The notes under the pieces: model-generated
The model's database searches: none
What the model was told of the DNA's origin: nothing
Seen by the model: the letters and a program-made list of their open reading frames with translations, nothing else
Assembly (NCBI RefSeq): GCF_024704725.1
Contig: NZ_JALIQS010000002.1
Location: 930,001 to 994,000 of the forward strand
Source of the DNA: Shinella sp. CPCC 101442
Lineage (GTDB): Bacteria; Pseudomonadota; Alphaproteobacteria; Rhizobiales; Rhizobiaceae
Length of the DNA: 64,000 bases
Reading direction: 5' to 3'
Part shown: in pieces, positions 1 through 64,000 of the stretch
How the letters are laid out: each line of letters begins with the position of its first letter
Numbering within the stretch: position 1 is the stretch's first letter
Translations under genes and position numbers: made by a program

Positions 1-137
1 TTGAGTTCGAAATCGTGGGCGATGCGGGTCGCGATGTTCGTCTGGCCCGGCATGACCTCGGAGTGACCGGGTTGCAGGAGAACGTCGTCGAAGGTCAGGG
101 CTTCGAGACCGGTTGCCGTTTCAATGATACGCGCCAT
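1..137 (-). CDS. guaB: IMP dehydrogenase, N-terminal fragment (cut by window edge)
   Basis: The first 45 codons of a gene that leaves the window on the left. The translation begins MARIIETATGLEALTFDDVL and continues LLQPGHSEVMPGQ, which I recognise as the conserved N-terminus of IMP dehydrogenase, the NAD-dependent enzyme that makes XMP in guanine nucleotide synthesis. The ATG at 135-137 is preceded by a good GAGGAAA ribosome site. The catalytic Cys loop and CBS domains lie outside the window, so only identity and start can be supported. Confidence 0.88.
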   Translation of the reverse strand, partial: MARIIETATGLEALTFDDVLLQPGHSEVMPGQTNIATRIAHDFEL

Positions 138-264
138 GGCCAGTTTCCTCAGGGTAAAGCTTACGCACCAAGGGGAACACTGGGAGATGTTCGCCTCGGT
201 CGCTTGCAAGAAATTCTTGGAAGTTGGCGAGGGCTGGTAACACGTTCATGACGGCTTGGAAATA

Positions 265-293
265 GCAAAAAGCCCGGAATGCCTTCCGGGCTT
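265..293 (-). terminator. Rho-independent terminator of the MBL gene
   Basis: On the minus strand the stem AGCCCGGAA / TTCCGGGCT has a 4-nt loop and is followed by TTTTTGC. It lies 24 bases past the stop of the metallo-beta-lactamase-fold gene and before the guaB promoter region, so it insulates guaB from upstream transcription. Confidence 0.85.
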
Positions 294-316
294 CGCCCTG
301 CACACAGACGGCGTGC

Positions 317-1312
317 TCAGATATCGAACTGATAGCTGACCGGCACGAAGCGGTAGCCTTCGCCGACCTTCTCCACGAAGCCTGCCGCCGGGAAGGGCAT
401 GTGGTAGCCGATGAAGGCGAGCTTGTCGGTCGCGATCATGTCGAAGACCTTTTTGCGTGTCGCCGCGGCCTGCGCCTTGTCCATGTCAAAGCGAACCTCC
501 CAGTCCGGGCGCTGGAGGGAAAGCACATAGTGGTTGGCGGTATCGGCCGTCAGGATCAGCGCCCTGCCCTCCGATTCGACGCGGAAGATCATATGGCCCG
601 GCGAGTGACCGAACGCATCGAGACCGGTAATGCCGGGCACGACCTGGCCCTCATCCTCGATGAAGGTGAGCTTTTCGGCCAGCGGCTGCACCTTGGCGAG
701 AACGCCCTGATGGCCCTGCTCGGCGGGCGTGCCCATGCGTTCCGGATTGACCCAGAAATCGTATTCCGTTCGGCCGGTGACGTAGCGCGCATTCGGGAAG
801 GCCGGCTTGCCGCCCTCCAGCAGACCGCCGATATGATCGCCATGCATATGAGTGATGACGACCACGGAAATCTGGTCCGGCGTATAGCCTGCATATTTCA
901 GGCCTTCGACGAGACGGCCCATGCCGGCCTCGCGCCCGCCCTCGCCCATGCCGGTATCGAACAGCACGACCTCGGAGCCGGTATCGACGAGCGTCGGCGT
1001 AAAACTGTTGACGAACTTGTCGGCCGGCAGGAAATTTTCCGCCAGAAGCGCGCTGACGGCCTCGGCGGGCTGGTTGAGGCCATAGGTCTCGTTCGGCTTG
1101 TCGGATGCGCGCATACCGTCGCGGATGGCCAGAACGCGAAAACTGCCCAGCTTGAAGCTGCGGGCTTCGAGGGGACTTACTCTCATATCGGTGGCATCGC
1201 TTGTTGTTTGCGCAAGGGCGGCCGCACGGTTCAGCACCAGCGGTGCGGCCAATGTCGTCACGCCCGCCGCGAGAAACAAGGACCGGCGCGAGATCGTCGA
1301 ATGGTCTGCCAT
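317..1312 (-). CDS. MBL-fold metallohydrolase with Tat signal peptide
   Basis: A 331-residue protein of the metallo-beta-lactamase superfamily. The zinc signature THMHGDHIGG sits near residues 153-162, and the later DTGMGEGG and HSPGHM segments also fit the fold. The N-terminus has a twin-arginine signal (SRRSLFLAAG, residues 8-17, then a hydrophobic run ending ALAQ), so the folded enzyme is probably exported to the periplasm. An upstream in-frame ATG would add 23 residues, but I chose 1312 because AGAAGGGA lies just before it and the Tat motif then falls at the right distance. It is divergent from the MFS gene. The substrate is unknown; relatives include lactonases and quorum-quenching or glyoxalase-like hydrolases. 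Confidence 0.82.
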   Translation of the reverse strand: MADHSTISRRSLFLAAGVTTLAAPLVLNRAAALAQTTSDATDMRVSPLEARSFKLGSFRVLAIRDGMRASDKPNETYGLNQPAEAVSALLAENFLPADKFVNSFTPTLVDTGSEVVLFDTGMGEGGREAGMGRLVEGLKYAGYTPDQISVVVITHMHGDHIGGLLEGGKPAFPNARYVTGRTEYDFWVNPERMGTPAEQGHQGVLAKVQPLAEKLTFIEDEGQVVPGITGLDAFGHSPGHMIFRVESEGRALILTADTANHYVLSLQRPDWEVRFDMDKAQAAATRKKVFDMIATDKLAFIGYHMPFPAAGFVEKVGEGYRFVPVSYQFDI

Positions 1313-1499
1313 GGATCTTCCCTTCTGAAAGCTGCATCGCCGTTGTAGAAGCCGGGCCGTTGTAGAAGCCGGCATCGACATGAAGATGACATGCGACGAT
1401 CTAGGGCGCTGTCACGATCCCGTCCCGCCGCATCACGGGCTTGTGATCCCCGCGATTTGACAGATGGCAACGAGGGGCGCAGAAGACGGATGGGCCTGC

Positions 1500-2936
1500 A
1501 TGAAGGTCTCCCACCCCGAATTGCCGATGAACCGTATCGTTCCCCTCATTCTCGCCGTCGCGCTCTTCATGGAGCAGATGGACTCCACCGTCATCGCCAC
1601 GTCGCTGCCGGCCATCGCCGCCGATCTCGGCGTCGGCCCGATCACGCTGAAGCTGGCGCTGACCGCCTATATGGTGTCGCTCGCGACCTTCATTCCGCTC
1701 TCCGGCTGGATGGCGGACCGGTTCGGCGCCAAGCGCATCTTCCGCCTCGCCATCCTCGTCTTCGTCGCCGGATCGATCCTCTGCGCCGTCGCCGACAGCC
1801 TTCTCGCCTTCGTCGTGTCGCGCTTCCTGCAGGGTATGGGCGGCGCGATGATGACACCCGTCGCCCGCCTCGTTCTGGTGCGCAGCACCTCGCGCTCCGA
1901 ACTCGTCTCGGCCATGGCGCTCCTGACCATCCCCGCCCTCGTCGGCCCGCTGGCCGGCCCGCCGCTCGGCGGCTTCATCACCACCTATTTCTCCTGGCAC
2001 TGGATCTTCCTGATCAACGTACCGGTCGGCATCGTCGGCTACATCCTCTCGGGCATCTACCTGCCGGAAATCCGCGCCGCAGCACCGCCGCCGCTCGACT
2101 GGCTCGGTTTCTTCCTGAGCGCGGTCGCAGCGTCGGGCACGATGTTCGGCCTCTCCGTCATGAGCCTGCCAGCCCTGCCGCCGGCCATCGGCATCGTCGC
2201 GACCGTCATCGGCCTTGTCTGCGGCGTGCTGTATGTGCGTCACGCCCGGCGCCACCCGACGCCGCTGCTGGACCTGAAACTCTTCCGCGACAGCGCCTTC
2301 CGCGCGGCCTCCATCGGCGGCACGCTGTTTCGCATTTCCATCGGTGCCGTGCCCTTCCTGATGCCGCTGATGCTGCAGGTCGGATTCGGGCTGACGCCCT
2401 TCCAGTCCGGTCTCGTCACCTTCACGGGGGCGATCGGCGCCATCACCACCAAGGTCATCGCCAAGCGGGTCCTGACGATCGCCGGCTTCCGCACGACACT
2501 GATCCTCGCCAGCGTCTTCGGCGCGGCCTTCACCTTCGTGAACGGCCTCTTCACGCCCACGACGCCCTTCTGGCTCATCGCGGGCGTCCTTCTCATCGCG
2601 GGCTTCGTGCGCTCGTTCTTCTTCACCAGCGTAAACGCGCTGTCCTTCGCCGACATTCCGGACGCGGAGGCCAGCAAGGCGACCTCGATGAGCGCAGTGC
2701 TTCAGCAGATCAGCCTTGCCATGGGTGTTGCCGTCGCGGGCGCGATCCTCGAAATCGAGACCGCGCTGACGGGCTCGCCGCTCGAACTGCGCGATTTCCA
2801 GATCGCCTTCATGGTGATTTCGGCCATCACCCTCCTTGCAGCGCTCCCCTTCCTCACCATGGCGAAGAACGCGGGCGCCTCCGTTTCCGGCCACCGGATG
2901 GCGGGCGAGGAAGAGGAAACGATAGCGGTGAAGTAG
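1500..2936 (+). CDS. MFS transporter, DHA2-type drug/metabolite exporter
   Basis: About 478 residues, almost wholly hydrophobic segments, with the MFS motif-A-like loop GWMADRFGAKR after TM2 and the DHA2 pattern of long helices with a central LDWLGFF segment. Members of this family are inner-membrane proton-coupled exporters. Three in-frame ATGs (1464, 1500, 1527) are possible; none has a strong ribosome site. The segment MNRIVPLILAVALF at 1527 is where TM1 begins, so the true start may be there. It is divergent from the Tat-exported MBL gene, so the two may share a control region, but nothing in the sequence identifies a substrate. Confidence 0.8.
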   Translation: MKVSHPELPMNRIVPLILAVALFMEQMDSTVIATSLPAIAADLGVGPITLKLALTAYMVSLATFIPLSGWMADRFGAKRIFRLAILVFVAGSILCAVADSLLAFVVSRFLQGMGGAMMTPVARLVLVRSTSRSELVSAMALLTIPALVGPLAGPPLGGFITTYFSWHWIFLINVPVGIVGYILSGIYLPEIRAAAPPPLDWLGFFLSAVAASGTMFGLSVMSLPALPPAIGIVATVIGLVCGVLYVRHARRHPTPLLDLKLFRDSAFRAASIGGTLFRISIGAVPFLMPLMLQVGFGLTPFQSGLVTFTGAIGAITTKVIAKRVLTIAGFRTTLILASVFGAAFTFVNGLFTPTTPFWLIAGVLLIAGFVRSFFFTSVNALSFADIPDAEASKATSMSAVLQQISLAMGVAVAGAILEIETALTGSPLELRDFQIAFMVISAITLLAALPFLTMAKNAGASVSGHRMAGEEEETIAVK

Positions 2937-2942
2937 GAGACC

Positions 2943-3329
2943 CTATTCCGGCTTTTCGCAGACGGCGACGAGCTTGTTGCCGTCGTGGTCGCGCACGAAG
3001 GCCGCATAGAAATTGGCGTGGAACGGGCGGATGCCCGGCGCGCCCTCATCCGTGCCGCCCTGCGCAAGACCCGCCGCATGGAAGGCATCGACGGCGGCCC
3101 GGGTCGGTGCGTCGAAGGCGATGGTAACGCCGTTACCGAAAGTGGCGGGCTCGCGGTTGAACGGCTCCACCACCCAGAAGCGGCAGCGCACATCCTCATC
3201 CGCCGCGTAGCCGATTTCGCCGGGTGCTTCCTTCTGCCTGGCATAGCCGAGGAGCGGCAGGACGGCATCGTAGAAGCGGCCGGCGCGCTCGAGATCGTTC
3301 GTGCCGACGGTCGTGTAGAGAAGCATCAC
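2943..3329 (-). CDS. VOC (glyoxalase/dioxygenase fold) protein
   Basis: A 128-residue single-copy vicinal-oxygen-chelate protein: N-terminal [20 protein letters not shown] (beta-alpha of module 1) and C-terminal [13 protein letters not shown] (module 2) are typical of small glyoxalase/bleomycin-resistance-like proteins. The start ATG overlaps the stop of rlmE (ATGA at 3326-3329), and two tandem Met codons make either possible. It is thus the last gene of a ppx/gppA-rlmE-VOC operon read on the minus strand. Substrate unknown; related short VOC proteins are often annotated as lactoylglutathione-lyase-like without proof. Confidence 0.8.
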
Positions 3330-4042
3330 GCTTCCTCTTCGGTCTCGGCGGCCTCGTCTCGCGCCTTGCGGCCCTTGAAGCCCTTGGCGAGCAGGAACAT
3401 CTCCACCGATTCGGCGCGCGAGGCGCCCGGCTTCACATGGATGACCTGCTTGAAATTCTGCTTGAGCAGATTAAGCAGCTCGCGCTCCGTCCCGCCCTGA
3501 AAAGTTTTCGCCAGGAAGTGGCCGCCCTCGGCCAGCACCTCGATCGCGAAATGTGCCGCGACCTCGCACAGATGCATGGTGCGGATATGGTCCGTCTGAC
3601 GGTGACCGGTGGTCGGCGCGGCCATGTCGGAAATCACGAGATTCGGTGTGCCGCCGACGGCTTCGATCAGCTTTTCGGGGGCATCCGGCTCCAGAAAGTC
3701 CATCTGCAGGATGCGCACACCGGGCAGCGGGTCCACCTCGAGGAAGTCGATGGCCGCGACACGCGGATCGGCGTCGGTCGAATTCGTCACCTTGGCGGCG
3801 ATCTGCGACCAGCTTCCGGGCGCGGCACCGAGGTCGATGATGCGGCGGGCGCCGTCGAGAATATGATGCTTCTCGTCGATCTCCAGCAGCTTGAAGGCCG
3901 CACGGGCGCGATAGCCCTCCAGCTTGGCGCGCTGCACATAGGGATCGTTGATATGGCGTTCCAGCCAGCGGCGCGACGACGCCTTCAGCTTGCCCTTCTT
4001 GACCTTCTGGCCAAGTTTGCGGCCGATGGGGGGCTTGGTCAT
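3326..4042 (-). CDS. rlmE: 23S rRNA (uridine2552-2'-O)-methyltransferase RlmE/FtsJ
   Basis: A 238-residue SAM-dependent methyltransferase that 2'-O-methylates U2552 in the A loop of 23S rRNA during late 50S assembly. The SAM motif DLGAAPGSW is near residues 70-78, followed by [10 protein letters not shown] and the catalytic lysine in LAKTFQGG, consistent with the K-D-K-E tetrad of the family. The basic N-terminal stretch ([12 protein letters not shown]) and a short acidic tail make it longer than the approximately 209-residue E. coli enzyme. Its ATG overlaps the upstream ppx/gppA stop (ATGA) and its own stop overlaps the VOC start, so all three are translationally coupled. Confidence 0.93.
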
Positions 4043-5559
4043 GACGCCTGTCCTTCGGGCTTTGCCGGATACCGGGGAGCGCTGCGGTTGTTGCGGCGGT
4101 GGCGGCCACGGCGCCAGACGCCGTCATCGGCCATCATGTCGGTGAGCAGCCCCTCCCGCAAGCCGCGGTCGGCGACACGCATGCGGCGCGAGGGCCAGCG
4201 CTTGCGGATCGCTTCCAGGATGGCGCAGCCGGCCAGCACGAGGTCGGCCCTGTCGGGCCCGATGCAGGGATTGGCCGCCCGGGCGGAGAAATCCCAGGAA
4301 AGCAGACGCGCCTGCATGGCCGTGACCTCGTCGTCCGAGAGCCACACGCCATCGACCCGGCGGCGATCGTAGCGCGGCAGGTCGAGATGCACGCCGGCGA
4401 GGGTCGTCACCGTGCCGGAGGTGCCGATGAGATGAAAATCCTCCGGCGCATGGATGCCGTCGCCGGGGCAATCGAAATTCGCCAGCATGCCCTCGACTTC
4501 CGAGACCATGCCCGCAAAACCCTCGGGCGTCACATCCCGCCCGCCATGGCGCTCCGACAGCGTGACGACGCCGACCGGCAGCGATGTCCAGTGCGTGATA
4601 TGGTTGGCAAGCCGGCTGGAACGGTTGTCGCCGATGCGGATGACCGCGATTTCCGACGAGCCGCCGCCGATATCGAAGAGCACGACGGATTTCGCCTCGC
4701 GCCCGACGAGCGACGAGCAGCCGGACACGGCCAGCCGCGCTTCGGTCTCGCGGTTGATGATCTCGAGGTCCAGCCCCGTCTCTTCCCGCACCCGCTCAAG
4801 GAAAGCCTCGCCATTCGTCGCCGCGCGGCAGGCCTCCGTGGCGATGAGCCGGGCACGGCGGATGTTGCGGGTCTTGAGTTTCGCGGCGCAGATTTTCAGC
4901 GCCTCGACGGAACGGTCCATTGCCTCGTCCGAGAGACGGCCGCTCGCCGCAAGCCCTTCGCCAAGCCGCACGATGCGGGAAAACGCATCAACGACACGGA
5001 ACTGGCCCGGCCGCGTCGGCTGGGCAATCAGCAGGCGGCAATTGTTGGTGCCAAGGTCAAGCGCGGCATAGAGCGGCGCATCATAGCCCTCACGCTCTGC
5101 TGCCCGCTGCGGCGCGGCCTCGCGACGCGGCTCCTGCACGGCAGGGCGCTGCTCGGCGGCAGCCTCCGCGGCAACCGGCACAGCGTCGCCACCGGGCACG
5201 GGCCGCGCACCGGGTTTCCGGCCGCGATGCTTGCGCCGGCCCTTGTGGCCATCTGCCTGATTCTGCTGGGCGCCTTCCCGCTGGCCAACGGGCGCAAGCG
5301 GACGCACATTCTCCGCGCCAACACTTTTGGCGTGCTTGCGGCGCTTGTTCCGGCGCGCATTTGCGCCGCTGGGTGCGGTCTGGGAGCGCTCGGCGGCTGG
5401 GGACAACCCGGCTGCCTGGCCTGCGGACGGAGAAACGGCAGACGGACTTGCGGCCTTCTGCTTCCCCTTGCGACGGCGCGACCGCTTGGGTCGTCCCGTA
5501 TCGTCCGCAACTCGCGCCCCGGAAACGGGCGGCTTTTCGCCGCTGTCGGGGTCGTTCAC
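4039..5559 (-). CDS. ppx: Ppx/GppA family exopolyphosphatase with long basic N-terminal extension
   Basis: An ASKHA-fold phosphatase acting on polyphosphate and/or pppGpp. [10 protein letters not shown] (phosphate-1) lies near residues 168-177 and [10 protein letters not shown] is the phosphate-2 loop. Before the enzyme domain there are about 165 residues of low-complexity, Lys/Arg/Ala/Pro/Gln-rich sequence ([28 protein letters not shown]) that E. coli enzymes lack and that may bind polyphosphate or nucleic acid. There is no ATG: a GTG at 5559 has AGGCAG five bases upstream, and a TTG at 5658 would add 33 residues with a poor ribosome site. I prefer GTG but am not certain. It heads the rlmE operon. 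Ppx versus GppA activity cannot be separated by eye. Confidence 0.85.
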
Positions 5560-5798
5560 GTTACTGCCTATGGCGCCGCGCAAAGCCCTTGGGCTGCAAG
5601 CAGGCGCTCTCTCGATCTTCGTTGGCGCGACATTACCAGCGCCCGGCCCGTTCGCCAAATTCTTTTTATGACGAGACCGCGACGATCGGGCCGGCCACGA
5701 CCTCGATGCAATTTTCCCAAAAAAACCATTTGCATCTCGCCGCCGTTTGTTTATAAGCCCGCCTCACAGGCCCCCGGCCATACCGGAACCAGCCATGC

Positions 5799-5872
5799 TG
5801 GGGAATAGTTCAACGGTAGAACGACGGACTCTGACTCCGTTAATCTTGGTTCGAATCCAGGTTCCCCAGCCA
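5799..5872 (+). tRNA. tRNA-Gln (anticodon CUG), CCA encoded
   Basis: A 74-nt cloverleaf: acceptor TGGGGAA / TTCCCCA with discriminator G and encoded CCA, D arm GTTC / GAAC, anticodon stem ACGGA / TCCGT around the 7-nt loop CTCTGAC (anticodon CTG, reading CAG), and T arm CTTGG / CCAGG around TTCGAAT. The gene is followed within about 100 bases by an integrase remnant, so its 3' end is a likely former phage or island attachment site. Confidence 0.97.
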
Positions 5873-5899
5873 ATCTCCTCCTAATTCACTGAAATCGTT

Positions 5900-5938
5900 C
5901 AAATGCCTCACGTCAATTTCGGCGGATGCAGGCATTTG
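5900..5938. repeat. Inverted repeat next to the tRNA-Gln 3' end
   Basis: CAAATGCCT at 5900-5908 is mirrored by AGGCATTTG at 5930-5938 with a 21-nt spacer. It lies between the tRNA and the integrase fragment. It could be a recombination arm site or a transcription stop; no run of T follows, so I lean away from a terminator. Apart from this repeat and the integrase fragment I see nothing in 5873-6293. Confidence 0.5.
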
Positions 5939-5975
5939 CTACAAAACCGTCTCACGGCGGCTGGCGGCCCCCTTG

Positions 5976-6149
5976 GCGATATCGAACGTCGCCCGCCATG
6001 GCGGAATCTATCATTTCCGGCGAGTCGTTCTGGCCGAGCTTCAAGAACGCATCGGCAGACGCGAGCTGGTCCTGAGCCTCGGAAGCTGCAACGCGAAGAC
6101 TGCCCGGCGGCTTTCGGATCGGCTGTCTAGTTCGACGGGGATTTCCTGA
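5976..6149 (+). pseudogene. Integrase (tyrosine recombinase) N-terminal remnant
   Basis: One frame across this stretch reads GGIYHFRRVVLAELQERIGR then RELVLSLGSCNAKTARRLSDRL and ends at a TGA at 6147-6149. This matches the small N-terminal domain (DUF6538-like) of phage/island tyrosine recombinases, whose pattern is gGvYyFRRxvPaeLxxxiGrrElxxSLgTxxxkeAxrl. There is no convincing start, and the arm-binding and catalytic R-H-R-Y domains are missing. The sequence after the stop does not restore them in any frame. Its place directly behind tRNA-Gln is where such integrases sit. Domain match is by recognition only. Confidence 0.6.
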
Positions 6150-6293
6150 TCGAATACCGGATCGAGGCCCGCTTGCGGGACGGGGCGCCTTGCCGCTGAG
6201 GTGCTCTCGTCAAGGGTTTTCAGGCAAGCGGCTGGCTCCGCGTCGAGCGATGGCAACCCGTCAGCGCCTGAGGCTATTGTCTTCCCTCTCCGG

Positions 6294-7169
6294 TCAAAAT
6301 TGCTTTCGCGCCTGCCCGTAAGCGGTAGATATGGCGTCGAACTTGACGCGCTGCCAACGCGCGTAGTCCTGGAGCAAAACCGGGGAGACCGACAGGTCGC
6401 CCTGATTGCCGGGAAGGCTCCAGACAAGCAGCCCTTCCGCCCGCGCCCGAGAAAACACTCTCTGCACATGACCGCGCGACAGGGTGTGCCGGGTAGAGAC
6501 CTCGCTTGCATGGAGCCGGCCGACGCAGACAGCCTTATCAAGGCTGTTGATGGCCGGCAGCCGGCAGATGAGTTCGTGGAGGATATTGCTTCCCGATTCG
6601 GTGCGGACGAACAGATCCACGCTTGCGGGCGGCTCAGCCCAGCCCGGATCGAAGACAAGGGCTCGAACAGCCAGCGGATGGATGCAAGCCAGAAGGCGCG
6701 GATCATCGACAAGCCGAGAGGCGCGATCGCCGCCATCCAGCCGGTCGAGGGCGGAAAGATGGCTTTCCAGCCATTGAGCGATCAAGGTCTCGCCATGGGC
6801 GCTCAGTTGCAGCGGCTTGACACGCTTGTCCCTGCTTTCCTGCAAGACGAGCAGTCCGTAAGCGTGCATTTCCGCCAGATGGGCCGTCAACGTGTTCTTG
6901 CTGAAGGTCTGCTGTTCGGCGAAGAATTCGATGAGCGAGCCGGCGGTCAATGGCGGGCGCTCCTTGTCGTGCTTTCGCTCGAAATGAAGGGCGACGATTG
7001 CCTGCGTGATCAACCATTTCTGCATGCTGGCGACATAGCGCACCACTCTCGGCGCATCATCATGCATCGCCAGCAGCTGTTCGGCAGCATCGCGCAAAAC
7101 TGCGAAGAATGCAGGACCACCGCTCCGTGTCATCGGATTGAAATCAACGTTCGGTTCTGAAGGCCTCAT
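6294..7169 (-). CDS. Orphan two-module winged-helix regulator
   Basis: A 291-residue protein I do not recognise as a named family. Residues 48-145 look like a MarR/PadR-type winged helix (FSKNTLTAHLAEMHAYGLLV as recognition region, then a KRVKPLQLSAHG wing). Residues 190-275 look like a second such module (STRHTLSRGHVQRVFSRARA then EGLLVW). No membrane or ligand-binding domain is evident. It is divergent from the RTX gene with a 380-base gap, and the dyad GATATC-G-GATATC lies 17 bases upstream of its start, which suggests autoregulation and perhaps control of the RTX gene. A second ATG at 7133 is a possible start. Codon use is less biased than in the core genes, fitting acquired DNA. Confidence 0.6.
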   Translation of the reverse strand: MRPSEPNVDFNPMTRSGGPAFFAVLRDAAEQLLAMHDDAPRVVRYVASMQKWLITQAIVALHFERKHDKERPPLTAGSLIEFFAEQQTFSKNTLTAHLAEMHAYGLLVLQESRDKRVKPLQLSAHGETLIAQWLESHLSALDRLDGGDRASRLVDDPRLLACIHPLAVRALVFDPGWAEPPASVDLFVRTESGSNILHELICRLPAINSLDKAVCVGRLHASEVSTRHTLSRGHVQRVFSRARAEGLLVWSLPGNQGDLSVSPVLLQDYARWQRVKFDAISTAYGQARKQF

Positions 7170-7185
7170 GGTCTCGATTGCATCA

Positions 7186-7198
7186 GATATCGGATATC
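7186..7198. promoter_or_regulatory. Candidate operator GATATC-G-GATATC
   Basis: A perfect 13-bp dyad (two self-complementary GATATC boxes around one G) immediately upstream of the winged-helix regulator start and on the RTX side of it. A dimeric wHTH protein could bind here. The binding protein is inferred from position only. Confidence 0.4.
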
Positions 7199-7350
7199 CC
7201 TCCCGGCATTCCTAGCAGGCCAGTTTTGCATTGTGATGTCGCTTCGTCATCCGGGTGACTCAATTTTGGGTGCATCGGCCTGCCGCCCGCTTCTTGTGTT
7301 GATCCCAACTTTCTCTCTAGCTATGAGTGCATAGCCTTTTAGGAAACGTC

Positions 7351-7407
7351 ATGAAATCAATTATTTGGCGCTTGCTGCCCGACCCGGACGCCGCTTTGCC
7401 GGTTTAA
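7351..7407 (+). CDS. Possible 18-codon leader ORF before the RTX gene
   Basis: ATG preceded by TTAGGAAACGTC (good ribosome site) opens an 18-residue frame MKSIIWRLLPDPDAALPV ending in TAA, 142 bases before the RTX start. It could be a translated leader. There is no other support: no coding bias can be measured on so few codons. The rest of 7170-7549 shows only the dyad described separately. Confidence 0.25.
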   Translation: MKSIIWRLLPDPDAALPV

Positions 7408-7549
7408 GGGCAAGCCTCCCTCATTCAGATACCAGGCAGGAATGCCACCCCACCATCCCGGCGGCATCGCAGCCGGAAACGTCTGCCCTTGATGCTGCAG
7501 CGGCTCCTGACAGCTATGCCGCCCGGTTCACATAACTAGAGGTTCCAAC

Positions 7550-10500
7550 GTGAGCACGTTCGCCGAAATTTGCGCCCGAATCCAGTCCGGTCTGCCCTCG
7601 CAAGAGATCGACCTTGGCGACAACAGCGCCACGCTGACGGTGGCCGAGGCGGCCGATCTTATCGCGGCGGGCGTGCGTTTCGGCGAAGATGACACTATCA
7701 CCATCAAGGACAATACTGACAATCTGGAAGCCCTCAGCGGGAGCGCAATCAGCGCCCTCTCGGGAATGGGGGCATCCTCGCTCGTCGCCACCAACGACGC
7801 GCTGGACCTTACGCTTGCCCAGATCAAGGCACTTGCCGGTGCCGATATCACCGCAATCAGCCGCTATGAAACTTTTGGCCAGGCGTCGCCGGACGACACG
7901 CAGGTCAATACGTCCACGAGCGGCCCCCAGTCCCGGCAAGAGATCATCGCGCTGGACGGCGGCGGCTATGTGGTGCTGTGGCAATCGGCCAACAACGACG
8001 TACTCACGGACGGCATCTATACGCAGCGCTTCGATGCCGATGGGCACAAGGTTGGCAATGAGGCGCGAATCAACAGCTATCAAGGTAGCCAGGCCTTTCC
8101 GGCGATCGCGAAGCTTTCGGACGGCGGCTATGTCATCACCTGGCTTCAGTCCGGCGCCGACACGGGAATCTATTCCCAGAAATTCGATGGTGCGGGCAAT
8201 CCGGCCGGCGGCGGAATCCGGCTCACGACGGAATTGTCTACCGCATCGCGGTGGACCAATGTGACGGCGCTGGGTGATGGCCAATATGTCGTGACTTGGC
8301 CCAACAATGGTGACGAAACCGTCCGAGCCCAGATATTCGGCGCGGACGGCCATGCCATCGGCAGCGAGATCGTGGCCGGCACCGGCTATCAGGAGAATGG
8401 CCTCCAGCCTCTCGGCGTAACGCTTCTGTCCGACGGCAAATTCGTTATCGTCTGGCCGGTTCCCGGTGACGACGGCTCCGGGGACGTGCGCGCCCAGCTT
8501 TTCAATGCCAACGGCAGCACGTTCGGCGATGCGTTCCGCGTCAATTCCCACACGCTGTTCGTGCAAACCAATTCGAAGCTCTCCGCGCTGCCCGGCGGAG
8601 GCTTCGTCGTCACCTGGGAGTCCTTGCAGCAGGAGGGCGATCAGCGCGGCGTCTACGCCCAGTTGTTCGACGGGTCGGGCAATCCGATCGGCGGAGAAAC
8701 CCAGGTCGCGACCAATATCGACTTCGAGCAAAGCGGACAGACGGTCACGGCGCTCGCCGGTGGCGGCTATGTGATCACCTGGATTTCGGACGACGGATCA
8801 TCGACCGGCATCCACTCGCAGATCTTCGACGCTGACGGCGGCAAGGTAGGCGTGCAGACAGGCGTCAACACCACGACGGATGACAAACAATATGAGCAGG
8901 ACGTGGTGGCTCTGCCGAATGGCGGCTTCGCGGTCAGCTGGGTGTCGATGGTCGGCGTCAACCGCGAAATCCTCCTTCAGATCATGGATGCCGAGGGCAA
9001 CAAGGTCGGCGGAGAAACCCGTGTCAACCCCGGCGGGCGCGGGTCCGAAGCAGTCCCTCAGGTCAGCGTGTTGGCAAACGGCGACATCGCTATTGCATGG
9101 CGGGCCTTCGACGGCAGCGGCACCGGAATCTTCACGAAGCGCCTGACGCAGGACACCGAGGCCGTTTCGTTCAAGGCGGACGCGGATGCCGTCTCGGCGT
9201 TGACGGCCGGCGATGTCGCCGATCTCGCCGAACTTGGCGTGACCACGGTCAAGGTTTCCGATACCGGCGCCGTAAGCCTTGCAACGGACGCGGCCCTGTC
9301 ACTCAGCGCCATCGCCGGCCTCAAGATCGCTGGCGCCGCCTCGGTGACGGTGACCGGCTCAGGCGCCGCGCTCGGCAACATTTCGGTGAGCCAGGTCGTT
9401 GCCTTGAAGGCGATGGGCGTGAAAGCCATGGATGTCACGGACCAGATGATCGCGCTGACGCTCGACCTCGCGGAAGCTTTCGTGGCGGCCGGCATCAGCT
9501 TTGCGGGCAATGACATCGTGACCGTCAGGCTTGCGGCGAGCGACCTTGCCGATCTCACGGCCGGGAAGATCGAAGCGCTTGCCCAGATGGGAACCACCGT
9601 TCTCGACCTGTCGCAGAATGCAGGCTCCCTGACGATTGCGCATGCGGGGCTGCTGATGGATGCCGGCCTGCATTTTGCGGCAGGCGATGTCATCGCGATT
9701 GCGGACACGTCCGCCAGCGTCGCCAACCTTGCCAATGCCGACATCGCCGCGCTCGGCGGCTGGGGCGTTTCGGTCATCGACCTGACAGATGGTGCCTTCG
9801 CGGCGTCGGCTGGCACGATCGGCCAATTCCTTGCGGCCGGCATCCGCTTCGCGGCGAATGATGCCGTTGTCATTGCGGACAGTGCGGCAACCATCCAGGG
9901 GCTCAGCGCCGCCGATATCGCGGCTTTTGCCGCGGGGGGTATCGATGGCGTGCGCTCGCTCGACGGCGCCGTCGTATTGAACATCGCCCAGCTCACGGCC
10001 TTCGGCGCCAAGGGCCTTTCGGTCGCTGCCAGCAGCGGCGGCGTGACGGTCGAGGACACGGCGACGAACATCGCTGCGCTTGGCACAGGCGCGATCGCCT
10101 ATTTCCAGGCGCTTGGCATCGTGTCGCTCGATGCGAGCGACAATCAGCTCACGCTGTCCCTGACACAGCTCAATGCCTTTCGCAGCGCCGGCGTCCGGTT
10201 TGCCGCGAACGATATCATCACCCTCTCCCTTAGCCCCAACCAGGCGGTTTCGCTCACGGATACGACGCTGACCGCCTTTGCCGACCTCGGCGTCAAGTCC
10301 CTCGCCTCCAGCCAGGCAAACCTCGCCTTCACGGCGGCGCAGGTCGCGTCAATCCATGCGAACGGCATGGCCTTCGCGGCTGGCTACACCGCAATGCTCA
10401 CCGACAAGGGCGCGGCACTTTTGACGCTCACGAGCGGAAGGCTCGACCTCTATGCGGGCATCGGGCTGGACAAGGTCGCGCTGGCAGACAGCGGAAGCGC

Positions 10501-12421
10501 GATTGCAGCGCTGACAATCACCAACATCACAGCCCTGAGCCGGCTTGGCGTCGCCAACATAGACGTGACCGACGGTGCGGTCAGCCTTACCATGGCACGC
10601 GCAATGAGCTTTGCCTCCAATGGCCTTGTGTTCGATGCGGCCGATACGGTCACCGTGACCGCCACGGCGGCGTCCCTGAAGGACCCCGACATCATCGACA
10701 TCCCGGCGCTGAAGTCGATCAATGTCGACAGAATCGATGTCTCCGACACCGCGCTGACACTCTCGCTGATGCAGGCCAACGCCTATGTCGGCGCGGGTAT
10801 CGGCTTCGTCGCGGCGGATATTGTTACCGTCAAGCTCAGCTATGCCGATGCAAGGACGTTTGCCAAGGCTGCGGGAACGGCGCTACACAACGCCGGTGTC
10901 GACCGCATCGAAATCGACATGACCGCCACGGAGCTGAAGGCGCTCACCTATGTGGAGCTGAAAGCCTTTGTCGCTGCCGGTGTCGATGGCATCGCGGGAC
11001 TGACGTCCGTCACCTTCTCGAACCTCACCTATGACCTCGTCACCCACACGGTGAACTACAACCCCGTCATCACCTCCAATGGCGGCGGCACCACGGCCAG
11101 CGTTGCCGTTGCTGAGAACACCACGGGCATCACGACGGTCAGGGCGACGGACAAGGAGGCGGCAAAGCTCACATATTCCATCGTCGGCGGCGCCGACAAG
11201 GCGCTCTTCACCATCGATGCGACCACCGGGGCGCTCGTTTTCAAGGCCGCACCCGACCATGAGAGCCCGAAGGACAATGGCAAGAACAACGTCTACGACC
11301 TCATCGTCCAGGTGAGCGACGGCAAGCTGATCGACATCCAGACCCTCGCCATCGGCGTAAAGGATGTCAACGAGATGCCTTCTGCTCCGGTCCTGACCGG
11401 GACGGTGGTGAAGGAGAACGTCGCGACCGGCACGGTCGTCGGTACCTTTTCGTCGAAGGACCCGGAAGGCAGGACACTCACCTACAAGCTCCTCGACACG
11501 GCGGGCGGCCTTTTCAAGCTCTCGGGCGCCAAGCTCGTGACGGCGGCAGCCATCGACTATGAGAAGGTGCAGAAGGATACGGTGACGATCGAAGTCTCCG
11601 ACGGCGTGCACAAGGTGACGAAGATTTTTACCATCACCGTTACCGACCTGCTGGAAACGATCAGCGGCACAGCGAAGAGTGACATCCTGAAGGGTGGTAT
11701 CGGCATGGACCGGCTGCTGGGTCTTGCCGGCAACGATACCTTGCATGGCTATGCCGGTAACGACACGCTCGAAGGCGGGGACGGCAATGACGTGCTGATC
11801 GGCGGGGACGGGATCGACCGGCTTCTCGGCGGCAACGGCACGGACACGGCCTCCTATGCCGGCGCGAAGGCAGGTGTGGTCGCCAGCCTTGCCACGCCTT
11901 CGATCAATACAGGAGACGCCAAGGGTGACACCTATTCCTCCATCGAAAGCCTCACCGGCTCGTCTCATGCAGACAAGCTCACGGGCGATGCCGAGGCCAA
12001 CGTGATCGATGGCGGCACCGGCAACGATGTGCTTTCCGGTGGGGCTGGCAACGACCGTCTGATCGGCGGGCTCGGCTTTGACGACCTCTATGGCGGTGCA
12101 GGCAGCGATCGCTTTGTCTTCCGATCGGTCAAGGACCTCGGCGTTTCGAAGACGGCAACGGACACGATCTTCGATTTCTCCCAGAAGGACAAGGATGTCA
12201 TCGACTTCGCCGCAGTCGACGCGAACCTGATGAAAACCGGCGATCAGGCCTTCAGCTTCATCGGCACCGCCAAGTTCTCAAACAGCGCCGGCGAACTACG
12301 GTACGAGAAAACGAAGGCCGGCACCTATGTTTATGGCGACATCGACGGCAACGGCAACGCTGACTTCGTCCTGCATATCGATGCCGCGCTGACCCTCAAG
12401 ACGGGAGACTTCCTGCTGTGA
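7550..12421 (+). CDS. Large RTX calcium-binding type I secretion substrate (adhesin-like)
   Basis: A 1623-residue secreted protein. GTG start with AGAGG seven bases upstream. Order: residues 20-105, one copy of an Ala/Asp-rich repeat; about 120-530, eight beta-propeller-like repeats of roughly 50 residues (pattern L-x-GGYVVTW...GIYxQxFDAxGxxVG); about 541-1170, about ten copies of a 62-66-residue repeat (IxALxxxGV..IDVTD..LTxAQxxAFxAAGIxFAAND); about 1176-1365, two cadherin-like domains (FTIDATTGALVF, VKENVATGTVVGTF); about 1371-1500, RTX nonapeptides (GGDGNDVLIGGDG, GGTGNDVLSGGAGNDRL) that fold on Ca2+; then a serralysin/T1SS-type C-terminus (DTIFDFSQKDKDVIDF ... LKTGDFLL). There is no N-terminal signal, as expected for type I export, and no ABC/MFP exporter is present in the window. 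Role in adhesion or biofilm is inferred. Confidence 0.88.
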   Translation: MSTFAEICARIQSGLPSQEIDLGDNSATLTVAEAADLIAAGVRFGEDDTITIKDNTDNLEALSGSAISALSGMGASSLVATNDALDLTLAQIKALAGADITAISRYETFGQASPDDTQVNTSTSGPQSRQEIIALDGGGYVVLWQSANNDVLTDGIYTQRFDADGHKVGNEARINSYQGSQAFPAIAKLSDGGYVITWLQSGADTGIYSQKFDGAGNPAGGGIRLTTELSTASRWTNVTALGDGQYVVTWPNNGDETVRAQIFGADGHAIGSEIVAGTGYQENGLQPLGVTLLSDGKFVIVWPVPGDDGSGDVRAQLFNANGSTFGDAFRVNSHTLFVQTNSKLSALPGGGFVVTWESLQQEGDQRGVYAQLFDGSGNPIGGETQVATNIDFEQSGQTVTALAGGGYVITWISDDGSSTGIHSQIFDADGGKVGVQTGVNTTTDDKQYEQDVVALPNGGFAVSWVSMVGVNREILLQIMDAEGNKVGGETRVNPGGRGSEAVPQVSVLANGDIAIAWRAFDGSGTGIFTKRLTQDTEAVSFKADADAVSALTAGDVADLAELGVTTVKVSDTGAVSLATDAALSLSAIAGLKIAGAASVTVTGSGAALGNISVSQVVALKAMGVKAMDVTDQMIALTLDLAEAFVAAGISFAGNDIVTVRLAASDLADLTAGKIEALAQMGTTVLDLSQNAGSLTIAHAGLLMDAGLHFAAGDVIAIADTSASVANLANADIAALGGWGVSVIDLTDGAFAASAGTIGQFLAAGIRFAANDAVVIADSAATIQGLSAADIAAFAAGGIDGVRSLDGAVVLNIAQLTAFGAKGLSVAASSGGVTVEDTATNIAALGTGAIAYFQALGIVSLDASDNQLTLSLTQLNAFRSAGVRFAANDIITLSLSPNQAVSLTDTTLTAFADLGVKSLASSQANLAFTAAQVASIHANGMAFAAGYTAMLTDKGAALLTLTSGRLDLYAGIGLDKVALADSGSAIAALTITNITALSRLGVANIDVTDGAVSLTMARAMSFASNGLVFDAADTVTVTATAASLKDPDIIDIPALKSINVDRIDVSDTALTLSLMQANAYVGAGIGFVAADIVTVKLSYADARTFAKAAGTALHNAGVDRIEIDMTATELKALTYVELKAFVAAGVDGIAGLTSVTFSNLTYDLVTHTVNYNPVITSNGGGTTASVAVAENTTGITTVRATDKEAAKLTYSIVGGADKALFTIDATTGALVFKAAPDHESPKDNGKNNVYDLIVQVSDGKLIDIQTLAIGVKDVNEMPSAPVLTGTVVKENVATGTVVGTFSSKDPEGRTLTYKLLDTAGGLFKLSGAKLVTAAAIDYEKVQKDTVTIEVSDGVHKVTKIFTITVTDLLETISGTAKSDILKGGIGMDRLLGLAGNDTLHGYAGNDTLEGGDGNDVLIGGDGIDRLLGGNGTDTASYAGAKAGVVASLATPSINTGDAKGDTYSSIESLTGSSHADKLTGDAEANVIDGGTGNDVLSGGAGNDRLIGGLGFDDLYGGAGSDRFVFRSVKDLGVSKTATDTIFDFSQKDKDVIDFAAVDANLMKTGDQAFSFIGTAKFSNSAGELRYEKTKAGTYVYGDIDGNGNADFVLHIDAALTLKTGDFLL

Positions 12422-12780
12422 TCCGTTGCGTCGATCACAAACCGAGGCGACAGCGCGTTACCAACAGGCAGGCGGCTGCGACGTTCAACATCCGTAACAA
12501 GAGCGGCATCGCGGATTGGGAACGGCGCCAAGAGTGCAGCGACATGGGGCTAGATCGATACTATCAACACGACCCGCGCAACCACGTCGGCAAGCTCTAC
12601 TGTGACCTGCTGTCAATCGTGGTGGACCTGCCAAGTATTCGTCCTTGAGAACCATGGCGGTATCGCCATCCGACCCAAACAACAAACAAGTGTTCTGAAC
12701 CACCATGCGCTCTTGTCAGCGCTCTCGGTGGCTGGCACGTTGCGACTGCCTGATTCACACACGCACGGAGGCTAGAGCCC
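12422..12780. other. Intergenic stretch with no supported gene
   Basis: Between the RTX stop and the yegP-like gene. A 76-codon frame beginning at a GTG overlapping the RTX stop has no recognisable domain, rich Arg/His/Cys content and no ribosome site, so I do not call it. No terminator with a T run was seen after the RTX gene. The last 20 bases carry the GGAGG of the next gene. Confidence 0.5.
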
Positions 12781-12969
12781 ATGGCGCACAAGTTCGAGAT
12801 CTACAAGGACAAGGCCGGCGAATATCGCGTTCGCTTCAAGTACAACAGCGAAGTGATGTTCGCGACCGAAGGCTATTCCAGCAAGGCGAGCGCACAGAAC
12901 GCCATCGATTCGATCAAGAAGAACGGCCCCGGCGCGCCCGTCGAAGACAACACGACGCCGCAAGCCTGA
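12781..12969 (+). CDS. YegP/DUF1508 domain protein
   Basis: A 62-residue protein consisting of one DUF1508 unit: KFEIYKDKAGEYRVRFK, then the SSKASAQNAIDSIKKN helix typical of the family. E. coli YegP carries two such units; single-unit versions are common in alphaproteobacteria. Function unknown; structures show a small alpha-beta fold. Strong ribosome site (ACGGAGG) 11 bases before the ATG and a perfect terminator after the stop show it is a monocistronic unit. Confidence 0.9.
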   Translation: MAHKFEIYKDKAGEYRVRFKYNSEVMFATEGYSSKASAQNAIDSIKKNGPGAPVEDNTTPQA

Positions 12970-12985
12970 TCGGCTTGACCTCTTG

Positions 12986-13012
12986 AAAAGCCCGCCTCCG
13001 GCGGGCTTTTTG
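12986..13012 (+). terminator. Rho-independent terminator of yegP-like gene
   Basis: GCCCGCC-TCC-GGCGGGC stem-loop flanked by AAAA and TTTTT, 20 bases past the stop. The A and T tails make it usable from both strands, so it also serves the convergent XRE-cupin gene. Confidence 0.93.
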
Positions 13013-13028
13013 CATTTCAGGCGGTCGG

Positions 13029-13577
13029 TCAGAAGGTCGGCGGCGTGCAGGCGCTGATGACCTCGCAGGGCACCGGGCCCACGCAGCGGAACCGGTGCGG
13101 GCGGCGGCTTTCGAAATAGTAGGCATCGCCCGGGCCGAGGATGCGGCGCTCGTCGTCGACGGTCACTTCCAGCCGGCCTGACAGCACGATGCCGCCCTCC
13201 TCGCCATCATGCACGAGCGGCACCTTTCCGGTGTCGGCGCCGGGCTGGTAACATTCCTTCAGAATCTGCAGGCTGCGACCAAAGGTGTTTTCTCCGATCT
13301 GGCGAAAGGAAATCGGTCCCTTGCCGATCTCCACCAGTTCATCGGCGCGGTAGAACGCCTTTTTCGGACGGTCGGGCTCAAAGGCGAAGAACTCGGCAAG
13401 GCCGATGGGAATGCCGTCGAGGATACGCTTCAGCGCGCCGACCGAAGGATTGGAGGCATTCGATTCGATCAGCGAGATCGTCGAATTGGTGACGCCGGCG
13501 CGCTTGGCAAGCTCGCGCTGGGAGAGATTGTGGGCCATGCGCAGGTGGCGCAGCCTGCCCCCGATATCGACCGACAT
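13029..13577 (-). CDS. XRE-cupin transcriptional regulator (PuuR type)
   Basis: 182 residues: an N-terminal XRE helix-turn-helix (residues 7-60, LSQRELAKRAGVTNSTISLI) and a C-terminal cupin barrel (about 110-178, HDGEEGGIVLSGRLEV and GPGDAYYFESRRPHRF). Such proteins sense small ligands such as putrescine or other amines through the cupin. It is divergent from a PLP omega-aminotransferase, as in E. coli puuR near putrescine genes, so local repression of the aminotransferase is likely. The dyad TTCGA-AATA-TCGAA in the shared promoter region is the candidate operator. Confidence 0.88.
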   Translation of the reverse strand: MSVDIGGRLRHLRMAHNLSQRELAKRAGVTNSTISLIESNASNPSVGALKRILDGIPIGLAEFFAFEPDRPKKAFYRADELVEIGKGPISFRQIGENTFGRSLQILKECYQPGADTGKVPLVHDGEEGGIVLSGRLEVTVDDERRILGPGDAYYFESRRPHRFRCVGPVPCEVISACTPPTF

Positions 13578-13598
13578 GCCGTTTCCCTGTTCTAGATG

Positions 13599-13612
13599 TT
13601 CGAAATATCGAA
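13599..13612. promoter_or_regulatory. Candidate operator of the XRE-cupin/aminotransferase pair
   Basis: The perfect dyad TTCGAAATATCGAA (5-bp arms, 4-bp centre) lies 22 bases before the regulator start and about 110 bases before the aminotransferase. Position between divergent genes, one of which is a dimeric HTH protein, supports an operator. Not tested. Confidence 0.45.
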
Positions 13613-13722
13613 AACTGCTCTTTCCATATCCTTTAATTTCAAATGCTTGACGTCAACCAGAAAAGGACTTGTTCGGCATGGCAAATCATGGCGTCTATCG
13701 CGCCAGCCAGAGGAGATCTGCC

Positions 13723-15060
13723 ATGAACGCTCACAACAAGCCCAATGCACCCGTGCTCGACAGCTACTGGATGCCCTTTACCGCCAACCGCCAGTTCAAG
13801 GCGGCACCCCGCCTGCTCGCCAGCGCCGAAGGCATGTATTACACCAGTGCCGACGGCCGCCGGGTTCTGGATGGCACCGCCGGCCTGTGGTGCGTCAATG
13901 CCGGCCACGGCCGCCGGCAAATCGCCTCTGCCGTCGAGCGCCAGCTGACGCAGCTGGATTTTGCGCCCTCCTTCCAGATGGGCCACCCGATCGCCTTCGA
14001 CTTCGCCGAACGGCTTGCCGAAATCGCGCCCGGTCCCGAGGGTGCGAAGCTCGACCGCGTGTTCTACACCGGCTCCGGTTCCGAATCGGTCGATACGGCC
14101 TTGAAGATGGCCATCGCCTACCAGCGCGCTATCGGCCAGGGCACGCGCACGCGCCTCATCGGCCGCGAGCGCGGCTATCACGGCGTCGGCTTCGGCGGCA
14201 TCTCGGTCGGCGGCATCCTCAACAACCGCCGCGTCTTCCCGCAGCTCGCCGGCTCCGACCACCTGCGCCACACGCATGACCTCTCCAAAAACGCCTTTGT
14301 GAAGGGCATGCCGGAGCATGGTGCGGAGCTTGCCGACGATCTCGAGCGGCTGGTGGCGCTGCACGGCGCGGAAACCATCGCGGCCTGCATCGTGGAACCG
14401 GTCGCCGGCTCCACCGGCGTGCTGATCCCGCCGAAGGGCTATCTCGAAAAGCTGCGCGCGATCTGCGACAAGCACGGCATCCTCCTAATCTTCGATGAGG
14501 TCATCACCGGTTTCGGCCGCCTGGGCGCCGCCTTCGCCACCGATTATTTCGGCGTGACGCCCGATCTCGTCACCACCGCCAAGGGCCTCACCAACGGCGC
14601 GATCCCGATGGGTGCGGTCTTCTCCAGCCGCAAGGTGCACGATGCGCTGATGCATGGTCCGGAAAACGCAATCGAGCTTTTCCACGGCTACACCTATTCG
14701 GGTCATCCCGCCGCCTGCGCCGCCGGCATCGCGACGCTCGACATCTACCGCGACGAGGGCCTGCTCACCCGCGCCGCCGAACTTGAAGACGACTGGCAGA
14801 CGGCGATGCACTCGCTGAAGGGCCTGCCGCATGTCATCGACATCCGCACGATCGGTCTCATCGCCGGCATCGAGCTTGCGCCGCGCGACGGCGCTGTCGG
14901 CGCACGCGCCTATGACGTCTTCGTCGATTGCTTCGAGAAGGGCCTGCTCATCCGCGTGACCGGCGACATCATCGCCTTCTCGCCGCCGCTGATCGCCGAG
15001 AAGAAGCACTTCGAGGACATCGTCTCGATCCTCGGCGACGCGCTGAAGCGCGCCGCTTAA
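13723..15060 (+). CDS. Class III omega-aminotransferase (beta-alanine--pyruvate type)
   Basis: A 445-residue PLP enzyme of aminotransferase class III. Evidence: GSGSESVDTALKMA (phosphate loop), RERGYHGVGFGG, EPVAGSTGVLIPPKGYL, LIFDEVITGFGRLG (Asp pairing with the PLP nitrogen) and TTAKGLTNGAIPMGAV (the Schiff-base Lys). The N-terminal SYWMPFTANRQFKAAPRLL is typical of omega-amino acid:pyruvate aminotransferases, which deaminate beta-alanine, GABA or amines to semialdehydes. Start chosen at 13723 because AGAGGAG lies eight bases before it; an upstream frame extension has no support. The divergent XRE-cupin regulator points to amine-responsive control. No semialdehyde dehydrogenase is next to it. 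Confidence 0.9.
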   Translation: MNAHNKPNAPVLDSYWMPFTANRQFKAAPRLLASAEGMYYTSADGRRVLDGTAGLWCVNAGHGRRQIASAVERQLTQLDFAPSFQMGHPIAFDFAERLAEIAPGPEGAKLDRVFYTGSGSESVDTALKMAIAYQRAIGQGTRTRLIGRERGYHGVGFGGISVGGILNNRRVFPQLAGSDHLRHTHDLSKNAFVKGMPEHGAELADDLERLVALHGAETIAACIVEPVAGSTGVLIPPKGYLEKLRAICDKHGILLIFDEVITGFGRLGAAFATDYFGVTPDLVTTAKGLTNGAIPMGAVFSSRKVHDALMHGPENAIELFHGYTYSGHPAACAAGIATLDIYRDEGLLTRAAELEDDWQTAMHSLKGLPHVIDIRTIGLIAGIELAPRDGAVGARAYDVFVDCFEKGLLIRVTGDIIAFSPPLIAEKKHFEDIVSILGDALKRAA

Positions 15061-15091
15061 GCTTTCCTCGACAAAAAACGCTGTTATATCT

Positions 15092-15121
15092 GGGCCCGTA
15101 TTTTCAGTACGGGCCCATTTT
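15092..15121 (+). terminator. Stem-loop between aminotransferase and modE
   Basis: GGGCCCGTA-TTTTCAG-TACGGGCCC, a 9-bp GC-rich stem followed by ATTTTC and then directly by the modE ATG. It can end the aminotransferase transcript. Because it occupies the place of a ribosome site for modE, it may also damp modE translation. Confidence 0.65.
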
Positions 15122-15122
15122 C

Positions 15123-15482
15123 ATGTCAGCATCCGCCAAAGCAGAACCGAAACTCATCTTCCGCCTGCAGTTCGACCCGGAAGGGCGCATCGGGCGCGGC
15201 AAGATCGAGCTGCTTGCGCATATCAAGCAGACCGGCTCGATTTCTGCCGGCGGGCGGGCGATGGACATGTCCTATCGGCGCGCCTGGCTACTGGTCGACG
15301 AGATGAACCGGCTGTTCAAAGAGCCGGTGGTGGAATCGCAGCGTGGCGGCAAGCAGGGCGGCGGGGCGGTCCTGACACCCTTCGGAGAGGCGCTGATTGC
15401 GCACTACCATGCCATGGAAGAGAAGGCCCGACTGGCCCTTGCCGACGATATCGGCTGGATCGTCGCCAATCTCGCCGACTAA
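15123..15482 (+). CDS. modE: ModE-type molybdate-responsive regulator, DNA-binding domain only
   Basis: 119 residues corresponding to the N-terminal LysR-like winged helix of ModE: GKIELLAHIKQTGSISAGGR then MSYRRAWLLVDEMN and LTPFGEALI. E. coli ModE has two further Mop domains that bind molybdate; they are absent here, as in many alphaproteobacteria, so molybdate must be sensed differently or through a partner. The gene faces convergently into modC, leaving only two bases between their stops. No Shine-Dalgarno sequence is visible: the ATG follows a stable hairpin by six bases. A Mo-box in front of modA is its expected target. Confidence 0.85.
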   Translation: MSASAKAEPKLIFRLQFDPEGRIGRGKIELLAHIKQTGSISAGGRAMDMSYRRAWLLVDEMNRLFKEPVVESQRGGKQGGGAVLTPFGEALIAHYHAMEEKARLALADDIGWIVANLAD

Positions 15483-15484
15483 GC

Positions 15485-16558
15485 CTATTCCAAAGCGACC
15501 GTCTTGATCACGGCGTGGACGGGCAACCCCGGCGCCAGGCCGAGCCGCTCGACCGACAGCGCGGTGATTCGGGCGCGCACATGATCGCCGCCGCAGGCGA
15601 TACGCACGCTCGCCATGCCCTCCCCGTCCGGATCGATGCTTTCGACCGCGCCCTCAAGAATGTTGAGGGCGCTGAGCCCTTCCGGGCGGACCGTCGCCAC
15701 CATGACGTCGCGGGCGGGGATGCGCAGGCGCACCATCTCGCCGGGCGAAACCGCAGCCCCCGGCACCAGGATGATCGCGCCGCCGTCGAGCCTGATGGTG
15801 GCAAGGCCGCGTGCGGCGTCGCGGGTCTCGACATGGCCCGACAGAACGCTACCCGCCTCGCGGCGGTCGGCGGCAGACGCCAGGCGGGGGCCGCCGAGCA
15901 CATCCGAGACGGGGCCAGCGGCCTCGACGCGGCCGCCTGCCATCAGCACGACCTTGTCGGCAAGACGCGCGACCTCGGCGATGGAATGGCTGACATAGAC
16001 GATGGGAATGCCGACCTCGTCGCGCAGGCGTTCGAGATAGGGAAGGATTTCCGCCTTGCGCTCCTCGTCGAGGGCCGCGAGCGGTTCGTCCATCAGCAGC
16101 AGACGCGGAGATGCGAGCAGTGCACGGCCGATGGCGACGCGCTGTTTTTCGCCGCCGGAGAGGTGTGTCGGCTGGCGGTCGAGCAGGTCGCCGATGCCAA
16201 GCAGGTCGATGATGCGATCGGGGTTTTCCGCCCGCGCGCCCTTCGGTGAAAACCAGCGGCCGTAGTGAAGGTTCTGGCGGACCGTCAGATGCGGGAAAAG
16301 GCGCGCCTCCTGGAAGACATAACCGAAGCGGCGGCGGTGCGGCGGGGTGAGGAGGCGCCGGCTGGTGTCGACCAGCATGTCGTCACCAAGCTGGATGCGG
16401 CCTTCCACCGGGCGCGTCAGGCCGGCGATGATGCGGATGAGCGACGTCTTGCCGGAACCGGAACGGCCAAACAGCGCCGTCACACCGCCATCGGAGGTGA
16501 AGGCGGCCTCCAGCGAAAAATCGCCGAACCGGTGGCGGGCTTCGACGATCAGGCTCAT
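15485..16558 (-). CDS. modC: Molybdate ABC transporter ATP-binding protein
   Basis: 357 residues. ATPase domain with Walker A GRSGSGKT (about 31-38), Q-loop [10 protein letters not shown], signature LSGGEKQR, Walker [13 protein letters not shown] and the switch His in VSHS; residues about 285-357 form the TOBE/Mop-like domain ([29 protein letters not shown]) that binds oxyanion in ModC. It energises uptake of molybdate for the Mo cofactor. The ATG overlaps the modB stop by four bases (ATGA), so it is coupled to modB. It lies last in modABC. Confidence 0.93.
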
Positions 16559-17256
16559 TCGAGATGCACCTTGCGGCCGATGCGCTGGGCGAGAACTTCC
16601 GAGGCGAGCAGCGCCGCCATGGAAATGGCAATGGCGACGAGGGTGAGGCGAAGCGCGCCGGCATCGCCACCCGGCACCTGGGTGAAGGTATAGATGGCGG
16701 CCGACAGCGTCTGCGTCTCGCCGGGAATGTTGGAGACGAAGGTGATGGTGGCGCCGAATTCGCCCATGGCTTTGGCGAAGGCGAGGATCATGCCGGCGAG
16801 CACGCCGGGGAAAATCAGCGGCAGGGTGACGGTGAGGAAGACCCAGAAGGGGCTTGCTCCGAGCGTGCCGGCCGCCTCCTCCAGCTTGCGGTCCACGGCC
16901 TCGATGGAGAGGCGGATGGAACGCACCATCAGCGGAAAGCCCATGACGCCGCAGGCAAGCGCCGCCCCCGTCCAGCGGAAGGACAGCACGATGCCGAACC
17001 ATTCGTCGAGCACAGAGCCGATGGCGCCGCGCCGGCCGAACAGGATGAGCAGAAGGAAACCGGTGACGACGGGCGGCAGGATAAGCGGCAGATGAACCAC
17101 GCCATTGAGGAGCGACTTGCCCCAGAAGCGGCCCCGCGCAAGCGCAAGAGCCACGAGAATGCCGAGCGGCAGGCTGACGAGCACCGCCACGGACGAAACC
17201 CTGAGGCTCAACCGGATCGCCGTCCATTCCTCATCGCTGAGCACTAGCCAGTCCAC
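16555..17256 (-). CDS. modB: Molybdate ABC transporter permease
   Basis: 233 residues with about five membrane helices and the permease EAA loop [20 protein letters not shown] (near residue 140) that docks on ModC. The GTG start at 17256 is preferred: GAGGAA lies six bases upstream and the protein then begins [14 protein letters not shown], the usual ModB N-terminus. A TTG at 17277 would add seven residues but has no ribosome site. A strong hairpin separates it from modA, so its expression is probably lower than that of the binding protein. Confidence 0.92.
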
Positions 17257-17277
17257 GTGCAATTCCTCGACATGCAA

Positions 17278-17306
17278 ACAGCCCCGGGTTTAGCGGCCGG
17301 GGCTGT
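17278..17306 (-). terminator. Intercistronic hairpin between modA and modB
   Basis: ACAGCCCCGG and CCGGGGCTGT form a perfect 10-bp stem with a 9-nt loop, 14 bases after the modA stop. No T run follows on the modA coding strand, so it more likely blocks 3' exonucleases or only partly ends transcription, raising modA over modBC mRNA. Confidence 0.75.
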
Positions 17307-17319
17307 CGTGAGGCTCGTG

Positions 17320-18093
17320 TTACTTCAGGATGGTGAAACCCTGCTCCGTGAAGAAGGGGGCGGCCTTGTCGGACTTCAGGAAGTCGAGATAGGCGGCAGC
17401 GGCGGCACTCTTCGATTCCGAGAGGATGGCGACCGGGTAGATGATCGGTGGGTGGCTGTCTTCCGGGAAGGTGCCGACGACGGCAACGCCCGGATCGGCA
17501 GCGGCATCCGTCTGGTAGACGATGCCATAGGGCGCTTCGCCGCGCGAGACCAGCGCAAGCGCTGCGCGCACGCTTTCCGCACCGGCAACCTTGCCTTCGA
17601 CACTGGACCAGACGCCCAGCTTTTCGAGCGCCGCCTTGCCGTATTTGCCGGCCGGCACGCTATCGACAGCGCCCATGGCGAGCTTGCCGTCGCCGACCAG
17701 GCCAGAGAGATCGAAGCCGTCCTTGATCTCGATCGTCGAGGCCTTGTCCTTCGGCGCAACGAGCACGATGCGGTTGCCGAGCAGGTTGACGCGGGTGTCG
17801 TCCTTGATCAGCTTCTTTTCAGCAACGTAGTCCATCCAGGCGAGGTCCGCCGAGATGAAGAGATCGGCGGGCGCTGCGGCCTCGATCTGCTTGGCGAGCG
17901 CCGAGCTTGCCGCATAGGAGACCGTCGTCTCGTTGCCGGTTTCCGTCTGCCAGGCGGCGTTGGCGGCATCCAGCGCATTCTTCAGGCTTGCGGCGGCAAA
18001 GACGGTGACCTTTTCGGCGGCCGCGGCCGGCAAAGCGAGCGGCAGGGCCGCGAAGGCGGCGACGACAAGTTTCAGCAGCAGACGGCGGTTCAT
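17320..18093 (-). CDS. modA: Molybdate ABC transporter substrate-binding protein
   Basis: 257 residues: Sec signal (MNRRLLLKLVVAAFAALPLA, cleaved after PAAAA), then the ModA motifs FAAASLKNALDA, SYAASSALAKQIEAAAPADL, FISADLAWMDY and VSRGEAPYGIVYQTDAA, which surround the bound oxyanion. Periplasmic receptor for molybdate/tungstate feeding ModBC. GGGAGAACAGGA precedes the start. The promoter region carries a Mo-box dyad 74 bases upstream, so it should be repressed when Mo is plentiful. Confidence 0.95.
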   Translation of the reverse strand: MNRRLLLKLVVAAFAALPLALPAAAAEKVTVFAAASLKNALDAANAAWQTETGNETTVSYAASSALAKQIEAAAPADLFISADLAWMDYVAEKKLIKDDTRVNLLGNRIVLVAPKDKASTIEIKDGFDLSGLVGDGKLAMGAVDSVPAGKYGKAALEKLGVWSSVEGKVAGAESVRAALALVSRGEAPYGIVYQTDAAADPGVAVVGTFPEDSHPPIIYPVAILSESKSAAAAAYLDFLKSDKAAPFFTEQGFTILK

Positions 18094-18126
18094 TCCTGTT
18101 CTCCCTTTTTCTGCCCCGAGGCAGCG

Positions 18127-18192
18127 TGATATCTATTTGAATATATCGACGTTTACGGCTTGGCCAGCGCTATATTTTCAAAAATATAGGGA
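18127..18192. promoter_or_regulatory. Mo-box (ModE operator) in the modA promoter
   Basis: GCGCTATATTTT-CA-AAAATATAGGG at 18167-18191 contains a perfect 9-bp dyad (CTATATTTT / AAAATATAG) and fits the known ModE consensus CGnTATAT-N6-8-ATATAnCG. A second, weaker site with half-sites CGATATAT and ATATCACG (minus strand) lies at 18127-18150, closer to modA. Two boxes in tandem would give tight repression. The ModE consensus is established knowledge; assignment here is by match and location. Confidence 0.72.
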
Positions 18193-18311
18193 AACAGACT
18201 GCGGCGGGACGCGGCTGATCACGGCCGGAAGAAGCAATGCGGTTTCACCGGCGATTCGGTGAATGGAAGCGAGCCGAGTGTTTCTGATTTGGGAAAGCGG
18301 GGTCCAGAAAT

Positions 18312-18466
18312 GGAAAAGCCTGCCGCGGGAGGAGGTGCGGCAGGCTTTCCGATAGAACCGAATGGCGACTGGGAGGAGGAGTGCCGCCATTCCCGCAGTC
18401 GGCCCTGGGAGGAGGAGTGGGCCTTCTGCACAATCGAAGCTTCGTGGGAGGAGGTACGTTGCTTCG
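18312..18466 (-). ncRNA. Array of four CCUCCUCCC-loop hairpins (CcsR/cuckoo-type small RNAs)
   Basis: On the minus strand four consecutive stem-loops each expose CCTCCTCCC in the loop. The loop motifs are at 18446-18454, 18407-18415, 18371-18379 and 18327-18335. The stems differ completely: CGAAGC..CGT / ACG..GCTTCG; GCAG..GGCCC / GGGCC..CTGC; GAATGGCG-ACT / AGT..CGCCATTC; AGCCTGCCGC / GCGGCAGGCT. Stem divergence with loop identity shows compensatory pairing, so the structure is selected. CCUCCUCCC is an anti-Shine-Dalgarno. The array lies downstream of a DUF1127 gene on the same strand, exactly the arrangement of Rhodobacter CcsR RNAs and the wider cuckoo RNA family, which are stress-induced riboregulators. 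Whether there are four RNAs of one hairpin or two of two hairpins is not clear. Confidence 0.85.
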
Positions 18467-18597
18467 ATAAATATGACTATATGCGATTCCTGGTCATTTC
18501 ATAGGCATTGTTTTGCAAAGCAGCTATGCGTCATGCGCGTATCGAATATCTCAACTGCCCGAAGGAACTCCAGACCCAGCCAATCTCTTCGCACATG

Positions 18598-18626
18598 CAA
18601 AAACGCCCGCCATAAGGCGGGCGTCT
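18598..18626 (-). terminator. Rho-independent terminator after DUF1127 gene
   Basis: Stem ACGCCCGCC / GGCGGGCGT with a 4-nt loop and TTTTT on the minus strand, 31 bases past the DUF1127 stop. Read-through would enter the CCUCCUCCC hairpin array; related arrays are processed from the DUF1127 transcript, but a separate promoter in 18470-18590 is also possible. Confidence 0.85.
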
Positions 18627-18656
18627 TCGAAATTCTGCTGCGGGGCAGCGCGTCGA

Positions 18657-18803
18657 TCAGAAGCCGACGGCAGCGCGGGCGACAGTCTTGATTTCCGAAC
18701 GTTCGATGCCGAGGTCGCGCAGTTCACGCGCGGTCATGCGGTCGAGTTCGTTGACGGTCTGACGATACTTGCGCCAATTGTTGAAGGAACGTGCCATGTT
18801 CAT
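18657..18803 (-). CDS. DUF1127 (YjiS-like) small protein
   Basis: 48 residues: MNMARSFNNWRKYRQTVNEL then DRMTARELRDLGIERSEIKT and a short tail. This is the Arg-rich DUF1127 domain (R-x-L-x-x-L-x-x-R-x-L-x-D-I/L-G-I). In Rhodobacter a DUF1127 protein is an RNA-binding protein that influences maturation of the small RNAs encoded next to it. ATG at 18803 chosen because AGGGG lies six bases upstream; a second ATG follows two codons later. The linked hairpin array downstream strongly supports the functional pairing. Confidence 0.9.
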   Translation of the reverse strand: MNMARSFNNWRKYRQTVNELDRMTARELRDLGIERSEIKTVARAAVGF

Positions 18804-18914
18804 GATGATCCCCTTTCAGGAGGCTCTCTGTTCGGCACCTTTCCGTGGCGCCGCGTCTTTCGATGACCGTTTATAGCGTTATGCTGCAGTGCAGAACAGC
18901 GCTCAGATAGCAGA

Positions 18915-18941
18915 ACACCCATGCGGCTTGCGCATGGGTGT
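18915..18941 (-). terminator. Terminator-like hairpin after the class I/II aminotransferase
   Basis: ACACCCATGCG-GCTTG-CGCATGGGTGT, an 11-bp stem 25 bases past the aminotransferase stop. The T run after it on the minus strand is short, so termination may be partial. Confidence 0.6.
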
Positions 18942-18965
18942 CGTAAGCATCCATTAAGGATCCAT

Positions 18966-20102
18966 TCAGGCTGCGCGGGAGGCCTGCTCCTTGCGCAGGA
19001 AGGCGGAGATCCGCTTCAGCCCCTCCTCCAGGACCTCCTCCCCATTGGTATAGCCGATGCGCAGATGCCCCTCCATGTCCATCGCGCTGCCCGGCGTCAG
19101 CATGACGCCGGTCGCGTCCAGAAGCTTCGTGCAAAAGGCTTCCGAACTCATCGGCAGGTCGTACTTCAGAAGAGCCGTCGTGCCGGATTTCGGCTTCACC
19201 CAGGAAATCAGCGGCTCGCCCTCCACCCATTCGGCCAGGATGGCAAGATTGGTTCGGGTGATCGCATGGCTGCGGGCGAGGATCTTGTCGCGGTTTTCGA
19301 GCGCAATGGCGGCGAAATGGTCATCCAGCATGCCGACGCTGATCGTGTTGTAGTCGCGGTGGATGGAAACGGCATGCAACAGGTCCTTCGGCCCGACAAT
19401 CCAGCCGAGGCGCAGGCCGGCGAGCGAATAGGTCTTCGACATGCTGCCGGTCGAAATGCCCTTCTCGTAGAGATCGGCGATCGAGGCGGTCATGCCGTTG
19501 CCCGTCTGATCCGTGCCGCGATAGACCTCGTCGCAGAGGATCCAGGCGCCGGCGGCGCGGGCGATTTCGACGACTTCGAGCAGGAAATCGCGGTCCATCA
19601 GCGAGCCAGTCGGGTTGTTCGGGTTGTTGAGGCAGATGAGCTTCGTGCCCGGCGTGGCGAGCCGGCGAAGCTCTTCGAGATCCGGCAGGAAGCCGTGCTC
19701 GGCCGTCAGCTTCAGGATCTGCACGTCGGCGCCATAACTTTCGGGGATGGAATAGTGCTGCTGGTAGGTCGGCAGGACCGAGATGACGCGGTCGCCCGGC
19801 TCCACCAGCGTCTCGTGCACCAGCGCATTGGCGCCGATCGCGCCGTGCGTGACAACGACGTTTTCCAGCGCCTGCTTCTCGTACAGACCGGCGATCAGCT
19901 TGCGCAGCCGCTCGCTGCCCTCGATCGCCCCATAGGTCAGCTTCATCGGCAGGAGTTCGGAGAGGATGGTCTCCTTCTTGCCGGCCATGTCGAGCAGCTC
20001 TTCCACCGTCAGCGATTCCACACAGGTTTCAGCAAGGTTCAGCTCGCAATGGTTCTCGTAGCGGTTCATCCAGATCTCGACGCCGAAATCGCGTATCTTC
20101 AT
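18966..20102 (-). CDS. PLP aminotransferase, class I/II (capreomycidine-synthase-like)
   Basis: 378 residues of fold type I. The PLP Lys lies in GSMSKTYSLAGLRLGW; CLNNPNNPTGSLMD and ILCDEVYRG are the Asn and Asp contacts. The N-terminus MKIRDFGVEIWMNRYENHCE resembles aminotransferase homologs annotated as capreomycidine synthase, but similar rhizobial proteins are probably amino acid transaminases; substrate unknown. It is divergent from an XRE-cupin regulator with 64 bases between starts, the second such pair in this window. A small ACTCC-type ribosome site (AGGAGCC) precedes the start. Confidence 0.85.
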   Translation of the reverse strand: MKIRDFGVEIWMNRYENHCELNLAETCVESLTVEELLDMAGKKETILSELLPMKLTYGAIEGSERLRKLIAGLYEKQALENVVVTHGAIGANALVHETLVEPGDRVISVLPTYQQHYSIPESYGADVQILKLTAEHGFLPDLEELRRLATPGTKLICLNNPNNPTGSLMDRDFLLEVVEIARAAGAWILCDEVYRGTDQTGNGMTASIADLYEKGISTGSMSKTYSLAGLRLGWIVGPKDLLHAVSIHRDYNTISVGMLDDHFAAIALENRDKILARSHAITRTNLAILAEWVEGEPLISWVKPKSGTTALLKYDLPMSSEAFCTKLLDATGVMLTPGSAMDMEGHLRIGYTNGEEVLEEGLKRISAFLRKEQASRAA

Positions 20103-20166
20103 AGCGGGCTCCTTTCGGGTTAGAAGGCAGGATACGGCAGCGCCGACCCTTTCAATACGGAAAGAT

Positions 20167-20736
20167 ATGAGCAGTATATTGCACAGTCAAGAACGCGGCG
20201 GCGTGCTCGCCCATGTTTCGGGCAACCTGCGTCGCCTGCGCCAGAAGGCCGGCCTCAGCCAGGCAGCGCTGGCGGAGGCATCCGGCATCAGCCGGCGCAT
20301 GATCGTGGCGGTAGAGGGGGGCGATGCCAATATCAGCCTGTCCAGCCTGGACAAGCTCGCGGTCGCCATCGGCGTCGGCTTCGTCGACCTGGTGCGCGAC
20401 CCGGCCCGCCCGTCGTCGGCAGAGATCAACGAGGTGACCTGGCGGGGGGCGAGCGACGAAAGCGCCGCCGTGCTGCTCGGCTCCGCGCCGGCGACCACCG
20501 AGGCGCAGATGTGGCACTGGTCGCTCGGCCCCGGTGAACGCTACAATGCCGAACCGGACCCGGCCGGCTGGCACGAGATGATTTTCGTGACCGAAGGCAC
20601 GCTCCGGCTCGAGCTGTCAGGCGCAGGCAAGGATTATCCGGCCGGCAGCTTTGCCGTCTACGGCACCGATCAGCCCTATGCCTATCTCAACACCGGCGAA
20701 ACCATCGTCCGCTTCGTGCGCAACGTGGTTGCCTAG
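20167..20736 (+). CDS. XRE-cupin transcriptional regulator
   Basis: 189 residues: XRE helix-turn-helix at about 15-70 (LSQAALAEASGISRRMIVAV) and cupin at about 110-185 (FVTEGTLRLELSGAGKDY, PAGSFAVYGTDQPYAYLNTG). It probably controls the divergent aminotransferase in response to a small ligand. The ribosome site is weak (GGAAAG close to the ATG). The C-terminal stop overlaps the convergent chrA stop by four bases, so transcription of the two ends in each other. Confidence 0.87.
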   Translation: MSSILHSQERGGVLAHVSGNLRRLRQKAGLSQAALAEASGISRRMIVAVEGGDANISLSSLDKLAVAIGVGFVDLVRDPARPSSAEINEVTWRGASDESAAVLLGSAPATTEAQMWHWSLGPGERYNAEPDPAGWHEMIFVTEGTLRLELSGAGKDYPAGSFAVYGTDQPYAYLNTGETIVRFVRNVVA

Positions 20737-22109
20737 AGCAGCGTCCAGGCCATGCCGGCGAGCGCCGCAAGGCCGAGCGTCAGCAGCACCGAGGCTTTGA
20801 GGCGGAAGAGCGCGAAGGCGGAGGCTGCGGCAAGCAGCGCTGCGGGTAGGATGATCGTCGACGGCACGGGAAGCTCGAGATGGAGCGGCCCGGCAGTCAA
20901 AACCGTCACCTCGCGAAACAGCGTGTGCACGGAAAACCAGACGGCGAGGTTGAGAATGACGCCGACGACGGCGGCGGTGATGGCCGAGAGCGCGCCCGAC
21001 AGCGCCACATTGCCGCGCAGCCGCTCGATGAAGGGGGCGCCGAGAAAGATCCAGAGGAAACAGGGCACGAAGGTGACCCAGGTGGTGAGGATCGCCGCCA
21101 GCGTCGCCGCCGTCATGGGGCTGAGACTGCCGGGATCGCGGTAGGCGCCAAGGAAGCCGACGAATTGCAGAACCATGATCAGCGGCCCCGGCGTCGTCTC
21201 GGCCATGCCGAGGCCGTCGAGCATTTCGCCCGGCTTCAGCCAGCCATAGTGCTGCACGGCCTCCTGCGCGACATAGGCGAGCGCCGCATAGGCCCCGCCG
21301 AACGTGACGACCGCCATCTTGCTGAAGAAGATGCCGATCTCGCTGAAAACGCTGTTGCCGCCGGCGAAGAACCAGATGAGCGCCACCGGCAGAAGCCAGA
21401 GACAGAGCAGCACCGCCGAGATCTTCAACGACCAGCCGAGGCCCGGCCGGGCATGGGCCGGCGTCGCCTCGCCGAGCAGCGAATCGCGATCCTGCAACAC
21501 CGCGCCCTTGGCCGCCGCATGGCCCGGGGATGTGCGAAACAGGCGCGAACCGGATTTCGAGCCGAAATAGCCGACAACGGCGGCGGCGAGCACGACGAGC
21601 GGAAACGGCACCTTGAAGGCGAAGATGGCGAGGAAGGCAACGGCCGCAATGGCGAGCATCGCCGGATTGACGAGCGCGCGACTGCCGATGCGGAACACCG
21701 CCTGCACGACGATGGCGAGCACTGCCGCCTTGAGGCCGAAGAACAGGCCCTCGACCACGCTGGCATCACCGAAGATCACATAGATGTAACTGAGCGCCAG
21801 GATCGACAGAAAGCCGGGCAGGATGAAAAGCAGTCCGGCGATAAGACCGCCCAGCGTGCGGTGCATGAGCCAGCCGATATAGACGGCCAGCTGCTGCGCT
21901 TCAGGGCCCGGCAGCAGCATGCAATAGTTCAGGGCATGCAGGAAACGGCTCTCGCCGATCCAGCGCTTCTCGTCCACGACGATGCGATGCATCACGGCGA
22001 TCTGCCCGGCAGGGCCACCAAAACTCAGCGCCGCCACGCGCGCCCAGACGCGCAGCGCCTCGCCGAGGGAGACGCCATGCTCGCGCGGGCCGGCCGTATT
22101 GTTGCTCAT
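20733..22109 (-). CDS. chrA: Chromate transporter ChrA (two-domain CHR family)
   Basis: About 458 residues, two homologous CHR domains each starting with the family motif: WARVAALSFGGPAGQIAVMH (domain 1) and KMAVVTFGGAYAALAYVA (domain 2). Each domain carries the proline-glycine signature (LLPGPEAQQLAVY; ETTPGPLIMVLQFVGF). Members export chromate, giving resistance, in exchange driven by the membrane potential. Start at 22109 follows GGAGG ten bases upstream; an upstream ATG would add 31 polar residues unlike the family. No chrB regulator lies nearby. Confidence 0.92.
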   Translation of the reverse strand: MSNNTAGPREHGVSLGEALRVWARVAALSFGGPAGQIAVMHRIVVDEKRWIGESRFLHALNYCMLLPGPEAQQLAVYIGWLMHRTLGGLIAGLLFILPGFLSILALSYIYVIFGDASVVEGLFFGLKAAVLAIVVQAVFRIGSRALVNPAMLAIAAVAFLAIFAFKVPFPLVVLAAAVVGYFGSKSGSRLFRTSPGHAAAKGAVLQDRDSLLGEATPAHARPGLGWSLKISAVLLCLWLLPVALIWFFAGGNSVFSEIGIFFSKMAVVTFGGAYAALAYVAQEAVQHYGWLKPGEMLDGLGMAETTPGPLIMVLQFVGFLGAYRDPGSLSPMTAATLAAILTTWVTFVPCFLWIFLGAPFIERLRGNVALSGALSAITAAVVGVILNLAVWFSVHTLFREVTVLTAGPLHLELPVPSTIILPAALLAAASAFALFRLKASVLLTLGLAALAGMAWTLL

Positions 22110-22342
22110 CGGGATGTTTTCCTCCGCGTCGCGATCGATCGCAGCGCCCTTGTGCCCTGTCAAGGCGGCCTTCGACGAGACAACTGGCAATGCGGCGGTC
22201 ATGGGCAGAGTCCGGATTTGACATAACGCCTAGCGGGACAGGTCCTCGAATCGAAGCGCGGCGCGACCCTCTCATGTTTTTTGAACGGTGATGCGACAGG
22301 GAACCCGTGTAAAGGATGTTTGGCATTCAACGTGAGCCGCGC

Positions 22343-22364
22343 GATGTAAAGCAAGCCTTACATC
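22343..22364. promoter_or_regulatory. Operator-like palindrome before the broken membrane gene/HTH pair
   Basis: GATGTAA-AGCAAGCC-TTACATC, 7-bp perfect arms, extended imperfectly by GCGC on both sides, 15 bases before the membrane-gene start. Small XRE proteins of the kind encoded just downstream repress their own operons from such dyads, so the site may still be bound even though the first gene is damaged. Confidence 0.5.
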
Positions 22365-22378
22365 TCGCGCCCTCAACG

Positions 22379-22686
22379 ATGCGAAACGTGTTTTCCGCCG
22401 CCCGTCGCTACTTGTGGGCCTCGACCCTGAGCATGGCCGCCTATGTCGCGCGCCGATTGTTTCGATACGGCTGCTGGCCCGCGGCACTCCGGACGGAACG
22501 GTGCGCACAGCCATCTCCAACGCACCGATGATCCCGGCCCTCCTTCCCGGATGGTCCATACTCTTTCTCATCCGCCGTATGGACGAAATGCAGCGCAAGC
22601 TGCAATTGGAAGCCTTCGTCGTCTGGCCCATCATGTGCGGGTTCTGGTTTCTCGGTGTGGTGTTGGGGCGCCTGCGCTACCGATGA
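22379..22686 (+). pseudogene. Broken small membrane protein gene paired with an HTH regulator
   Basis: The start frame reads MRNVFSAARRYLWASTLSMA then AYVA. Family logic continues in another frame as IVSIRLLARGT, so a one- or two-base indel lies at about 22447-22455. Downstream the second frame runs MIPALLPGWSILFLIRRMDE then MQRKLQLEA and jumps straight to FVVWPIMCGFWFLG...RLRYR. As I recall the family, about 28 residues of a membrane helix normally stand between QLEA and the VVWP helix, so there is also an in-frame deletion. The original product would be a membrane protein of about 115 residues, usually encoded one codon before a 66-residue XRE regulator, as here (ATGA overlap). Confidence 0.65.
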
Positions 22687-22883
22687 ACAACCGTATTCAG
22701 GAAGTGCGTGCCCGGAAGAACTGGTCGCAAATGGAACTCGCCGCGAGGCTTGACGTGTCCCGCCAGACGATCAACGCGCTGGAACGCGGCCGCTACGACC
22801 CGAGCCTGCCGCTCGCCTTCAAGATCGCCCGCGTCTTCGACCTGACGATCGAGGAAATTTTCATCGTGGACGCCTTGAGTTAG
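22683..22883 (+). CDS. Small XRE-family helix-turn-helix regulator
   Basis: 66 residues, almost entirely one HTH: RIQEVRARKNWSQMELAARL then DVSRQTINALERGRYDPSLP, ending FDLTIEEIFIVD. This YgzD/YozG-like family binds its own promoter. It overlaps the stop of the damaged membrane gene by four bases, so translation was coupled. With the partner gene inactive it may be free-running or decaying, but its own frame is intact. Confidence 0.88.
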   Translation: MNNRIQEVRARKNWSQMELAARLDVSRQTINALERGRYDPSLPLAFKIARVFDLTIEEIFIVDALS

Positions 22884-23090
22884 AGGCCCCGGAGGCCGCC
22901 GCCGCCCCTTTGCAGATCGCCGGGATTTGCTAAGGAGGGGAAGCCCGCTGTTTTGCGGCCATGGCGCGGCGCGCAGGCACGATCCGTCCCGGGGACTGTC
23001 GGAACTGGTCGCGGCCCCGTCGCAGACAGGCTGCAATGGCGCAAACACAGGCCCTAAGATCGGCCGCAATATTTCATCGGGGTCCAGCAC

Positions 23091-25652
23091 ATGGCAGAGT
23101 TTCCGCAAAAGGCGAAGGTCGTCATCATCGGTTTGGGTGGCATCGTGGGCGCGTCCATCGCCCATCATCTCATCGAGCGCGGATGGGACGATATCGTAGG
23201 CATCGACAAGTCGGGCATCCCGACCGATATCGGTTCGACGGCGCATGCCTCGGACTTCTGCTACACGACGAGCCACGACTTCCTGTCGGTCTGGACCACC
23301 CAGTATTCGATCGATTTCTACGAGAAGATGGGGCACTACGCCCGCATCGGCGGCCTCGAGGTCGCGCGCACCGGCGATGACACCTGGATGGAAGAGATCA
23401 AGCGCAAGCTCTCCTCCGCCAAGGCCTTCGGCACCCGCGCGCATTATGTCTCTCCGGCCGAGATCAAGGACATGTTCCCGCTGATCGAGCAGGACCAGGT
23501 GATGGGCGGCATGTTCGATCCGGATGCCGGCCTCGTCGTGCCGCGTTCGCAGACGGTTGCGGGCAAGCTGGTCGATGCCGCTGAAAAGTCCGGCAAGCTG
23601 CAGGTCTACGGCAACACGCCGGCCCAGTCGCTGATCGTCGAGGGCGGCCGCATCAAGGGCGTCGTCACCCATCGCGGCACCATCATGGCCGATCATGTCA
23701 TCGTCTGCGCCGGCATCTGGGGCCGTCTGATCGCCGAAATGGTCGGCGAGGACCTGCCGGTCATGCCGGTCGATCACCCCCTCACCTTCTTCGGCCCGTA
23801 CAACGAGTTCGAGGGCACCGGCAAGGAAATCGGCTACCCGCTTTTGCGCGACCAGGGCAACTCCGCCTATATGCGCGACACCGGCGACCCGAAGACCACC
23901 GAGGGCGGCCAGATCGAGTGGGGCTACTACGAGACCACCAATCCGCGTCTCTGCCATCCGCGCAACATTCTGGAAAAGCACGAGGCGCGCCTGTCGCCCT
24001 CGCAGCGCGACCTCGACATGGAGCAGATCCTCGAGCCGCTCGAAAAGGCCATGGAACTGACGCCAATCCTCGGCGAACTCGGCTATAACGAAGGTCATTC
24101 CTTCAACGGCCTGCTGCAGGTTTCCGCCGCCGGCGGCCCGTCCTGCGGCGAGAGCCAGAAGGTGCGCGGCCTGTGGTACTGCGTCGCCATCTGGGTGAAG
24201 GACGGCCCCGGCTATGGCAAGCTGATCGCCGACTGGATGACGGACGGCCGCACCGAGATCGACCACAACTCGATCGACTATTCGCGCTTCTACCCGCATC
24301 AGCTGACGGAAGAATTCATCGAGGGCCGCAGCTACGAGGCCGCCCAGAAGATCTATTTCCCCGCCGTGCACAACCGCGAACCCTATGCCTCGGGCCGCGG
24401 CGCCAAGCGCTCGCCCTTCCATGAACGCGAAAAGGAACTCGGCGGCTACTTCATGGAACTCGGCGGCTGGGAGCGTGCGCACGGCTACGCCGCCAACGAG
24501 CACCTGCTGGAAAAATACGGCAACCGCGTTCCGGTGCGCGAGAACGAATGGGACAGCCGCCACTTCTGGCGTGTCTCGAATGCCGAGCATCTGGCGATGA
24601 GCGAGGATTGCGGCATCGTCAACCTCTCGCATTTCCACATGGTGGATATCGAGGGCCCTGACCATGTCGAGCTGCTGGAATGGCTGTGCGCCGCGAAGAT
24701 CGGCGGCGACGGCAATATCGGCAAGGGTGTCTATACCCACTTCCTCGACGATGAGGGCATGGTGCGCGCCGACTTCACCGTCTTCCGCATGGCCGACCGC
24801 TGCCGCCTGGTGAACGGCGCCGATGCCGGCCCGCGCGACTTCCACTACATGAAGCGCATCGCCGAGGACCGTGGCCTTGACGTCACCATCACCGACACCT
24901 CGGAAAAGTACATCACCGTCGGCATCTGGGGGCCGAACGCCCGCGAGACCCTGAAGAAGGTGGTGGCGGATCCCGCCGGTCTCGACCAGGAGAATTTCGC
25001 CTTCGCCGCGATCAAGCAGATCGAGATTGCCGGCAAGAGCGTGACAGCGTTCCGCATCTCCTATGTCGGCGAGCAGGGCTGGGAACTGCACATGAAGTAC
25101 GAGGACGGCCTGGCCGTCTGGGATGCGCTGCGCGCCACCGGCGTCATGGCCTTCGGTGTCGAGACCTATGCCAACTCGCGCCGCATGGAAAAGAGCCTGC
25201 GCCTGCAGAATGCGGACCTGCTCACCCAGTATAACCTCATCGAGGCGGACCTCGCCCGCCCGAAGGTCAAGGAAGCCGACTTCCGCGGCAAGGCGAAGCA
25301 TCTGGAGTACAAGGCACGCGCGCACCAGCCGGCAATGCTCTGCACGCTGGTCATGACCGAAAATACCGACAAATCAGGTGTGAAGCGCTACCCGCTCGGC
25401 AACCTGCCGGTCATGGACCCGGAAACCGGCGAAGTCCTCATCGACGACCTCGGCCGCCGCTCCTACACGACGTCCATCGCCTTCGGCCCGACCATCGGCA
25501 AGAACATCGCGCTGGCCTACCTGCCGCACGCCTATTGCCAAGAGGGCCGCAAGCTCAACATCGAGTATTTTGCCGAGACCTACCCGGTCGAGGTTGTCAG
25601 CATCGGCTACAAGCCGCTGTATGACCCCGAAAACCTGAAGCCACGTACGTAA
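23091..25652 (+). CDS. FAD-dependent oxidoreductase with GcvT-like C-terminus (dimethylglycine/sarcosine dehydrogenase family)
   Basis: 853 residues. N-terminal DAO-type FAD domain: VVIIGLGGIVGASIAHHL binds the ADP moiety, and AHASD shortly after is where family members attach FAD to His. Residues about 430-853 are an aminomethyltransferase (GcvT/T-protein) domain that passes the one-carbon unit to tetrahydrofolate (MRADFTVFRMADRCRLVNGA, SYVGEQGWELHM, GVETYANSRRMEKSLR). Such enzymes demethylate N-methyl amines (dimethylglycine, sarcosine, stachydrine-derived N-methylproline). The exact substrate cannot be read from sequence. GGGG lies nine bases before the ATG. Monocistronic with its own terminator. 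Confidence 0.87.
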   Translation: MAEFPQKAKVVIIGLGGIVGASIAHHLIERGWDDIVGIDKSGIPTDIGSTAHASDFCYTTSHDFLSVWTTQYSIDFYEKMGHYARIGGLEVARTGDDTWMEEIKRKLSSAKAFGTRAHYVSPAEIKDMFPLIEQDQVMGGMFDPDAGLVVPRSQTVAGKLVDAAEKSGKLQVYGNTPAQSLIVEGGRIKGVVTHRGTIMADHVIVCAGIWGRLIAEMVGEDLPVMPVDHPLTFFGPYNEFEGTGKEIGYPLLRDQGNSAYMRDTGDPKTTEGGQIEWGYYETTNPRLCHPRNILEKHEARLSPSQRDLDMEQILEPLEKAMELTPILGELGYNEGHSFNGLLQVSAAGGPSCGESQKVRGLWYCVAIWVKDGPGYGKLIADWMTDGRTEIDHNSIDYSRFYPHQLTEEFIEGRSYEAAQKIYFPAVHNREPYASGRGAKRSPFHEREKELGGYFMELGGWERAHGYAANEHLLEKYGNRVPVRENEWDSRHFWRVSNAEHLAMSEDCGIVNLSHFHMVDIEGPDHVELLEWLCAAKIGGDGNIGKGVYTHFLDDEGMVRADFTVFRMADRCRLVNGADAGPRDFHYMKRIAEDRGLDVTITDTSEKYITVGIWGPNARETLKKVVADPAGLDQENFAFAAIKQIEIAGKSVTAFRISYVGEQGWELHMKYEDGLAVWDALRATGVMAFGVETYANSRRMEKSLRLQNADLLTQYNLIEADLARPKVKEADFRGKAKHLEYKARAHQPAMLCTLVMTENTDKSGVKRYPLGNLPVMDPETGEVLIDDLGRRSYTTSIAFGPTIGKNIALAYLPHAYCQEGRKLNIEYFAETYPVEVVSIGYKPLYDPENLKPRT

Positions 25653-25674
25653 ACGCGGCTGGAAAGACCAAAAG

Positions 25675-25706
25675 AAAGGGCGTGCCGGTGGCGCGCCCTT
25701 TTGTTT
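25675..25706. terminator. Bidirectional terminator between converging genes
   Basis: AAAGGGCG-TGCC-GGT-GGC-GCGCCCTTT stem-loop with T run TTTTGTTT on the plus strand; it also presents AAAGAAAG/CTTT on the minus strand. It ends both the FAD/GcvT gene and the amidohydrolase. Confidence 0.85.
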
Positions 25707-25709
25707 GGA

Positions 25710-26909
25710 TCAGCGGAATACGGCGCCGTTTTCAGCAACAAGCCGCCCGGCCTTGAACACAAGACGCCCCTTCGGCACTGCCACGACCGCCTCCGGCACA
25801 TGCTCGGCGTCGAGCGTCACGAAATCGGCCTTGGCACCGACCTCAATGCCATAGCCGTCCAGACCGAGAGCCCGGGCGCTGGCTGATGTCACCACGTCGA
25901 AGGCGACACTCAGTTCCTCGTCCGTGTAGAAGCCGGAGCGGTAGCCGATCATCATCGCGCGGCCCAGCATGTCTCCATCGCCGTAGGGCCACCAGGAATC
26001 GCGGATATTGTCGTTGCCGGCGAAGACGTTGACGCCCTCGCCCCGCAGAAGCGCGACGGGCGGGAAGGCGTGGTCGCCGGGGGCGTTGGTCATGATGGAG
26101 ACACCGGCGGCGGCGATCCGGGCACCGATGCGGCGGGCGGAATCCGCATCGAGGTCGCCGAGGCCGTAGGCATGGCTGATCGCCACCCTGCCCTGCAGGC
26201 CGAGCGCCACCGTGCGCGCGCAAATCTCCTCCACCGTGAAGACGCCGAGCGAGCCGAAATCGTGCAGGTGGATATCGACGCCGACGCCACGCTTCTCGGC
26301 GACCCCGAAGACGACGTCGAGATGGCCTTGCAGGTCCCGGTCGAAGCTTGCCGGATCGAGACCGCCGACAAGATCGGCGCCGAGCGCTACCGCCTCGTCC
26401 AGCAGTTCCGCCGTGCCGGGGCTCTTCAGGATGCCGTTCTGCGGGAAGGCGACGAGCTGGATGTCGATGATGTCCCGGTACTCTTCGCGAATGCCGAGGA
26501 TGGTCTCCAGCGACGTCAGCCCGACCGAGGCATCGACCATGACGTGGCTGCGCATATGGAGAGAGCCGTTTCCAACGCAGAGCTCCAGCTGCTTGCGGGC
26601 GCGCTCCGCCATGGGGGCCGCCTGTGCCATGTTCTGAGCCTGGAAGGCCACACGCTCATGGACGTCGAAACCGTTGGTGCAGGCTTTGTGGGGGATCCAC
26701 TTGTCGCCGTAGAAGCTGGTATCGAGATGGATATGGCCCTCGACGAAGGCCGGCACGAGCAAGGCGCCCGCGATGTCCACGCGCTTGGCTTCAACCTCGG
26801 TCGAGCCGGCCGGCGCAATCGAAACGATGCGGCCGCCGGCAACGCCGACATCGTTCAGCGAACCATCCGCCAGCTTCGCATTGGTGAACAGGGTTTCGAT
26901 GCCGGCCAT
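25710..26909 (-). CDS. Amidohydrolase, cytosine-deaminase-like
   Basis: 399 residues, TIM-barrel metal-dependent hydrolase. FVEGHIHLDTSFYGDKW matches the first metal-binding strand of the CodA/cytosine deaminase group; VDIHLHDFGSLG, VAISHAYGLGD and FAGNDNIRDSWWPYGDGDM supply the other ligands and the catalytic Asp. Members deaminate cytosine, isoguanine, creatinine-like or other N-heterocycles. Start at 26909 has GGAG ten bases upstream; an earlier in-frame ATG adds eight unconserved residues. It stands alone between terminators, so the substrate is open. Confidence 0.83.
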   Translation of the reverse strand: MAGIETLFTNAKLADGSLNDVGVAGGRIVSIAPAGSTEVEAKRVDIAGALLVPAFVEGHIHLDTSFYGDKWIPHKACTNGFDVHERVAFQAQNMAQAAPMAERARKQLELCVGNGSLHMRSHVMVDASVGLTSLETILGIREEYRDIIDIQLVAFPQNGILKSPGTAELLDEAVALGADLVGGLDPASFDRDLQGHLDVVFGVAEKRGVGVDIHLHDFGSLGVFTVEEICARTVALGLQGRVAISHAYGLGDLDADSARRIGARIAAAGVSIMTNAPGDHAFPPVALLRGEGVNVFAGNDNIRDSWWPYGDGDMLGRAMMIGYRSGFYTDEELSVAFDVVTSASARALGLDGYGIEVGAKADFVTLDAEHVPEAVVAVPKGRLVFKAGRLVAENGAVFR

Positions 26910-27000
26910 GATATCGCGTCTCCATTTGCACACGGATCGGCCCGCCCTTCAACGAGCGAGCCAATGATTGTATGCAATAACGCGCGAAAATCGTATTCGG

Positions 27001-27708
27001 TCAATAGGCCGCGGCAACCGCCGCGCTGCCCAGCACCACGATGGGCGTGCCGTTCTGCACGCGGTTGAACAGATCGACCACGTCCTGGTTGATCATGCGC
27101 ACGCAGCCCGAGGAGACGGACTTGCCGATCGTCCACCACTCCGGCGAACCATGGATGCGGTAGAGCGTGTCCTCGTTGTCCTTGAAGATATACATGGCGC
27201 GGGCGCCGAGCGGGTTTTTCAGGCCCGGCTCCATGCCGCCATTGCGGATGCTGTAGGGTTCCAGCTCGGGCTGGCGCGCGACCATCTCGTCCGGCGGCGT
27301 CCAGCGCGGCCATTGCCGCTTGTACTGGATGACGCCGCGCCCGGCCCATTCGAAGCCGGCGCGGCCGAGGCCGACGCCGTAGCGCATCGCCTGCCCGTCT
27401 TCATAGGTGAGATAGAGGAAATGGTTTGCCGTATCGACCACGATCACGCCGGGCCGCTCGCCCGTGGGATTCGGCACCATCTGGCGATAGAAGCGCGGAT
27501 CGATCTTCTGATAGGGAATGGCCGGCAGCGGGAACTGCTCGTCATCCTTCGGGCCGTACATGGCGGCGTAGATGCTCGTATCGACGACCGGTTCAGGCCT
27601 GACCGCGATCCTCTCGCGCGCCGGCGTGGTGCAGCCGGCCAGAACCGTGGTTGCCAATCCCGCGCTGCCAAGCAGGAAGGACCGGCGGGTTACGCTTTGA
27701 CCAGTCAA
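27001..27708 (-). CDS. L,D-transpeptidase (YkuD domain), exported
   Basis: 235 residues. N-terminus VTRRSFLLGSAGLATTVLAG then CTTP combines a twin-arginine-like motif with a lipobox (LAGC), so it is probably a periplasmic lipoprotein. The YkuD domain covers about 85-225, with the catalytic motif HGSPEWWTIGKSVSSGCVRM (His and Cys of the active site). These enzymes form 3-3 peptidoglycan crosslinks or attach outer-membrane proteins to peptidoglycan, a major crosslink type in Rhizobiales, where growth is polar. It lies just downstream of a second, different L,D-transpeptidase-family gene, 17 bases apart, so they form one operon. Confidence 0.92.
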   Translation of the reverse strand: MTGQSVTRRSFLLGSAGLATTVLAGCTTPARERIAVRPEPVVDTSIYAAMYGPKDDEQFPLPAIPYQKIDPRFYRQMVPNPTGERPGVIVVDTANHFLYLTYEDGQAMRYGVGLGRAGFEWAGRGVIQYKRQWPRWTPPDEMVARQPELEPYSIRNGGMEPGLKNPLGARAMYIFKDNEDTLYRIHGSPEWWTIGKSVSSGCVRMINQDVVDLFNRVQNGTPIVVLGSAAVAAAY

Positions 27709-27725
27709 TACGATTTCCTCACGCC

Positions 27726-28769
27726 TCAGTCGTCATAGGGGTCGGCCAGTGCGGCATCGGGCCGGCTGACCGGATATTTCGTGCGCGAAATGCGGGCGGC
27801 CATGCCCTTCGCACCCTGCTGCTTCAGAAGCGAGCGGAAGCTCGGATGCATGCCGCCGTCCACATAGGCGAAGCTCGAAACCGGTGTGGCGCTCGCAAAA
27901 GCCGCATCCAGCTTCTTTTGTTCCGCACCGATCTTCGCGATCATATCATTTTGTGCGCCATCGGCCGTTGCCGGGCACTGGGCGAGCGGGTCGTCCGGCT
28001 CGCCGTTCGCAAATTCCCTGTTGAACACATAGCGGCCGCCGCACACCGAAACCTTCGGCTGCTTCCGCGTGAAGGCGAAGGCGTCATAGCCTTCCTTCAG
28101 CGTGCGCCAGAACGGCATGTTCGGATCGCCCTTGTGCTTGGCCATGTTTTCCGTGGTCATGCGGAAGGGATAGGCCTGCACCTGGAAACGCTCCTGGCCG
28201 CCATCCAGTGCCTTCTGCACGATGGCGTAGATTTCGCCCACGCCCTGGTCCGTCATGGCGTAGCAGCCGGACGACGAACAGGCTCCGTGCACCATCAGCG
28301 CCTCGCCCGAATAGCCGAGCGCCGATTCCAGCCGGTTCGGATAACCGAGATTGAAGGAGACGTAATATTGCGAGTTCGGGTTCAGCATGCCCTCGGAGAC
28401 ATGGTAGAAACCTTCCGGCGCCTGGCGGTCGCCACTCTTCGTCTTCGGGCCGAGCTTTCCCGACCAGCGGCACATCGGATAGGTCTTGAACAGCGCATAC
28501 TGGCCGCCGGCATTGACCTTCCAGACCTCCAGTTCGCTCTCCTGCTTGAAGATGCGCACGAGAACCGGGCTTTCCGGCCGCATCTTCTTCTTCGACATCT
28601 CCGCCTTGACCTTGTTGGACAGCTGCGGCGCCTCGGCGAGCGAAGCGACGTCCATGGCCATGCAGCCGGCGAGCAGGCTGCCGGCGACGGTCGCGGCGGC
28701 AAGACGCGCGAACAGCGACAGGCGCGAGCGGTTGGTTTCTGGCGAAGAGCGATGGCGAAGCGCAAACAT
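27726..28769 (-). CDS. YafK/DpaA-type L,D-transpeptidase-family lipoprotein
   Basis: 347 residues. Signal with lipobox SLLAGCMAM (Cys about 36). Catalytic signature MVHGACSSSGCYAMTD near residues 155-170 places it in the YafK branch of the YkuD superfamily; E. coli DpaA of this branch cleaves Braun lipoprotein from peptidoglycan rather than crosslinking. The following residues to about 347 are a family-specific extension with two further Cys (VCGGRY, QCPA). Co-operonic with the canonical L,D-transpeptidase: one may attach and the other detach proteins. Confidence 0.88.
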   Translation of the reverse strand: MFALRHRSSPETNRSRLSLFARLAAATVAGSLLAGCMAMDVASLAEAPQLSNKVKAEMSKKKMRPESPVLVRIFKQESELEVWKVNAGGQYALFKTYPMCRWSGKLGPKTKSGDRQAPEGFYHVSEGMLNPNSQYYVSFNLGYPNRLESALGYSGEALMVHGACSSSGCYAMTDQGVGEIYAIVQKALDGGQERFQVQAYPFRMTTENMAKHKGDPNMPFWRTLKEGYDAFAFTRKQPKVSVCGGRYVFNREFANGEPDDPLAQCPATADGAQNDMIAKIGAEQKKLDAAFASATPVSSFAYVDGGMHPSFRSLLKQQGAKGMAARISRTKYPVSRPDAALADPYDD

Positions 28770-29128
28770 GGGTCGGTTTCGGTTGTTCGGGGTTCGGGAG
28801 CGTCGCGGTCTGCGCGGCGCCTTTGCAGCCTAGAGTCCAAGCGATTGCTTAGAACTTCGTTAATCTTGTGACCTAAACGGCCGTTGCGCGACTTCATGCC
28901 ACGTCGAATGCCGCGAATCCTGTATCGATTTCCGGCAGCTTAAACCCTCAAGCTGCCTAAGCTTCAAGGCCAGCTTTGCGGCTTTCTTTCGTCCGGAGAT
29001 CACGCGGCGAACAAAAAATCGTTAGTTACTTGCCCCAAGCCAACCAGACGGCCCATTCGGCAAAGAAAACTTGATTTGGACGGCGTCCCGCTACATCTGT
29101 GAGCGAGACTATTTCAAGAGGCGAAACG
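28770..29128. other. Intergenic region between divergent operons
   Basis: No gene is supported. It holds an 8-bp inverted repeat GGCAGCTT-AAACCCTC-AAGCTGCC at 28934-28957, and GGAC-GGC-GTCC at about 29076-29086 inside what must be the promoter of the MerR gene. Neither can be assigned a binding protein by inspection. Confidence 0.5.
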
Positions 29129-29545
29129 ATGCTGACGATCGGCGATCTTTCCAGGGCCACGGGCGTCAAGGTTCCGACAATCCGCTATTATGAACAAATG
29201 GGCCTGCTCTCGCATGCCGAGCGCTCGGAGGGGAACCAGCGGCGCTACTCCAATGGCGAGCGCGACCGCCTCACCTTCATCCGCCATGCGCGCGACCTCG
29301 GCCTCACCATCGACGCCATCCGCGAACTGATCGAACTCAGCCAGCACCCGGAACGCCCCTGCCACGATGCCGACCGCATCGCCGCCGAACAGCTTTCGAC
29401 CGTCCGGCGCAAGATCGAACGCCTGCAGAAGCTGGAGGCGGAACTGGTGCGCATCACCAGCCATTGCCACACCGACCAGGTCCGCGACTGCTACGTCATC
29501 CGGGCGCTCGCCAATCACGACCTTTGCCACGACGAACACGACTAA
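29129..29545 (+). CDS. MerR-family divalent-metal sensor (ZntR/CadR/PbrR type)
   Basis: 138 residues: MerR winged helix (LTIGDLSRATGVKVPTIRYY), dimerising helix, and metal loop. Cys78 (RPCHDAD), Cys113 and Cys121 (HCHTDQVRDC, C-x7-C) reproduce the three-Cys set used by ZntR, CadR and PbrR for Zn, Cd or Pb, whereas CueR lacks the first Cys. A His/Cys tail (LCHDEHD) adds ligands. Start 29129 has AGAGGCGAAACG before it. It lies next to a P1B-2 metal ATPase whose promoter carries a textbook MerR operator, so that promoter is the probable target. Confidence 0.88.
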   Translation: MLTIGDLSRATGVKVPTIRYYEQMGLLSHAERSEGNQRRYSNGERDRLTFIRHARDLGLTIDAIRELIELSQHPERPCHDADRIAAEQLSTVRRKIERLQKLEAELVRITSHCHTDQVRDCYVIRALANHDLCHDEHD

Positions 29546-29645
29546 AGCGCGTCGCGATCTTTCAGATTCGCTCCTTGCGCTCTAGTCCCTTGATTTTTCG
29601 CATGTCGTTGGCGCAAAACCGCTGCACACTTTTGCGCGACATGCG
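29545..29645. repeat. Rhizobial intergenic mosaic (RIME-like) palindromic element
   Basis: Two nested inverted repeats: CGCATGTC-GTTG-GCGCAAAA, then CCGCTGCACAC, then TTTTGCGC-GACATGCG (29599-29645), preceded by AAAGCGCGTCGCGATCTTTC and the segment up to GCGCTCTAGTCC. I recognise this sequence style as a dispersed element found between genes in many Rhizobium and Agrobacterium genomes. It sits between converging genes and ends exactly at the SCO stop. It probably folds in RNA and may act as transcription end or mRNA stabiliser. Confidence 0.7.
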
Positions 29646-30215
29646 TTAGGACGCTGCAAGCAATTTCAGCTTCTGAAGCTGCGTTTCGCGCGGCTCGTGC
29701 ATGTCCAGCATGCCCTGGAGCCGGCCATCCGCACGGATGAGAAAGAGGCCGGCGGTGTGGTCCATCGTGTAACTGTCCGAGGCCGTCGGCACCTTTTTGT
29801 AGGTAGCTGAAAAGGCATCCGCCGCCGCCTTCGTCTCGGCCGCATCACCGCGGAGCGCGATGATGCGTGGGTCGAAGGAGGTCATGTAGAGCTTCAGCAG
29901 CTCCGCCGTGTCGCGCTCGGGATCGACGGAGATGAAGAGCGGCGTGATGCGATCTGCCGCCGGGCCGATGTCCTTCAGCAATGCACTCAGCTCGAACAGC
30001 GCCGTCGGGCAGACATCCGGGCAATGGGTGAAGCCGAAGAAGACGAGATAGGGTTTTCCGGCGAGATCGGCCGAGCCGAAGGCTTTGCCGTCGACCGTCT
30101 GCAAGGCGAAAATGCGCTGCTTTGGCTTTTCCGTTGCAGGAACCTGTGCCGCGACCGTCGCTCCGACGATCGCGGCCAGCACGCCTGCAAGACCAATGAA
30201 TGTCCTGCGCTTCAT
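29646..30215 (-). CDS. SCO1/SenC family thioredoxin-fold copper chaperone
   Basis: 189 residues: N-terminal membrane anchor/signal (IGLAGVLAAIVGATVAA), thioredoxin fold with the copper-binding FFGFTHCPDVCP (two Cys) and the distal His in SYTMDHTAGLFLI. SCO proteins deliver copper to, or reduce, the CuA site of cytochrome oxidase. Its ATG overlaps the stop of a Zn/Cd-type ATPase (ATGA at 30212-30215), an unusual coupling because one partner handles copper and the other divalent metals. No cytochrome oxidase genes are nearby. Confidence 0.92.
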   Translation of the reverse strand: MKRRTFIGLAGVLAAIVGATVAAQVPATEKPKQRIFALQTVDGKAFGSADLAGKPYLVFFGFTHCPDVCPTALFELSALLKDIGPAADRITPLFISVDPERDTAELLKLYMTSFDPRIIALRGDAAETKAAADAFSATYKKVPTASDSYTMDHTAGLFLIRADGRLQGMLDMHEPRETQLQKLKLLAAS

Positions 30216-32470
30216 TTGATCGGCCGCAGCAGGCGCAGCGCATTCAGCGTCACGAGCACGGTGGCGCCGGTATCGGCGAGGATCGCCGGCCAGAGGCCGG
30301 TGATGCCGACGATGGTCGTCACCAGGAACACACCCTTGAGGCCAAGCGAGAGAACGATGTTCTGCACGATGTTGCGCATGGTGCGCTTGGAGAGGTCCGT
30401 CATCAGCGCGACATCGCCGACGCGGCCGTGCAGGATGGCGGCATCCGCCGTTTCGAGCGCCACATCCGTACCGCCACCCATGGCGATGCCGACATTGGCG
30501 GCAGCAAGTGCCGGGGCGTCATTGATGCCATCGCCGATCTTGCCGACGACATAACCTTCGCGCTGCAGTTCGCCGACGATGCGCTGCTTGTCCTCCGGCA
30601 TCAGTTCGGCGCGCACCTCGATGCCGAGTTCGGCTCCGACGGCTTTTGCCGTGCGGGCATTGTCGCCCGTCAGCATGATCGTCTTGATGCCCGCATCCTT
30701 CAGCGCCTTGAGGCCGGCCGCTGCATCGGCGCGTGGCTCGTCGCGCATGGCGATGGCCCCGACGAGCACGCCGTCGACGACCAGCATGGAGACGGTCTTG
30801 CCATCATCGTTGAGCTTTGCAGTGGCGGCCTTGACCTCGTCGGACAGCGTGACCTGTTCGGCAACCGCCTTCGGCGAGCCGAGGAACACCTGCCTGCCCT
30901 CGACGGTGGCGGTGACGCCCTTGCCGCCGAGCGCTCGCGAACCGCTTGCCACCGGCGGCACGATGCCGTCGTCCGCGGCCTTGCCGAGGATGGCGAGCGC
31001 CAGCGGGTGGCTGGAGCCGGCTTCGAGGGCGGCGGCGAGGCGCAGCACCTCATCGGCCGGTTGCGCGAAGGCGACGATGTCGGTGACAACAGGCTTGCCT
31101 TCCGTCAGCGTGCCGGTCTTGTCGAAGGCGATGGCGGTGAGCTTGCCGAGGCCTTCCAGCACCGCGCCGCCCTTCATCAGCAGGCCGCGGCGGGCACCGG
31201 CGGAGAGCGATGCGGCGATGGCGGCGGGCGTCGAGATGACCAGCGCGCAGGGGCAGCCGATCAGGAGAACGGCGAGGCCCTTGTAGACCCATTCGCTCCA
31301 GATGCCGCCGAGGAACAGCGGCGGGATGATCGCGACGAGGGCCGCGACGACGACCACGCCAGGCGTATAGTATTTGGAGAAGCGATCGATGAAGCGCTCG
31401 GTCGGCGCCTTCGATTCCTGGGCTTCCTCGACCAGTTTGATGACGCGGGCGATGGTGTTGTCCGCAGCCGCCGCGGTGACGCGCACGCGCAGCGCCGCAT
31501 CACCATTCACCGTGCCGGCGAAGACGGTGTCGCCGATTTCCTTGTTGACCGGGGTGCTTTCGCCGGTGACCGGGGCCTCGTCGATGGCGCTCTCGCCGTC
31601 GATGATCACGCCATCGGCGGAAATGCGGTCGCCGGGGCGTACCAGAATGACGGCGCCAACCGCGAGCGATTCGGCCGGCACTTCCTTGGTGCGACCGTTC
31701 TCTTCGAGGAGTGCGGTCTTCGGCACGAGGGCGGAGAGCGAGCGGATGCTGTCACGCGCCTTGCCGGCTGCAACCCCTTCCAGCAACTCGCCGACGAGGA
31801 AGAGGAAGACGACGGCGGCGGCCTCTTCTGTGGCATTGATGACCACCGCGCCGACGGCGGCAATCGTCATCAACATCTCGATGGAGAACGGCGTGCCGGC
31901 GAGGGCCGCCATGATGGCGCGGCGCGCGATCGGCAGGAGACCGACGAACATCGCGATGACGAAAGCATAGGTCTCGATGGCCGGGAAGAGATGGCCGACG
32001 CCGTAGGCGATGACCAGCGACGCACCGGCGAGAATCGTCAGCCGACCCTTCTTGCCCTTCCACCATGGACCTTCGGACGGGCCGTGATCGTGGCCGTGCA
32101 GGCCCTCGATGGCCGCAGCCTTCGGCTTGTGGTCATGGCCGGCGTGGTCATGATCATCATGATCATGCGAATGGTCGTGCCCGTGGTCATGATCGTGGCT
32201 GCAACCGGGGCCATGCTCGTGCTTCGCCGCCGGCTTTTCCGCAATCGCTGCCGCCGGCGTCACCGCATAGCCGAGGCCGGAGACTTTTTTGCGGATCGCG
32301 TCAAGGTCGCTCGTCACGTCGTGCTGTACGCGCATGGTGCAGGCGGTCACGGAAACGGATACGTCCGAAACCCCCGGCATGCGGCGCACGGCCGTATCGA
32401 TCTTGCTGGCGCAGGAGGCGCAATCCATGCCGCCAACCCGGAAACGCGTCTCTTTCACATCGGACATCAT
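30212..32470 (-). CDS. P1B-2 type Zn2+/Cd2+/Pb2+ exporting ATPase (ZntA/CadA-like)
   Basis: 752 residues. N-terminal HMA domain GMDCASC (about 14-20), then a His/Asp-rich linker at about 88-130 (many HDHD units) that can buffer metal, then the P-type core: TGES actuator (about 305), membrane CPC motif IGCPCALVIS (about 405), phosphorylated Asp in DKTGTLTEG (about 448), MLTGDNA (about 597) and GDGINDAPAL (about 645). The last helix reads ADTGATVLVTLNALRLLR, the Asp-bearing pattern of P1B-2 pumps, not copper pumps. Two adjacent Met codons start it. Its promoter has a MerR-type operator, so it should be metal-induced. Confidence 0.94.
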   Translation of the reverse strand: MMSDVKETRFRVGGMDCASCASKIDTAVRRMPGVSDVSVSVTACTMRVQHDVTSDLDAIRKKVSGLGYAVTPAAAIAEKPAAKHEHGPGCSHDHDHGHDHSHDHDDHDHAGHDHKPKAAAIEGLHGHDHGPSEGPWWKGKKGRLTILAGASLVIAYGVGHLFPAIETYAFVIAMFVGLLPIARRAIMAALAGTPFSIEMLMTIAAVGAVVINATEEAAAVVFLFLVGELLEGVAAGKARDSIRSLSALVPKTALLEENGRTKEVPAESLAVGAVILVRPGDRISADGVIIDGESAIDEAPVTGESTPVNKEIGDTVFAGTVNGDAALRVRVTAAAADNTIARVIKLVEEAQESKAPTERFIDRFSKYYTPGVVVVAALVAIIPPLFLGGIWSEWVYKGLAVLLIGCPCALVISTPAAIAASLSAGARRGLLMKGGAVLEGLGKLTAIAFDKTGTLTEGKPVVTDIVAFAQPADEVLRLAAALEAGSSHPLALAILGKAADDGIVPPVASGSRALGGKGVTATVEGRQVFLGSPKAVAEQVTLSDEVKAATAKLNDDGKTVSMLVVDGVLVGAIAMRDEPRADAAAGLKALKDAGIKTIMLTGDNARTAKAVGAELGIEVRAELMPEDKQRIVGELQREGYVVGKIGDGINDAPALAAANVGIAMGGGTDVALETADAAILHGRVGDVALMTDLSKRTMRNIVQNIVLSLGLKGVFLVTTIVGITGLWPAILADTGATVLVTLNALRLLRPIK

Positions 32471-32496
32471 ACAATCCTCTTCAGTCTGTCGAGGCT

Positions 32497-32527
32497 GTTC
32501 TACGACCTCTAGCGACTAGAGGTGCAA
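32497..32527 (-). promoter_or_regulatory. MerR-type metal-responsive promoter of the ATPase
   Basis: On the minus strand: -35 TTGCAC, exactly 19 bp, then -10 TAGAAC. The spacer holds the perfect dyad ACCTCTAG-TCG-CTAGAGGT (32505-32523). A 19-20-bp spacer carrying a dyad is the hallmark of promoters that MerR proteins untwist on metal binding, and this dyad resembles known ZntR/PbrR/CadR operators. The likely regulator is the three-Cys MerR at 29129-29545. Confidence 0.85.
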
Positions 32528-32641
32528 GAGGGGAACACGAAAAAAATCCGGGCAAAGAGGCGCATTGATATTTCCCGCATCGCCATGCTAGAGAGCGCCG
32601 ACTTTATTTGCAGGTTTCATCTGCTGGTTGGGGAGGACGCC

Positions 32642-32863
32642 ATGTCTTGGCACGCCCTCTTCCAATCGGGGATGGGCTCTCTTGATGCCCCCCGAACGGA
32701 AGAACGCTTTTTGATGGGTGCCCTTGCGGCACAATCGGGCTTTGACACCGTTTCGCCGGTGCGGGCGCCGCGCCTGCGCGTCCTTTCTCCGCTCAAGCAC
32801 CGCGACAGAGGCAACAGCGCGAAAGCGCTGTCACATCGCCGTGCCCGGACAACGATACCGTAA
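32642..32863 (+). CDS. Possible upstream ORF in the nspC leader
   Basis: 73 codons opening with ATG seven bases after GGGGAGG, a strong ribosome site: MSWHALFQSGMGSLDAPRTE and onward to a TAA at 32861-32863. GC at third positions appears lower than in neighbouring genes and no domain is recognised, so it may instead be part of a structured leader RNA. A translated leader upstream of polyamine genes would be biologically plausible. Confidence 0.3.
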   Translation: MSWHALFQSGMGSLDAPRTEERFLMGALAAQSGFDTVSPVRAPRLRVLSPLKHRDRGNSAKALSHRRARTTIP

Positions 32864-32912
32864 CATCGGTCTCCCCTTTTAGCCGTTTGAAGCAGGAGGT
32901 TTGCGCCTCCGC
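32814..32912 (+). ncRNA. Structured 5' leader upstream of nspC (possible speF-type element)
   Basis: Within the 510-base gap before nspC are ACAGCGC-GAAA-GCGCTGT (7-bp stem capped by a GNRA tetraloop, 32814-32831), ACCG-TAACAT-CGGT followed by CTCCCCTTTT (about 32857-32878), and GGAGG-TTTGCG-CCTCC (32895-32910). Several stems in series before a COG0019-type decarboxylase gene suggest an RNA regulator. The known alphaproteobacterial speF motif lies upstream of COG0019 decarboxylase genes. Match to that family could not be checked here. Confidence 0.4.
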
Positions 32913-32980
32913 TTTGCGCGTTGCTATCGCGCTGCCGGCCGGGCCGGCGCCATTCCACCCGCCAAGAAGACAGGTCCCGC

Positions 32981-34081
32981 ATGTCCCTCACGACACCCTA
33001 TTATCTGATCGACAAGTCGAAGCTCATCGCCAACATGGAAAAGATCGCGCGCCTGCGCGAGCTTTCCGGCGCCAAGGCGCTGCTCGCGCTGAAATGCTTC
33101 GCCACCTGGTCGGTCTTCGATCTGATGCGCGACTACATGGACGGCACGACCTCCTCGTCGCTGAACGAAGTGCGCCTCGGCCATGAGCGTTTCGGCAAGG
33201 AAACGCACGCCTATTCCGTCGCCTATGCCGATTACGAGATCGACGAGGTCATCAGCCACGCTGACAAGATCATCTTCAACTCGGTGAGCCAGCTCGATCG
33301 TTTCGGCGACAAGGCATCCGGCATCGTGCGGGGCCTGCGCCTCAATCCCGGCATTTCCTCCTCCACCTTCGATCTCGCCGACCCGGCCCGCCCGTTCTCG
33401 CGACTTGGCGAATGGGATGTGAAGCAGGTGGAACCCGTGATGGACCGCATCTCCGGCTTCATGATCCACAACAATTGCGAGAACGGCGATTTCGACCTGT
33501 TCGACCGCATGCTCGGCACGATCGAGGAGAAATTCGCGCCTCTCCTGAAGAAGGCCGAATGGGTGAGCCTTGGCGGCGGTATCCACTTCACCGGCGAAAC
33601 CTATCCGCTGGAAAAATTCGCCGAGCGGCTGAAGCGGTTTTCCGGCGACTACGGCGTACAGGTCTATCTGGAGCCCGGCGAAGCCTCGATCACCAAATCC
33701 ACCACGCTGGAAGTGACGGTGCTCGACACGCTGAACAACGGCAAGGACCTCGCCATCGTCGACAGTTCGATCGAGGCCCACATGCTGGACCTCTTGATCT
33801 ACCGGGAAAACGCCAAGCTTTTGCCGAACACCGGGCCGCACCGCACCATGGTCTGCGGCAAGTCGTGCCTCGCCGGCGATATTTTCGGCGAATTCAATTT
33901 CGAGGCCCCGCTGAAGGTCGGCGACCGCATCTCCATCCAGGATGCGGCCGGCTACACCATGGTCAAGAAGAACTGGTTCAACGGCGTGAAAATGCCGGCG
34001 ATCGCCATCCGCGAACTGGACGGCAGCATCACAACGGTCCGCGAATTCACCTACGCGGACTACGAAGAAAGCCTCTCCTGA
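32981..34081 (+). CDS. nspC: Carboxynorspermidine decarboxylase
   Basis: 366 residues, alanine-racemase-fold PLP enzyme. ALLALKCFATWSVF carries the PLP Lys near residue 37; LEPGEASITKSTTLEVTVLD and MVCGKSCLAGDIFGEF are the dimer-interface motifs of carboxy(nor)spermidine decarboxylases. It removes CO2 from carboxynorspermidine or carboxyspermidine, the last step of the alternative polyamine route. The next gene encodes the dehydrogenase of the preceding step, 32 bases downstream. The ribosome site is weak (ACAGGTCCCGC), in keeping with control through the long upstream leader. Confidence 0.93.
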   Translation: MSLTTPYYLIDKSKLIANMEKIARLRELSGAKALLALKCFATWSVFDLMRDYMDGTTSSSLNEVRLGHERFGKETHAYSVAYADYEIDEVISHADKIIFNSVSQLDRFGDKASGIVRGLRLNPGISSSTFDLADPARPFSRLGEWDVKQVEPVMDRISGFMIHNNCENGDFDLFDRMLGTIEEKFAPLLKKAEWVSLGGGIHFTGETYPLEKFAERLKRFSGDYGVQVYLEPGEASITKSTTLEVTVLDTLNNGKDLAIVDSSIEAHMLDLLIYRENAKLLPNTGPHRTMVCGKSCLAGDIFGEFNFEAPLKVGDRISIQDAAGYTMVKKNWFNGVKMPAIAIRELDGSITTVREFTYADYEESLS

Positions 34082-34113
34082 GGCGATACGGGTAGAAGGA
34101 GATATCCCCCGAT

Positions 34114-35352
34114 ATGAAAAAGAACGTCCTCATCATCGGCGCCGGCGGCGTCGCACAGGTGGTCGCGCATAAATGCGCCCAAAACAACGACGTGCTCGGC
34201 GATATCCATATCGCGTCGCGCACCAAGGCGAAGTGCGAAAAGATCATCGCGTCGGTCCATGAGAAGAAGGCGATGAAACAGCCGGGCGTGCTCGAAGGCC
34301 ATGCGCTCGACGCGCTCGACATCGAGGCGACCAAGGCGCTCATCACGTCCACGAAGTCTGAGATCGTCATCAATGTCGGCACCGCCTTCCTCAACATGTC
34401 GGTGCTGCGCGCCTGCATGGATACGGGTGTCGCCTATATCGACACCGCGATCCATGAAGAGCCCGGCAAGATCTGCGAGACGCCGCCGTGGTACGGGAAC
34501 TACGAGTGGAAGCGTGCCGCCGAATGCGAAGAGAAGGGCATCACCGCCATTCTCGGCGCCGGTTTCGATCCGGGCGTGGTCAACGCCTATGCCAAGCTCG
34601 CCAAGGACGAATATCTCGACACGGTGACCGACGTCGACATCGTCGATATCAATGCCGGCAGCCATGGCAAGTACTTCGCCACGAACTTCGACCCGGAAAT
34701 CAATTTCCGCGAATTCACCGGCGTCGTCTATTCCTGGCAGGATGGCCAGTGGCAGACGAACAAGATGTTCGAAATCGGCAAGGACTACGACCTGCCGGTC
34801 GTCGGAACGCGCCGCGCCTATCTCTGCGGCCATGACGAAGTGCATTCGCTGGCGAAGAACATGGACGGCGCGAATGTGCGCTTCTGGATGGGTTTTGGCG
34901 ACCACTACATCAACGTCTTCACCGTTCTGAAGAACCTCGGCCTGCTCTCCGAACAGCCGGTCAAGACCGCCGAAGGGCTTGAGGTCGTGCCGCTCAAGGT
35001 CGTCAAGGCGGTGCTGCCGGATCCGTCGTCGCTTGCGCCGAACTACGAAGGCAAGACCTGCATCGGCGACTACGTGAAGGGCATGAAGGACGGCAAGGAA
35101 AAGACCGTCTTCATCTACAACGTGGCCGACCATAAGGAAGCCTACGAGGAAGTCGGCAGCCAGGGCATTTCCTACACCGCCGGTGTGCCGCCGGTCGCAG
35201 CAGCAATGCTCGTCGCCACCGGCGAGTGGGACGTGAAGAAGATGGCCAACATCGAAGAGTTGGCGCCCAAACCCTTCATCAACCTGCTCAACGGCATGGG
35301 CCTGCCCACCCGCATCCAGGACGAAGACGCCGACCGCGCCGTCAGCTTCTAA
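34114..35352 (+). CDS. Carboxynorspermidine/carboxyspermidine dehydrogenase (saccharopine dehydrogenase family)
   Basis: 412 residues. NAD(P) motif VLIIGAGGVAQVVAHKC at the N-terminus; GAGFDPGVVNAYAK, HGKYFATNFDPEINFREF and the C-terminal PVAAAMLVATGEW are characteristic. The enzyme reductively condenses L-aspartate semialdehyde with putrescine or diaminopropane to the carboxy-polyamine, which NspC then decarboxylates. This is the spermidine route of rhizobia lacking SpeD/SpeE. GAAGGAGATATCCCCC gives a strong ribosome site. A GC-rich terminator ends the two-gene operon. Confidence 0.92.
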   Translation: MKKNVLIIGAGGVAQVVAHKCAQNNDVLGDIHIASRTKAKCEKIIASVHEKKAMKQPGVLEGHALDALDIEATKALITSTKSEIVINVGTAFLNMSVLRACMDTGVAYIDTAIHEEPGKICETPPWYGNYEWKRAAECEEKGITAILGAGFDPGVVNAYAKLAKDEYLDTVTDVDIVDINAGSHGKYFATNFDPEINFREFTGVVYSWQDGQWQTNKMFEIGKDYDLPVVGTRRAYLCGHDEVHSLAKNMDGANVRFWMGFGDHYINVFTVLKNLGLLSEQPVKTAEGLEVVPLKVVKAVLPDPSSLAPNYEGKTCIGDYVKGMKDGKEKTVFIYNVADHKEAYEEVGSQGISYTAGVPPVAAAMLVATGEWDVKKMANIEELAPKPFINLLNGMGLPTRIQDEDADRAVSF

Positions 35353-35360
35353 GCCTGAAA

Positions 35361-35396
35361 ACACCGGCCGCGCCTCGTGCGCGGCCGGTGTCTTTT
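35361..35396 (+). terminator. Rho-independent terminator of the nspC operon
   Basis: ACACCGGCCGCGC-CTCGT-GCGCGGCCGGTGT, a perfect 13-bp stem followed by CTTTTC, nine bases after the stop. Confidence 0.93.
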
Positions 35397-35528
35397 CGCC
35401 GGCAGCCTTTGGCCCGCGGCCAGGCCGTTCCGGCCCCTCCCCCGAAAAACACATCGAAACCAGCCACATCCGGTTCACGGCTTCGCTTTGAACCGTTGCA
35501 CCGTCCTGCATCCACGCAATTGCCATGA

Positions 35529-35574
35529 CAGTGAAATATCACAGCCTTGACACGTCCAAAAATAGCTTTATAAC
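35529..35574 (+). promoter_or_regulatory. Promoter and operator of the flavin reductase/monooxygenase operon
   Basis: A sigma70-like promoter TTGACA (35547-35552), 16 bp, TATAAC (35569-35574) lies 38 bases before the reductase start codon. Directly upstream of -35 is CAGTGAAATATCACAG (35529-35544), with the dyad GTGA-AATA-TCAC. The same 16-mer with one change lies at 42190-42205 between the DUF2848 and transporter genes, so both are probably bound by the cluster regulator. Confidence 0.7.
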
Positions 35575-35612
35575 TTAGCTATATTACAAACAATCGCTAG
35601 GGAGGACAGGCG

Positions 35613-36131
35613 ATGGACGAGCGGCAGTTCCGCAATGCGCTTGCCGAATACGCGACCGGCGTGACCATCGTCACGGCGCGGTCGAAATCGGGCGAGAAGA
35701 TCGGCATGACGATGACCTCGTTCAACACGGTCTCGCTCGATCCGCCGCTGGTGCTGTTTTCCGTCGGCGTCAAGGCACTGAGCCTCGATGCGCTGCGCGA
35801 GGCGGATGCCTATGTGGTGAACATCCTCGCCCGCACGCAGGAGAACCTCTCCAACCAGTTCGCCCGCGCTTCGAGCGACAAGTGGGCCGGCGTGCACCAC
35901 ACCGAGGGCCACAAGGGTGCGCCACGGCTGACCAATGCCATCGCCCAGTTCGAATGCGAGCCCTATGCCTGCCACGAAGGTGGCGACCACCTGATCTTCC
36001 TCGGCCGCGTCGTCAACTTCCGGACGTCCGATACGGCGGCCGAGCCGCTGCTGTTCTTCCGCGGCCGCTACCACAGCGTCGCCGGCCCGCGCATCGACGT
36101 CGATGCCTGGCCTCTGCCCCTGCATTACTGA
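35613..36131 (+). CDS. Flavin reductase (HpaC-like) of a two-component monooxygenase
   Basis: 172 residues of the flavin reductase-like FMN-binding fold: RNALAEYATGVTIVTARS, then MTMTSFNTVSLDPPLVLFSV (flavin site) and the His-rich C-terminal GRYHSV. It supplies reduced FAD to the partner oxygenase encoded 22 bases downstream. GGGAGGAC precedes the start. First gene of a reductase-oxygenase-cupin-amidase operon with its own strong promoter. Confidence 0.88.
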   Translation: MDERQFRNALAEYATGVTIVTARSKSGEKIGMTMTSFNTVSLDPPLVLFSVGVKALSLDALREADAYVVNILARTQENLSNQFARASSDKWAGVHHTEGHKGAPRLTNAIAQFECEPYACHEGGDHLIFLGRVVNFRTSDTAAEPLLFFRGRYHSVAGPRIDVDAWPLPLHY

Positions 36132-36153
36132 AACCCTCTGGAGGATGCATATT

Positions 36154-37641
36154 ATGAGCAAGTCCGAACCAAAATCCGGCAAGGCGCACCTTGCCAGCCT
36201 GCGCGATGGCCGCGAGATTTTCATCAACGGCGCGCGCGTCAACGACGTGACGACGCATGACGCCTTCTCCAATGTCGCGCGCTCGGTCGAAAAGATGTTC
36301 GACTTCGCAAAGGCCCCGGAAAATGCCGACCTGATGACCTATGCGACGCCGGAAGGCGGCCGCGCCAACCGCATCTGGGAACTGCCCGGCAGCTACCAGG
36401 AACTGGTCAAGCGCCGCGCCGGCCTTGAAGCCTGGACCGGCCTGCATGGCGGCTTCCTAGGCCGCGCGCCTGATCATGTCGCCTCCTGCATCGCCGGCAT
36501 GTATATGGGCCGCGACGTCTTCGAGGACTACAACCCGAAATTCGCGCGCAACCTCGCCGACTATTACAAATATGCCCGCGACAACGACCTCTATCTCACC
36601 TACGTCATCATCAACCCGCAGGCCGACCGCTCGAAGAATGCCGCCGAGCAGGCCGATCCGTTCCTGACGGCCGGCGTGGTCGATCGCGACGCGGAAGGCA
36701 TCACCGTGCGCGGCGCAAAAATGCTGGCGACCGGCGGTGTCGTCGCCAACGAAGTCTTCGTCACCTGCATCCAGCCGCTGAAGGCGGGTGAAGAGAACTA
36801 CGCGCTGTCCTTCGCCATTCCGATGAATGCCAAGGGCCTGAAGATCCTGTCGCGCAAGTCCTATGAGGCAGCCTCGCCCTCGGTCTTCGACAATCCGCTG
36901 GCGAGCCGCTTCGACGAGAACGACGCCGTGCTCTATTTCGATGACGTGAAGGTTCCGTGGGACCGCGTCTTCATCGATGGCGATGTCGCCATGTGCGCCA
37001 AGCAGTTCCATGCGACGCCGGCCCATGTCTACCAGAACTACCAGGCGATGATCCGCCTGTCGGTCAAGCTGCGTTTCCTCGTCGGCATTGCCAAGCGTAC
37101 CACCGACGTCAACGGCATCTCGCAGTTCCCGCAGGTGCGCGAAATGCTTGGCCAGCTCGCCGCCGAGGCCGGCATGGTGGACGCGTTGGTCGCCGCGATG
37201 GAAGCCAAGGGCAAGCAGGTCGGCGCCTATTTCGTGCCGGATGCTGCAACGCTCTACAGCGCGCAGGTGCTGACCCAGCAGCTCTATCCGAAGATCCTGA
37301 ATACGCTGCGCGAACTTGCCGGTGGCGGCATGATCATGCTGCCCTCCTCGGTCGACGATTTCGGCAATCCGGAACTGGCGCGCCTCATCGACAAGACGCA
37401 GCAGTCGCCGGCCGCCTCCTCGCGGGACCGTGTCAAATTCTACAAGCTCGCCTGGGATGCCGTCGGCTCCGAGTTCGGCTCGCGCCATCACCAGTACGAG
37501 ATGTTCTATGCCGGCGCGACCTTCGTGACGAAGAACCACGCCTTCCGCACCTACGACTGGTCCGCCGCCGACGGGTTGCTGCAGAACATGCTCGATTCCT
37601 ATTCGCTCGAGGACAGCCTGAAGGCCGCCGAGGCAGCCTGA
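36154..37641 (+). CDS. HpaB-family FAD-dependent monooxygenase, large component
   Basis: 495 residues of the 4-hydroxyphenylacetate 3-hydroxylase family (acyl-CoA-dehydrogenase-like fold that uses free FADH2). Diagnostic segments: YQELVKRRAGLEAWTGLHGG near residue 80, TYVIINPQADRSKN near 150, VRGAKMLATGGVVANEVFV, LYFDDVKVPWDRVFIDGD and the C-terminal FGSRHHQYEMFYAGATFVTK. Family members hydroxylate phenols or open N-heteroaromatic rings. The surrounding amidase, cupin and DUF2848 genes argue for a substrate other than 4-hydroxyphenylacetate: no hpaD-I genes are present. GGAGG lies ten bases before the chosen ATG. Confidence 0.88.
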   Translation: MSKSEPKSGKAHLASLRDGREIFINGARVNDVTTHDAFSNVARSVEKMFDFAKAPENADLMTYATPEGGRANRIWELPGSYQELVKRRAGLEAWTGLHGGFLGRAPDHVASCIAGMYMGRDVFEDYNPKFARNLADYYKYARDNDLYLTYVIINPQADRSKNAAEQADPFLTAGVVDRDAEGITVRGAKMLATGGVVANEVFVTCIQPLKAGEENYALSFAIPMNAKGLKILSRKSYEAASPSVFDNPLASRFDENDAVLYFDDVKVPWDRVFIDGDVAMCAKQFHATPAHVYQNYQAMIRLSVKLRFLVGIAKRTTDVNGISQFPQVREMLGQLAAEAGMVDALVAAMEAKGKQVGAYFVPDAATLYSAQVLTQQLYPKILNTLRELAGGGMIMLPSSVDDFGNPELARLIDKTQQSPAASSRDRVKFYKLAWDAVGSEFGSRHHQYEMFYAGATFVTKNHAFRTYDWSAADGLLQNMLDSYSLEDSLKAAEAA

Positions 37642-37652
37642 CGCCGTTCTTC

Positions 37653-37678
37653 GCGGGCGTGCCTTCCGGCGCGCCCGC
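37653..37678 (+). terminator. Intercistronic hairpin after the monooxygenase gene
   Basis: GCGGGCGTGCC-TTCC-GGCGCGCCCGC, an 11-bp stem with one T-G pair, 12 bases after the stop and 29 before the cupin gene. No T run, so it likely protects or attenuates rather than fully stops. Confidence 0.6.
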
Positions 37679-37707
37679 TCTCCCGCTTTCAACCACAGGA
37701 GGACCCG

Positions 37708-38088
37708 ATGCCGGTCAACAAGAAACACGACGAATTCTACACACTCGACATGACGACAGGCTGGGAAGTGCCCGTTGGCTATCCGCAGGGCATCAAGCAG
37801 AAGATCATTTCCGGTGCCCTCGATGAGGAGAACCGTGGCGGGACGCGCACGCGCCTCTTGAAGTTCGATCCGGGCGTCTTCACCACCAAGCCGTTCGAGC
37901 ATGAATATTGGGAAGAGGTTTATCTCGTCTCCGGCGACCTGACGGTCGGCAACGACGAGAACGGCGATGGCGGCGAGACTTTCCCGCCCAACACCTATGC
38001 CTGCCGCCCGCCGCATGCGCCGCACGGCCCCTTCAAGTCGGAGAAGGGCTGCATACTGCTCGAAATTCACTATTTTGATCCGGTCTGA
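37708..38088 (+). CDS. Cupin domain protein
   Basis: 126 residues with one cupin barrel. The first motif lies in KPFEHEYWEEVYLVSGDLTV (His and two Glu as possible metal ligands) and the second in RPPHAPHGPFKS. ACAGGAGGACC gives a strong ribosome site. Similar small cupins in catabolic clusters act as ring-cleaving or isomerising metalloenzymes, but this assignment is by context only. It sits between the monooxygenase and amidase genes, so it probably acts on the oxygenated product. Confidence 0.8.
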   Translation: MPVNKKHDEFYTLDMTTGWEVPVGYPQGIKQKIISGALDEENRGGTRTRLLKFDPGVFTTKPFEHEYWEEVYLVSGDLTVGNDENGDGGETFPPNTYACRPPHAPHGPFKSEKGCILLEIHYFDPV

Positions 38089-38114
38089 TTCGGGCACAAG
38101 CAGGAGATAAAGCA

Positions 38115-39464
38115 ATGCGCGCAACACTGAACGAACTTGCGGCCGATCTGGCGACGGGCAAGATCACGTCGTCGCAACTGGTCGAAGGATCGCTCGCGCG
38201 CATTGCCGACGAGACAGGCGAAGGCGCCCGCGCCTTCGTCAAGGTCCATGCGGACAAGGCCCGAACCGCGGCAAAGGCCGCCGACGATCTCCGCAAGGCG
38301 GGCCTCGCCCCCTCGCGCTTCGCCGGCATTCCGATTGCCGTCAAGGACCTGTTCGACCTCTCGGGCGATCCCACCCCCGCCGGCTCGAAAGTGCTGGCGA
38401 ACGCGGCGCCCGCCGAAACCGATGCGCCCGCCATCGCGCGCCTCAAGGCCGCAGGCTTTGTCGTCGTCGGTCGCAACAACATGACCGAATTCGCCTTTTC
38501 CGGTGTCGGCATCAACCCTCATTACGGTACGCCCGCCAACCCCTATGATCGCGCCACCGGCCGCATTCCCGGCGGCTCCTCCTCGGGTGCTGCCGTTTCC
38601 GTCGCAGACGGCATGGCGGCTGCGGCGATCGGCTCGGATACCGGCGGCTCCTGCCGCATCCCGGCGGCGCTCTGCGGCATCGTCGGCTACAAGCCGACCG
38701 CCAGCGCCGTTCCGCTCAAAGGCGCTCTGCCGCTCTCCTTCACGCTCGATTCGATCGGTCCGCTGGCCAACAGCGTCGATTGCTGCGCCAGCCTGCATGA
38801 AATCCTGAGCGGCACCTCGCTTGACAACGAGGCGGAACGTTCCGTCGCCGGCCTACGCATCGCCGTGCCGCAATCCGTCGTCTTCGACGGCATCGAGCCG
38901 CATGTCGCCAAAACCTTTGAAGCCGCGCTCAAGCACCTCGCCGATGCCGGCGCCATCGTGACGGAAATTCCGCTCAGGGAATTCGAGATGGTCGGCCGCA
39001 TCAACGGCAAGGGCGGCTTCCCGGCCCCCGAAGCGCTGTCCTGGCATCGCGACCTGCTGGAAGAGCACGGCGAGCAATACGACCAACGTGTCCGCGCCCG
39101 CATCCTGCGCGCCAAGGAGCAGACGGCGGCGGACTATATCGACATGCTGCACCTGCGCCGCGCCTATATCGAGGAAACGAACCGGGCGATCTCCGCCTAC
39201 GACGTCCTCGCCATGCCGACCGTGCCGATGGTCGCCCCGGCCATCGCTTCGCTCGAGGCCGACAACGACCTCTTCGTGAAGACCAACCTGACGCTGCTGC
39301 GCAATCCCGCACTGATCAACATGCTGGACGGCTGCTCGATCTCATTGCCCGCGCACACCGAGGGCGAGGCCCCGGTCGGCCTGATGCTGGCAGCGGCCGG
39401 CCGGCGCGACGCGGCGCTGTTTGCCAATGCGCGGGCGGTGGAGGCGGTGCTGCGGGGACGATAG
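38115..39464 (+). CDS. Amidase-signature hydrolase
   Basis: 449 residues. Ser-cisSer-Lys triad visible: AVKDLFDL (Lys), GGSSSGAAVSVADGM (cis-Ser) and GSDTGGSCRIPAALCGIVGY (nucleophile Ser). The substrate-specific C-terminal half is unlike GatA or allophanate hydrolase. In this operon it would hydrolyse a linear amide, for example one formed when the monooxygenase opens an N-containing ring. AGGAG precedes the ATG, 26 bases after the cupin stop, so it is the fourth gene of the operon. Confidence 0.88.
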   Translation: MRATLNELAADLATGKITSSQLVEGSLARIADETGEGARAFVKVHADKARTAAKAADDLRKAGLAPSRFAGIPIAVKDLFDLSGDPTPAGSKVLANAAPAETDAPAIARLKAAGFVVVGRNNMTEFAFSGVGINPHYGTPANPYDRATGRIPGGSSSGAAVSVADGMAAAAIGSDTGGSCRIPAALCGIVGYKPTASAVPLKGALPLSFTLDSIGPLANSVDCCASLHEILSGTSLDNEAERSVAGLRIAVPQSVVFDGIEPHVAKTFEAALKHLADAGAIVTEIPLREFEMVGRINGKGGFPAPEALSWHRDLLEEHGEQYDQRVRARILRAKEQTAADYIDMLHLRRAYIEETNRAISAYDVLAMPTVPMVAPAIASLEADNDLFVKTNLTLLRNPALINMLDGCSISLPAHTEGEAPVGLMLAAAGRRDAALFANARAVEAVLRGR

Positions 39465-39548
39465 CGCCTTCCACAAAGGTCATGCCATGAAGGAAAGCCG
39501 CGGTTTGGATCGCTTCATCCCGTGGGCGTTGATTTGTCGAAACAGGTA

Positions 39549-39579
39549 TTGACCCTCCACCTGATGGAGGCCGTAATGA
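39549..39579 (+). promoter_or_regulatory. MerR-type promoter, autoregulatory, giving a near-leaderless mRNA
   Basis: TTGACC (39549-39554), exactly 19 bp, then TAATGA (39574-39579); the spacer contains the dyad CCTCCA-CCTGA-TGGAGG. This is the architecture MerR-family proteins act on. The start codon of the downstream MerR gene is at 39587, seven bases after the -10, so transcription should start at or next to the ATG. Confidence 0.75.
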
Positions 39580-39586
39580 CCTCGCC

Positions 39587-40516
39587 ATGGAAACGAAGTT
39601 CTACACGATTGGCGAAGTATCCAGCATTTCCGGGCAGTCGGTAAGGCGCATCCGCTTCTATTCCGACAAGGGCCTTTTGCCCCCAAGCCTGCGGACCGAA
39701 AGCAACTACCGCATCTACACCGACACGGACCTTGCGAAGCTTGAGCTCATCCGAGCGCTTCGCGAGGCCGGCGTCGGGCTGGAACTGATCGGCAATCTGT
39801 TCCGCCAAAAGCTTTCCCTTGGTGAATTGCTGCAAACACGGCTCGATATCCTCGAGGCGGAGATTGCCTCCAAGCGGCGGGCGGCGGGCGTTCTGCGTGC
39901 TGTTCTTCGTTTTCCAAACCCGTCCCACGAGGACCTCAGAAGGATTTGGACCATGAGCAAACACAGCCATCGGCAAATGCAGACCCTCGTGGAGAATTTC
40001 ATAGGCGTCATTGCAGAAGGTACCAAGCTTGACGGTGAACAGCGGCGCAGCCTCATCGAGGCCAGCGTGCCCACATTGCCCGATGATCCGACCGCCGAGC
40101 AGATCGAAGCCTGGGACGAGCTTTCCGCCCTGCTGGTCGACAGGGATTTCGCGCGCGAAATGCGTGTTGAAATGCAGGCGTTCTGGACAGGCGCACTCGA
40201 CCCCGCGGCCTATCAAGCCGCTTCGATCGAGGCCTATGAAGCGGCCAAAAACGGTGTGTCGACCGGCATTCGGCCCCAGAGCGCCGAAGCCCGGGCAATC
40301 GCGGAGACTTGGCTTGCAAAATCCGCTCTGGCGATGGGACGGGAGGCCGATCGTTCGTTCATCGACTGGCATATCGCCCAGTATGACAAGAACGCTGGCC
40401 GAACCGCCCGCTATCGCGAGCTGCATGCCATTTTGCAGGGCAAACCGTTGGCGGAGGCCGACCTCACGGCCTGGACCTGGCTCAATGACGCCTTGAAGGC
40501 GCTACCGGAGCGATAA
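39587..40516 (+). CDS. MerR-family regulator with TipA-like C-terminal region
   Basis: 309 residues: N-terminal MerR DNA-binding domain (YTIGEVSSISGQSVRRIRFY, then YSDKGLLPPS), coiled-coil dimer helix to about 115, and a helical 190-residue C-terminus (WDELSALLVDRDFAREMRVE, SFIDWHIAQYDKN) resembling TipAS/antibiotic-recognition type effector domains rather than a metal loop; no Cys cluster. It has its own 19-bp-spacer promoter with a dyad and a leaderless arrangement with no ribosome site. It interrupts the catabolic cluster but may be an independent drug- or ligand-responsive unit. Target beyond itself unknown. Confidence 0.82.
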   Translation: METKFYTIGEVSSISGQSVRRIRFYSDKGLLPPSLRTESNYRIYTDTDLAKLELIRALREAGVGLELIGNLFRQKLSLGELLQTRLDILEAEIASKRRAAGVLRAVLRFPNPSHEDLRRIWTMSKHSHRQMQTLVENFIGVIAEGTKLDGEQRRSLIEASVPTLPDDPTAEQIEAWDELSALLVDRDFAREMRVEMQAFWTGALDPAAYQAASIEAYEAAKNGVSTGIRPQSAEARAIAETWLAKSALAMGREADRSFIDWHIAQYDKNAGRTARYRELHAILQGKPLAEADLTAWTWLNDALKALPER

Positions 40517-40538
40517 GCGAACCGTTTTTGAAGCCGCC

Positions 40539-41240
40539 TCAAAACTGCCGGACGATGTTTTCCCTGAACGCCTCGATATGCTCGCGAATCGCCCTCTCCG
40601 CCTGATCGGGATCGCGCTTGCGGATGCCTTCCACCACTGCTGCATGCTGCTCGCAGACGCGCACATGGTGCTCGTTGGAGCGCAGCGAGATGAACCACAG
40701 CCGTGTCGAGCGGTCGTGCAGGTTGCCCATGATGTCGGGCAGCATGGAATTGCGCGAGCTTGTCGCAAGAAGGGCGTGGAAGGCGCGGTCGAGGTTCATC
40801 ATGGCCTCGATCGCGCGGTCTTTTGCGGCCTGCCAGGTGGCGTCGAGGTTTTCCGAAAGGCGGGCGAGATCGGCGGGCTCGGCCAGTTCCGCCACCTTTC
40901 GCACGCAGAAGGCCTCGTTGACGAGGCGCACGTCGATGATGTCAAAGATTTCGTTGAGGCTTATGGGCTTCACCATTATGCCCTTGCGCGGCAGCACGTC
41001 GATCAGCCCGTCCGCCGCAAGCCGGTCGATGGCCTGGTGGACGGGGGTGCGGCCGATGTTGAGCTCACTGCTCAGCATGCCTTCGCTCAGCACCTCGCCG
41101 GGCTTGAGGTCGCAGGTGATGATGCGGCGCTTGATGGCCTCATAGGCCGTATCACGCAGGGAAACGACGGGGTCGCCGCGCCTGCGCGGGGCGAGCGGTG
41201 CATCATCGGTCTCCGCAATCGCATCGGTCGTCGTTGTCAT
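40539..41240 (-). CDS. GntR-family (FCD) regulator of the catabolic cluster
   Basis: 233 residues: winged helix at about 25-95 (SLRDTAYEAIKRRIITCDLK, SSELNIGRTPVHQAIDRLAA) and an all-helical FCD ligand-binding domain at about 105-225 with the usual metal/acid-binding His/Asp residues (NLDRAFHALLAT). FCD regulators mostly repress genes for catabolism of organic acids. Its place inside the cluster makes it the best candidate to bind the shared 16-bp palindrome at 35529-35544 and 42190-42205. It is transcribed alone on the minus strand, convergent with the MerR gene. Confidence 0.88.
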   Translation of the reverse strand: MTTTTDAIAETDDAPLAPRRRGDPVVSLRDTAYEAIKRRIITCDLKPGEVLSEGMLSSELNIGRTPVHQAIDRLAADGLIDVLPRKGIMVKPISLNEIFDIIDVRLVNEAFCVRKVAELAEPADLARLSENLDATWQAAKDRAIEAMMNLDRAFHALLATSSRNSMLPDIMGNLHDRSTRLWFISLRSNEHHVRVCEQHAAVVEGIRKRDPDQAERAIREHIEAFRENIVRQF

Positions 41241-41412
41241 GTCCGCCTTCCTTCACTCGCCGCCCGTGAGGGTCGGCAGGCCGATTAGTATCGACTTGCC
41301 GGTCCGAGACAAGCGGGGCGCCTGTAGCAACTCCGGTGAAAATCGGCTCAGCGGAAGTGCTACAGGATTTTGTTTCTACCGCATTGTCCGACGCTAAAGC
41401 GATGCCGCTTCG

Positions 41413-41431
41413 GCTGGAAATGCTCCAGCCG
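41413..41431 (-). terminator. Hairpin after DUF2848 gene
   Basis: GGCTGGA-AATGC-TCCAGCC stem-loop directly after the DUF2848 stop on the minus strand, in the 195-base gap before the GntR gene. No long T run. The rest of that gap shows no gene. Confidence 0.5.
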
Positions 41432-41435
41432 GGAA

Positions 41436-42122
41436 TCACCCCGCGATGGGCAACGTCTTCACGTCATAGCCGAAAGCGATCTTGCGTTGCAAAACCGGAT
41501 CCTCCAGTTCGCCCTCGAAGCGCGTGCCCGGGCGCACGCCGCCGATGGCCGGCATGGTGCCGCCGAACATCGCGGTGCCGTCGGGAAGCGTTCCATCCGT
41601 CGCCCAGCCACCGATCAGGTTCGCCGGCGCCAGAAGGCCTGAGAGGCGACCTTCCTGGTAGAGCACGCGCACGCCGTCGATGACCGCATGGCTGCGCAGG
41701 ATCAGGTCGTCCCAATGGTCCGCCACCTCCTCGAAGGGCCAGACGGTGGTGGCGACCGGCTTGTCGCAGACCTGCTTGGAGACGGTGACACCATAGGCCT
41801 CGACCTTGCGATCGGTGTGGTCGGAGCCGACGCCGACATGCAGCTTGCCGTCCTTGGCAATCAGGAGAGCCTCCACCTCGCCGCTGCCGGCCCCACCGAC
41901 GTCTTCGATGGACTTAGCCGTGGAGAGACGCGCCGCGGCGACGCGGTAATAGGTCGGCGTTGCGGCGGGGCGGGCGATGCCAAGCGCCTCCAACTCGCGG
42001 ATGTGATGCTCCATCGCCTCCTTGTTGCGGCCGGCCCAGCCGGCGATCACCAGATTTTCGACGTCGATGGTGACCGGTGCGCGGCCGTCGCGGCTTTCCA
42101 GCGTGAGATTGAGTGTCGTCAT
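41436..42122 (-). CDS. DUF2848 family protein (fumarylacetoacetate-hydrolase-like)
   Basis: 228 residues matching the DUF2848 group, thought to share the FAH fold: LVIAGWAGRNKEAMEHHIRE, TYYRVAAARLST, GVGSDHTDRKVEAYGVTVSK and the FGGTMPAIGGVRPGTRF segment near the C-terminus. FAH-fold enzymes hydrolyse C-C bonds or decarboxylate acylpyruvates with a divalent metal. Here it likely processes a late ring-cleavage product in the pathway of the monooxygenase and amidase. It is divergent from the ABC transporter, with a regulatory palindrome in the 251-base shared region. Confidence 0.8.
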   Translation of the reverse strand: MTTLNLTLESRDGRAPVTIDVENLVIAGWAGRNKEAMEHHIRELEALGIARPAATPTYYRVAAARLSTAKSIEDVGGAGSGEVEALLIAKDGKLHVGVGSDHTDRKVEAYGVTVSKQVCDKPVATTVWPFEEVADHWDDLILRSHAVIDGVRVLYQEGRLSGLLAPANLIGGWATDGTLPDGTAMFGGTMPAIGGVRPGTRFEGELEDPVLQRKIAFGYDVKTLPIAG

Positions 42123-42189
42123 GCGCAGTTACTCCCTAGACAGCCGTCCCGGCTACTTGTTAACATCGCTTTGCTACAAAATTAAATGT

Positions 42190-42205
42190 CAGTGATATTT
42201 CACTG
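42190..42205. promoter_or_regulatory. Second copy of the cluster operator
   Basis: CAGTGATATTTCACTG; its complement CAGTGAAATATCACTG differs at one base from the 16-mer at 35529-35544. It lies between the divergent DUF2848 and transporter genes, 68 bases before the former and 168 before the latter. Two near-identical 16-mers in promoter positions of functionally linked genes are very unlikely by chance. Confidence 0.7.
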
Positions 42206-42373
42206 CAGTTTTATCTTGCATATGAAATGCGATTACGCAATCATCAAAAACAGAGCGCTGGACGAGGAAAACCGACGCCGAACTCAGCTCCGGAGCACCG
42301 CTTCGGGCGGCGATGCCGCATGGCCGAAAACAACCGGAACCCGGTGCAACCCGGGCCAACAAGAGGGAATGAG

Positions 42374-43669
42374 ATGATCAGCTACCGAAAAATTCTTTGC
42401 TCGGCCGTCGCGGCCGCCGCCTTGCTCGTCGGCCCGGCGCTGGCTGAGGAAAAGCCGGCCGCGCTTGGCGTCGGCGTGTTCAGCTTCACCTCCGGCGGCA
42501 CCGCCGCCTATGGCAAGCCGGGCCGCGATGCCGCCGAACTGATGATCGAGCGCATCAACGCCAAGGGCGGCATCGGCGGGGTGCCGCTCTCTGCCACCTA
42601 TGTCGACGAGGGCCAGGGCACCGAGGGTGTGATCGCCGAATACCGCAAGCTTGCAGGCGATGCCGCAACCCAGGTGATGATCGCCGCGCTTTCCTCCGGC
42701 AATTGCATGGCGCTTGCCCCGGTCAGCGACCAGATGAAGATCCCGACCGTCGGCTGGAATTGCGACACGCACCAGCTCTACCTCAAGGACGCGCATCCCT
42801 ATTTCTTCCGGCCGAACGGCAATACCGTGCCGGAGTTCGTCGCCTATGCGGCCTATCTCATCGCCGTGAAGCCCGATGTGAAGCGCATTGCCATCATCAA
42901 CCCGGACTATGCCTTCGGTCATGACGCGGCAAAGATTTTTACGAGTGCGATAAAGGCGTTCAAGCCGGACGTCGAAGTCGTCGCCGAACTCTTTCCAAAA
43001 CTCGGCGCCGGCACCTACCAGACGGAAATTTCGCGTCTGACGGCCGCCCGTCCCGATGTGATCTTCTCCAATCTCTGGGGTGGCGACCTCGAAAACTTCG
43101 TGCGCCAGGCGAGCCCGCGCGGTCTCTTCCGCTCTTCCCAGGCGGTCCTCGCACTTGGCGAATCCTCCATGCAGAACGTGCAGATCCCCGAGGGCGTGAT
43201 CGTCGGTGTGCTGGGCGATGGCTGGTGGATGTCGCCGGATGCGGCCGCCAATCCGGAGACCAAGGAATTCGCCGACGCCTACAAGGCGAAATACGGCAAG
43301 TGGCCGGTCTTCCCGGCAATGAAGATGGCCAACAGCTTCCTCTATGTGCAAGCCGCCTACGAGAAGGCGATGGCCGGCAATGGCGGCAAGTGGCCCACCC
43401 GCGAAGAGGTGGCTGGCGCCATGAAGGGCAGCGAAGTGAAGACGCTGACCGGCACGATGCAGACCCGCGCGGACAATGACGGCGTGGTCGACCAGATCAT
43501 CGGCGTCACCGCCAAGGCAGACGGCCATGACGGTCCGGTCATCGGCGACATGGTGCGCTACAAGGGCGCCGACCTGATGCCGCCGGCCGGCGAAGACCCG
43601 ATCGCCTGGATCGGCACGCTCGCCGCCGACCTGCCCGCCAAGCTGCCGCAGCCGGGCTCCTACAAGTAA
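42374..43669 (+). CDS. Branched-chain-type ABC transporter substrate-binding protein
   Basis: 431 residues: Sec signal (ILCSAVAAAALLVGPALAEE) and a LivK-type periplasmic binding protein fold (GVGVFSFTSGGTAAYGKPGR, AALSSGNCMALAPVSDQMKI, PYFFRPNGNTVPEFVAYAAY). These receptors bind amino acids, aromatic acids, amides or urea. The operon lies with a monooxygenase/amidase set, so the ligand is probably the substrate of that pathway. AGAGGGAATGAG is the ribosome site. A strong hairpin follows the gene, as usual for highly expressed binding proteins. Confidence 0.9.
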   Translation: MISYRKILCSAVAAAALLVGPALAEEKPAALGVGVFSFTSGGTAAYGKPGRDAAELMIERINAKGGIGGVPLSATYVDEGQGTEGVIAEYRKLAGDAATQVMIAALSSGNCMALAPVSDQMKIPTVGWNCDTHQLYLKDAHPYFFRPNGNTVPEFVAYAAYLIAVKPDVKRIAIINPDYAFGHDAAKIFTSAIKAFKPDVEVVAELFPKLGAGTYQTEISRLTAARPDVIFSNLWGGDLENFVRQASPRGLFRSSQAVLALGESSMQNVQIPEGVIVGVLGDGWWMSPDAAANPETKEFADAYKAKYGKWPVFPAMKMANSFLYVQAAYEKAMAGNGGKWPTREEVAGAMKGSEVKTLTGTMQTRADNDGVVDQIIGVTAKADGHDGPVIGDMVRYKGADLMPPAGEDPIAWIGTLAADLPAKLPQPGSYK

Positions 43670-43682
43670 GCACGCCACAGCC

Positions 43683-43705
43683 GGCGCGGGGTTTTGCCCC
43701 GCGCC
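43683..43705 (+). terminator. Intercistronic hairpin after the binding-protein gene
   Basis: GGCGCGGGG-TTTTG-CCCCGCGCC, a 9-bp perfect stem 13 bases after the stop and 46 before the permease start; no T run. Probably stabilises the binding-protein mRNA segment over the permease part. Confidence 0.75.
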
Positions 43706-43751
43706 CTCCATCAAGCGCATGCGCAGGATGCCGTGCGCGCGGGGTCACAAA

Positions 43752-44651
43752 ATGTTCGAAACCATCGTCCCTCTTCTCATCGACGGTCTGGCGAATGCGG
43801 CGCTCATCTTCCTGGTCGCCGTCGGCCTCACCCTCGTCTTCAGCGTGCTGCGCGTGCTCAACGTCGCGCATGGCAGCTTCTATTCGATCGGTGCCTATGC
43901 GGCCGCTTCGCTCGGTCTCTGGGTGGTCGGCGCGGGGCTCCCCGGCTGGTTGACCTTCGTCAGCCTGGTGCTGAGTGCCGCGCTGGTCGCCGTCATCGTC
44001 GGTCCGGTGATCGAGCGCACGCTGATCCGCTGGACCTACGGCAAGTCGGAGGCGGTGCAGATCCTCGTCACCTTCGGCCTGTTCCTCATCCTCGAAGACC
44101 TGCAGCGCATCGTCTTCGGCGTCGATTCCTTCTACGAGGACACGCCGGTGCAACTGCTCGGCTCCATCGAGATCGGCGGTGTGGTCTACCTCACCTACCA
44201 GCTCGTGCTGATCCTGCTTGCCGCCGCACTGTTCGTCGGCCTGAAGCTCTTCATCGGCCATACGCGCATCGGCAAGCTGATCGCCGCCGTCGTCGCCGAC
44301 CGTGAAATCTCGCAGGCGATGGGCATCAACACCAACCGCGTCTTCATGATCGCCTTCAGCCTCGGCGTGTTCCTCGCAGCCCTTGGTGGCGCGCTCACCG
44401 TGCCGCAGGCCGGCGTCTCGCCGGGGCTCGGCGCCGATACGATGGTGCTCGCCTTCGCGGTCGCCGCCATCGGCGGGCTCGGCAAGATCGAGGGGGCGGC
44501 GGTCGCCGCCGTCATCGTGGCACTCGCCCGGGTACTCACCATCTATTTCGCTCCCGAACTCGATGCGGTCGCGCCTTATCTGGTGATGCTGCTCGTGCTT
44601 CTGGTCCGTCCTTACGGCCTGTTCGGCTCCGCAACGACGAGAAAGATCTGA
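43752..44651 (+). CDS. Branched-chain-type ABC permease, LivH-like
   Basis: 299 residues, about eight membrane helices. LivH pattern: ALIFLVAVGLTLVFSVLRVL then NVAHGSFYSIGAYAAA at the N-terminus and GKLIAAVVADREISQAMGIN (cytoplasmic coupling helix) in the second half, ending FAVAAIGGLGKIEGAAVAAV. Start at 43752 is the first codon giving the LivH N-terminus MFETIVPLLIDGL. Second gene of the five-gene transporter. Confidence 0.9.
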   Translation: MFETIVPLLIDGLANAALIFLVAVGLTLVFSVLRVLNVAHGSFYSIGAYAAASLGLWVVGAGLPGWLTFVSLVLSAALVAVIVGPVIERTLIRWTYGKSEAVQILVTFGLFLILEDLQRIVFGVDSFYEDTPVQLLGSIEIGGVVYLTYQLVLILLAAALFVGLKLFIGHTRIGKLIAAVVADREISQAMGINTNRVFMIAFSLGVFLAALGGALTVPQAGVSPGLGADTMVLAFAVAAIGGLGKIEGAAVAAVIVALARVLTIYFAPELDAVAPYLVMLLVLLVRPYGLFGSATTRKI

Positions 44652-44653
44652 CC

Positions 44654-45586
44654 ATGCCTCTTCTTCCCCTCGCTGGCGGCGCCATCATTGCCCTCGTCGC
44701 GGCCACCTTCGCCTTTCCCTGGCTCGAATTCGTGCTGACCCTCGCCATCGCCAAGGGTCTTGCCGCCCTCGGCGTCGCGATCCTGTTGCGCGGCGGGCTG
44801 ATCTCCATCGGCCATGCCATGTTCTTCGCCATCGGCGCCTATGCCACGGCCTTCGCCATGCGGGATTTCGGCATCACCGATGTCTTCGCCCTGATCCTGA
44901 TTTCCGCCGTCATCTCGCTTGCCGCGGGCCTGCTGATCGGCGTCTACGTGGTGCGCTACCGCGCCATCTTCTTCGCCATGCTGAACCTGGCGATTTCCAT
45001 GGTGCTGTTCTCGCTGCTCTCCAAATTCTACGGCGTCACCGGCGGCACGGACGGCTTGCGCGTCGGCACGCCGACCGTGCTCGGAATGGTGCTCGAAGCC
45101 AAGGCCGTTGCGACCTTCCTGTTTTATGCGTCGATCGCCGCGATGGTTCTCGCCGGCTTTGCCGTCAACGCCTATTTCAAGAGCCCGCTTGGCGAGGCGT
45201 TGTCGGCCGTTCACACCAATGAAATCCGCCTCGAATATCTCGGCATTCCGGTGCGCGGCGTGCTGCTTATCGCCTATGGCCTCTCGGCGCTGCTCGCCGG
45301 CATCGGCGGTACATTTGCCGCCATGACCATCGGCCATGTGCTGCCCGACATGGCCTATTGGACAGATTCCGGCCATCTCGTGCTCGTCGCCGTGCTCGGC
45401 GGCATCAGCGGCATTGGCGGCCCCTTCGTCGGCGCCGTCTTCCTCGAACTGGTGCACACGCTCGCCGCCGGCGTCACCGATGCCTGGAACATGATCGTCG
45501 GTACCGCCCTGCTCGGCGTCATCTTCTTCATGCCCAAGGGCCTGATCGGCTTCATTCGTCCGGCGAAGAAGGGAGACGCCGCATGA
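44654..45586 (+). CDS. Branched-chain-type ABC permease, LivM-like
   Basis: 310 residues with about ten helices. LivM pattern: GLAALGVAILLRGGLISIGH then AMFFAIGAYATAFAM, coupling helix SAVHTNEIRLEYLGIPVRGV and C-terminal HLVLVAVLGGISGIGGPFVG. It starts two bases after the livH-like stop, and its stop overlaps the next ATG (ATGA at 45583-45586), so the permease and ATPase genes are translated together. Confidence 0.9.
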   Translation: MPLLPLAGGAIIALVAATFAFPWLEFVLTLAIAKGLAALGVAILLRGGLISIGHAMFFAIGAYATAFAMRDFGITDVFALILISAVISLAAGLLIGVYVVRYRAIFFAMLNLAISMVLFSLLSKFYGVTGGTDGLRVGTPTVLGMVLEAKAVATFLFYASIAAMVLAGFAVNAYFKSPLGEALSAVHTNEIRLEYLGIPVRGVLLIAYGLSALLAGIGGTFAAMTIGHVLPDMAYWTDSGHLVLVAVLGGISGIGGPFVGAVFLELVHTLAAGVTDAWNMIVGTALLGVIFFMPKGLIGFIRPAKKGDAA

Positions 45587-46326
45587 CCGTGCTTCTCGAA
45601 GCAAAGAACCTGCACATCACCTTCGGCGCGGTCAAAGCCGCCAATGGCGTGGACCTGCATATCGACGAGGGTGAATTCCTCGCCATCATCGGCCCGAACG
45701 GTTCCGGCAAGACGACCTTCCTCAACCTCTGCACCGGCTATATCCGTCCGTCCGAGGGCGAGGTCTACCTCGACGGCAAGCCGATCACCCGCCTGCCGCC
45801 GCGCACCATTGCCCGCAAGGGCATCGCGCGTGCTTTCCAGATCCCGCAGCTCTTCCTCGACCAGACCGTGCTCACCAACCTGATGCTGGCGATCGCCTCG
45901 CGCGAGGGCCTGTGGCAGATGGGCAAGGCACTCGACCGGCCTGCCTACCGCGACGAGGCCATGGCGCTGCTTGCCATGTTCAACCTTGCCGATTGCGCGC
46001 CCACACTCGCCTCGACGCTGCCGGAAGGCCGGCGCAAGCTGGTGGATATCGCGATTGCGCTCGCGCTAAAACCCCGGCTGGTGCTGCTCGACGAGCCGAC
46101 CAGCGGCGTCAGCGCGCTGGAGCGGTTTGCACTGATGGAAACGCTGATGGGCGCGCTGCGACAAGCCAAGGTTTCCGCCCTTTTCGTCGAGCACGACATG
46201 GATGTCGTCGAGCGTTATGCGGACCGCGTCGTCGTCTGGGAAGCGGGCCGGGTGATGGCGGAAGGCAAGCCGGAAACCGTGTTCAAGGATGCCCGCGTCA
46301 TCGAAAACGTGATTGGAGTGGCCTGA
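45583..46326 (+). CDS. Branched-chain-type ABC ATP-binding protein, LivG-like
   Basis: 247 residues. Walker A GPNGSGKT, Q-loop AFQIPQLFLDQTV, Walker B VLLDEPTSGVSALE and switch His in VEHDMDVVE. The signature is degenerate, TLPEGRRKLVDIAIALA, in place of LSGGQ; LivG proteins normally read LPYGxQRRLEIARAL, so this is at the loose end of the family range. It pairs with the LivF-like ATPase next to it to drive uptake. Confidence 0.9.
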   Translation: MTVLLEAKNLHITFGAVKAANGVDLHIDEGEFLAIIGPNGSGKTTFLNLCTGYIRPSEGEVYLDGKPITRLPPRTIARKGIARAFQIPQLFLDQTVLTNLMLAIASREGLWQMGKALDRPAYRDEAMALLAMFNLADCAPTLASTLPEGRRKLVDIAIALALKPRLVLLDEPTSGVSALERFALMETLMGALRQAKVSALFVEHDMDVVERYADRVVVWEAGRVMAEGKPETVFKDARVIENVIGVA

Positions 46327-47003
46327 TGCTGACCGTCTCTTCCCTCAACGTCTCGCTGGCGGGCGCAAAAATCCTGCGCGACGTCACCTTTTCGCTGAAG
46401 CCCGGTGCGACCACCGTGCTGATCGGCCGTAACGGTGCCGGCAAGACCACGCTGCTGCGCGCAATCATGGGACTCACGCCGGCCGAATCCGGCTCAGTCA
46501 CCCTCGACGGCAAGCAGCTGTTGCCGCTGCCCGCCTTCGCCCGCGCCCCTGCCGGCATCGGCTATGCGCCGGAGGATCGGCGGCTGATCCCGGAGTTTTC
46601 CGTCGAGGACAATATCATCCTACCCGGACAGGCGCTGAAGCTACCGCCGGGCGAAATCAAACGCCGGCTGGAAAAGGTCTATGCGCTGCTGCCCGAACTG
46701 CACGCAATGCGGGCGCGTCCCGGCAATGGCGTCTCGGGCGGCCAGGGCAAGATGGTGGCGCTCGGCCGGGCGCTGATGGTGGCGGAAAAGCTGCTGATGC
46801 TCGACGAACCGTTCCAGGGCCTCGCCCCGGCGCTGGCGCTCGACTATGCCCGCACGCTCTCGCGGTTGCGCGAGACCATGCGCGATCTCACCCTGCTGAT
46901 CACCGAATCCAGCCCGAACCTGCTGAAATCGGTGGCGGACGAGACGCTGCTCATCGAGCGCGGCGCCGTCACGCTTCAGTCGCGTGAATCGGAGGCGGCA
47001 TGA
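46326..47003 (+). CDS. Branched-chain-type ABC ATP-binding protein, LivF-like
   Basis: 225 residues. Walker A GRNGAGKT, IGYAPEDRRLIPEFSVEDN, signature VSGGQGKMVALGRAL, Walker B LLMLDEPFQGLAPAL. The usual switch-loop His (EQN/EH) is replaced around LITESSPNLLKSVAD, i.e. Glu-Ser where LivF normally has EQN, a mild departure. It overlaps the livG-like stop by one base. The last gene of the transporter; a terminator follows. Confidence 0.88.
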   Translation: MLTVSSLNVSLAGAKILRDVTFSLKPGATTVLIGRNGAGKTTLLRAIMGLTPAESGSVTLDGKQLLPLPAFARAPAGIGYAPEDRRLIPEFSVEDNIILPGQALKLPPGEIKRRLEKVYALLPELHAMRARPGNGVSGGQGKMVALGRALMVAEKLLMLDEPFQGLAPALALDYARTLSRLRETMRDLTLLITESSPNLLKSVADETLLIERGAVTLQSRESEAA

Positions 47004-47013
47004 TCGCGCCAAT

Positions 47014-47050
47014 CGAGCGGGTTCGACGCCCGCTCGGCCTCCTTTGTTTT
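47014..47050 (+). terminator. Terminator of the ABC transporter operon
   Basis: CGAGCGGG-TTCGACG-CCCGCTCG stem-loop followed by a T-rich tail (CCTCCTTTGTTTTG), 11 bases past the stop. Confidence 0.75.
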
Positions 47051-47112
47051 GACAGCGGTTACCCTATATACCGGTTTCAGCTAGGTATTTCGCAAAGCTG
47101 AAGGACGCTTTT

Positions 47113-47637
47113 ATGCCAGTGACGATCAACAGGCCCGAACTGCTTCAGGACGGCGATGACGCGCCGTTCCGCCAGATGATCCACGATGCGCTGGGCTTCG
47201 GCACCCGGCTGCTTGAGATCCGCAACCGGCTCGGCGAGGTGATCGGTCTTTCGGGACCGGCCTTCTCCATCCTCATCGCCATCGAGCACCTGTCCAAGGA
47301 TGCCGATGTCGGCATCAGCCAGGTGAGCGATCACCTGCACCAGTCCGGCGCCTTCGTGACACTGGAGGTGGCCAAGCTCGTGAAAGCCGGGCTCGTCGAC
47401 AAGTTCGCCAATCCGGAAGACGGTCGCCGTGTCATCGTCGAAGTGACGGGCAAGGCCCGCGCCCTGCTTGCCGAGCTTGCCGAAACCCAGCGCCCCGTCA
47501 ACGACGCGATCTTCGCCGGGCTCGACCCCGATGAATTCCGCGCCTTCGCGAAGATCGCCGCGAAACTCGTCTCCGGCACGGAGGAAAGCCTGGCGCTGCT
47601 GCGCTATCTGGCCGAGCAACGCCGCAGCCGCGCCTGA
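47113..47637 (+). CDS. MarR-family regulator
   Basis: 174 residues with a MarR winged helix at about 45-125 (FSILIAIEHLSKDADVGISQ, VSDHLHQSGAFVTLEVAKLV then KAGLVDKFANPEDGRRV). MarR proteins usually respond to phenolic or aromatic ligands. Its promoter region holds ATACC-N11-GGTAT (about 47067-47087), a candidate autoregulatory dyad. It follows the transporter terminator and may be a second regulator of the aromatic-type catabolic cluster. GAAGGACG precedes the ATG by seven bases. Confidence 0.87.
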   Translation: MPVTINRPELLQDGDDAPFRQMIHDALGFGTRLLEIRNRLGEVIGLSGPAFSILIAIEHLSKDADVGISQVSDHLHQSGAFVTLEVAKLVKAGLVDKFANPEDGRRVIVEVTGKARALLAELAETQRPVNDAIFAGLDPDEFRAFAKIAAKLVSGTEESLALLRYLAEQRRSRA

Positions 47638-47666
47638 CAGCCCCGAATGGAGCCACGGACGTCTGA

Positions 47667-47696
47667 GGCCGGCGTCACCGCCGGCCTTTCCGTTTT
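47667..47696. terminator. Bidirectional terminator between marR-like gene and cysA
   Basis: GGCCGGCG-TCAC-CGCCGGCC, 8-bp stem with TTTCCGTTTT on the plus strand, in the 57 bases between the two converging stops. Confidence 0.85.
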
Positions 47697-48747
47697 ATGC
47701 CGCGAACGTCTTCCAGCGGGTCGGCCGGAAGCGGAGCACCGTGCCGGTCGAGGCCTGCGCGTCGAGCGGCACCTCGATCTCCACATGATGCGGTTCACCG
47801 GGCTTTCCGACGTCGATATCCGCTATGCGGGTCCCGGCAAGGCGGCGGGAGGTGGAGACACGGCCTTCCAGCGCCGGCGTCGCCGGATCGGAGACAAGCA
47901 CGACATCCTGCGGACGGAAGAACAGCGTGCCGTCGCCGGAGGCGATATCGCCGCCGCGCGGGGCGATGCCGATCGTCTCGTTCTGGAAGCGCACGGCACC
48001 ATCCTCGATGCTGACCGGCAGGCTGGCGCTGTCACCGATGAAGGAAAAGACGAAAGGCGAGTTCGGCCGGTCGTAGACGTCGTCGGAAGAACCGACCTGC
48101 TCGATCTTGCCCTGGCTCATGACGACCACGCGGTCGGCGAGTTCCAGCGCCTCTTCCTGGTCGTGGGTGACGAAGACCGTCGTGTGACCAGTGCGGTCGT
48201 GGAACTCGCGCAGCCAGCGGCGCAGTTCCTTGCGCACCTTCGCGTCGAGTGCGCCAAAGGGTTCGTCGAGCAGCAGCACCTTCGGCTCGATCGCCATGGC
48301 GCGAGCGAGCGCCACGCGCTGGCGCTGGCCGCCCGAAAGCTGGTTCGGGTAGCGCTTTTCGAGGCCGGAGAGCTGGACCATCTCCAGAAGCTCACCGACG
48401 CGGCGCTGGATTTCGGCCTTTGGCGGTCGCTCGCCGCGCGGGCGCACCGTCAGGCCGAAGGCGATGTTGTCGGCAACGGTCATATGGCGGAAAAGCGCAT
48501 AGTGCTGGAAGACAAAACCGACATGGCGCTCCTGCACCGTGCGGTGCGAGGCGTCCTCGGTGCCGAAATAGATCTTGCCGAGCGTGGGCGTCTCCAAGCC
48601 GGCGATGAGGCGCAGCAGCGTCGTCTTGCCGGAGCCCGAGGGCCCCAGAAGCGCGATCAGCTCGCCCGAGCGGATATCGAGCGACACGTCGTTCAGCGCC
48701 GGGTATCGATCGAATTCCTTGCGGATGTTTTTTACACTGACGTCCAT
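47695..48747 (-). CDS. cysA: Sulfate/thiosulfate ABC transporter ATP-binding protein
   Basis: 350 residues. Walker A GPSGSGKT (about 36-43), [20 protein letters not shown] (CysA-typical Q-loop region), signature [15 protein letters not shown], Walker [21 protein letters not shown] and [14 protein letters not shown]-terminal about 240-350 regulatory TOBE-like domain. It powers uptake of sulfate and thiosulfate for cysteine synthesis. Last gene of sbp-cysT-cysW-cysA; 14 bases separate it from cysW. Confidence 0.94.
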
Positions 48748-48761
48748 AGAGGGCGTGCCTT

Positions 48762-49616
48762 TCAATGCTTGCGGCCGGCCGCGATTTCCGCGCCGTAGTG
48801 AAGTTCGAGGGCCGTCTTGACGACGAGCGTGACGAGCGCCAGCGCAGCGAGCAGCGACGCCACCGCGAAGGCGGCGACGAAATTGTACTCGTTGTACAGG
48901 ATCTCCACATGCAGCGGCATCGTGTTGGTGAGGCCGCGGATATGACCCGAGACCACCGAGACTGCGCCGAACTCGCCCATGGCGCGGGCGTTGCAGAGCA
49001 GCACGCCGTAGAGCAGGCCCCATTTGATGTTGGGCAGCGTCACATACCAGAAGGTTTGCCAACCGCTCGCGCCGAGCGACAGCGCCGCCTCCTCGTCGCC
49101 CGTACCCTGCTCCTGCATCAGCGGGATCAGTTCGCGCGCGACGAAGGGGAAGGTCACGAAGACGGTGGCCAGCACGATGCCCGGCACGGCAAACAGGATC
49201 TCGATGCCGTGGCTCTTCAGCCAGGGGCCGAGCACGCTGCCGGCGCCGAAGAGCAGCACGTAGACGAGGCCTGAAATGACCGGCGAGACCGAGAACGGCA
49301 AATCGATCAGCGTCGTCAGGAAAGCCTTGCCCTTGAACTCGAACTTGGCGATGGCCCAGGCCGCCGCCACGCCGAAGACGAGGTTGAGCGGCACGGCGAT
49401 GACGGCGACGAGCAATGTCAGCCGGATGGCGGCCAGCGTATCGGGATCGCCGAGCGAGGAGAAGAACTCGCCGGGCCCCTTGCGAAAGGCCTCGATGAAG
49501 ACGGCCGCAAGCGGCAGGATGAGGAAGAGCGCCAGGAACAGGAAGGCGGCCGCCATCAGCGCATAACGCGCCAGCGGGACTTCCGTCGTCGGCGAATGCA
49601 GGGTTTTACGCCCCAT
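48762..49616 (-). CDS. cysW: Sulfate ABC transporter permease CysW
   Basis: 284 residues, six helices, with the docking loop [20 protein letters not shown] and the CysW-typical segments [20 protein letters not shown] and [33 protein letters not shown] is a strong ribosome site. It overlaps the end of cysT by 11 bases, so the two permeases are made in equal amounts. Confidence 0.94.
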
Positions 49617-50469
49617 GTCCGTACCTCCTGCGGTTCCACGTCTGGATGAGGTTGATCACCAGCAGCATGGCGAAGGAAAGACACAGCATGATCGTGGCAA
49701 TCGCCGTCGCCGCGCCGTAGTTGAACTCTTCGAGCCGGATAACGATGAGCAGCGGCGCGATTTCCGAGACGTAGGGAATATTGCCGGCAATGAAGATGAC
49801 CGAGCCGTATTCGCCGACACCGCGGGCGAAGGCCAGCGCGAAGCCCGTGAGGATTGCCGGAGCGAGACCGGGCAGCAGTACGCGGCGGATGGTCTGGAAA
49901 CGGTTGGCGCCGAGCGTTGCTGCCGCCTCCTCCACCTCGCGGTCGATCTCCTCCATGATCGGCTGCACCGTGCGCACCACGAAAGGCAGGCCGATGAAGA
50001 CGAGTGCGATGACGATGCCGGTCGGGTTGAAGGCGGCCTTGATGCCGAAGATGTTCAGCACCTGGCCGACCCAGCCATTGGGCGCATAGAGCGCGGCAAG
50101 CGCGATGCCGGCGACGGCCGTCGGAAGCGCGAAAGGCAGGTCGACGATCGCGTCGACGATGCGCCGGCCGGGAAACTCGTAGCGCACGATGACCCAGGCG
50201 ACGAGCACGCCGAAGACGACATTGATCAACGCGGCGACGAAGGCCGTGCCGAAGGACACTTCGAGCGCCTTGATGGTGCGCTCATCGGAAAGGATTGCCA
50301 GGAACTCCGCACCCGTCAGCGAGGCGGAACGCCAGACGAGGCCGGCGAGCGGGATGAGGATGATGAGGGTCAGGTAAGCGAGCGAAAAGCCGAGCGTCAG
50401 TCCGAAACCCGGAATGACACTCGGCTGTCTCAGTCGCCACCGCCCGGAGGCAGCAGCAGATGTCGTCAA
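49606..50469 (-). CDS. cysT: Sulfate ABC transporter permease CysT
   Basis: 287 residues, six helices; [20 protein letters not shown] (docking loop), [20 protein letters not shown] and the N-terminal [20 protein letters not shown] are typical of CysT/CysU. The frame has no ATG near the N-terminus; the TTG at 50467-50469 gives [20 protein letters not shown], which agrees with the N-terminus expected for rhizobial homologs. It begins only five bases after the sbp stop. Confidence 0.92.
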
Positions 50470-50474
50470 AGGAC

Positions 50475-51500
50475 TTAGTTCCCCGGCTTGTAGATCTGGT
50501 CGAAGACGCCGCCGTCACCGAAATGCTCGGGCTGTGCCTTGGCCCAGCCGCCGAAGATCGGGTCGTCGATCGTCACCAGCTTAATGTCGGGAAGCTGTTG
50601 CAGCAACTCGGGCTTTACCACTTCCCGTTTCGAAGGACGGTAGAAATGCTTGGCCGCGATGTTCTGGCCTTCCTCGGAATAGAGGTAGGTCAGGTAGGCT
50701 TCCGCCTGCTTGCGGGTGCCCTTGGCGTCGACATTGCCGTCGACGACAGCGACCGGGGGTTCCGCCAGGATCGAGATCGGCGGGGCGACGATGTCGAAGG
50801 AGTCCGCACCGAATTCGGCACCGGCGAGATAGGCTTCGTTTTCCCAGGCCAGCAATACGTCGCCGATCTGGCGCTGGGCGAAGGTGGTCAGCGAACCGCG
50901 GGCACCCGTGTCGAGAACCGGCGCGCGCTTGTAGAGTTCGGCGATATACGCCTTGATCTTGTCCTGATCGCCGCCGAATTCCTGGTTCGCCCAGGCCCAG
51001 GCCGCGAGGTAATTCCAGCGCGCACCGCCCGAGGTCTTCGGGTTCGGGGTGACGATCTGCACGTCGCCCTTCACGAGGTCGCCCCAGTTATGGATGCCCT
51101 TCGGGTTGCCCTTACGCACCAGGAACACGATGGTGGACGTGTAGGGCGAAGAATTGTTGGGAAGGCGCGTGCGCCAGTCCTTGGCGATCTTGCCGCTCTT
51201 TTCGACGATGGCGTTGATGTCGCTTTCGAGAGCGAGCGTCACGACGTCGGCCTCGAGCCCGTCGATCACGGCGCGGGCCTGCTTGCCCGAACCGCCATGC
51301 GACTGCTGGACGGTGACGTCCTCGCCTGTCTCGGCCTTCCAATGTTTGGCAAAGGCCTCGTTGTAATCCTTGTACAGCTCACGCGTCGGGTCATAGGAGA
51401 CGTTGAGCAGCGTCGTCTCCGCCAGCGTTGCCGTTGCACTGCCGAACGCAAGTCCGACACTCAGGAGCAATGCCCCCACCCGTTTTACCAAAATCGACAT
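50475..51500 (-). CDS. sbp: Sulfate-binding periplasmic protein
   Basis: 341 residues: Sec signal ([20 protein letters not shown]) and the sulfate-binding fold. [60 protein letters not shown] and [12 protein letters not shown] include the residues that hold the sulfate without water. Start 51500 follows AGGAGGTTGAG. It is the first gene of the sulfate operon; upstream (51501-51560) a minus-strand TTGACT and direct repeats TTAGT-N4-TTAGT mark the promoter region. Confidence 0.95.
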
Positions 51501-51724
51501 CTCAACCTCCTGGATGCTTGTCCCGACCAAAACCCTATTGAATTAGTAGAGTTAGTCAACAATGCCCGGAAAGTTCGCAAAACGGGTTCCAAACCAGCCG
51601 AAACCACGCAATGGAAGACCTGCCTCTACCCGCAGGTCGCGCATGGTTCATCTCGCAAACCGCCTGCCAAGCGCAAAATGCATCCGCCGAAAATGACCGT
51701 TTTTGCGCCTCGCGCCAAACTTTT

Positions 51725-53041
51725 TTAGGGCTGCGAGGTCCGGGCAAGCCCGTGCGGGGTCGCAGCGAGGACGGCGCGATAGGCTTGGCGCACGGTTTCC
51801 GCGAAGGTGAACGGCCCCGGCCGCAGGCTGGAGGCGATGGGTCCGATCACGGAAAGTGCCGGCACCGGCGCGCCATGGTTCGACAAACGGCCGCCGTCAT
51901 CGATGCTCAGCGCCGCCGCATCGCGCGACAAGAGGCCGGCAAGCGCCCGCGCGGATGGCACCTCACGGCAATCGACGGTGTTCTCGTCAGCGGATTTCAG
52001 GGAGCGCGGGGGAACGAAGCGCGTGCGACCGGTCTCGATTTCGGTGCCGAGGCGCCGATGGACGTCGGCGGCGAGGCGGATGGAGAAATGGCGATGCAGG
52101 CGCAGGAGATGGCGGCGGTAACGGTTGCGTTCGGCCTGGGGCAAGTTGCGCCAGACGACGGCAAGACGGGCGGAAGCGGCATCGACCACGGCCTGCCAGT
52201 GACCGCCCTCGCGCGCCTCCGCCGTTCGACATTCGCGCCGGACATAGCGAAAGGCCTCCTGGAGCGACCGGCCGGCCGGCGGCTCGCCGAAGGCGATGCC
52301 GCCATGCGACCGGACATGGGGTTGCGGCAGGCGGCCGCTTGCGGCGGCCACATGGATGTCGCCTGCATAGCCATTTGCCCGCAGGTGAAGAAGGATGGCG
52401 GCAAGGCGCGGGCCGTTGCCGACGAGTGTCAGCGGCGGCGGATTCTCGTGGCCGGAAAGCCGGTCGGCGGCGGCATGGGCCGCCTGCCAGGAAGCAGCCT
52501 CGCGCTGCGCCACGCCAAAACCGGTGGCGACGAAGACATGGTCGAAATCGGCGCATTCGCCATCGCGGAAAACGAGGCGCGGCATGGCAGCATCGATATC
52601 GACGTGCCGGACATGGCCGCGAAACGTGCGGATGCGCACGTCCTTGCGCAAACTGAGCGCCTCGCCGAAGCGCGCCATGACATAATCGCGGTAGAGCGCG
52701 CGCGGCACATGCAGGTCCTGGGGACGACGCAACGTCGCGATCGTGCCATCGGCAAGCCAGTTGCTCTTCAGCCAGTCGGCAAAATCATCGGGCCGTTCGG
52801 GCGCGACGGATAGATCGCGCGCGGGCTCAGTCGTCGGCGCCATGCCAGCCGCGCCATTGCCGAACGCGCCCGGCGCATCCTCGGCATCGATCAGCCAGGC
52901 CTCGAAGGGCCGGTGCAGGCGCTTCATCAGCGCGATCGCCGTGACGAGGCCGGACGGGCCAGCGCCGATGATGGCGATCTTCAGGATCGGCCCCCCTGTC
53001 GGCCAAGGCCCGTCTTCGCCTACGCCTCTTTCAAAGAACAT
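51725..53041 (-). CDS. FAD/NAD(P)-binding flavoprotein (PF13454-type), first of two
   Basis: 438 residues. N-terminal Rossmann motif KIAIIGAGPSGLVTAIALMK, second dinucleotide site PPLTLVGNGPRLAAILLHLR near residue 215, and the FVATGFGV hinge. This family (NAD_binding_9) contains uncharacterised oxidoreductases; no substrate is known. ATG 53041 follows AAAGGACAGGGC. It is the third gene of an operon with a related flavoprotein and an Rrf2 regulator, sandwiched between sulfate and taurine transport, so I infer a role in oxidising an organosulfur compound. Confidence 0.78.
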   Translation of the reverse strand: MFFERGVGEDGPWPTGGPILKIAIIGAGPSGLVTAIALMKRLHRPFEAWLIDAEDAPGAFGNGAAGMAPTTEPARDLSVAPERPDDFADWLKSNWLADGTIATLRRPQDLHVPRALYRDYVMARFGEALSLRKDVRIRTFRGHVRHVDIDAAMPRLVFRDGECADFDHVFVATGFGVAQREAASWQAAHAAADRLSGHENPPPLTLVGNGPRLAAILLHLRANGYAGDIHVAAASGRLPQPHVRSHGGIAFGEPPAGRSLQEAFRYVRRECRTAEAREGGHWQAVVDAASARLAVVWRNLPQAERNRYRRHLLRLHRHFSIRLAADVHRRLGTEIETGRTRFVPPRSLKSADENTVDCREVPSARALAGLLSRDAAALSIDDGGRLSNHGAPVPALSVIGPIASSLRPGPFTFAETVRQAYRAVLAATPHGLARTSQP

Positions 53042-53103
53042 GCCCTGTCCTTTCCTTTCGCGATGGAAGCCGAACGGTATGATAGCGCAGTTTCAAACAT
53101 TTT

Positions 53104-53589
53104 CTACATTTTTACTAGACTAATAGGGCGCATTGCCCCCGACCATTCTTCCGGCTCGCCGGCGAGCCCTCCCATGGGATCGGAAAGCAGGTCGGAAAGC
53201 GTCGTGCCATCAAGGATTTCGTCCGACGCGGCGACGACCCTTGCAAAGACGCGGCGGACTGCGCAGAGCCTGCGGTCGCGGCAATCCGTGCAGGGGCGAT
53301 GCCCGCCGCGCGACAGGCAGCCGAGCGGCACGAATGGCCCCTCCATCAACCGCAGCACATCACCGAAGACGATCTCTTCCGGGCTGCGCAGCAGGAGATA
53401 GCCACCGTGTTTGCCCCGGCGGCTGGCGACGAAACCCGCCCGTTTCAGTTCGAGCAGGATTTGTTCCAGAAACTTCTTCGGGATCGTCTCCCGCGCCGCG
53501 ATGGCAGCGATGCGCATCGTCTCGCCCGGTGCGATCCGCGCCAACGCAAGCAGCGCGCGCAGGGCATATTTGGATTTTTGCGAGATCAT
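53104..53589 (-). CDS. Rrf2-family regulator with Cys cluster (sulfur-linked), first of two
   Basis: 161 residues: MISQKSKYALRALLALARIA winged helix, recognition helix region KKFLEQILLELKRAGFVASR then RGKHGGYLL, and a Cys-rich loop GCLSRGGHRPCTDCRDRRLC with four Cys, like the Fe-S binding loop of IscR/RirA/NsrR. Such loops sense Fe-S status, iron, NO or cysteine. It lies between two flavoprotein genes of one operon and may report sulfur or Fe-S supply. No clear ribosome site: translation may be coupled to the upstream gene, which ends 34 bases before. Confidence 0.87.
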   Translation of the reverse strand: MISQKSKYALRALLALARIAPGETMRIAAIAARETIPKKFLEQILLELKRAGFVASRRGKHGGYLLLRSPEEIVFGDVLRLMEGPFVPLGCLSRGGHRPCTDCRDRRLCAVRRVFARVVAASDEILDGTTLSDLLSDPMGGLAGEPEEWSGAMRPISLVKM

Positions 53590-53623
53590 GGCCGAAGACG
53601 ATCCCTGCAGCGGCGCGGCCCTC

Positions 53624-54961
53624 TCATGCGGCGACCCCGGCGGCGATGCGGCCCGCGACGGCACGGGCCTGAACACGGATATCGGGCACGGCGGTGATCT
53701 CGAAGTGCCGGCCGGCGGTGAGCGGGCCGAGCGCGTAGAGGCGGCCTTCGGAGACTGGAACGGCGGAATTGTCGTCCACCGCGATACCGAGACCGATCGG
53801 ATCGGGTTCGACAATCCCTTGGGCGGCAAGGCTTGAAAGCAACGGCGATGCCGTCACCGTACATCGCTCGAAACCGGTGCAATTGACCACCATAGCGGCC
53901 GACAGGACCTTGCCCTGCACCGTCGCGGCGATGCCCTTCTCTTCCGACTTCAAGGCCTGCAGCCCTCCGCGATGCACGACAAGCCGGCCCGTCTCGCGAA
54001 GTGTCGCGATTTCCGCCGCGACCGCTGGCGCCATGCGGTGGCGGTGAACATTCCAGAAGGGCGCGGCATGCCGGAGGAACCGGCGCTGCTGTCCCGGCGT
54101 CCAGCTCTTCCAAAGTTGCTGTGTGATGGGGCGGAGGCCATCCATCGCAGCGCGCCAGTCCGGCGTCGCCGTCGCTGCTGCGCGCAGGGTCGCCAGCATG
54201 TCGCTGACCTCGCCGCGCCCCGGCTCTAGCACGGGCGGCAGCGGATCGGCACGATGGCCGAGATGGGCTTCCGGCAGGAGACCGTTGCGGGAGACGGCAT
54301 GGAACCTACCGCGAAAACCGTTGCGCACCAGCAGCAGGCACTGATCGACCATGGTCAGACCGGTGCCGACGAAAAGCACGTCGCCATCCTCGGGCATGCG
54401 GTCCCACCACGGTTCCATCCAGGGATTCTGCACGATGAACGGACGAACCTCCTCGGCAATGGCCTCGTCCGGCAACGGCAGCCGGCCCGTGCCGGCCCCG
54501 GTGCAGAGCGCGGAGATGCCCGCGGCAAGTTCGGATCCGTCAGAGAGTTGGAAGAGCAGTCCGCCGTCCGCGAGCGCCTGCGCATGCAGCGCTTCGGCAT
54601 CGACGAGCGTGAGCACAGCGCGGTTGGCCGTGCGCTTCAACGCGGCATCGAGGCAATCGCCGACATAGTCGCCATAGAGGCCGCGCGGCACGAAATCGTC
54701 CGCCGTCGCGGCGTGACCGTTTTCCACCAGCCAATGTGTAAAATGCGCGGGCCGGTCGGCAAACAGGCTCATTCGCCCGGCCGGCACATTGAGACGATGG
54801 CAATCCGCCGTTGTTACATAGGCAATGCCCCTGCCCTGCCGTTCCCTTGCGCCGACGAGGCTTACTCGCGCCGTCGGCGGTGCCAGCTCAATGAGATTGA
54901 GCGCGAGCGCCACGGCCGAAAAACCGGAACCGATGATCGCCACATCCGTGTCTTTCCGCAT
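53624..54961 (-). CDS. FAD/NAD(P)-binding flavoprotein (PF13454-type), second of two
   Basis: 445 residues, distant paralog of the flavoprotein at 51725-53041: DVAIIGSGFSAVALALNLIE at the N-terminus, GRMSLFADRPAHFTHWLVEN, DVLFVGTGLTMVDQCLLLVR as the second Rossmann site near residue 195 and MVVNCTGFERCTV. Ribosome site GGAGG. It heads the flavoprotein-Rrf2-flavoprotein operon and is divergent from the SfnB-like gene. Presence of two paralogs around a Cys-type Rrf2 inside a sulfur cluster suggests a two-component or two-step oxidation system for sulfur acquisition; not described to my knowledge. Confidence 0.8.
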   Translation of the reverse strand: MRKDTDVAIIGSGFSAVALALNLIELAPPTARVSLVGARERQGRGIAYVTTADCHRLNVPAGRMSLFADRPAHFTHWLVENGHAATADDFVPRGLYGDYVGDCLDAALKRTANRAVLTLVDAEALHAQALADGGLLFQLSDGSELAAGISALCTGAGTGRLPLPDEAIAEEVRPFIVQNPWMEPWWDRMPEDGDVLFVGTGLTMVDQCLLLVRNGFRGRFHAVSRNGLLPEAHLGHRADPLPPVLEPGRGEVSDMLATLRAAATATPDWRAAMDGLRPITQQLWKSWTPGQQRRFLRHAAPFWNVHRHRMAPAVAAEIATLRETGRLVVHRGGLQALKSEEKGIAATVQGKVLSAAMVVNCTGFERCTVTASPLLSSLAAQGIVEPDPIGLGIAVDDNSAVPVSEGRLYALGPLTAGRHFEITAVPDIRVQARAVAGRIAAGVAA

Positions 54962-55376
54962 ACCATTTCCTCCCCGGAGGATGACGTCATCAATCTAGCG
55001 ACTAATATCTATAAAATCTATAGACTATTGCCATGGCGATTTTCGACTGAGGAATGGCAAGATGGCCGACTTGGTTCCGGGGCGGGTCAGGCCCGATCGA
55101 TCGGGTGGCTTGAACCGGTCGGGACGGATGCTATTGTGTGTGCGCTTTCACCTGCGCGAAGCGGAAGCCGGAACAAGGCGGCGGGTTACCGGTTTTCTCT
55201 TCCGGCATGGGATGCGGCCGCATTTGCCCGGCGAAAAGTGCGAGCGCCGCACGCTGTCAAGCGGCCCAGGCTTTGCGCCTGACGCCAAAGTGATCTATAC
55301 AATGTCTATAGAATATGATCTTTTGCCCGACCTAGCCTGCGCACCCTGAAACCACCTTCCGCAAGGAGCTGACGCC
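54962..55376. other. Divergent control region between flavoprotein operon and sfnB-like gene
   Basis: 415 bases without a supported gene. Two AT-rich islands stand out from the GC-rich background: 54995-55032 (contains TATAGACTAT at 55019-55028) and 55290-55320 (TATAGAATAT at 55307-55316). Both lie where promoters of the flanking genes are expected. The 230 bases between them are GC-rich with no recognisable coding signal. Confidence 0.55.
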
Positions 55377-56476
55377 ATGGGTACGATTTCACCAGCGCTC
55401 GACCGGCCGGTCCGCACCGCCGCCGTTATCGGCACCGAAGACGAAGCGATGACCGTGGCCCGCACGGTCGCCGGCATCTTCGACCTTTCAGGCCCGGCCG
55501 CCAACAGCACCGCCGAGGCCCGCCTCGATCTCCTGTCCCGCTCCGGTCTGTTCGGCATTTCCGTTCCGACCGAACATGGCGGCATCGATGTTTCCAACAC
55601 GGTGCTCGTCGGCGTCTGCGCCGAGGCGGCGGCGCATTCGGCCGCGCTTGGCGAGATTCTCGCCGCGCATTTCACCGCGCTCGAACATATCCGCAGTTTT
55701 GGCATGGAGGGACAGCGCAACACGCTTTTTGCGGCCGCTCTCTCCGGCGCACGGCTGGCGAGAGCCGCCGGCCGGCGCAATGGCGTGGAACTGGACGCCC
55801 TGCCGCTCTCCATCATTGGCCTCACGCACCGGCTGAGCGGCGAGGCGCTCTCGACACCCTGCACGCGCCACGCCGACTGGATGCTGATCCCCGTGCGCGC
55901 CGATACCGGCAAGACGGTGGGGCTTCTGCTTGCGACGCGCATCGAGGGTCTGCGCTACGCTGCCAATACCTGCGAGCCCGCACCGGGCGGCGCGCAACCC
56001 GCCGAGCCCGTGCTGTTCAAGGACGTGCTGATCGACGGCGACGTCTTTCTCCACGCGGCCGGCGATGCACCGCAGCCGCCCGTGCCGCAAGCGCTCGATC
56101 TCCTGTTGGATGCAAGCCGCCATCTCGGTGCCGGCCGCCGCGCGCTGCGAAAGGTTCTGGACGACACGCCGGAACCGCTGGCCGTCGGCCTCCTCTCCGC
56201 CCGCCTCGCCGCGGCGGAGGCCATGGCTGAAGAGGCCGGACGCGCCATCGACGCCGCCCAGATCGGCCTTGCCGGCCAGCACCGGACAAACGCCTTCGCG
56301 CCGCGACGGCCGCCCTGGCGGTGGCGCAGGAGGCGACGAACGGCATCAGGCAAGCGGGGTTATCTGAAAAGGCGGGAACGGAGCCAGCGCTCTCGGCCGC
56401 GTCGCTGGCCGCGCTGGAACAAAGCGGCCGCCTGCTGATCGAGATGCACCGGCACGCGCCGGAGGACGAAAGCTAA
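55377..56476 (+). pseudogene. sfnB: SfnB-like acyl-CoA-dehydrogenase-fold oxidoreductase, frameshifted near the C-terminus
   Basis: Residues 1-308 follow the SfnB family (flavin oxidoreductases of sulfone/sulfonate use): AAVIGTEDEAMTVARTVAGI, LLSRSGLFGISVPTEHGG, AALGEILAAHFTALEHIRSF. At about 56290-56305 the frame turns into Arg/Trp-rich nonsense, while the -1 frame reads ATAALAVAQEATNGIRQAGL then SEKAGTEPALSAASLAALEQ and ends at a TAA at 56474-56476. This is the expected helical C-terminus, so one base is missing. It could be a true mutation or a sequencing error. AAGGAGCTGACGCC precedes the ATG. Confidence 0.7.
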
Positions 56477-56537
56477 AGCATTTCCAGACGGGCGGCAGCG
56501 CTTCGGCCCGTCTCGTCCGACGGGCCGTGAAAGCAAA

Positions 56538-57002
56538 TCAGCCGGCGCGCTTTTCCAGCTCGTCCTCGCCGATGATCGCGGCGGCGCCGGGAACGGCGAC
56601 GAACTGTTCAAGCGTCATCGTATCGAGAATGGAGGCAATGGCGTCGCGCACATCGGTCATGGCGCGGCGGACCTGACAGGTATCCGGATCGGCGCAATCC
56701 TCGCAGGCCTCGAACGCCGTGCGGCTGGCGCAGCGGATGGGGGCGAGCGGGCCGTCAAGCACGCGGATGGCGTGGCCGATGCGGATTTCGGACGCCGCGT
56801 GCGAGAGCGAATAGCCGCCGCCGGGCCCCTTCTTGGAACGCAGCATGCCGGCATTGCGCAGTTCGAGCAGGATCGTGTCGAGAAACTTCTTCGGAATATT
56901 GTTGCGCAGCGCGATCTCGCTGACGAAAGCGGTTTCACCGGGCGCAAGCCGCGCCAGGTCCACCAGGGCCTTCAGTCCGTATTTTCCCTTTTTCGTCAGC
57001 AT
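56538..57002 (-). CDS. Rrf2-family regulator with Cys cluster, second of two
   Basis: 154 residues: MLTKKGKYGLKALVDLARLA winged helix, KKFLDTILLELRNAGMLRSK, KKGPGGGYSLSHAA wing, and Cys loop IRCASRTAFEACEDCADPDT followed by CQVRRAM (four Cys). About 40 percent alike by eye to the Rrf2 at 53104-53589, so the two are paralogs. It is divergent from tauABC, which it probably controls together with the other sulfur genes. In several bacteria Rrf2 proteins (CymR-like) govern cysteine and sulfonate metabolism. Confidence 0.87.
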   Translation of the reverse strand: MLTKKGKYGLKALVDLARLAPGETAFVSEIALRNNIPKKFLDTILLELRNAGMLRSKKGPGGGYSLSHAASEIRIGHAIRVLDGPLAPIRCASRTAFEACEDCADPDTCQVRRAMTDVRDAIASILDTMTLEQFVAVPGAAAIIGEDELEKRAG

Positions 57003-57500
57003 GTCCGCCTGCTTTCCATCAGCATATCTGCATTTTCCGGATACGCCCGGCGGCGCGGACGCGCACGTCGCGTCCCCGGATCGGTCCGTCGTCTTCGGGA
57101 AGATCGACCGGATCCATTCTTGCCGGGTGATTCCGGCTCATTCTAGGCACCGAAGTGCGAAAAACATATAAAAACGGTATAATTTATTTGTGCGCTGCGT
57201 CGCAAGGAAAACAGCCTGACTTGTCAAGCCTTTCGCGGGTTTTCGCCTGCAACGTGATCATTCCGCATCATGTTTCGCCCTCTCCGGCCCCTGGAAGGCA
57301 GCTTTTTGCTTTCGCCGCCTGCAGCGGGCAATGGTTCAGGGGCACAACCTGTTCCATTCCCGCCGTGGATGAACGCAAAACCAATCGCCGCGCGGCCCGA
57401 AAATTGAGGCAAAATTTTCTCTACTAAATTTATCGAATATATAACCTCTAGTTACCGGCCCGCCAAAACGCTCGGGCAACGGCAACTTGAGGAGAGCATC
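57003..57500. other. Control region between Rrf2 gene and tauABC
   Basis: 498 bases with no supported gene. AT-rich islands at 57160-57190 and 57410-57450 mark the two divergent promoters. The second contains TATCGAATAT at 57431-57440, like the decamers in the SfnB-like and flavoprotein promoters. No riboswitch-like structure was recognised. Confidence 0.5.
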
Positions 57501-58505
57501 ATGACCATTACCCGCAGAACCCTGCTTGCCGCGACCGCCGCGTTGACGCTGGCAGCATCCTTCGGCACAGCCTTTGCCGAAGAGGTGACGCTCAATATCG
57601 GCTACCAGCCGATCGTCGAGCCGTCGCGCGTCCCCCAGGCCGACGGCACCTACGAAAAGGTGACCGGCGCCAAGATCAACTGGCAGAAATTCGACGGCGG
57701 CGCCGACGTGATCGCGGCCATCGCCTCCGGCTCGCTCGATATCGGCTATGTCGGCTCCTCGCCGCTCGCCGCCGCATCCAGCCGCGAACTGCCGATCGAG
57801 ACGATCTTCGTCGTCGGCCTGATCAGCGAGGCGGAAGCGCTCGCGGTCAAGGGCATCGAAAAGCCCGAAGACCTCGCCGGCAAGAAGATCGCTACCCCCT
57901 TCGTCTCGACCGCCCACTATAGCCTGCTGACGGCGCTGAAGCACTGGAATGTCGATCCGAAGTCGGTCGAGATCCTCAACCTGCGCCCGCCGGAAATCGC
58001 GGCTGCCTGGGAACGCGGCGACCTCGACGGCGCCTATGTCTGGGATCCGGTCCTTTCCGAGCTGAAGAAGAGCGGCAAGGTTCTGGCGACCTCGGCTGAC
58101 GTCGCCGAATGGGGCGGCCCGACCTTCGATGCCTGGATCGTCAGCAAGAAGTTCGCCGAAGAACATCCCGACGTCGTGACGGCCTTCGTCAAGGTAACGG
58201 GCGACGCGACCGCCGCCTATCGCGCCAACCCGGACGCCTGGAACGCCACCTCGCCGGAAGCCGAAAAGATCGCACGCCTCACCGGCGCCAAGCAGGACGA
58301 GGTTCCTGCCCTTCTCAAGGGCTACATCTTCCCGACGCTTGAAGAACAGGCCGGCGAGGCGCTGCTCGGCGGCGGCACCGTGAAGGCGGTTGCCGACACC
58401 TCGGCCTTCCTGCTCGAGCAGGGCAAGATCCCGGCCGCACTCTCGGACTACAAGCCCTACGTCTCCACCCGCTGGGTCACGGACGCGACCAAGCTCGCCT
58501 ACTGA
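57501..58505 (+). CDS. tauA: Taurine/sulfonate ABC transporter substrate-binding protein
   Basis: 334 residues: signal RRTLLAATAALTLAASFGTA with cleavage before EEVTLNIGYQPIVEP, then TauA fold: FDGGADVIAAIASGSLDIGY, GSSPLAAASSRELPIETIFV, AWERGDLDGAYVWDPVLSEL. Periplasmic receptor for taurine or related alkanesulfonates. AGGAGAGCATC precedes the ATG. No tauD dioxygenase follows; desulfonation must depend on other enzymes, possibly the flavoproteins nearby. Confidence 0.92.
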   Translation: MTITRRTLLAATAALTLAASFGTAFAEEVTLNIGYQPIVEPSRVPQADGTYEKVTGAKINWQKFDGGADVIAAIASGSLDIGYVGSSPLAAASSRELPIETIFVVGLISEAEALAVKGIEKPEDLAGKKIATPFVSTAHYSLLTALKHWNVDPKSVEILNLRPPEIAAAWERGDLDGAYVWDPVLSELKKSGKVLATSADVAEWGGPTFDAWIVSKKFAEEHPDVVTAFVKVTGDATAAYRANPDAWNATSPEAEKIARLTGAKQDEVPALLKGYIFPTLEEQAGEALLGGGTVKAVADTSAFLLEQGKIPAALSDYKPYVSTRWVTDATKLAY

Positions 58506-58530
58506 TCAGGCAAAAATCCTGCGGCGGAGG

Positions 58531-58562
58531 TGGCCCGGTTGCGCGCAAGCGCCGCCGGGCCA
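58531..58562 (+). terminator. Intercistronic hairpin between tauA and tauB
   Basis: TGGCCCGG and CCGGGCCA pair over a 16-nt loop, 25 bases after the tauA stop, without a T run. Same position and type as the hairpins after modA and the LivK-like gene. Confidence 0.65.
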
Positions 58563-58597
58563 TCGCCAGAGATACGGTATCCCAACCCGGAGGCCCC

Positions 58598-59401
58598 ATG
58601 AGCATCCTGACATTCCGCAACGTCTCGCTCACCTATCCGGCAAGAACCGGCCGGGGCGGCACGGGCGACAAATGCGTCCTCGACGGCATCAACCTGCAGG
58701 TCGCCTCCGACGAGCTGGTGGCGATCATCGGCCGCTCCGGCTCCGGCAAGACGAGCCTGCTGAACCTTGCAGCCGGCTTCCTGACGCCGACGTCAGGCAC
58801 CATCACGGTCGATGGCGCACCCGTCACGGGGCCGGGCGCCGACCGCGCCGTCGTCTTCCAGGACGATGCGCTCTATCCCTGGCTGGATGCCCGCGACAAC
58901 ATCGCCTTCCCGCTGAAGCTGAAGGGCGTTCCGCTCGCCGAACGCCGCGCCAGGGCGGATGCGCTTCTGGCGCGCGTCGGGCTTGCGGATGCCGGCGATC
59001 GGCGCATCTGGGAACTTTCCGGCGGCATGCGTCAGCGTGTCGGCATTGCCCGGGCGCTCGCCGCCGAACCGCGTTTCCTGCTGCTCGACGAACCGCTCGG
59101 CGCCCTCGATGCGCTGACCCGCACGCGCATGCAGGACTTCCTCCTGCGCATCAAGGCTGAAAGCGGTGCCGGCGCCGTTCTCATCACCCACAGTATCGAG
59201 GAGGCGCTGCTGCTCGGAACGCGCGTCGTGGTGCTTGCGCCCAATCCGGGCCGTCTGACGGCCGAGATCGAGGCCGGCTTCAATGCCGAAATCCTGAACG
59301 GCGCCGCCGTCGCGGACGTGAAGGCCTCGCCGATCTTCAAACGCATGCATGCCGGGCTCACCGGTCTCATCCACGCCGGCGAAGAGGAGCTTGCCGCATG
59401 A
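58598..59401 (+). CDS. tauB: Taurine ABC transporter ATP-binding protein
   Basis: 267 residues. Walker A GRSGSGKT (about 49-56), FQDDALYPWLDARDNIAFPL (the DALYPW Q-loop is typical of TauB/SsuB), signature LSGGMRQRVGIARAL, Walker B FLLLDEPLGALDALTR, and THSIEEALLLG. ATG follows a GGAGG. Its stop overlaps the tauC ATG by four bases. Confidence 0.92.
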   Translation: MSILTFRNVSLTYPARTGRGGTGDKCVLDGINLQVASDELVAIIGRSGSGKTSLLNLAAGFLTPTSGTITVDGAPVTGPGADRAVVFQDDALYPWLDARDNIAFPLKLKGVPLAERRARADALLARVGLADAGDRRIWELSGGMRQRVGIARALAAEPRFLLLDEPLGALDALTRTRMQDFLLRIKAESGAGAVLITHSIEEALLLGTRVVVLAPNPGRLTAEIEAGFNAEILNGAAVADVKASPIFKRMHAGLTGLIHAGEEELAA

Positions 59402-60234
59402 TCCTTTCCACCGAACTTGACGTTCTGCCGATCGATGCGAAGGACACGGAGCCGGCGCGCGCCACGCGGCCCATCCCCACCGCGCTCATCTCCACGCTCA
59501 CCGTCGGCGTCATCCTCGGCCTTTGGGGCCTTGCCTCGGCCTATGCGCTGGTCTCGCCGGTCTTCCTGCCCTCGCCCCGCCAGGTGGTCATCGCGCTCTA
59601 CAATCTCGTGGTGAAAGGCTTTGTCGATGCGACGCTCGCCGAACATGTCGGCGCGAGCCTCACGCGCATCTTCGGTGCGCTGATCGCCTCTATCATCATC
59701 GGCATTCCTGCCGGCCTGGCCATCGGCACGAGCCGCGTCGGCCGCGGCATCCTCGATCCCATCGTCGAATTCCTGCGCCCGCTGCCGCCGCTCGCCTATC
59801 TGCCGCTCGTCATCATCTGGGTCGGCATCGGCGAGGCCTCGAAGATCACGGTCATCGCGCTGTCCATGCTGCCCTCGATCATCCTGTCGACCTCGGCCGG
59901 CGTGCGCGCCGTCTCCAAGGAGCATATCAACGCGGCCCGCTCGCTCGGCGCAGGCAAACGACAGGTCCTCACGGAAGTGGTGCTGCCGAGCGCCGTGCCG
60001 TCGATCCTCACCGGCATCCGCATCGCGCTCGGCGCAGGCTGGACGACGCTGGTGGCGGCGGAACTCGTGGCGGCGACGAGCGGCATCGGCTTCATGATTC
60101 AGTCGGCCGCACAATTCCTCGTCACCGACATCGTGATATCCGGCATCATCGTCATCGCGCTGATCGCGATTTTCCTGGAATATATCGCCCGTCTCATCGA
60201 GCGCCGGCTGGTGCCCTGGGCATCCCACCGGTAG
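59398..60234 (+). CDS. tauC: Taurine ABC transporter permease
   Basis: 278 residues, six helices. VFLPSPRQVVIALYNLVVKG near the N-terminus, RPLPPLAYLPLVIIWVGIGE (the PxxPPLAxLPLxxxWxGxGE motif of TauC/SsuC), AARSLGAGKRQVLTEVVLPS docking loop, GWTTLVAAELVAATSGIGFM. Co-translated with tauB (ATGA). A perfect inverted repeat GGCGCTC-AGTT-GAGCGCC at 60248-60265 just past its stop can end transcription against the convergent gene. Confidence 0.92.
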   Translation: MILSTELDVLPIDAKDTEPARATRPIPTALISTLTVGVILGLWGLASAYALVSPVFLPSPRQVVIALYNLVVKGFVDATLAEHVGASLTRIFGALIASIIIGIPAGLAIGTSRVGRGILDPIVEFLRPLPPLAYLPLVIIWVGIGEASKITVIALSMLPSIILSTSAGVRAVSKEHINAARSLGAGKRQVLTEVVLPSAVPSILTGIRIALGAGWTTLVAAELVAATSGIGFMIQSAAQFLVTDIVISGIIVIALIAIFLEYIARLIERRLVPWASHR

Positions 60235-60252
60235 CTGCAAATGTGCCGGCGC

Positions 60253-60888
60253 TCAGTTGAGCGCCAGTCCCATACCCGCGACGGCCGCCGTAAAAAGGCG
60301 GCCGTCATCCGTCGCGGCAAAGGGTTCGCGCTCGCGACGCAGCTTCAGGAGTTCGAGAAAGTCATAACCGGCCGTCCAGCGGCCGAAACCGCTCGCGACA
60401 TTGATATGGCCGGCATTGCCGATATCGACGAGATCGCTGCCCCAGGCACGCGCCGCCCTGCGCAGCTGATCGACCGGCATATAGGGATCGTCGAGGCTGC
60501 CGACGACCAGCGACGGAAACGGCAGGCGGCGGCGCGGCATCGCGCCGAACCGGATGATACAGGGATGCAGCGTCTCGGTCGTATCGAGGTCGCAGGGCGC
60601 GACGAGCAGCGCGCCGCGAATGCGGGATGCCAGCCGGCTTTCGGCGAAATGCGCCGCCAGCACACAACCGAGGCTGTGACCGACCAGCCAGATATCGCCG
60701 ACCGTCATCTCCACCTGCTGTTCCAGCGCGGAAAACCAGTTCTGCCGATCCGGGCAGGCCCAGTCGACCTGCTCGACGACGCGGCTGCCCGGATTGTCCT
60801 GCGCCCAATGGCGCTGCCAATGCCCTTCCGGCGAACCGTTGAGACCAGGCAGGATCAGCGTGTCGACGGGAATATCGATGGACGGCAT
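60253..60888 (-). CDS. RBBP9/YdeN-type serine hydrolase
   Basis: 211 residues, alpha/beta-hydrolase of the RBBP9 family (Ser_hydrolase): TLILPGLNGSPEGHWQRHW at the N-terminus, nucleophile elbow LVGHSLGCVLAAH, Asp in VVGSLDDPYMP and catalytic His in NAGHINVASGFGRW. The initiation codon at 60888 has GGGG seven bases upstream; a longer frame lacks support. The C-terminal codons carry a perfect 10-bp inverted repeat GACGGCCGCC-GTAAAAA-GGCGGCCGTC (60280-60306). Role unknown; in several sulfur clusters such hydrolases accompany SfnB-like genes. Confidence 0.87.
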   Translation of the reverse strand: MPSIDIPVDTLILPGLNGSPEGHWQRHWAQDNPGSRVVEQVDWACPDRQNWFSALEQQVEMTVGDIWLVGHSLGCVLAAHFAESRLASRIRGALLVAPCDLDTTETLHPCIIRFGAMPRRRLPFPSLVVGSLDDPYMPVDQLRRAARAWGSDLVDIGNAGHINVASGFGRWTAGYDFLELLKLRREREPFAATDDGRLFTAAVAGMGLALN

Positions 60889-61183
60889 GGCGGCACCCCT
60901 TTCTTCGCAAACAGGATAGGCGAATGATGCGGGCAAACGGCCGGGCTGATAAGAAAGCGGCTGCTATAGTCTCTAAAAAACATAGAATTTCATTGCCCCC
61001 ATTCCCGCACTTGGGAAACAACGGCGGTCGGGCTGAAACTCGACCTCAAGCTCCTGGAATTATTTTCCTTTTCTCCGTTTCTCTTCGCAAAACGCAGGCT
61101 TGTTCCGTCGCTGGATCAACTGCCAGAATGGCTATGCCAGCGCATGCAGCTGACACACATCCCGTTCAGAGAAAGCCGCCACG

Positions 61184-62428
61184 ATGAGCCTGCCGAAACC
61201 CGATTTCGCCCGCAACATGACGCTGATTGGACATTCCGATATCGGCGGGCGGGGCGATGGGTTGCAGCTCATGGTGAACAAAGGCTTTGCCTATGTGGCG
61301 CATCCCTGGTCGCAGGGTTTTTCGATCGTCGACGTGCGTGACCCGAAGCGGCCGGGGAACGTCACCTATGTGCCCGCGCCTCCGAACACCTGGAACATCC
61401 ACCTCCAGACTCACGACGACCTGCTGCTCGTCATCAACGCGCTCGATCTCTTTGCCGATGTCGAGACCTTCACGGACGAGAAGGCCTACTACACCAAGTC
61501 GGTCGGCGAGACGGTCGCAAATGCGAAGCGGGCGCGGGCCTGGACGGCCGGCATGACGGTCTATGACATCTCCATACCCGACCGGCCGAGAAGGATCGGC
61601 CAGCTCGACGTGGATGGCGTCGGCCTCCACCGGCTCTGGTATGTCGGCGGGCGCTATGCCTATGCCTCGGCACTGCTTGAGGGCTTCAGCGATTACATCT
61701 TCGTGACCATCGACATGGCCGACCCGACGAAGCCGGAACTGGTCGGCCGCTGGTGGCTGCCGGGCATGCACACGGCGGCGGGTGAGGTTTCCGCGGCACC
61801 GGAGGGCCGGCGCCATGCGCTGCACCATGCTCTGGTGCATGGCGACACCGCCTATGCCTGCTGGCGCGACGGCGGGCTGACCTTGCTCGACATCAAGGAC
61901 CACGCCGCGCCAAAACTGATCAAGCACCACAACTGGTGCCCGCCCTATGGCGGCGGTACGCATTCGCCCTTGCCGCTGGTGGACCGTGGCCTGCTGATCG
62001 TTGCCGACGAGGCCGTGGCCGACAATGAGGAGGACGGGCGCAAGCACACCTGGGTGTTCGACATCAGAGAACCGTCGAACCCGATCAGCATCGCGACCTT
62101 CCCGATCCCCGGCGAGATCGACTACACGAAAAAGGGCGGCCATTTCGGACCGCATAACCTGCATGAGAACCGGCCGGGATCGCTCGTTTCCGACACGCTG
62201 GTCTTCACCACCTGGCAGAATGCCGGCATCCGCGCCTTCGACATTTCCGACCCGTACCGGCCGATCGAGACCGGGGCGCTGGTGCCTGCCGCGCCGAGAA
62301 CGATGACCGACCGGCGCCCCGGTCGGCCAAAAGTCATCCAGTCGGCCGATGTCTTCGTCGATGCGCGCGGCCTGATCTACGCGACCGACTACAATGCCGG
62401 CCTGGAGATTATCGAATACGGCGGCTGA
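61184..62428 (+). CDS. LVIVD-repeat beta-propeller protein
   Basis: 414 residues without signal peptide, made of LVIVD-type blades: AYVAHPWSQGFSIVDVRDPK, GMTVYDISIPDRPRRIGQLD, TAYACWRDGGLTLLDIKDHA, TWVFDIREPSNPISIATF and NAGIRAFDISDPYRPIETGA. Propellers of this family are of unknown function; some are annotated as choice-of-anchor or selenium-binding-like proteins. It follows an AT-rich promoter with CATAGAATTT at 60981-60990, similar to decamers before the other sulfur genes, and sits between taurine and methionine transport, so a link to sulfur use is inferred. Confidence 0.8.
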   Translation: MSLPKPDFARNMTLIGHSDIGGRGDGLQLMVNKGFAYVAHPWSQGFSIVDVRDPKRPGNVTYVPAPPNTWNIHLQTHDDLLLVINALDLFADVETFTDEKAYYTKSVGETVANAKRARAWTAGMTVYDISIPDRPRRIGQLDVDGVGLHRLWYVGGRYAYASALLEGFSDYIFVTIDMADPTKPELVGRWWLPGMHTAAGEVSAAPEGRRHALHHALVHGDTAYACWRDGGLTLLDIKDHAAPKLIKHHNWCPPYGGGTHSPLPLVDRGLLIVADEAVADNEEDGRKHTWVFDIREPSNPISIATFPIPGEIDYTKKGGHFGPHNLHENRPGSLVSDTLVFTTWQNAGIRAFDISDPYRPIETGALVPAAPRTMTDRRPGRPKVIQSADVFVDARGLIYATDYNAGLEIIEYGG

Positions 62429-62449
62429 CCGGGCCGCCATATCGTCTGT

Positions 62450-63106
62450 TCAACCGCGGTGATCGAGCCGCGCGACCCAACGGTCACCGATCCACTGGAT
62501 GCCGCAGACCATGACGATGAGCACGGCGACGACGGCGACCATCACGGAGGTCTCGAAGCGCTGGTAGCCATAACGGATGGCAAGGTCGCCAAGACCGCCG
62601 GCACCGATGGCTCCGGCCATGGCCGAAGCCCCGATCAGCGTGACCAACGTGACGGTGAAGCCCGCGACGATGCCGGGAAGCGCCTCGGGGACCAGCACCT
62701 CGCGCACGATCGTCCAGCGGTTGCCGCCCATGGCGCGCACGGCCTCGATCAGACCGCGGTCCACCTCGCGCAGCGACACTTCGGCGATGCGCGCATAATA
62801 GGGGGTCGCGGCAATCGACAGCGGCACGATGGCCGCCCAGGTGCCGATCGACGTACCGACGATGAGGCGCGTCACCGGTATGAGCGCGACCAGCAGGATG
62901 ATGAAGGGCACAGAGCGGAAGCCGTTGATGACGGCACCGAGCACGCGGTTGACCCAGAGGTTTTCCGCGATCCCGCCGCGTGCGGTGGCCACCAGCGCCA
63001 GCCCGAGCGGCAGGCCGAAGACCAGCGAGATGATGCCGGAGGCGGCCGTCATCACGACGGTTTCCCAAAGCGAGCGGAAAAGAAGTTCAAGCATGATCGG
63101 CGACAT
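62450..63106 (-). CDS. metI: Methionine ABC transporter permease
   Basis: 218 residues, five helices. MLELLFRSLWETVVMTAASG N-terminus, GAVINGFRSVPFIILLVALI, ATPYYARIAEVSLREVDRGL and the docking loop EAVRAMGGNRWTIVREVLVP are typical of MetI. The ATG at 63106 has GGAGG nine bases upstream and lies 20 bases inside the end of metN; a second ATG four codons later is possible. It forms the uptake system for D/L-methionine with MetN and a MetQ that is not in the window. Confidence 0.93.
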   Translation of the reverse strand: MSPIMLELLFRSLWETVVMTAASGIISLVFGLPLGLALVATARGGIAENLWVNRVLGAVINGFRSVPFIILLVALIPVTRLIVGTSIGTWAAIVPLSIAATPYYARIAEVSLREVDRGLIEAVRAMGGNRWTIVREVLVPEALPGIVAGFTVTLVTLIGASAMAGAIGAGGLGDLAIRYGYQRFETSVMVAVVAVLIVMVCGIQWIGDRWVARLDHRG

Positions 63107-64000
63107 GGCCGAGGACCTCCACCTGGGCGCCGAGGCGCTCTGCATAGGATACGAGACCGACGGTCTTCTCAGCCGGCACCGCGAGGAAGAAGCGGCCTAC
63201 GGCCTGCTCCTGGATATGATCGACGCCGCCATGGATGAGACGGTAGCCGCCGGGGAATTCCTGCGAAAGCCCCTGGAACAGCGGACCGGTGGCGACGGGG
63301 CCGGCAATATCGATGCCGAGGATCGCTTCGCCGCCGACATCCGCCGTCAGCTTTTCGGCGATATGGGCGGGGAGTTGCGGACGGATGCTGCTGAGCAGGC
63401 TGCGCGTCGTCTCGGCCTGCGGGCGCGAAAAGACCTGCCAGACCGGGCCCTCCTCCACGACCCGGCCAGCATCGAGCACGGTCACGCGGTCGGCGATGCC
63501 GCGCACCACTTCCATCTCGTGCGTGATGAGCAGGATGGTGAGGCCGAGCTTGCGGTTGATGTCCTTCAGGAGCGCCAGGATCGAGCGGGTGGTTTCCGGG
63601 TCGAGTGCGGATGTCGCTTCGTCGGAAAGCAGCAGCGCAGGCTTGGCGGCAAGCGCGCGGGCAATGCCGACACGCTGCTTCTGGCCGCCCGAAAGCTCCG
63701 ACGGATAGGCCTTCGCCTTGCCGGTGAGGCCGACGAGTTCGAGCAATTCGGCGGCGCGCGCCAGGCGCTTGGCCTTCGGCCAGCCCTCGATCTTCAGCGG
63801 CAGTGCGACATTCTCCTCCACCGTCTTGGCGGAAAGCAGGTTGAAGTGCTGGAAGATCATACCGATACGGCGGCGCAGCGGCTGCAGGTCGGCCTCGCCG
63901 AGCCCGGTGATCTCACGGCCCTCGATCTCGATTGAGCCGCTATCGGGGCGTTCGAGACCGTTGAGGCAGCGGATCAGGGTCGACTTTCCGGCACCGCTGC
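63087..64000 (-). CDS. metN: Methionine ABC transporter ATP-binding protein (5' end beyond window)
   Basis: The frame is open to the right edge. Reading from the edge: SGAGKSTLIRCLNGLERPDS (Walker A Lys-Ser present), RRRIGMIFQHFNLLSAKTVE (MetN Q-loop), signature LSGGQKQRVGIARAL, Walker B ALLLSDEATSALDPETT and ITHEMEVV. The C-terminal about 75 residues form the NIL/ACT-like domain (GGYRLIHGGVDHIQEQAVGR) by which methionine inhibits the transporter. About 40 N-terminal residues are missing. The gene runs 20 bases into metI. Confidence 0.93.
   Translation of the reverse strand, partial: SGAGKSTLIRCLNGLERPDSGSIEIEGREITGLGEADLQPLRRRIGMIFQHFNLLSAKTVEENVALPLKIEGWPKAKRLARAAELLELVGLTGKAKAYPSELSGGQKQRVGIARALAAKPALLLSDEATSALDPETTRSILALLKDINRKLGLTILLITHEMEVVRGIADRVTVLDAGRVVEEGPVWQVFSRPQAETTRSLLSSIRPQLPAHIAEKLTADVGGEAILGIDIAGPVATGPLFQGLSQEFPGGYRLIHGGVDHIQEQAVGRFFLAVPAEKTVGLVSYAERLGAQVEVLGHVADHA

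Follow-up and report, generated by a model that had tools for sequence, protein, structure and literature searches.

A four-hairpin array downstream of a DUF1127 gene

In the window (the whole 64-kb stretch of DNA that was analysed, 930001-994000 of contig C2 in a 6.1-Mb genome), a DUF1127 gene on the minus strand is followed by an intrinsic-terminator-like stem and by a four-hairpin array that spans 18468-18313 on the same strand. Every loop of the array reads CCUCCUCCC. The features are as follows.

18657..18803, minus: DUF1127 gene of 48 aa (Pfam PF06568, 59.6 bits, E 2.5e-16)
18599..18624, minus: intrinsic-terminator-like stem with its T run, downstream of the DUF1127 gene (sequence and terminator scan)
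18311..18468, minus: predicted sRNA of ~158 nt with four hairpins, the counterpart of SmelA099 (from the SmelA099 alignment)
18433..18468, minus: hairpin 1, loop 18454-18446 (fold with the loop held open; beyond the Rfam match)
18394..18430, minus: hairpin 2, loop 18415-18407 (fold with the loop held open)
18360..18392, minus: hairpin 3, loop 18379-18371 (fold with the loop held open)
18313..18350, minus: hairpin 4, loop 18335-18327, doubling as a terminator-like 3′ end (sequence and fold)
18311..18435, minus: Rfam RF02344 ar14 match, hairpins 2-4 (103.6 bits, cut-off 58.8)

The minus strand carries the motif CCTCCTCCC at 18446-18454, 18407-18415, 18371-18379 and 18327-18335, four copies within 128 bases, and a fifth copy lies on the plus strand within an aminotransferase gene (19034-19042). 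Five matches were thus found in the window against 0.69 expected, and we rejected a chance origin of the loop copies because none of 100 shuffles reached five. Folding the hairpins with the loop held open, we find 10-14 predicted pairs in each, with every minus-strand CCTCCTCCC in a loop. The stems are mutually unrelated: when arms were exchanged within an array, the mean energy over 70 unique four-loop arrays changed from -17.8 to -5.1 kcal/mol. Motif positions, folds and arm swaps bear out the preliminary description of four minus-strand hairpins with unrelated stems and a common loop. The position that it gave to the array, downstream of a DUF1127 gene and its terminator, is likewise upheld by the PF06568 match and by the stem and T run found at 18624-18599. 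The terminator scan places the stem core at 18619-18604, with a chance expectation of 0.8 such sites in the 800 bases scanned.

The array belongs to a known small-RNA family

RF02344 ar14 comprises the anti-Shine-Dalgarno sRNAs of the NfeR1/cuckoo type. The covariance search returned the RF02344 match over hairpins 2-4 listed above, which lies over the Rfam curated cut-off. The ar14/cuckoo hallmark is also present, with CCUCCUCCC in the loop of each hairpin and variable stems maintained by pairing. Membership of the anti-Shine-Dalgarno (ar14/cuckoo) family, as first proposed for this array, is supported by the RF02344 match and by a homologue in S. meliloti, SmelA099.

SmelA099 is listed on pSymA at 1328175-1328334, minus strand, 160 nt (PMC2873474; also PMC7143759). 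According to PMC3927594, SmelA075 and SmelA099 have three and four CCUCCUCCC hairpins, respectively, and a single family with a varying number of modules is suggested. For SmelA075, which has three hairpins, both shorter forms and an increase upon a shift to 40 °C are reported (PMC2873474). The 160 nt of SmelA099 align with the window across the full array, from one base before the hairpin-1 stem, and the two share TATAGTCA as well as GCGCATG, GCAT, GCTG and TTGC upstream. Since the listed 5′ end of SmelA099 aligns at hairpin 1, we predict the start in the window at ~18468. We also consider hairpin 1 a part of the array, and rejected it as a separate element, because it forms part of SmelA099 and every Shinella locus keeps its loop intact. 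The count of four hairpins, as in SmelA099, fits the wider family with variable modules rather than the strict three-hairpin wording of ar14. Judged by its sequence, the array is a further copy of a described sRNA family whose four-hairpin form was already known.

Searching relatives, we found ar14 above the cut-off in 26 of 41 genomes. The window genome carries two further ar14 genes above the cut-off, in tandem on contig 7 (56500-59700, locus L047) and upstream of two same-strand DUF1127 genes, an order reversed with respect to the window locus.

The array is conserved and its stems change in pairs

All 20 other Shinella genomes searched (L048-L066, L094) carry the four-loop array with a DUF1127 gene upstream, so that the two adjoin in 21/21 Shinella genomes with the window included; the DUF1127 neighbour of the preliminary description is constant across the genus. 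A 178-base stretch containing the array is letter-identical to its counterpart in S. curvata C3. Within the bacterial family, at least one array of at least three loops was present in 181 of 247 sampled genomes and in 80 of 109 genera, the 247 genomes being "drawn evenly from a larger group"; the backward-pattern control gave 0 throughout.

With the loop held open, all 280 hairpins of the 70 unique four-loop arrays pair with at least 8 bp. Exchanging arms between arrays weakened the mean energy of hairpin 1 from -14.3 to -11.1, of hairpin 2 from -15.7 to -7.7, of hairpin 3 from -15.4 to -9.4 and of hairpin 4 from -25.6 to -21.5 kcal/mol. L149, whose array is at a contig edge, was excluded from this analysis. 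The share of paired cells in hairpins 1-4 was 0.86, 0.73, 0.92 and 0.97, against shuffle maxima of 0.79, 0.60, 0.80 and 0.90. Pairs were counted in loop-anchored columns because alignment A1 misaligns hairpin 2 between genera. Counted in this way, pairs with a double change numbered 11/11, 11/11, 8/10 and 12/14 in hairpins 1-4, compared with shuffled means of 5.3, 10.8, 6.2 and 2.8 (maxima 9, 11, 9 and 7), and this count was not above the shuffles for hairpins 2 and 3. On both measures, therefore, paired change is clear in hairpins 1 and 4, and in hairpins 2 and 3 it appears through paired cells and arm exchange only. The proposal that the stems are kept by compensatory change is supported by arm swaps and pair counts, most clearly for hairpins 1 and 4.

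The arm-swap, pair and box statistics are uncorrected for shared ancestry. Stem 1 is biased to constancy in 53 of the loci because these were selected by a fixed hairpin-1 stem. The loops were fixed by the search pattern everywhere except in hairpin 1 of Shinella.

The array and the DUF1127 gene carry the same promoter box

The box of VtlR/LsrB is described as GCAT-N3-TG-N3-T (PMC7486931), and it is placed at -61 to -49 in PabcR1 (PMC8844928). LsrB is reported to activate NfeR1 via a motif at -72 to -57 (PMC10746234). We find such a box ahead of both the array and the DUF1127 gene.

18916..18940, minus: palindrome CACCCATGCG-CAAGC-CGCATGGGTG upstream of the DUF1127 gene (sequence)
18924-18912, minus: LsrB/VtlR-type box GCATGGGTGTTCT of the DUF1127 gene, inside the palindrome (21/21 Shinella loci)
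18871..18876, minus: -10-like CTATAA of the DUF1127 gene, putative promoter (TAT 49 nt after the box start)
18517..18529, minus: LsrB/VtlR-type box GCATAGCTGCTTT of the putative array promoter (at -61 to -49 relative to the predicted start)
18476..18481, minus: -10-like TATAGT of the array (shared with SmelA099)

The array box at 18529-18517 is thus the published box at the published distance, with the same placement as in PabcR1. The TAT of the array starts 48 nt after the box start, and that of the DUF1127 gene 49 nt. Across the 70 four-loop arrays, the box lies at -63..-60 in 60 (shuffles gave at most 1 of 69 unique upstreams) and a TAT is in the -10 zone of 63. It is present in 30 of the 34 DUF1127-linked arrays and in 30 of the 36 others (33 without DUF1127 and 3 with too little upstream sequence); the ten arrays without it are L053, L087, L088, L113, L142, L144, L191, L194, L197 and L212. 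Among 90 unique 200-nt DUF1127 upstreams, 54 carry the box (shuffles at most 3), followed by a TAT 48-49 nt on in 48 of the 54. Within Shinella, the box was found in 20/21 array promoters and 21/21 neighbouring DUF1127 promoters, and a stricter box-plus-TAT pattern in 20/21 arrays and 17/21 DUF1127 genes. An E. coli-type scan called no sigma-70 promoter in 18200-19000, and the 64-kb window shows no enrichment of the box by itself (11 found vs 7.6 expected).

Scanning the 6.1-Mb genome with GCATRGSTGNNNTN{34,37}TAT, we obtained seven rows representing six distinct sites, compared with one row for the backward control. Of the six, one belongs to the window array and two belong to DUF1127 genes, namely that of the window and the one next to the ar14 pair on contig 7. 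Another stands ahead of a 50-aa protein that matches DUF3563 in Pfam (28.2 bits against a cut-off of 26.9), and the remaining two fall in long open frames. The last three gave no Rfam match at E 0.1. Summed over the 21 Shinella genomes, the pattern gave 124 rows vs 9 backward. As two of its matches were already known when the pattern was written, fairer evidence comes from the third site and from the other genomes. The DUF3563 site (L234, G000:C2:428623-428674, minus) has the box with array-type spacing, and similar sequences occur in many other Shinella genomes.

The genome encodes an LsrB homologue

The window genome has three ar15/AbcR genes. Two of these form a tandem next to a LysR gene (L232:513-1406; Pfam HTH_1, LysR_substrate) and to a frame that is ArsR-like by eye. 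The best solved-structure match of the LysR protein is 9HH1 (604.6 bits over 298 residues), a structure deposited by the authors of an A. tumefaciens LsrB study (PMC11975290). The order of tandem AbcR, LysR and ArsR-like genes is that described for vtlR in A. tumefaciens (PMC7486931). The genome thus encodes an lsrB homologue.

VtlR is reported to control abcR2 and three DUF1127 genes in Brucella (PMC12595884), and abcR1, atu1667 and vrsA in A. tumefaciens (PMC7486931). For S. meliloti, PMC7486931 has abcR outside LsrB control in the conditions used, whereas PMC8844928 ties AbcR1 to LsrB; as these two reports disagree on abcR, the LsrB regulon appears to differ or to be disputed.

Operon, protein-binding array or leader

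The loop motif of the Rhodobacter CcsR RNAs is the same as that of the window array. Together with the gene order, this motif agrees with the description of ccaF1-CcsR1-4, and a DUF1127 gene lies directly upstream of the array on the same strand in 21/21 Shinella loci, the window included. One might thus expect a CcsR/CIN1-type operon, in which a single transcript from the DUF1127 promoter runs through the array and is cut by RNase E, aided by the DUF1127 protein, into several short sRNAs. In Rhodobacter, ccaF1 and CcsR1-4 are reported to form one precursor that is driven by RpoHI/RpoHII and matured by RNase E (PMC10253847; PMC8307010), and the association of DUF1127 genes with such arrays is described as common in alphaproteobacteria (PMC10253847). 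Within 700 nt upstream, a DUF1127 gene precedes 34 of the 70 four-loop arrays (33 lack one and 3 have too little upstream sequence, leaving 67 that can be judged), and 21 of these 34 come from Shinella or a Shinella-like metagenome bin. Against a common transcript, however, a terminator stem separates gene and array in 21/21 Shinella loci (14 by the strict pattern and 7 by eye, the latter with altered stems and a T run), DUF1127 is absent upstream in 33/67 arrays, and the window array has its own box and -10-like site ahead of hairpin 1. SmelA099, moreover, is listed as its own 160-nt RNA whose 5′ end lies at hairpin 1, and a 3.7-kb stretch examined around it yielded no DUF1127 gene. The CcsR-like operon of the preliminary description is hence a poor fit; the terminator, the DUF1127-free arrays and the listed 5′ end of SmelA099 weaken default read-through, and we regard such an operon as unlikely.

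Identical loops on unrelated stems would also suit repeated protein sites, perhaps for the DUF1127 protein, with the RNA acting mainly as a sponge or scaffold, and the Rhodobacter DUF1127 protein CcaF1 is indeed reported to bind RNA (PMC10253847, PMC12501420). This reading seems quite improbable to us, as the loop letters are those of an anti-Shine-Dalgarno, NfeR1 loops are reported to pair with mRNA (PMC10746234), and other DUF1127 proteins are described as working through proteins, e.g. PhoR (PMC12501420). A transporter gene on the same strand, ~220 nt away, raised the question of whether the array is a cis-acting leader of the downstream transporter genes. Hairpin 4 is terminator-like, a substrate-binding gene lies downstream in only 9/20 other Shinella loci (within the stretches fetched) and no convincing one was found near SmelA099. 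We rejected the leader because the transporter gene is present in so few of those loci, and consider it very improbable.

The frames after the array, at 16383-18093 of the window, are those of an ABC transporter (solute-binding, permease and ATPase; molybdate-type by eye). AT-rich stretches before the first of them may be its own control site. Repeated elements were also seen elsewhere. In a genome from another family of the order (L105, G031:C130:30400-34100), four short DUF1127 genes alternate with two-hairpin elements whose loops contain CCTCCTCC and CTCCTCCC or close variants of these, and a TGCACTTTATGCAATGCTGTGCTGCAA-like stretch stands ahead of at least one of the genes. Tandem three-loop arrays occur at G211:C1:878340-879319 (seven rows ~150 nt apart) and at G191:C1:3405235-3406130 (five rows, mostly 162 nt apart).

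Candidate target sites

In the window genome, GGGAGGAGG, the perfect complement of the loop, lies 3-10 bases before an ATG at 18 sites vs 3 for the backward control. The 17 sites that were located (all except the L227 site) include seven open frames of at least 114 aa. A Pfam scan covered six of the seven (all but L223, 117 aa) and identified an AraC-type helix-turn-helix protein, a flavin oxidoreductase, a substrate-binding protein, an ornithine cyclodeaminase-like protein, PhyH and a kynureninase C-terminal piece. Some of the starts are probably internal. A minority of the 18 sites begin convincing genes, which is too thin to name targets.

Proposed mechanism

We favour, with good confidence, the explanation that the array encodes one four-hairpin sRNA of the ar14/cuckoo type, which would have its own promoter, be co-regulated with the DUF1127 gene by LsrB and block translation. 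What we observe in its support is the anatomy of the array, the family match, the conservation, the paired changes, the shared box and spacing, and the lsrB homologue. The minus strand from 18468 to ~18311 would give one small regulatory RNA of ~158 nt, each loop of which would expose the anti-Shine-Dalgarno CCUCCUCCC. Most likely, this RNA pairs with the ribosome-binding sites, rich in purines, of several mRNAs and would thereby block initiation of translation. The loops may be redundant, as the three of NfeR1 reportedly are; NfeR1 is described as repressing ntrB and two transporter mRNAs via redundant loops, independently of Hfq (PMC10746234), and its regulation and loop redundancy are treated in PMC10746234 and PMC7143759.

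Transcription of the array would start from its own promoter instead of running on from the DUF1127 gene. The common box at the same distance argues that the two are co-regulated rather than co-transcribed, and the probable activator of the two genes is LsrB/VtlR, a LysR regulator that would presumably bind these boxes. What was less expected, the array and the DUF1127 gene look like two separately started genes under one regulator. A stress response of the array is suggested by its relatives and by the LsrB-type box. Overall, the locus probably holds a member of a known sRNA family in an LsrB regulon shared with DUF1127 genes, a link to which the box and its spacing point.

More tentatively, and with some doubt, we suggest that short DUF1127 genes and cuckoo/ar14 sRNAs recur together in Rhizobiaceae because both are outputs of a single LysR switch (LsrB/VtlR), from separate promoters with a common geometry, and not because they form an operon. 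The DUF1127 protein might then be a standing partner of these Hfq-independent RNAs, whether adjacent or not; a chaperone for NfeR1, if any, is left open in the available text of PMC10746234. If true, the shared-box reading would account for the joint occurrence of DUF1127 genes and these RNAs in rhizobia. It would also join the work on NfeR1/cuckoo RNAs with that on VtlR and DUF1127 proteins, and make an action of the DUF1127 protein on these RNAs testable. The link of VtlR to DUF1127 genes (Brucella, and atu1667 of A. tumefaciens) and that of LsrB to NfeR1 are each in print (PMC12595884, PMC7486931, PMC10746234). In our partial coverage of the literature, NfeR1 and DUF1127 never appeared together, and cuckoo RNA and DUF1127 appeared without LsrB/VtlR; the joint picture may be printed elsewhere.

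Comparison with known systems

Like the window locus, the CIN1 locus of Rhodobacter (CcsR1-4/CcaF1) has a DUF1127 gene upstream of its sRNAs (PMC10253847). The CIN1 precursor depends on RpoHI/RpoHII and is cut by RNase E, whereas in the window a terminator intervenes and the array has a promoter-like site of its own.

SmelA099 (smrA6, on pSymA of S. meliloti) is similar to the window array in its four CCUCCUCCC hairpins and aligns with it as a whole unit, although the stems of hairpins 2 and 3 have a different sequence. NfeR1 (Smr14C2, the ar14 founder) resembles the array in its loops, in a terminator-like last hairpin and in an LsrB-type site at a similar distance. It has three hairpins compared with four here, and it additionally has an NtrC site.

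Regulation by LsrB/VtlR is shown in other organisms (PMC7486931, PMC12595884, PMC10746234), and at the window it is suggested by the box sequence. Consistent with a place in the LsrB/VtlR regulon, which includes the AbcR sRNAs, atu1667, vrsA and the Brucella DUF1127 genes, GCAT-N3-TG-N3-T stands before both the DUF1127 gene and the array.
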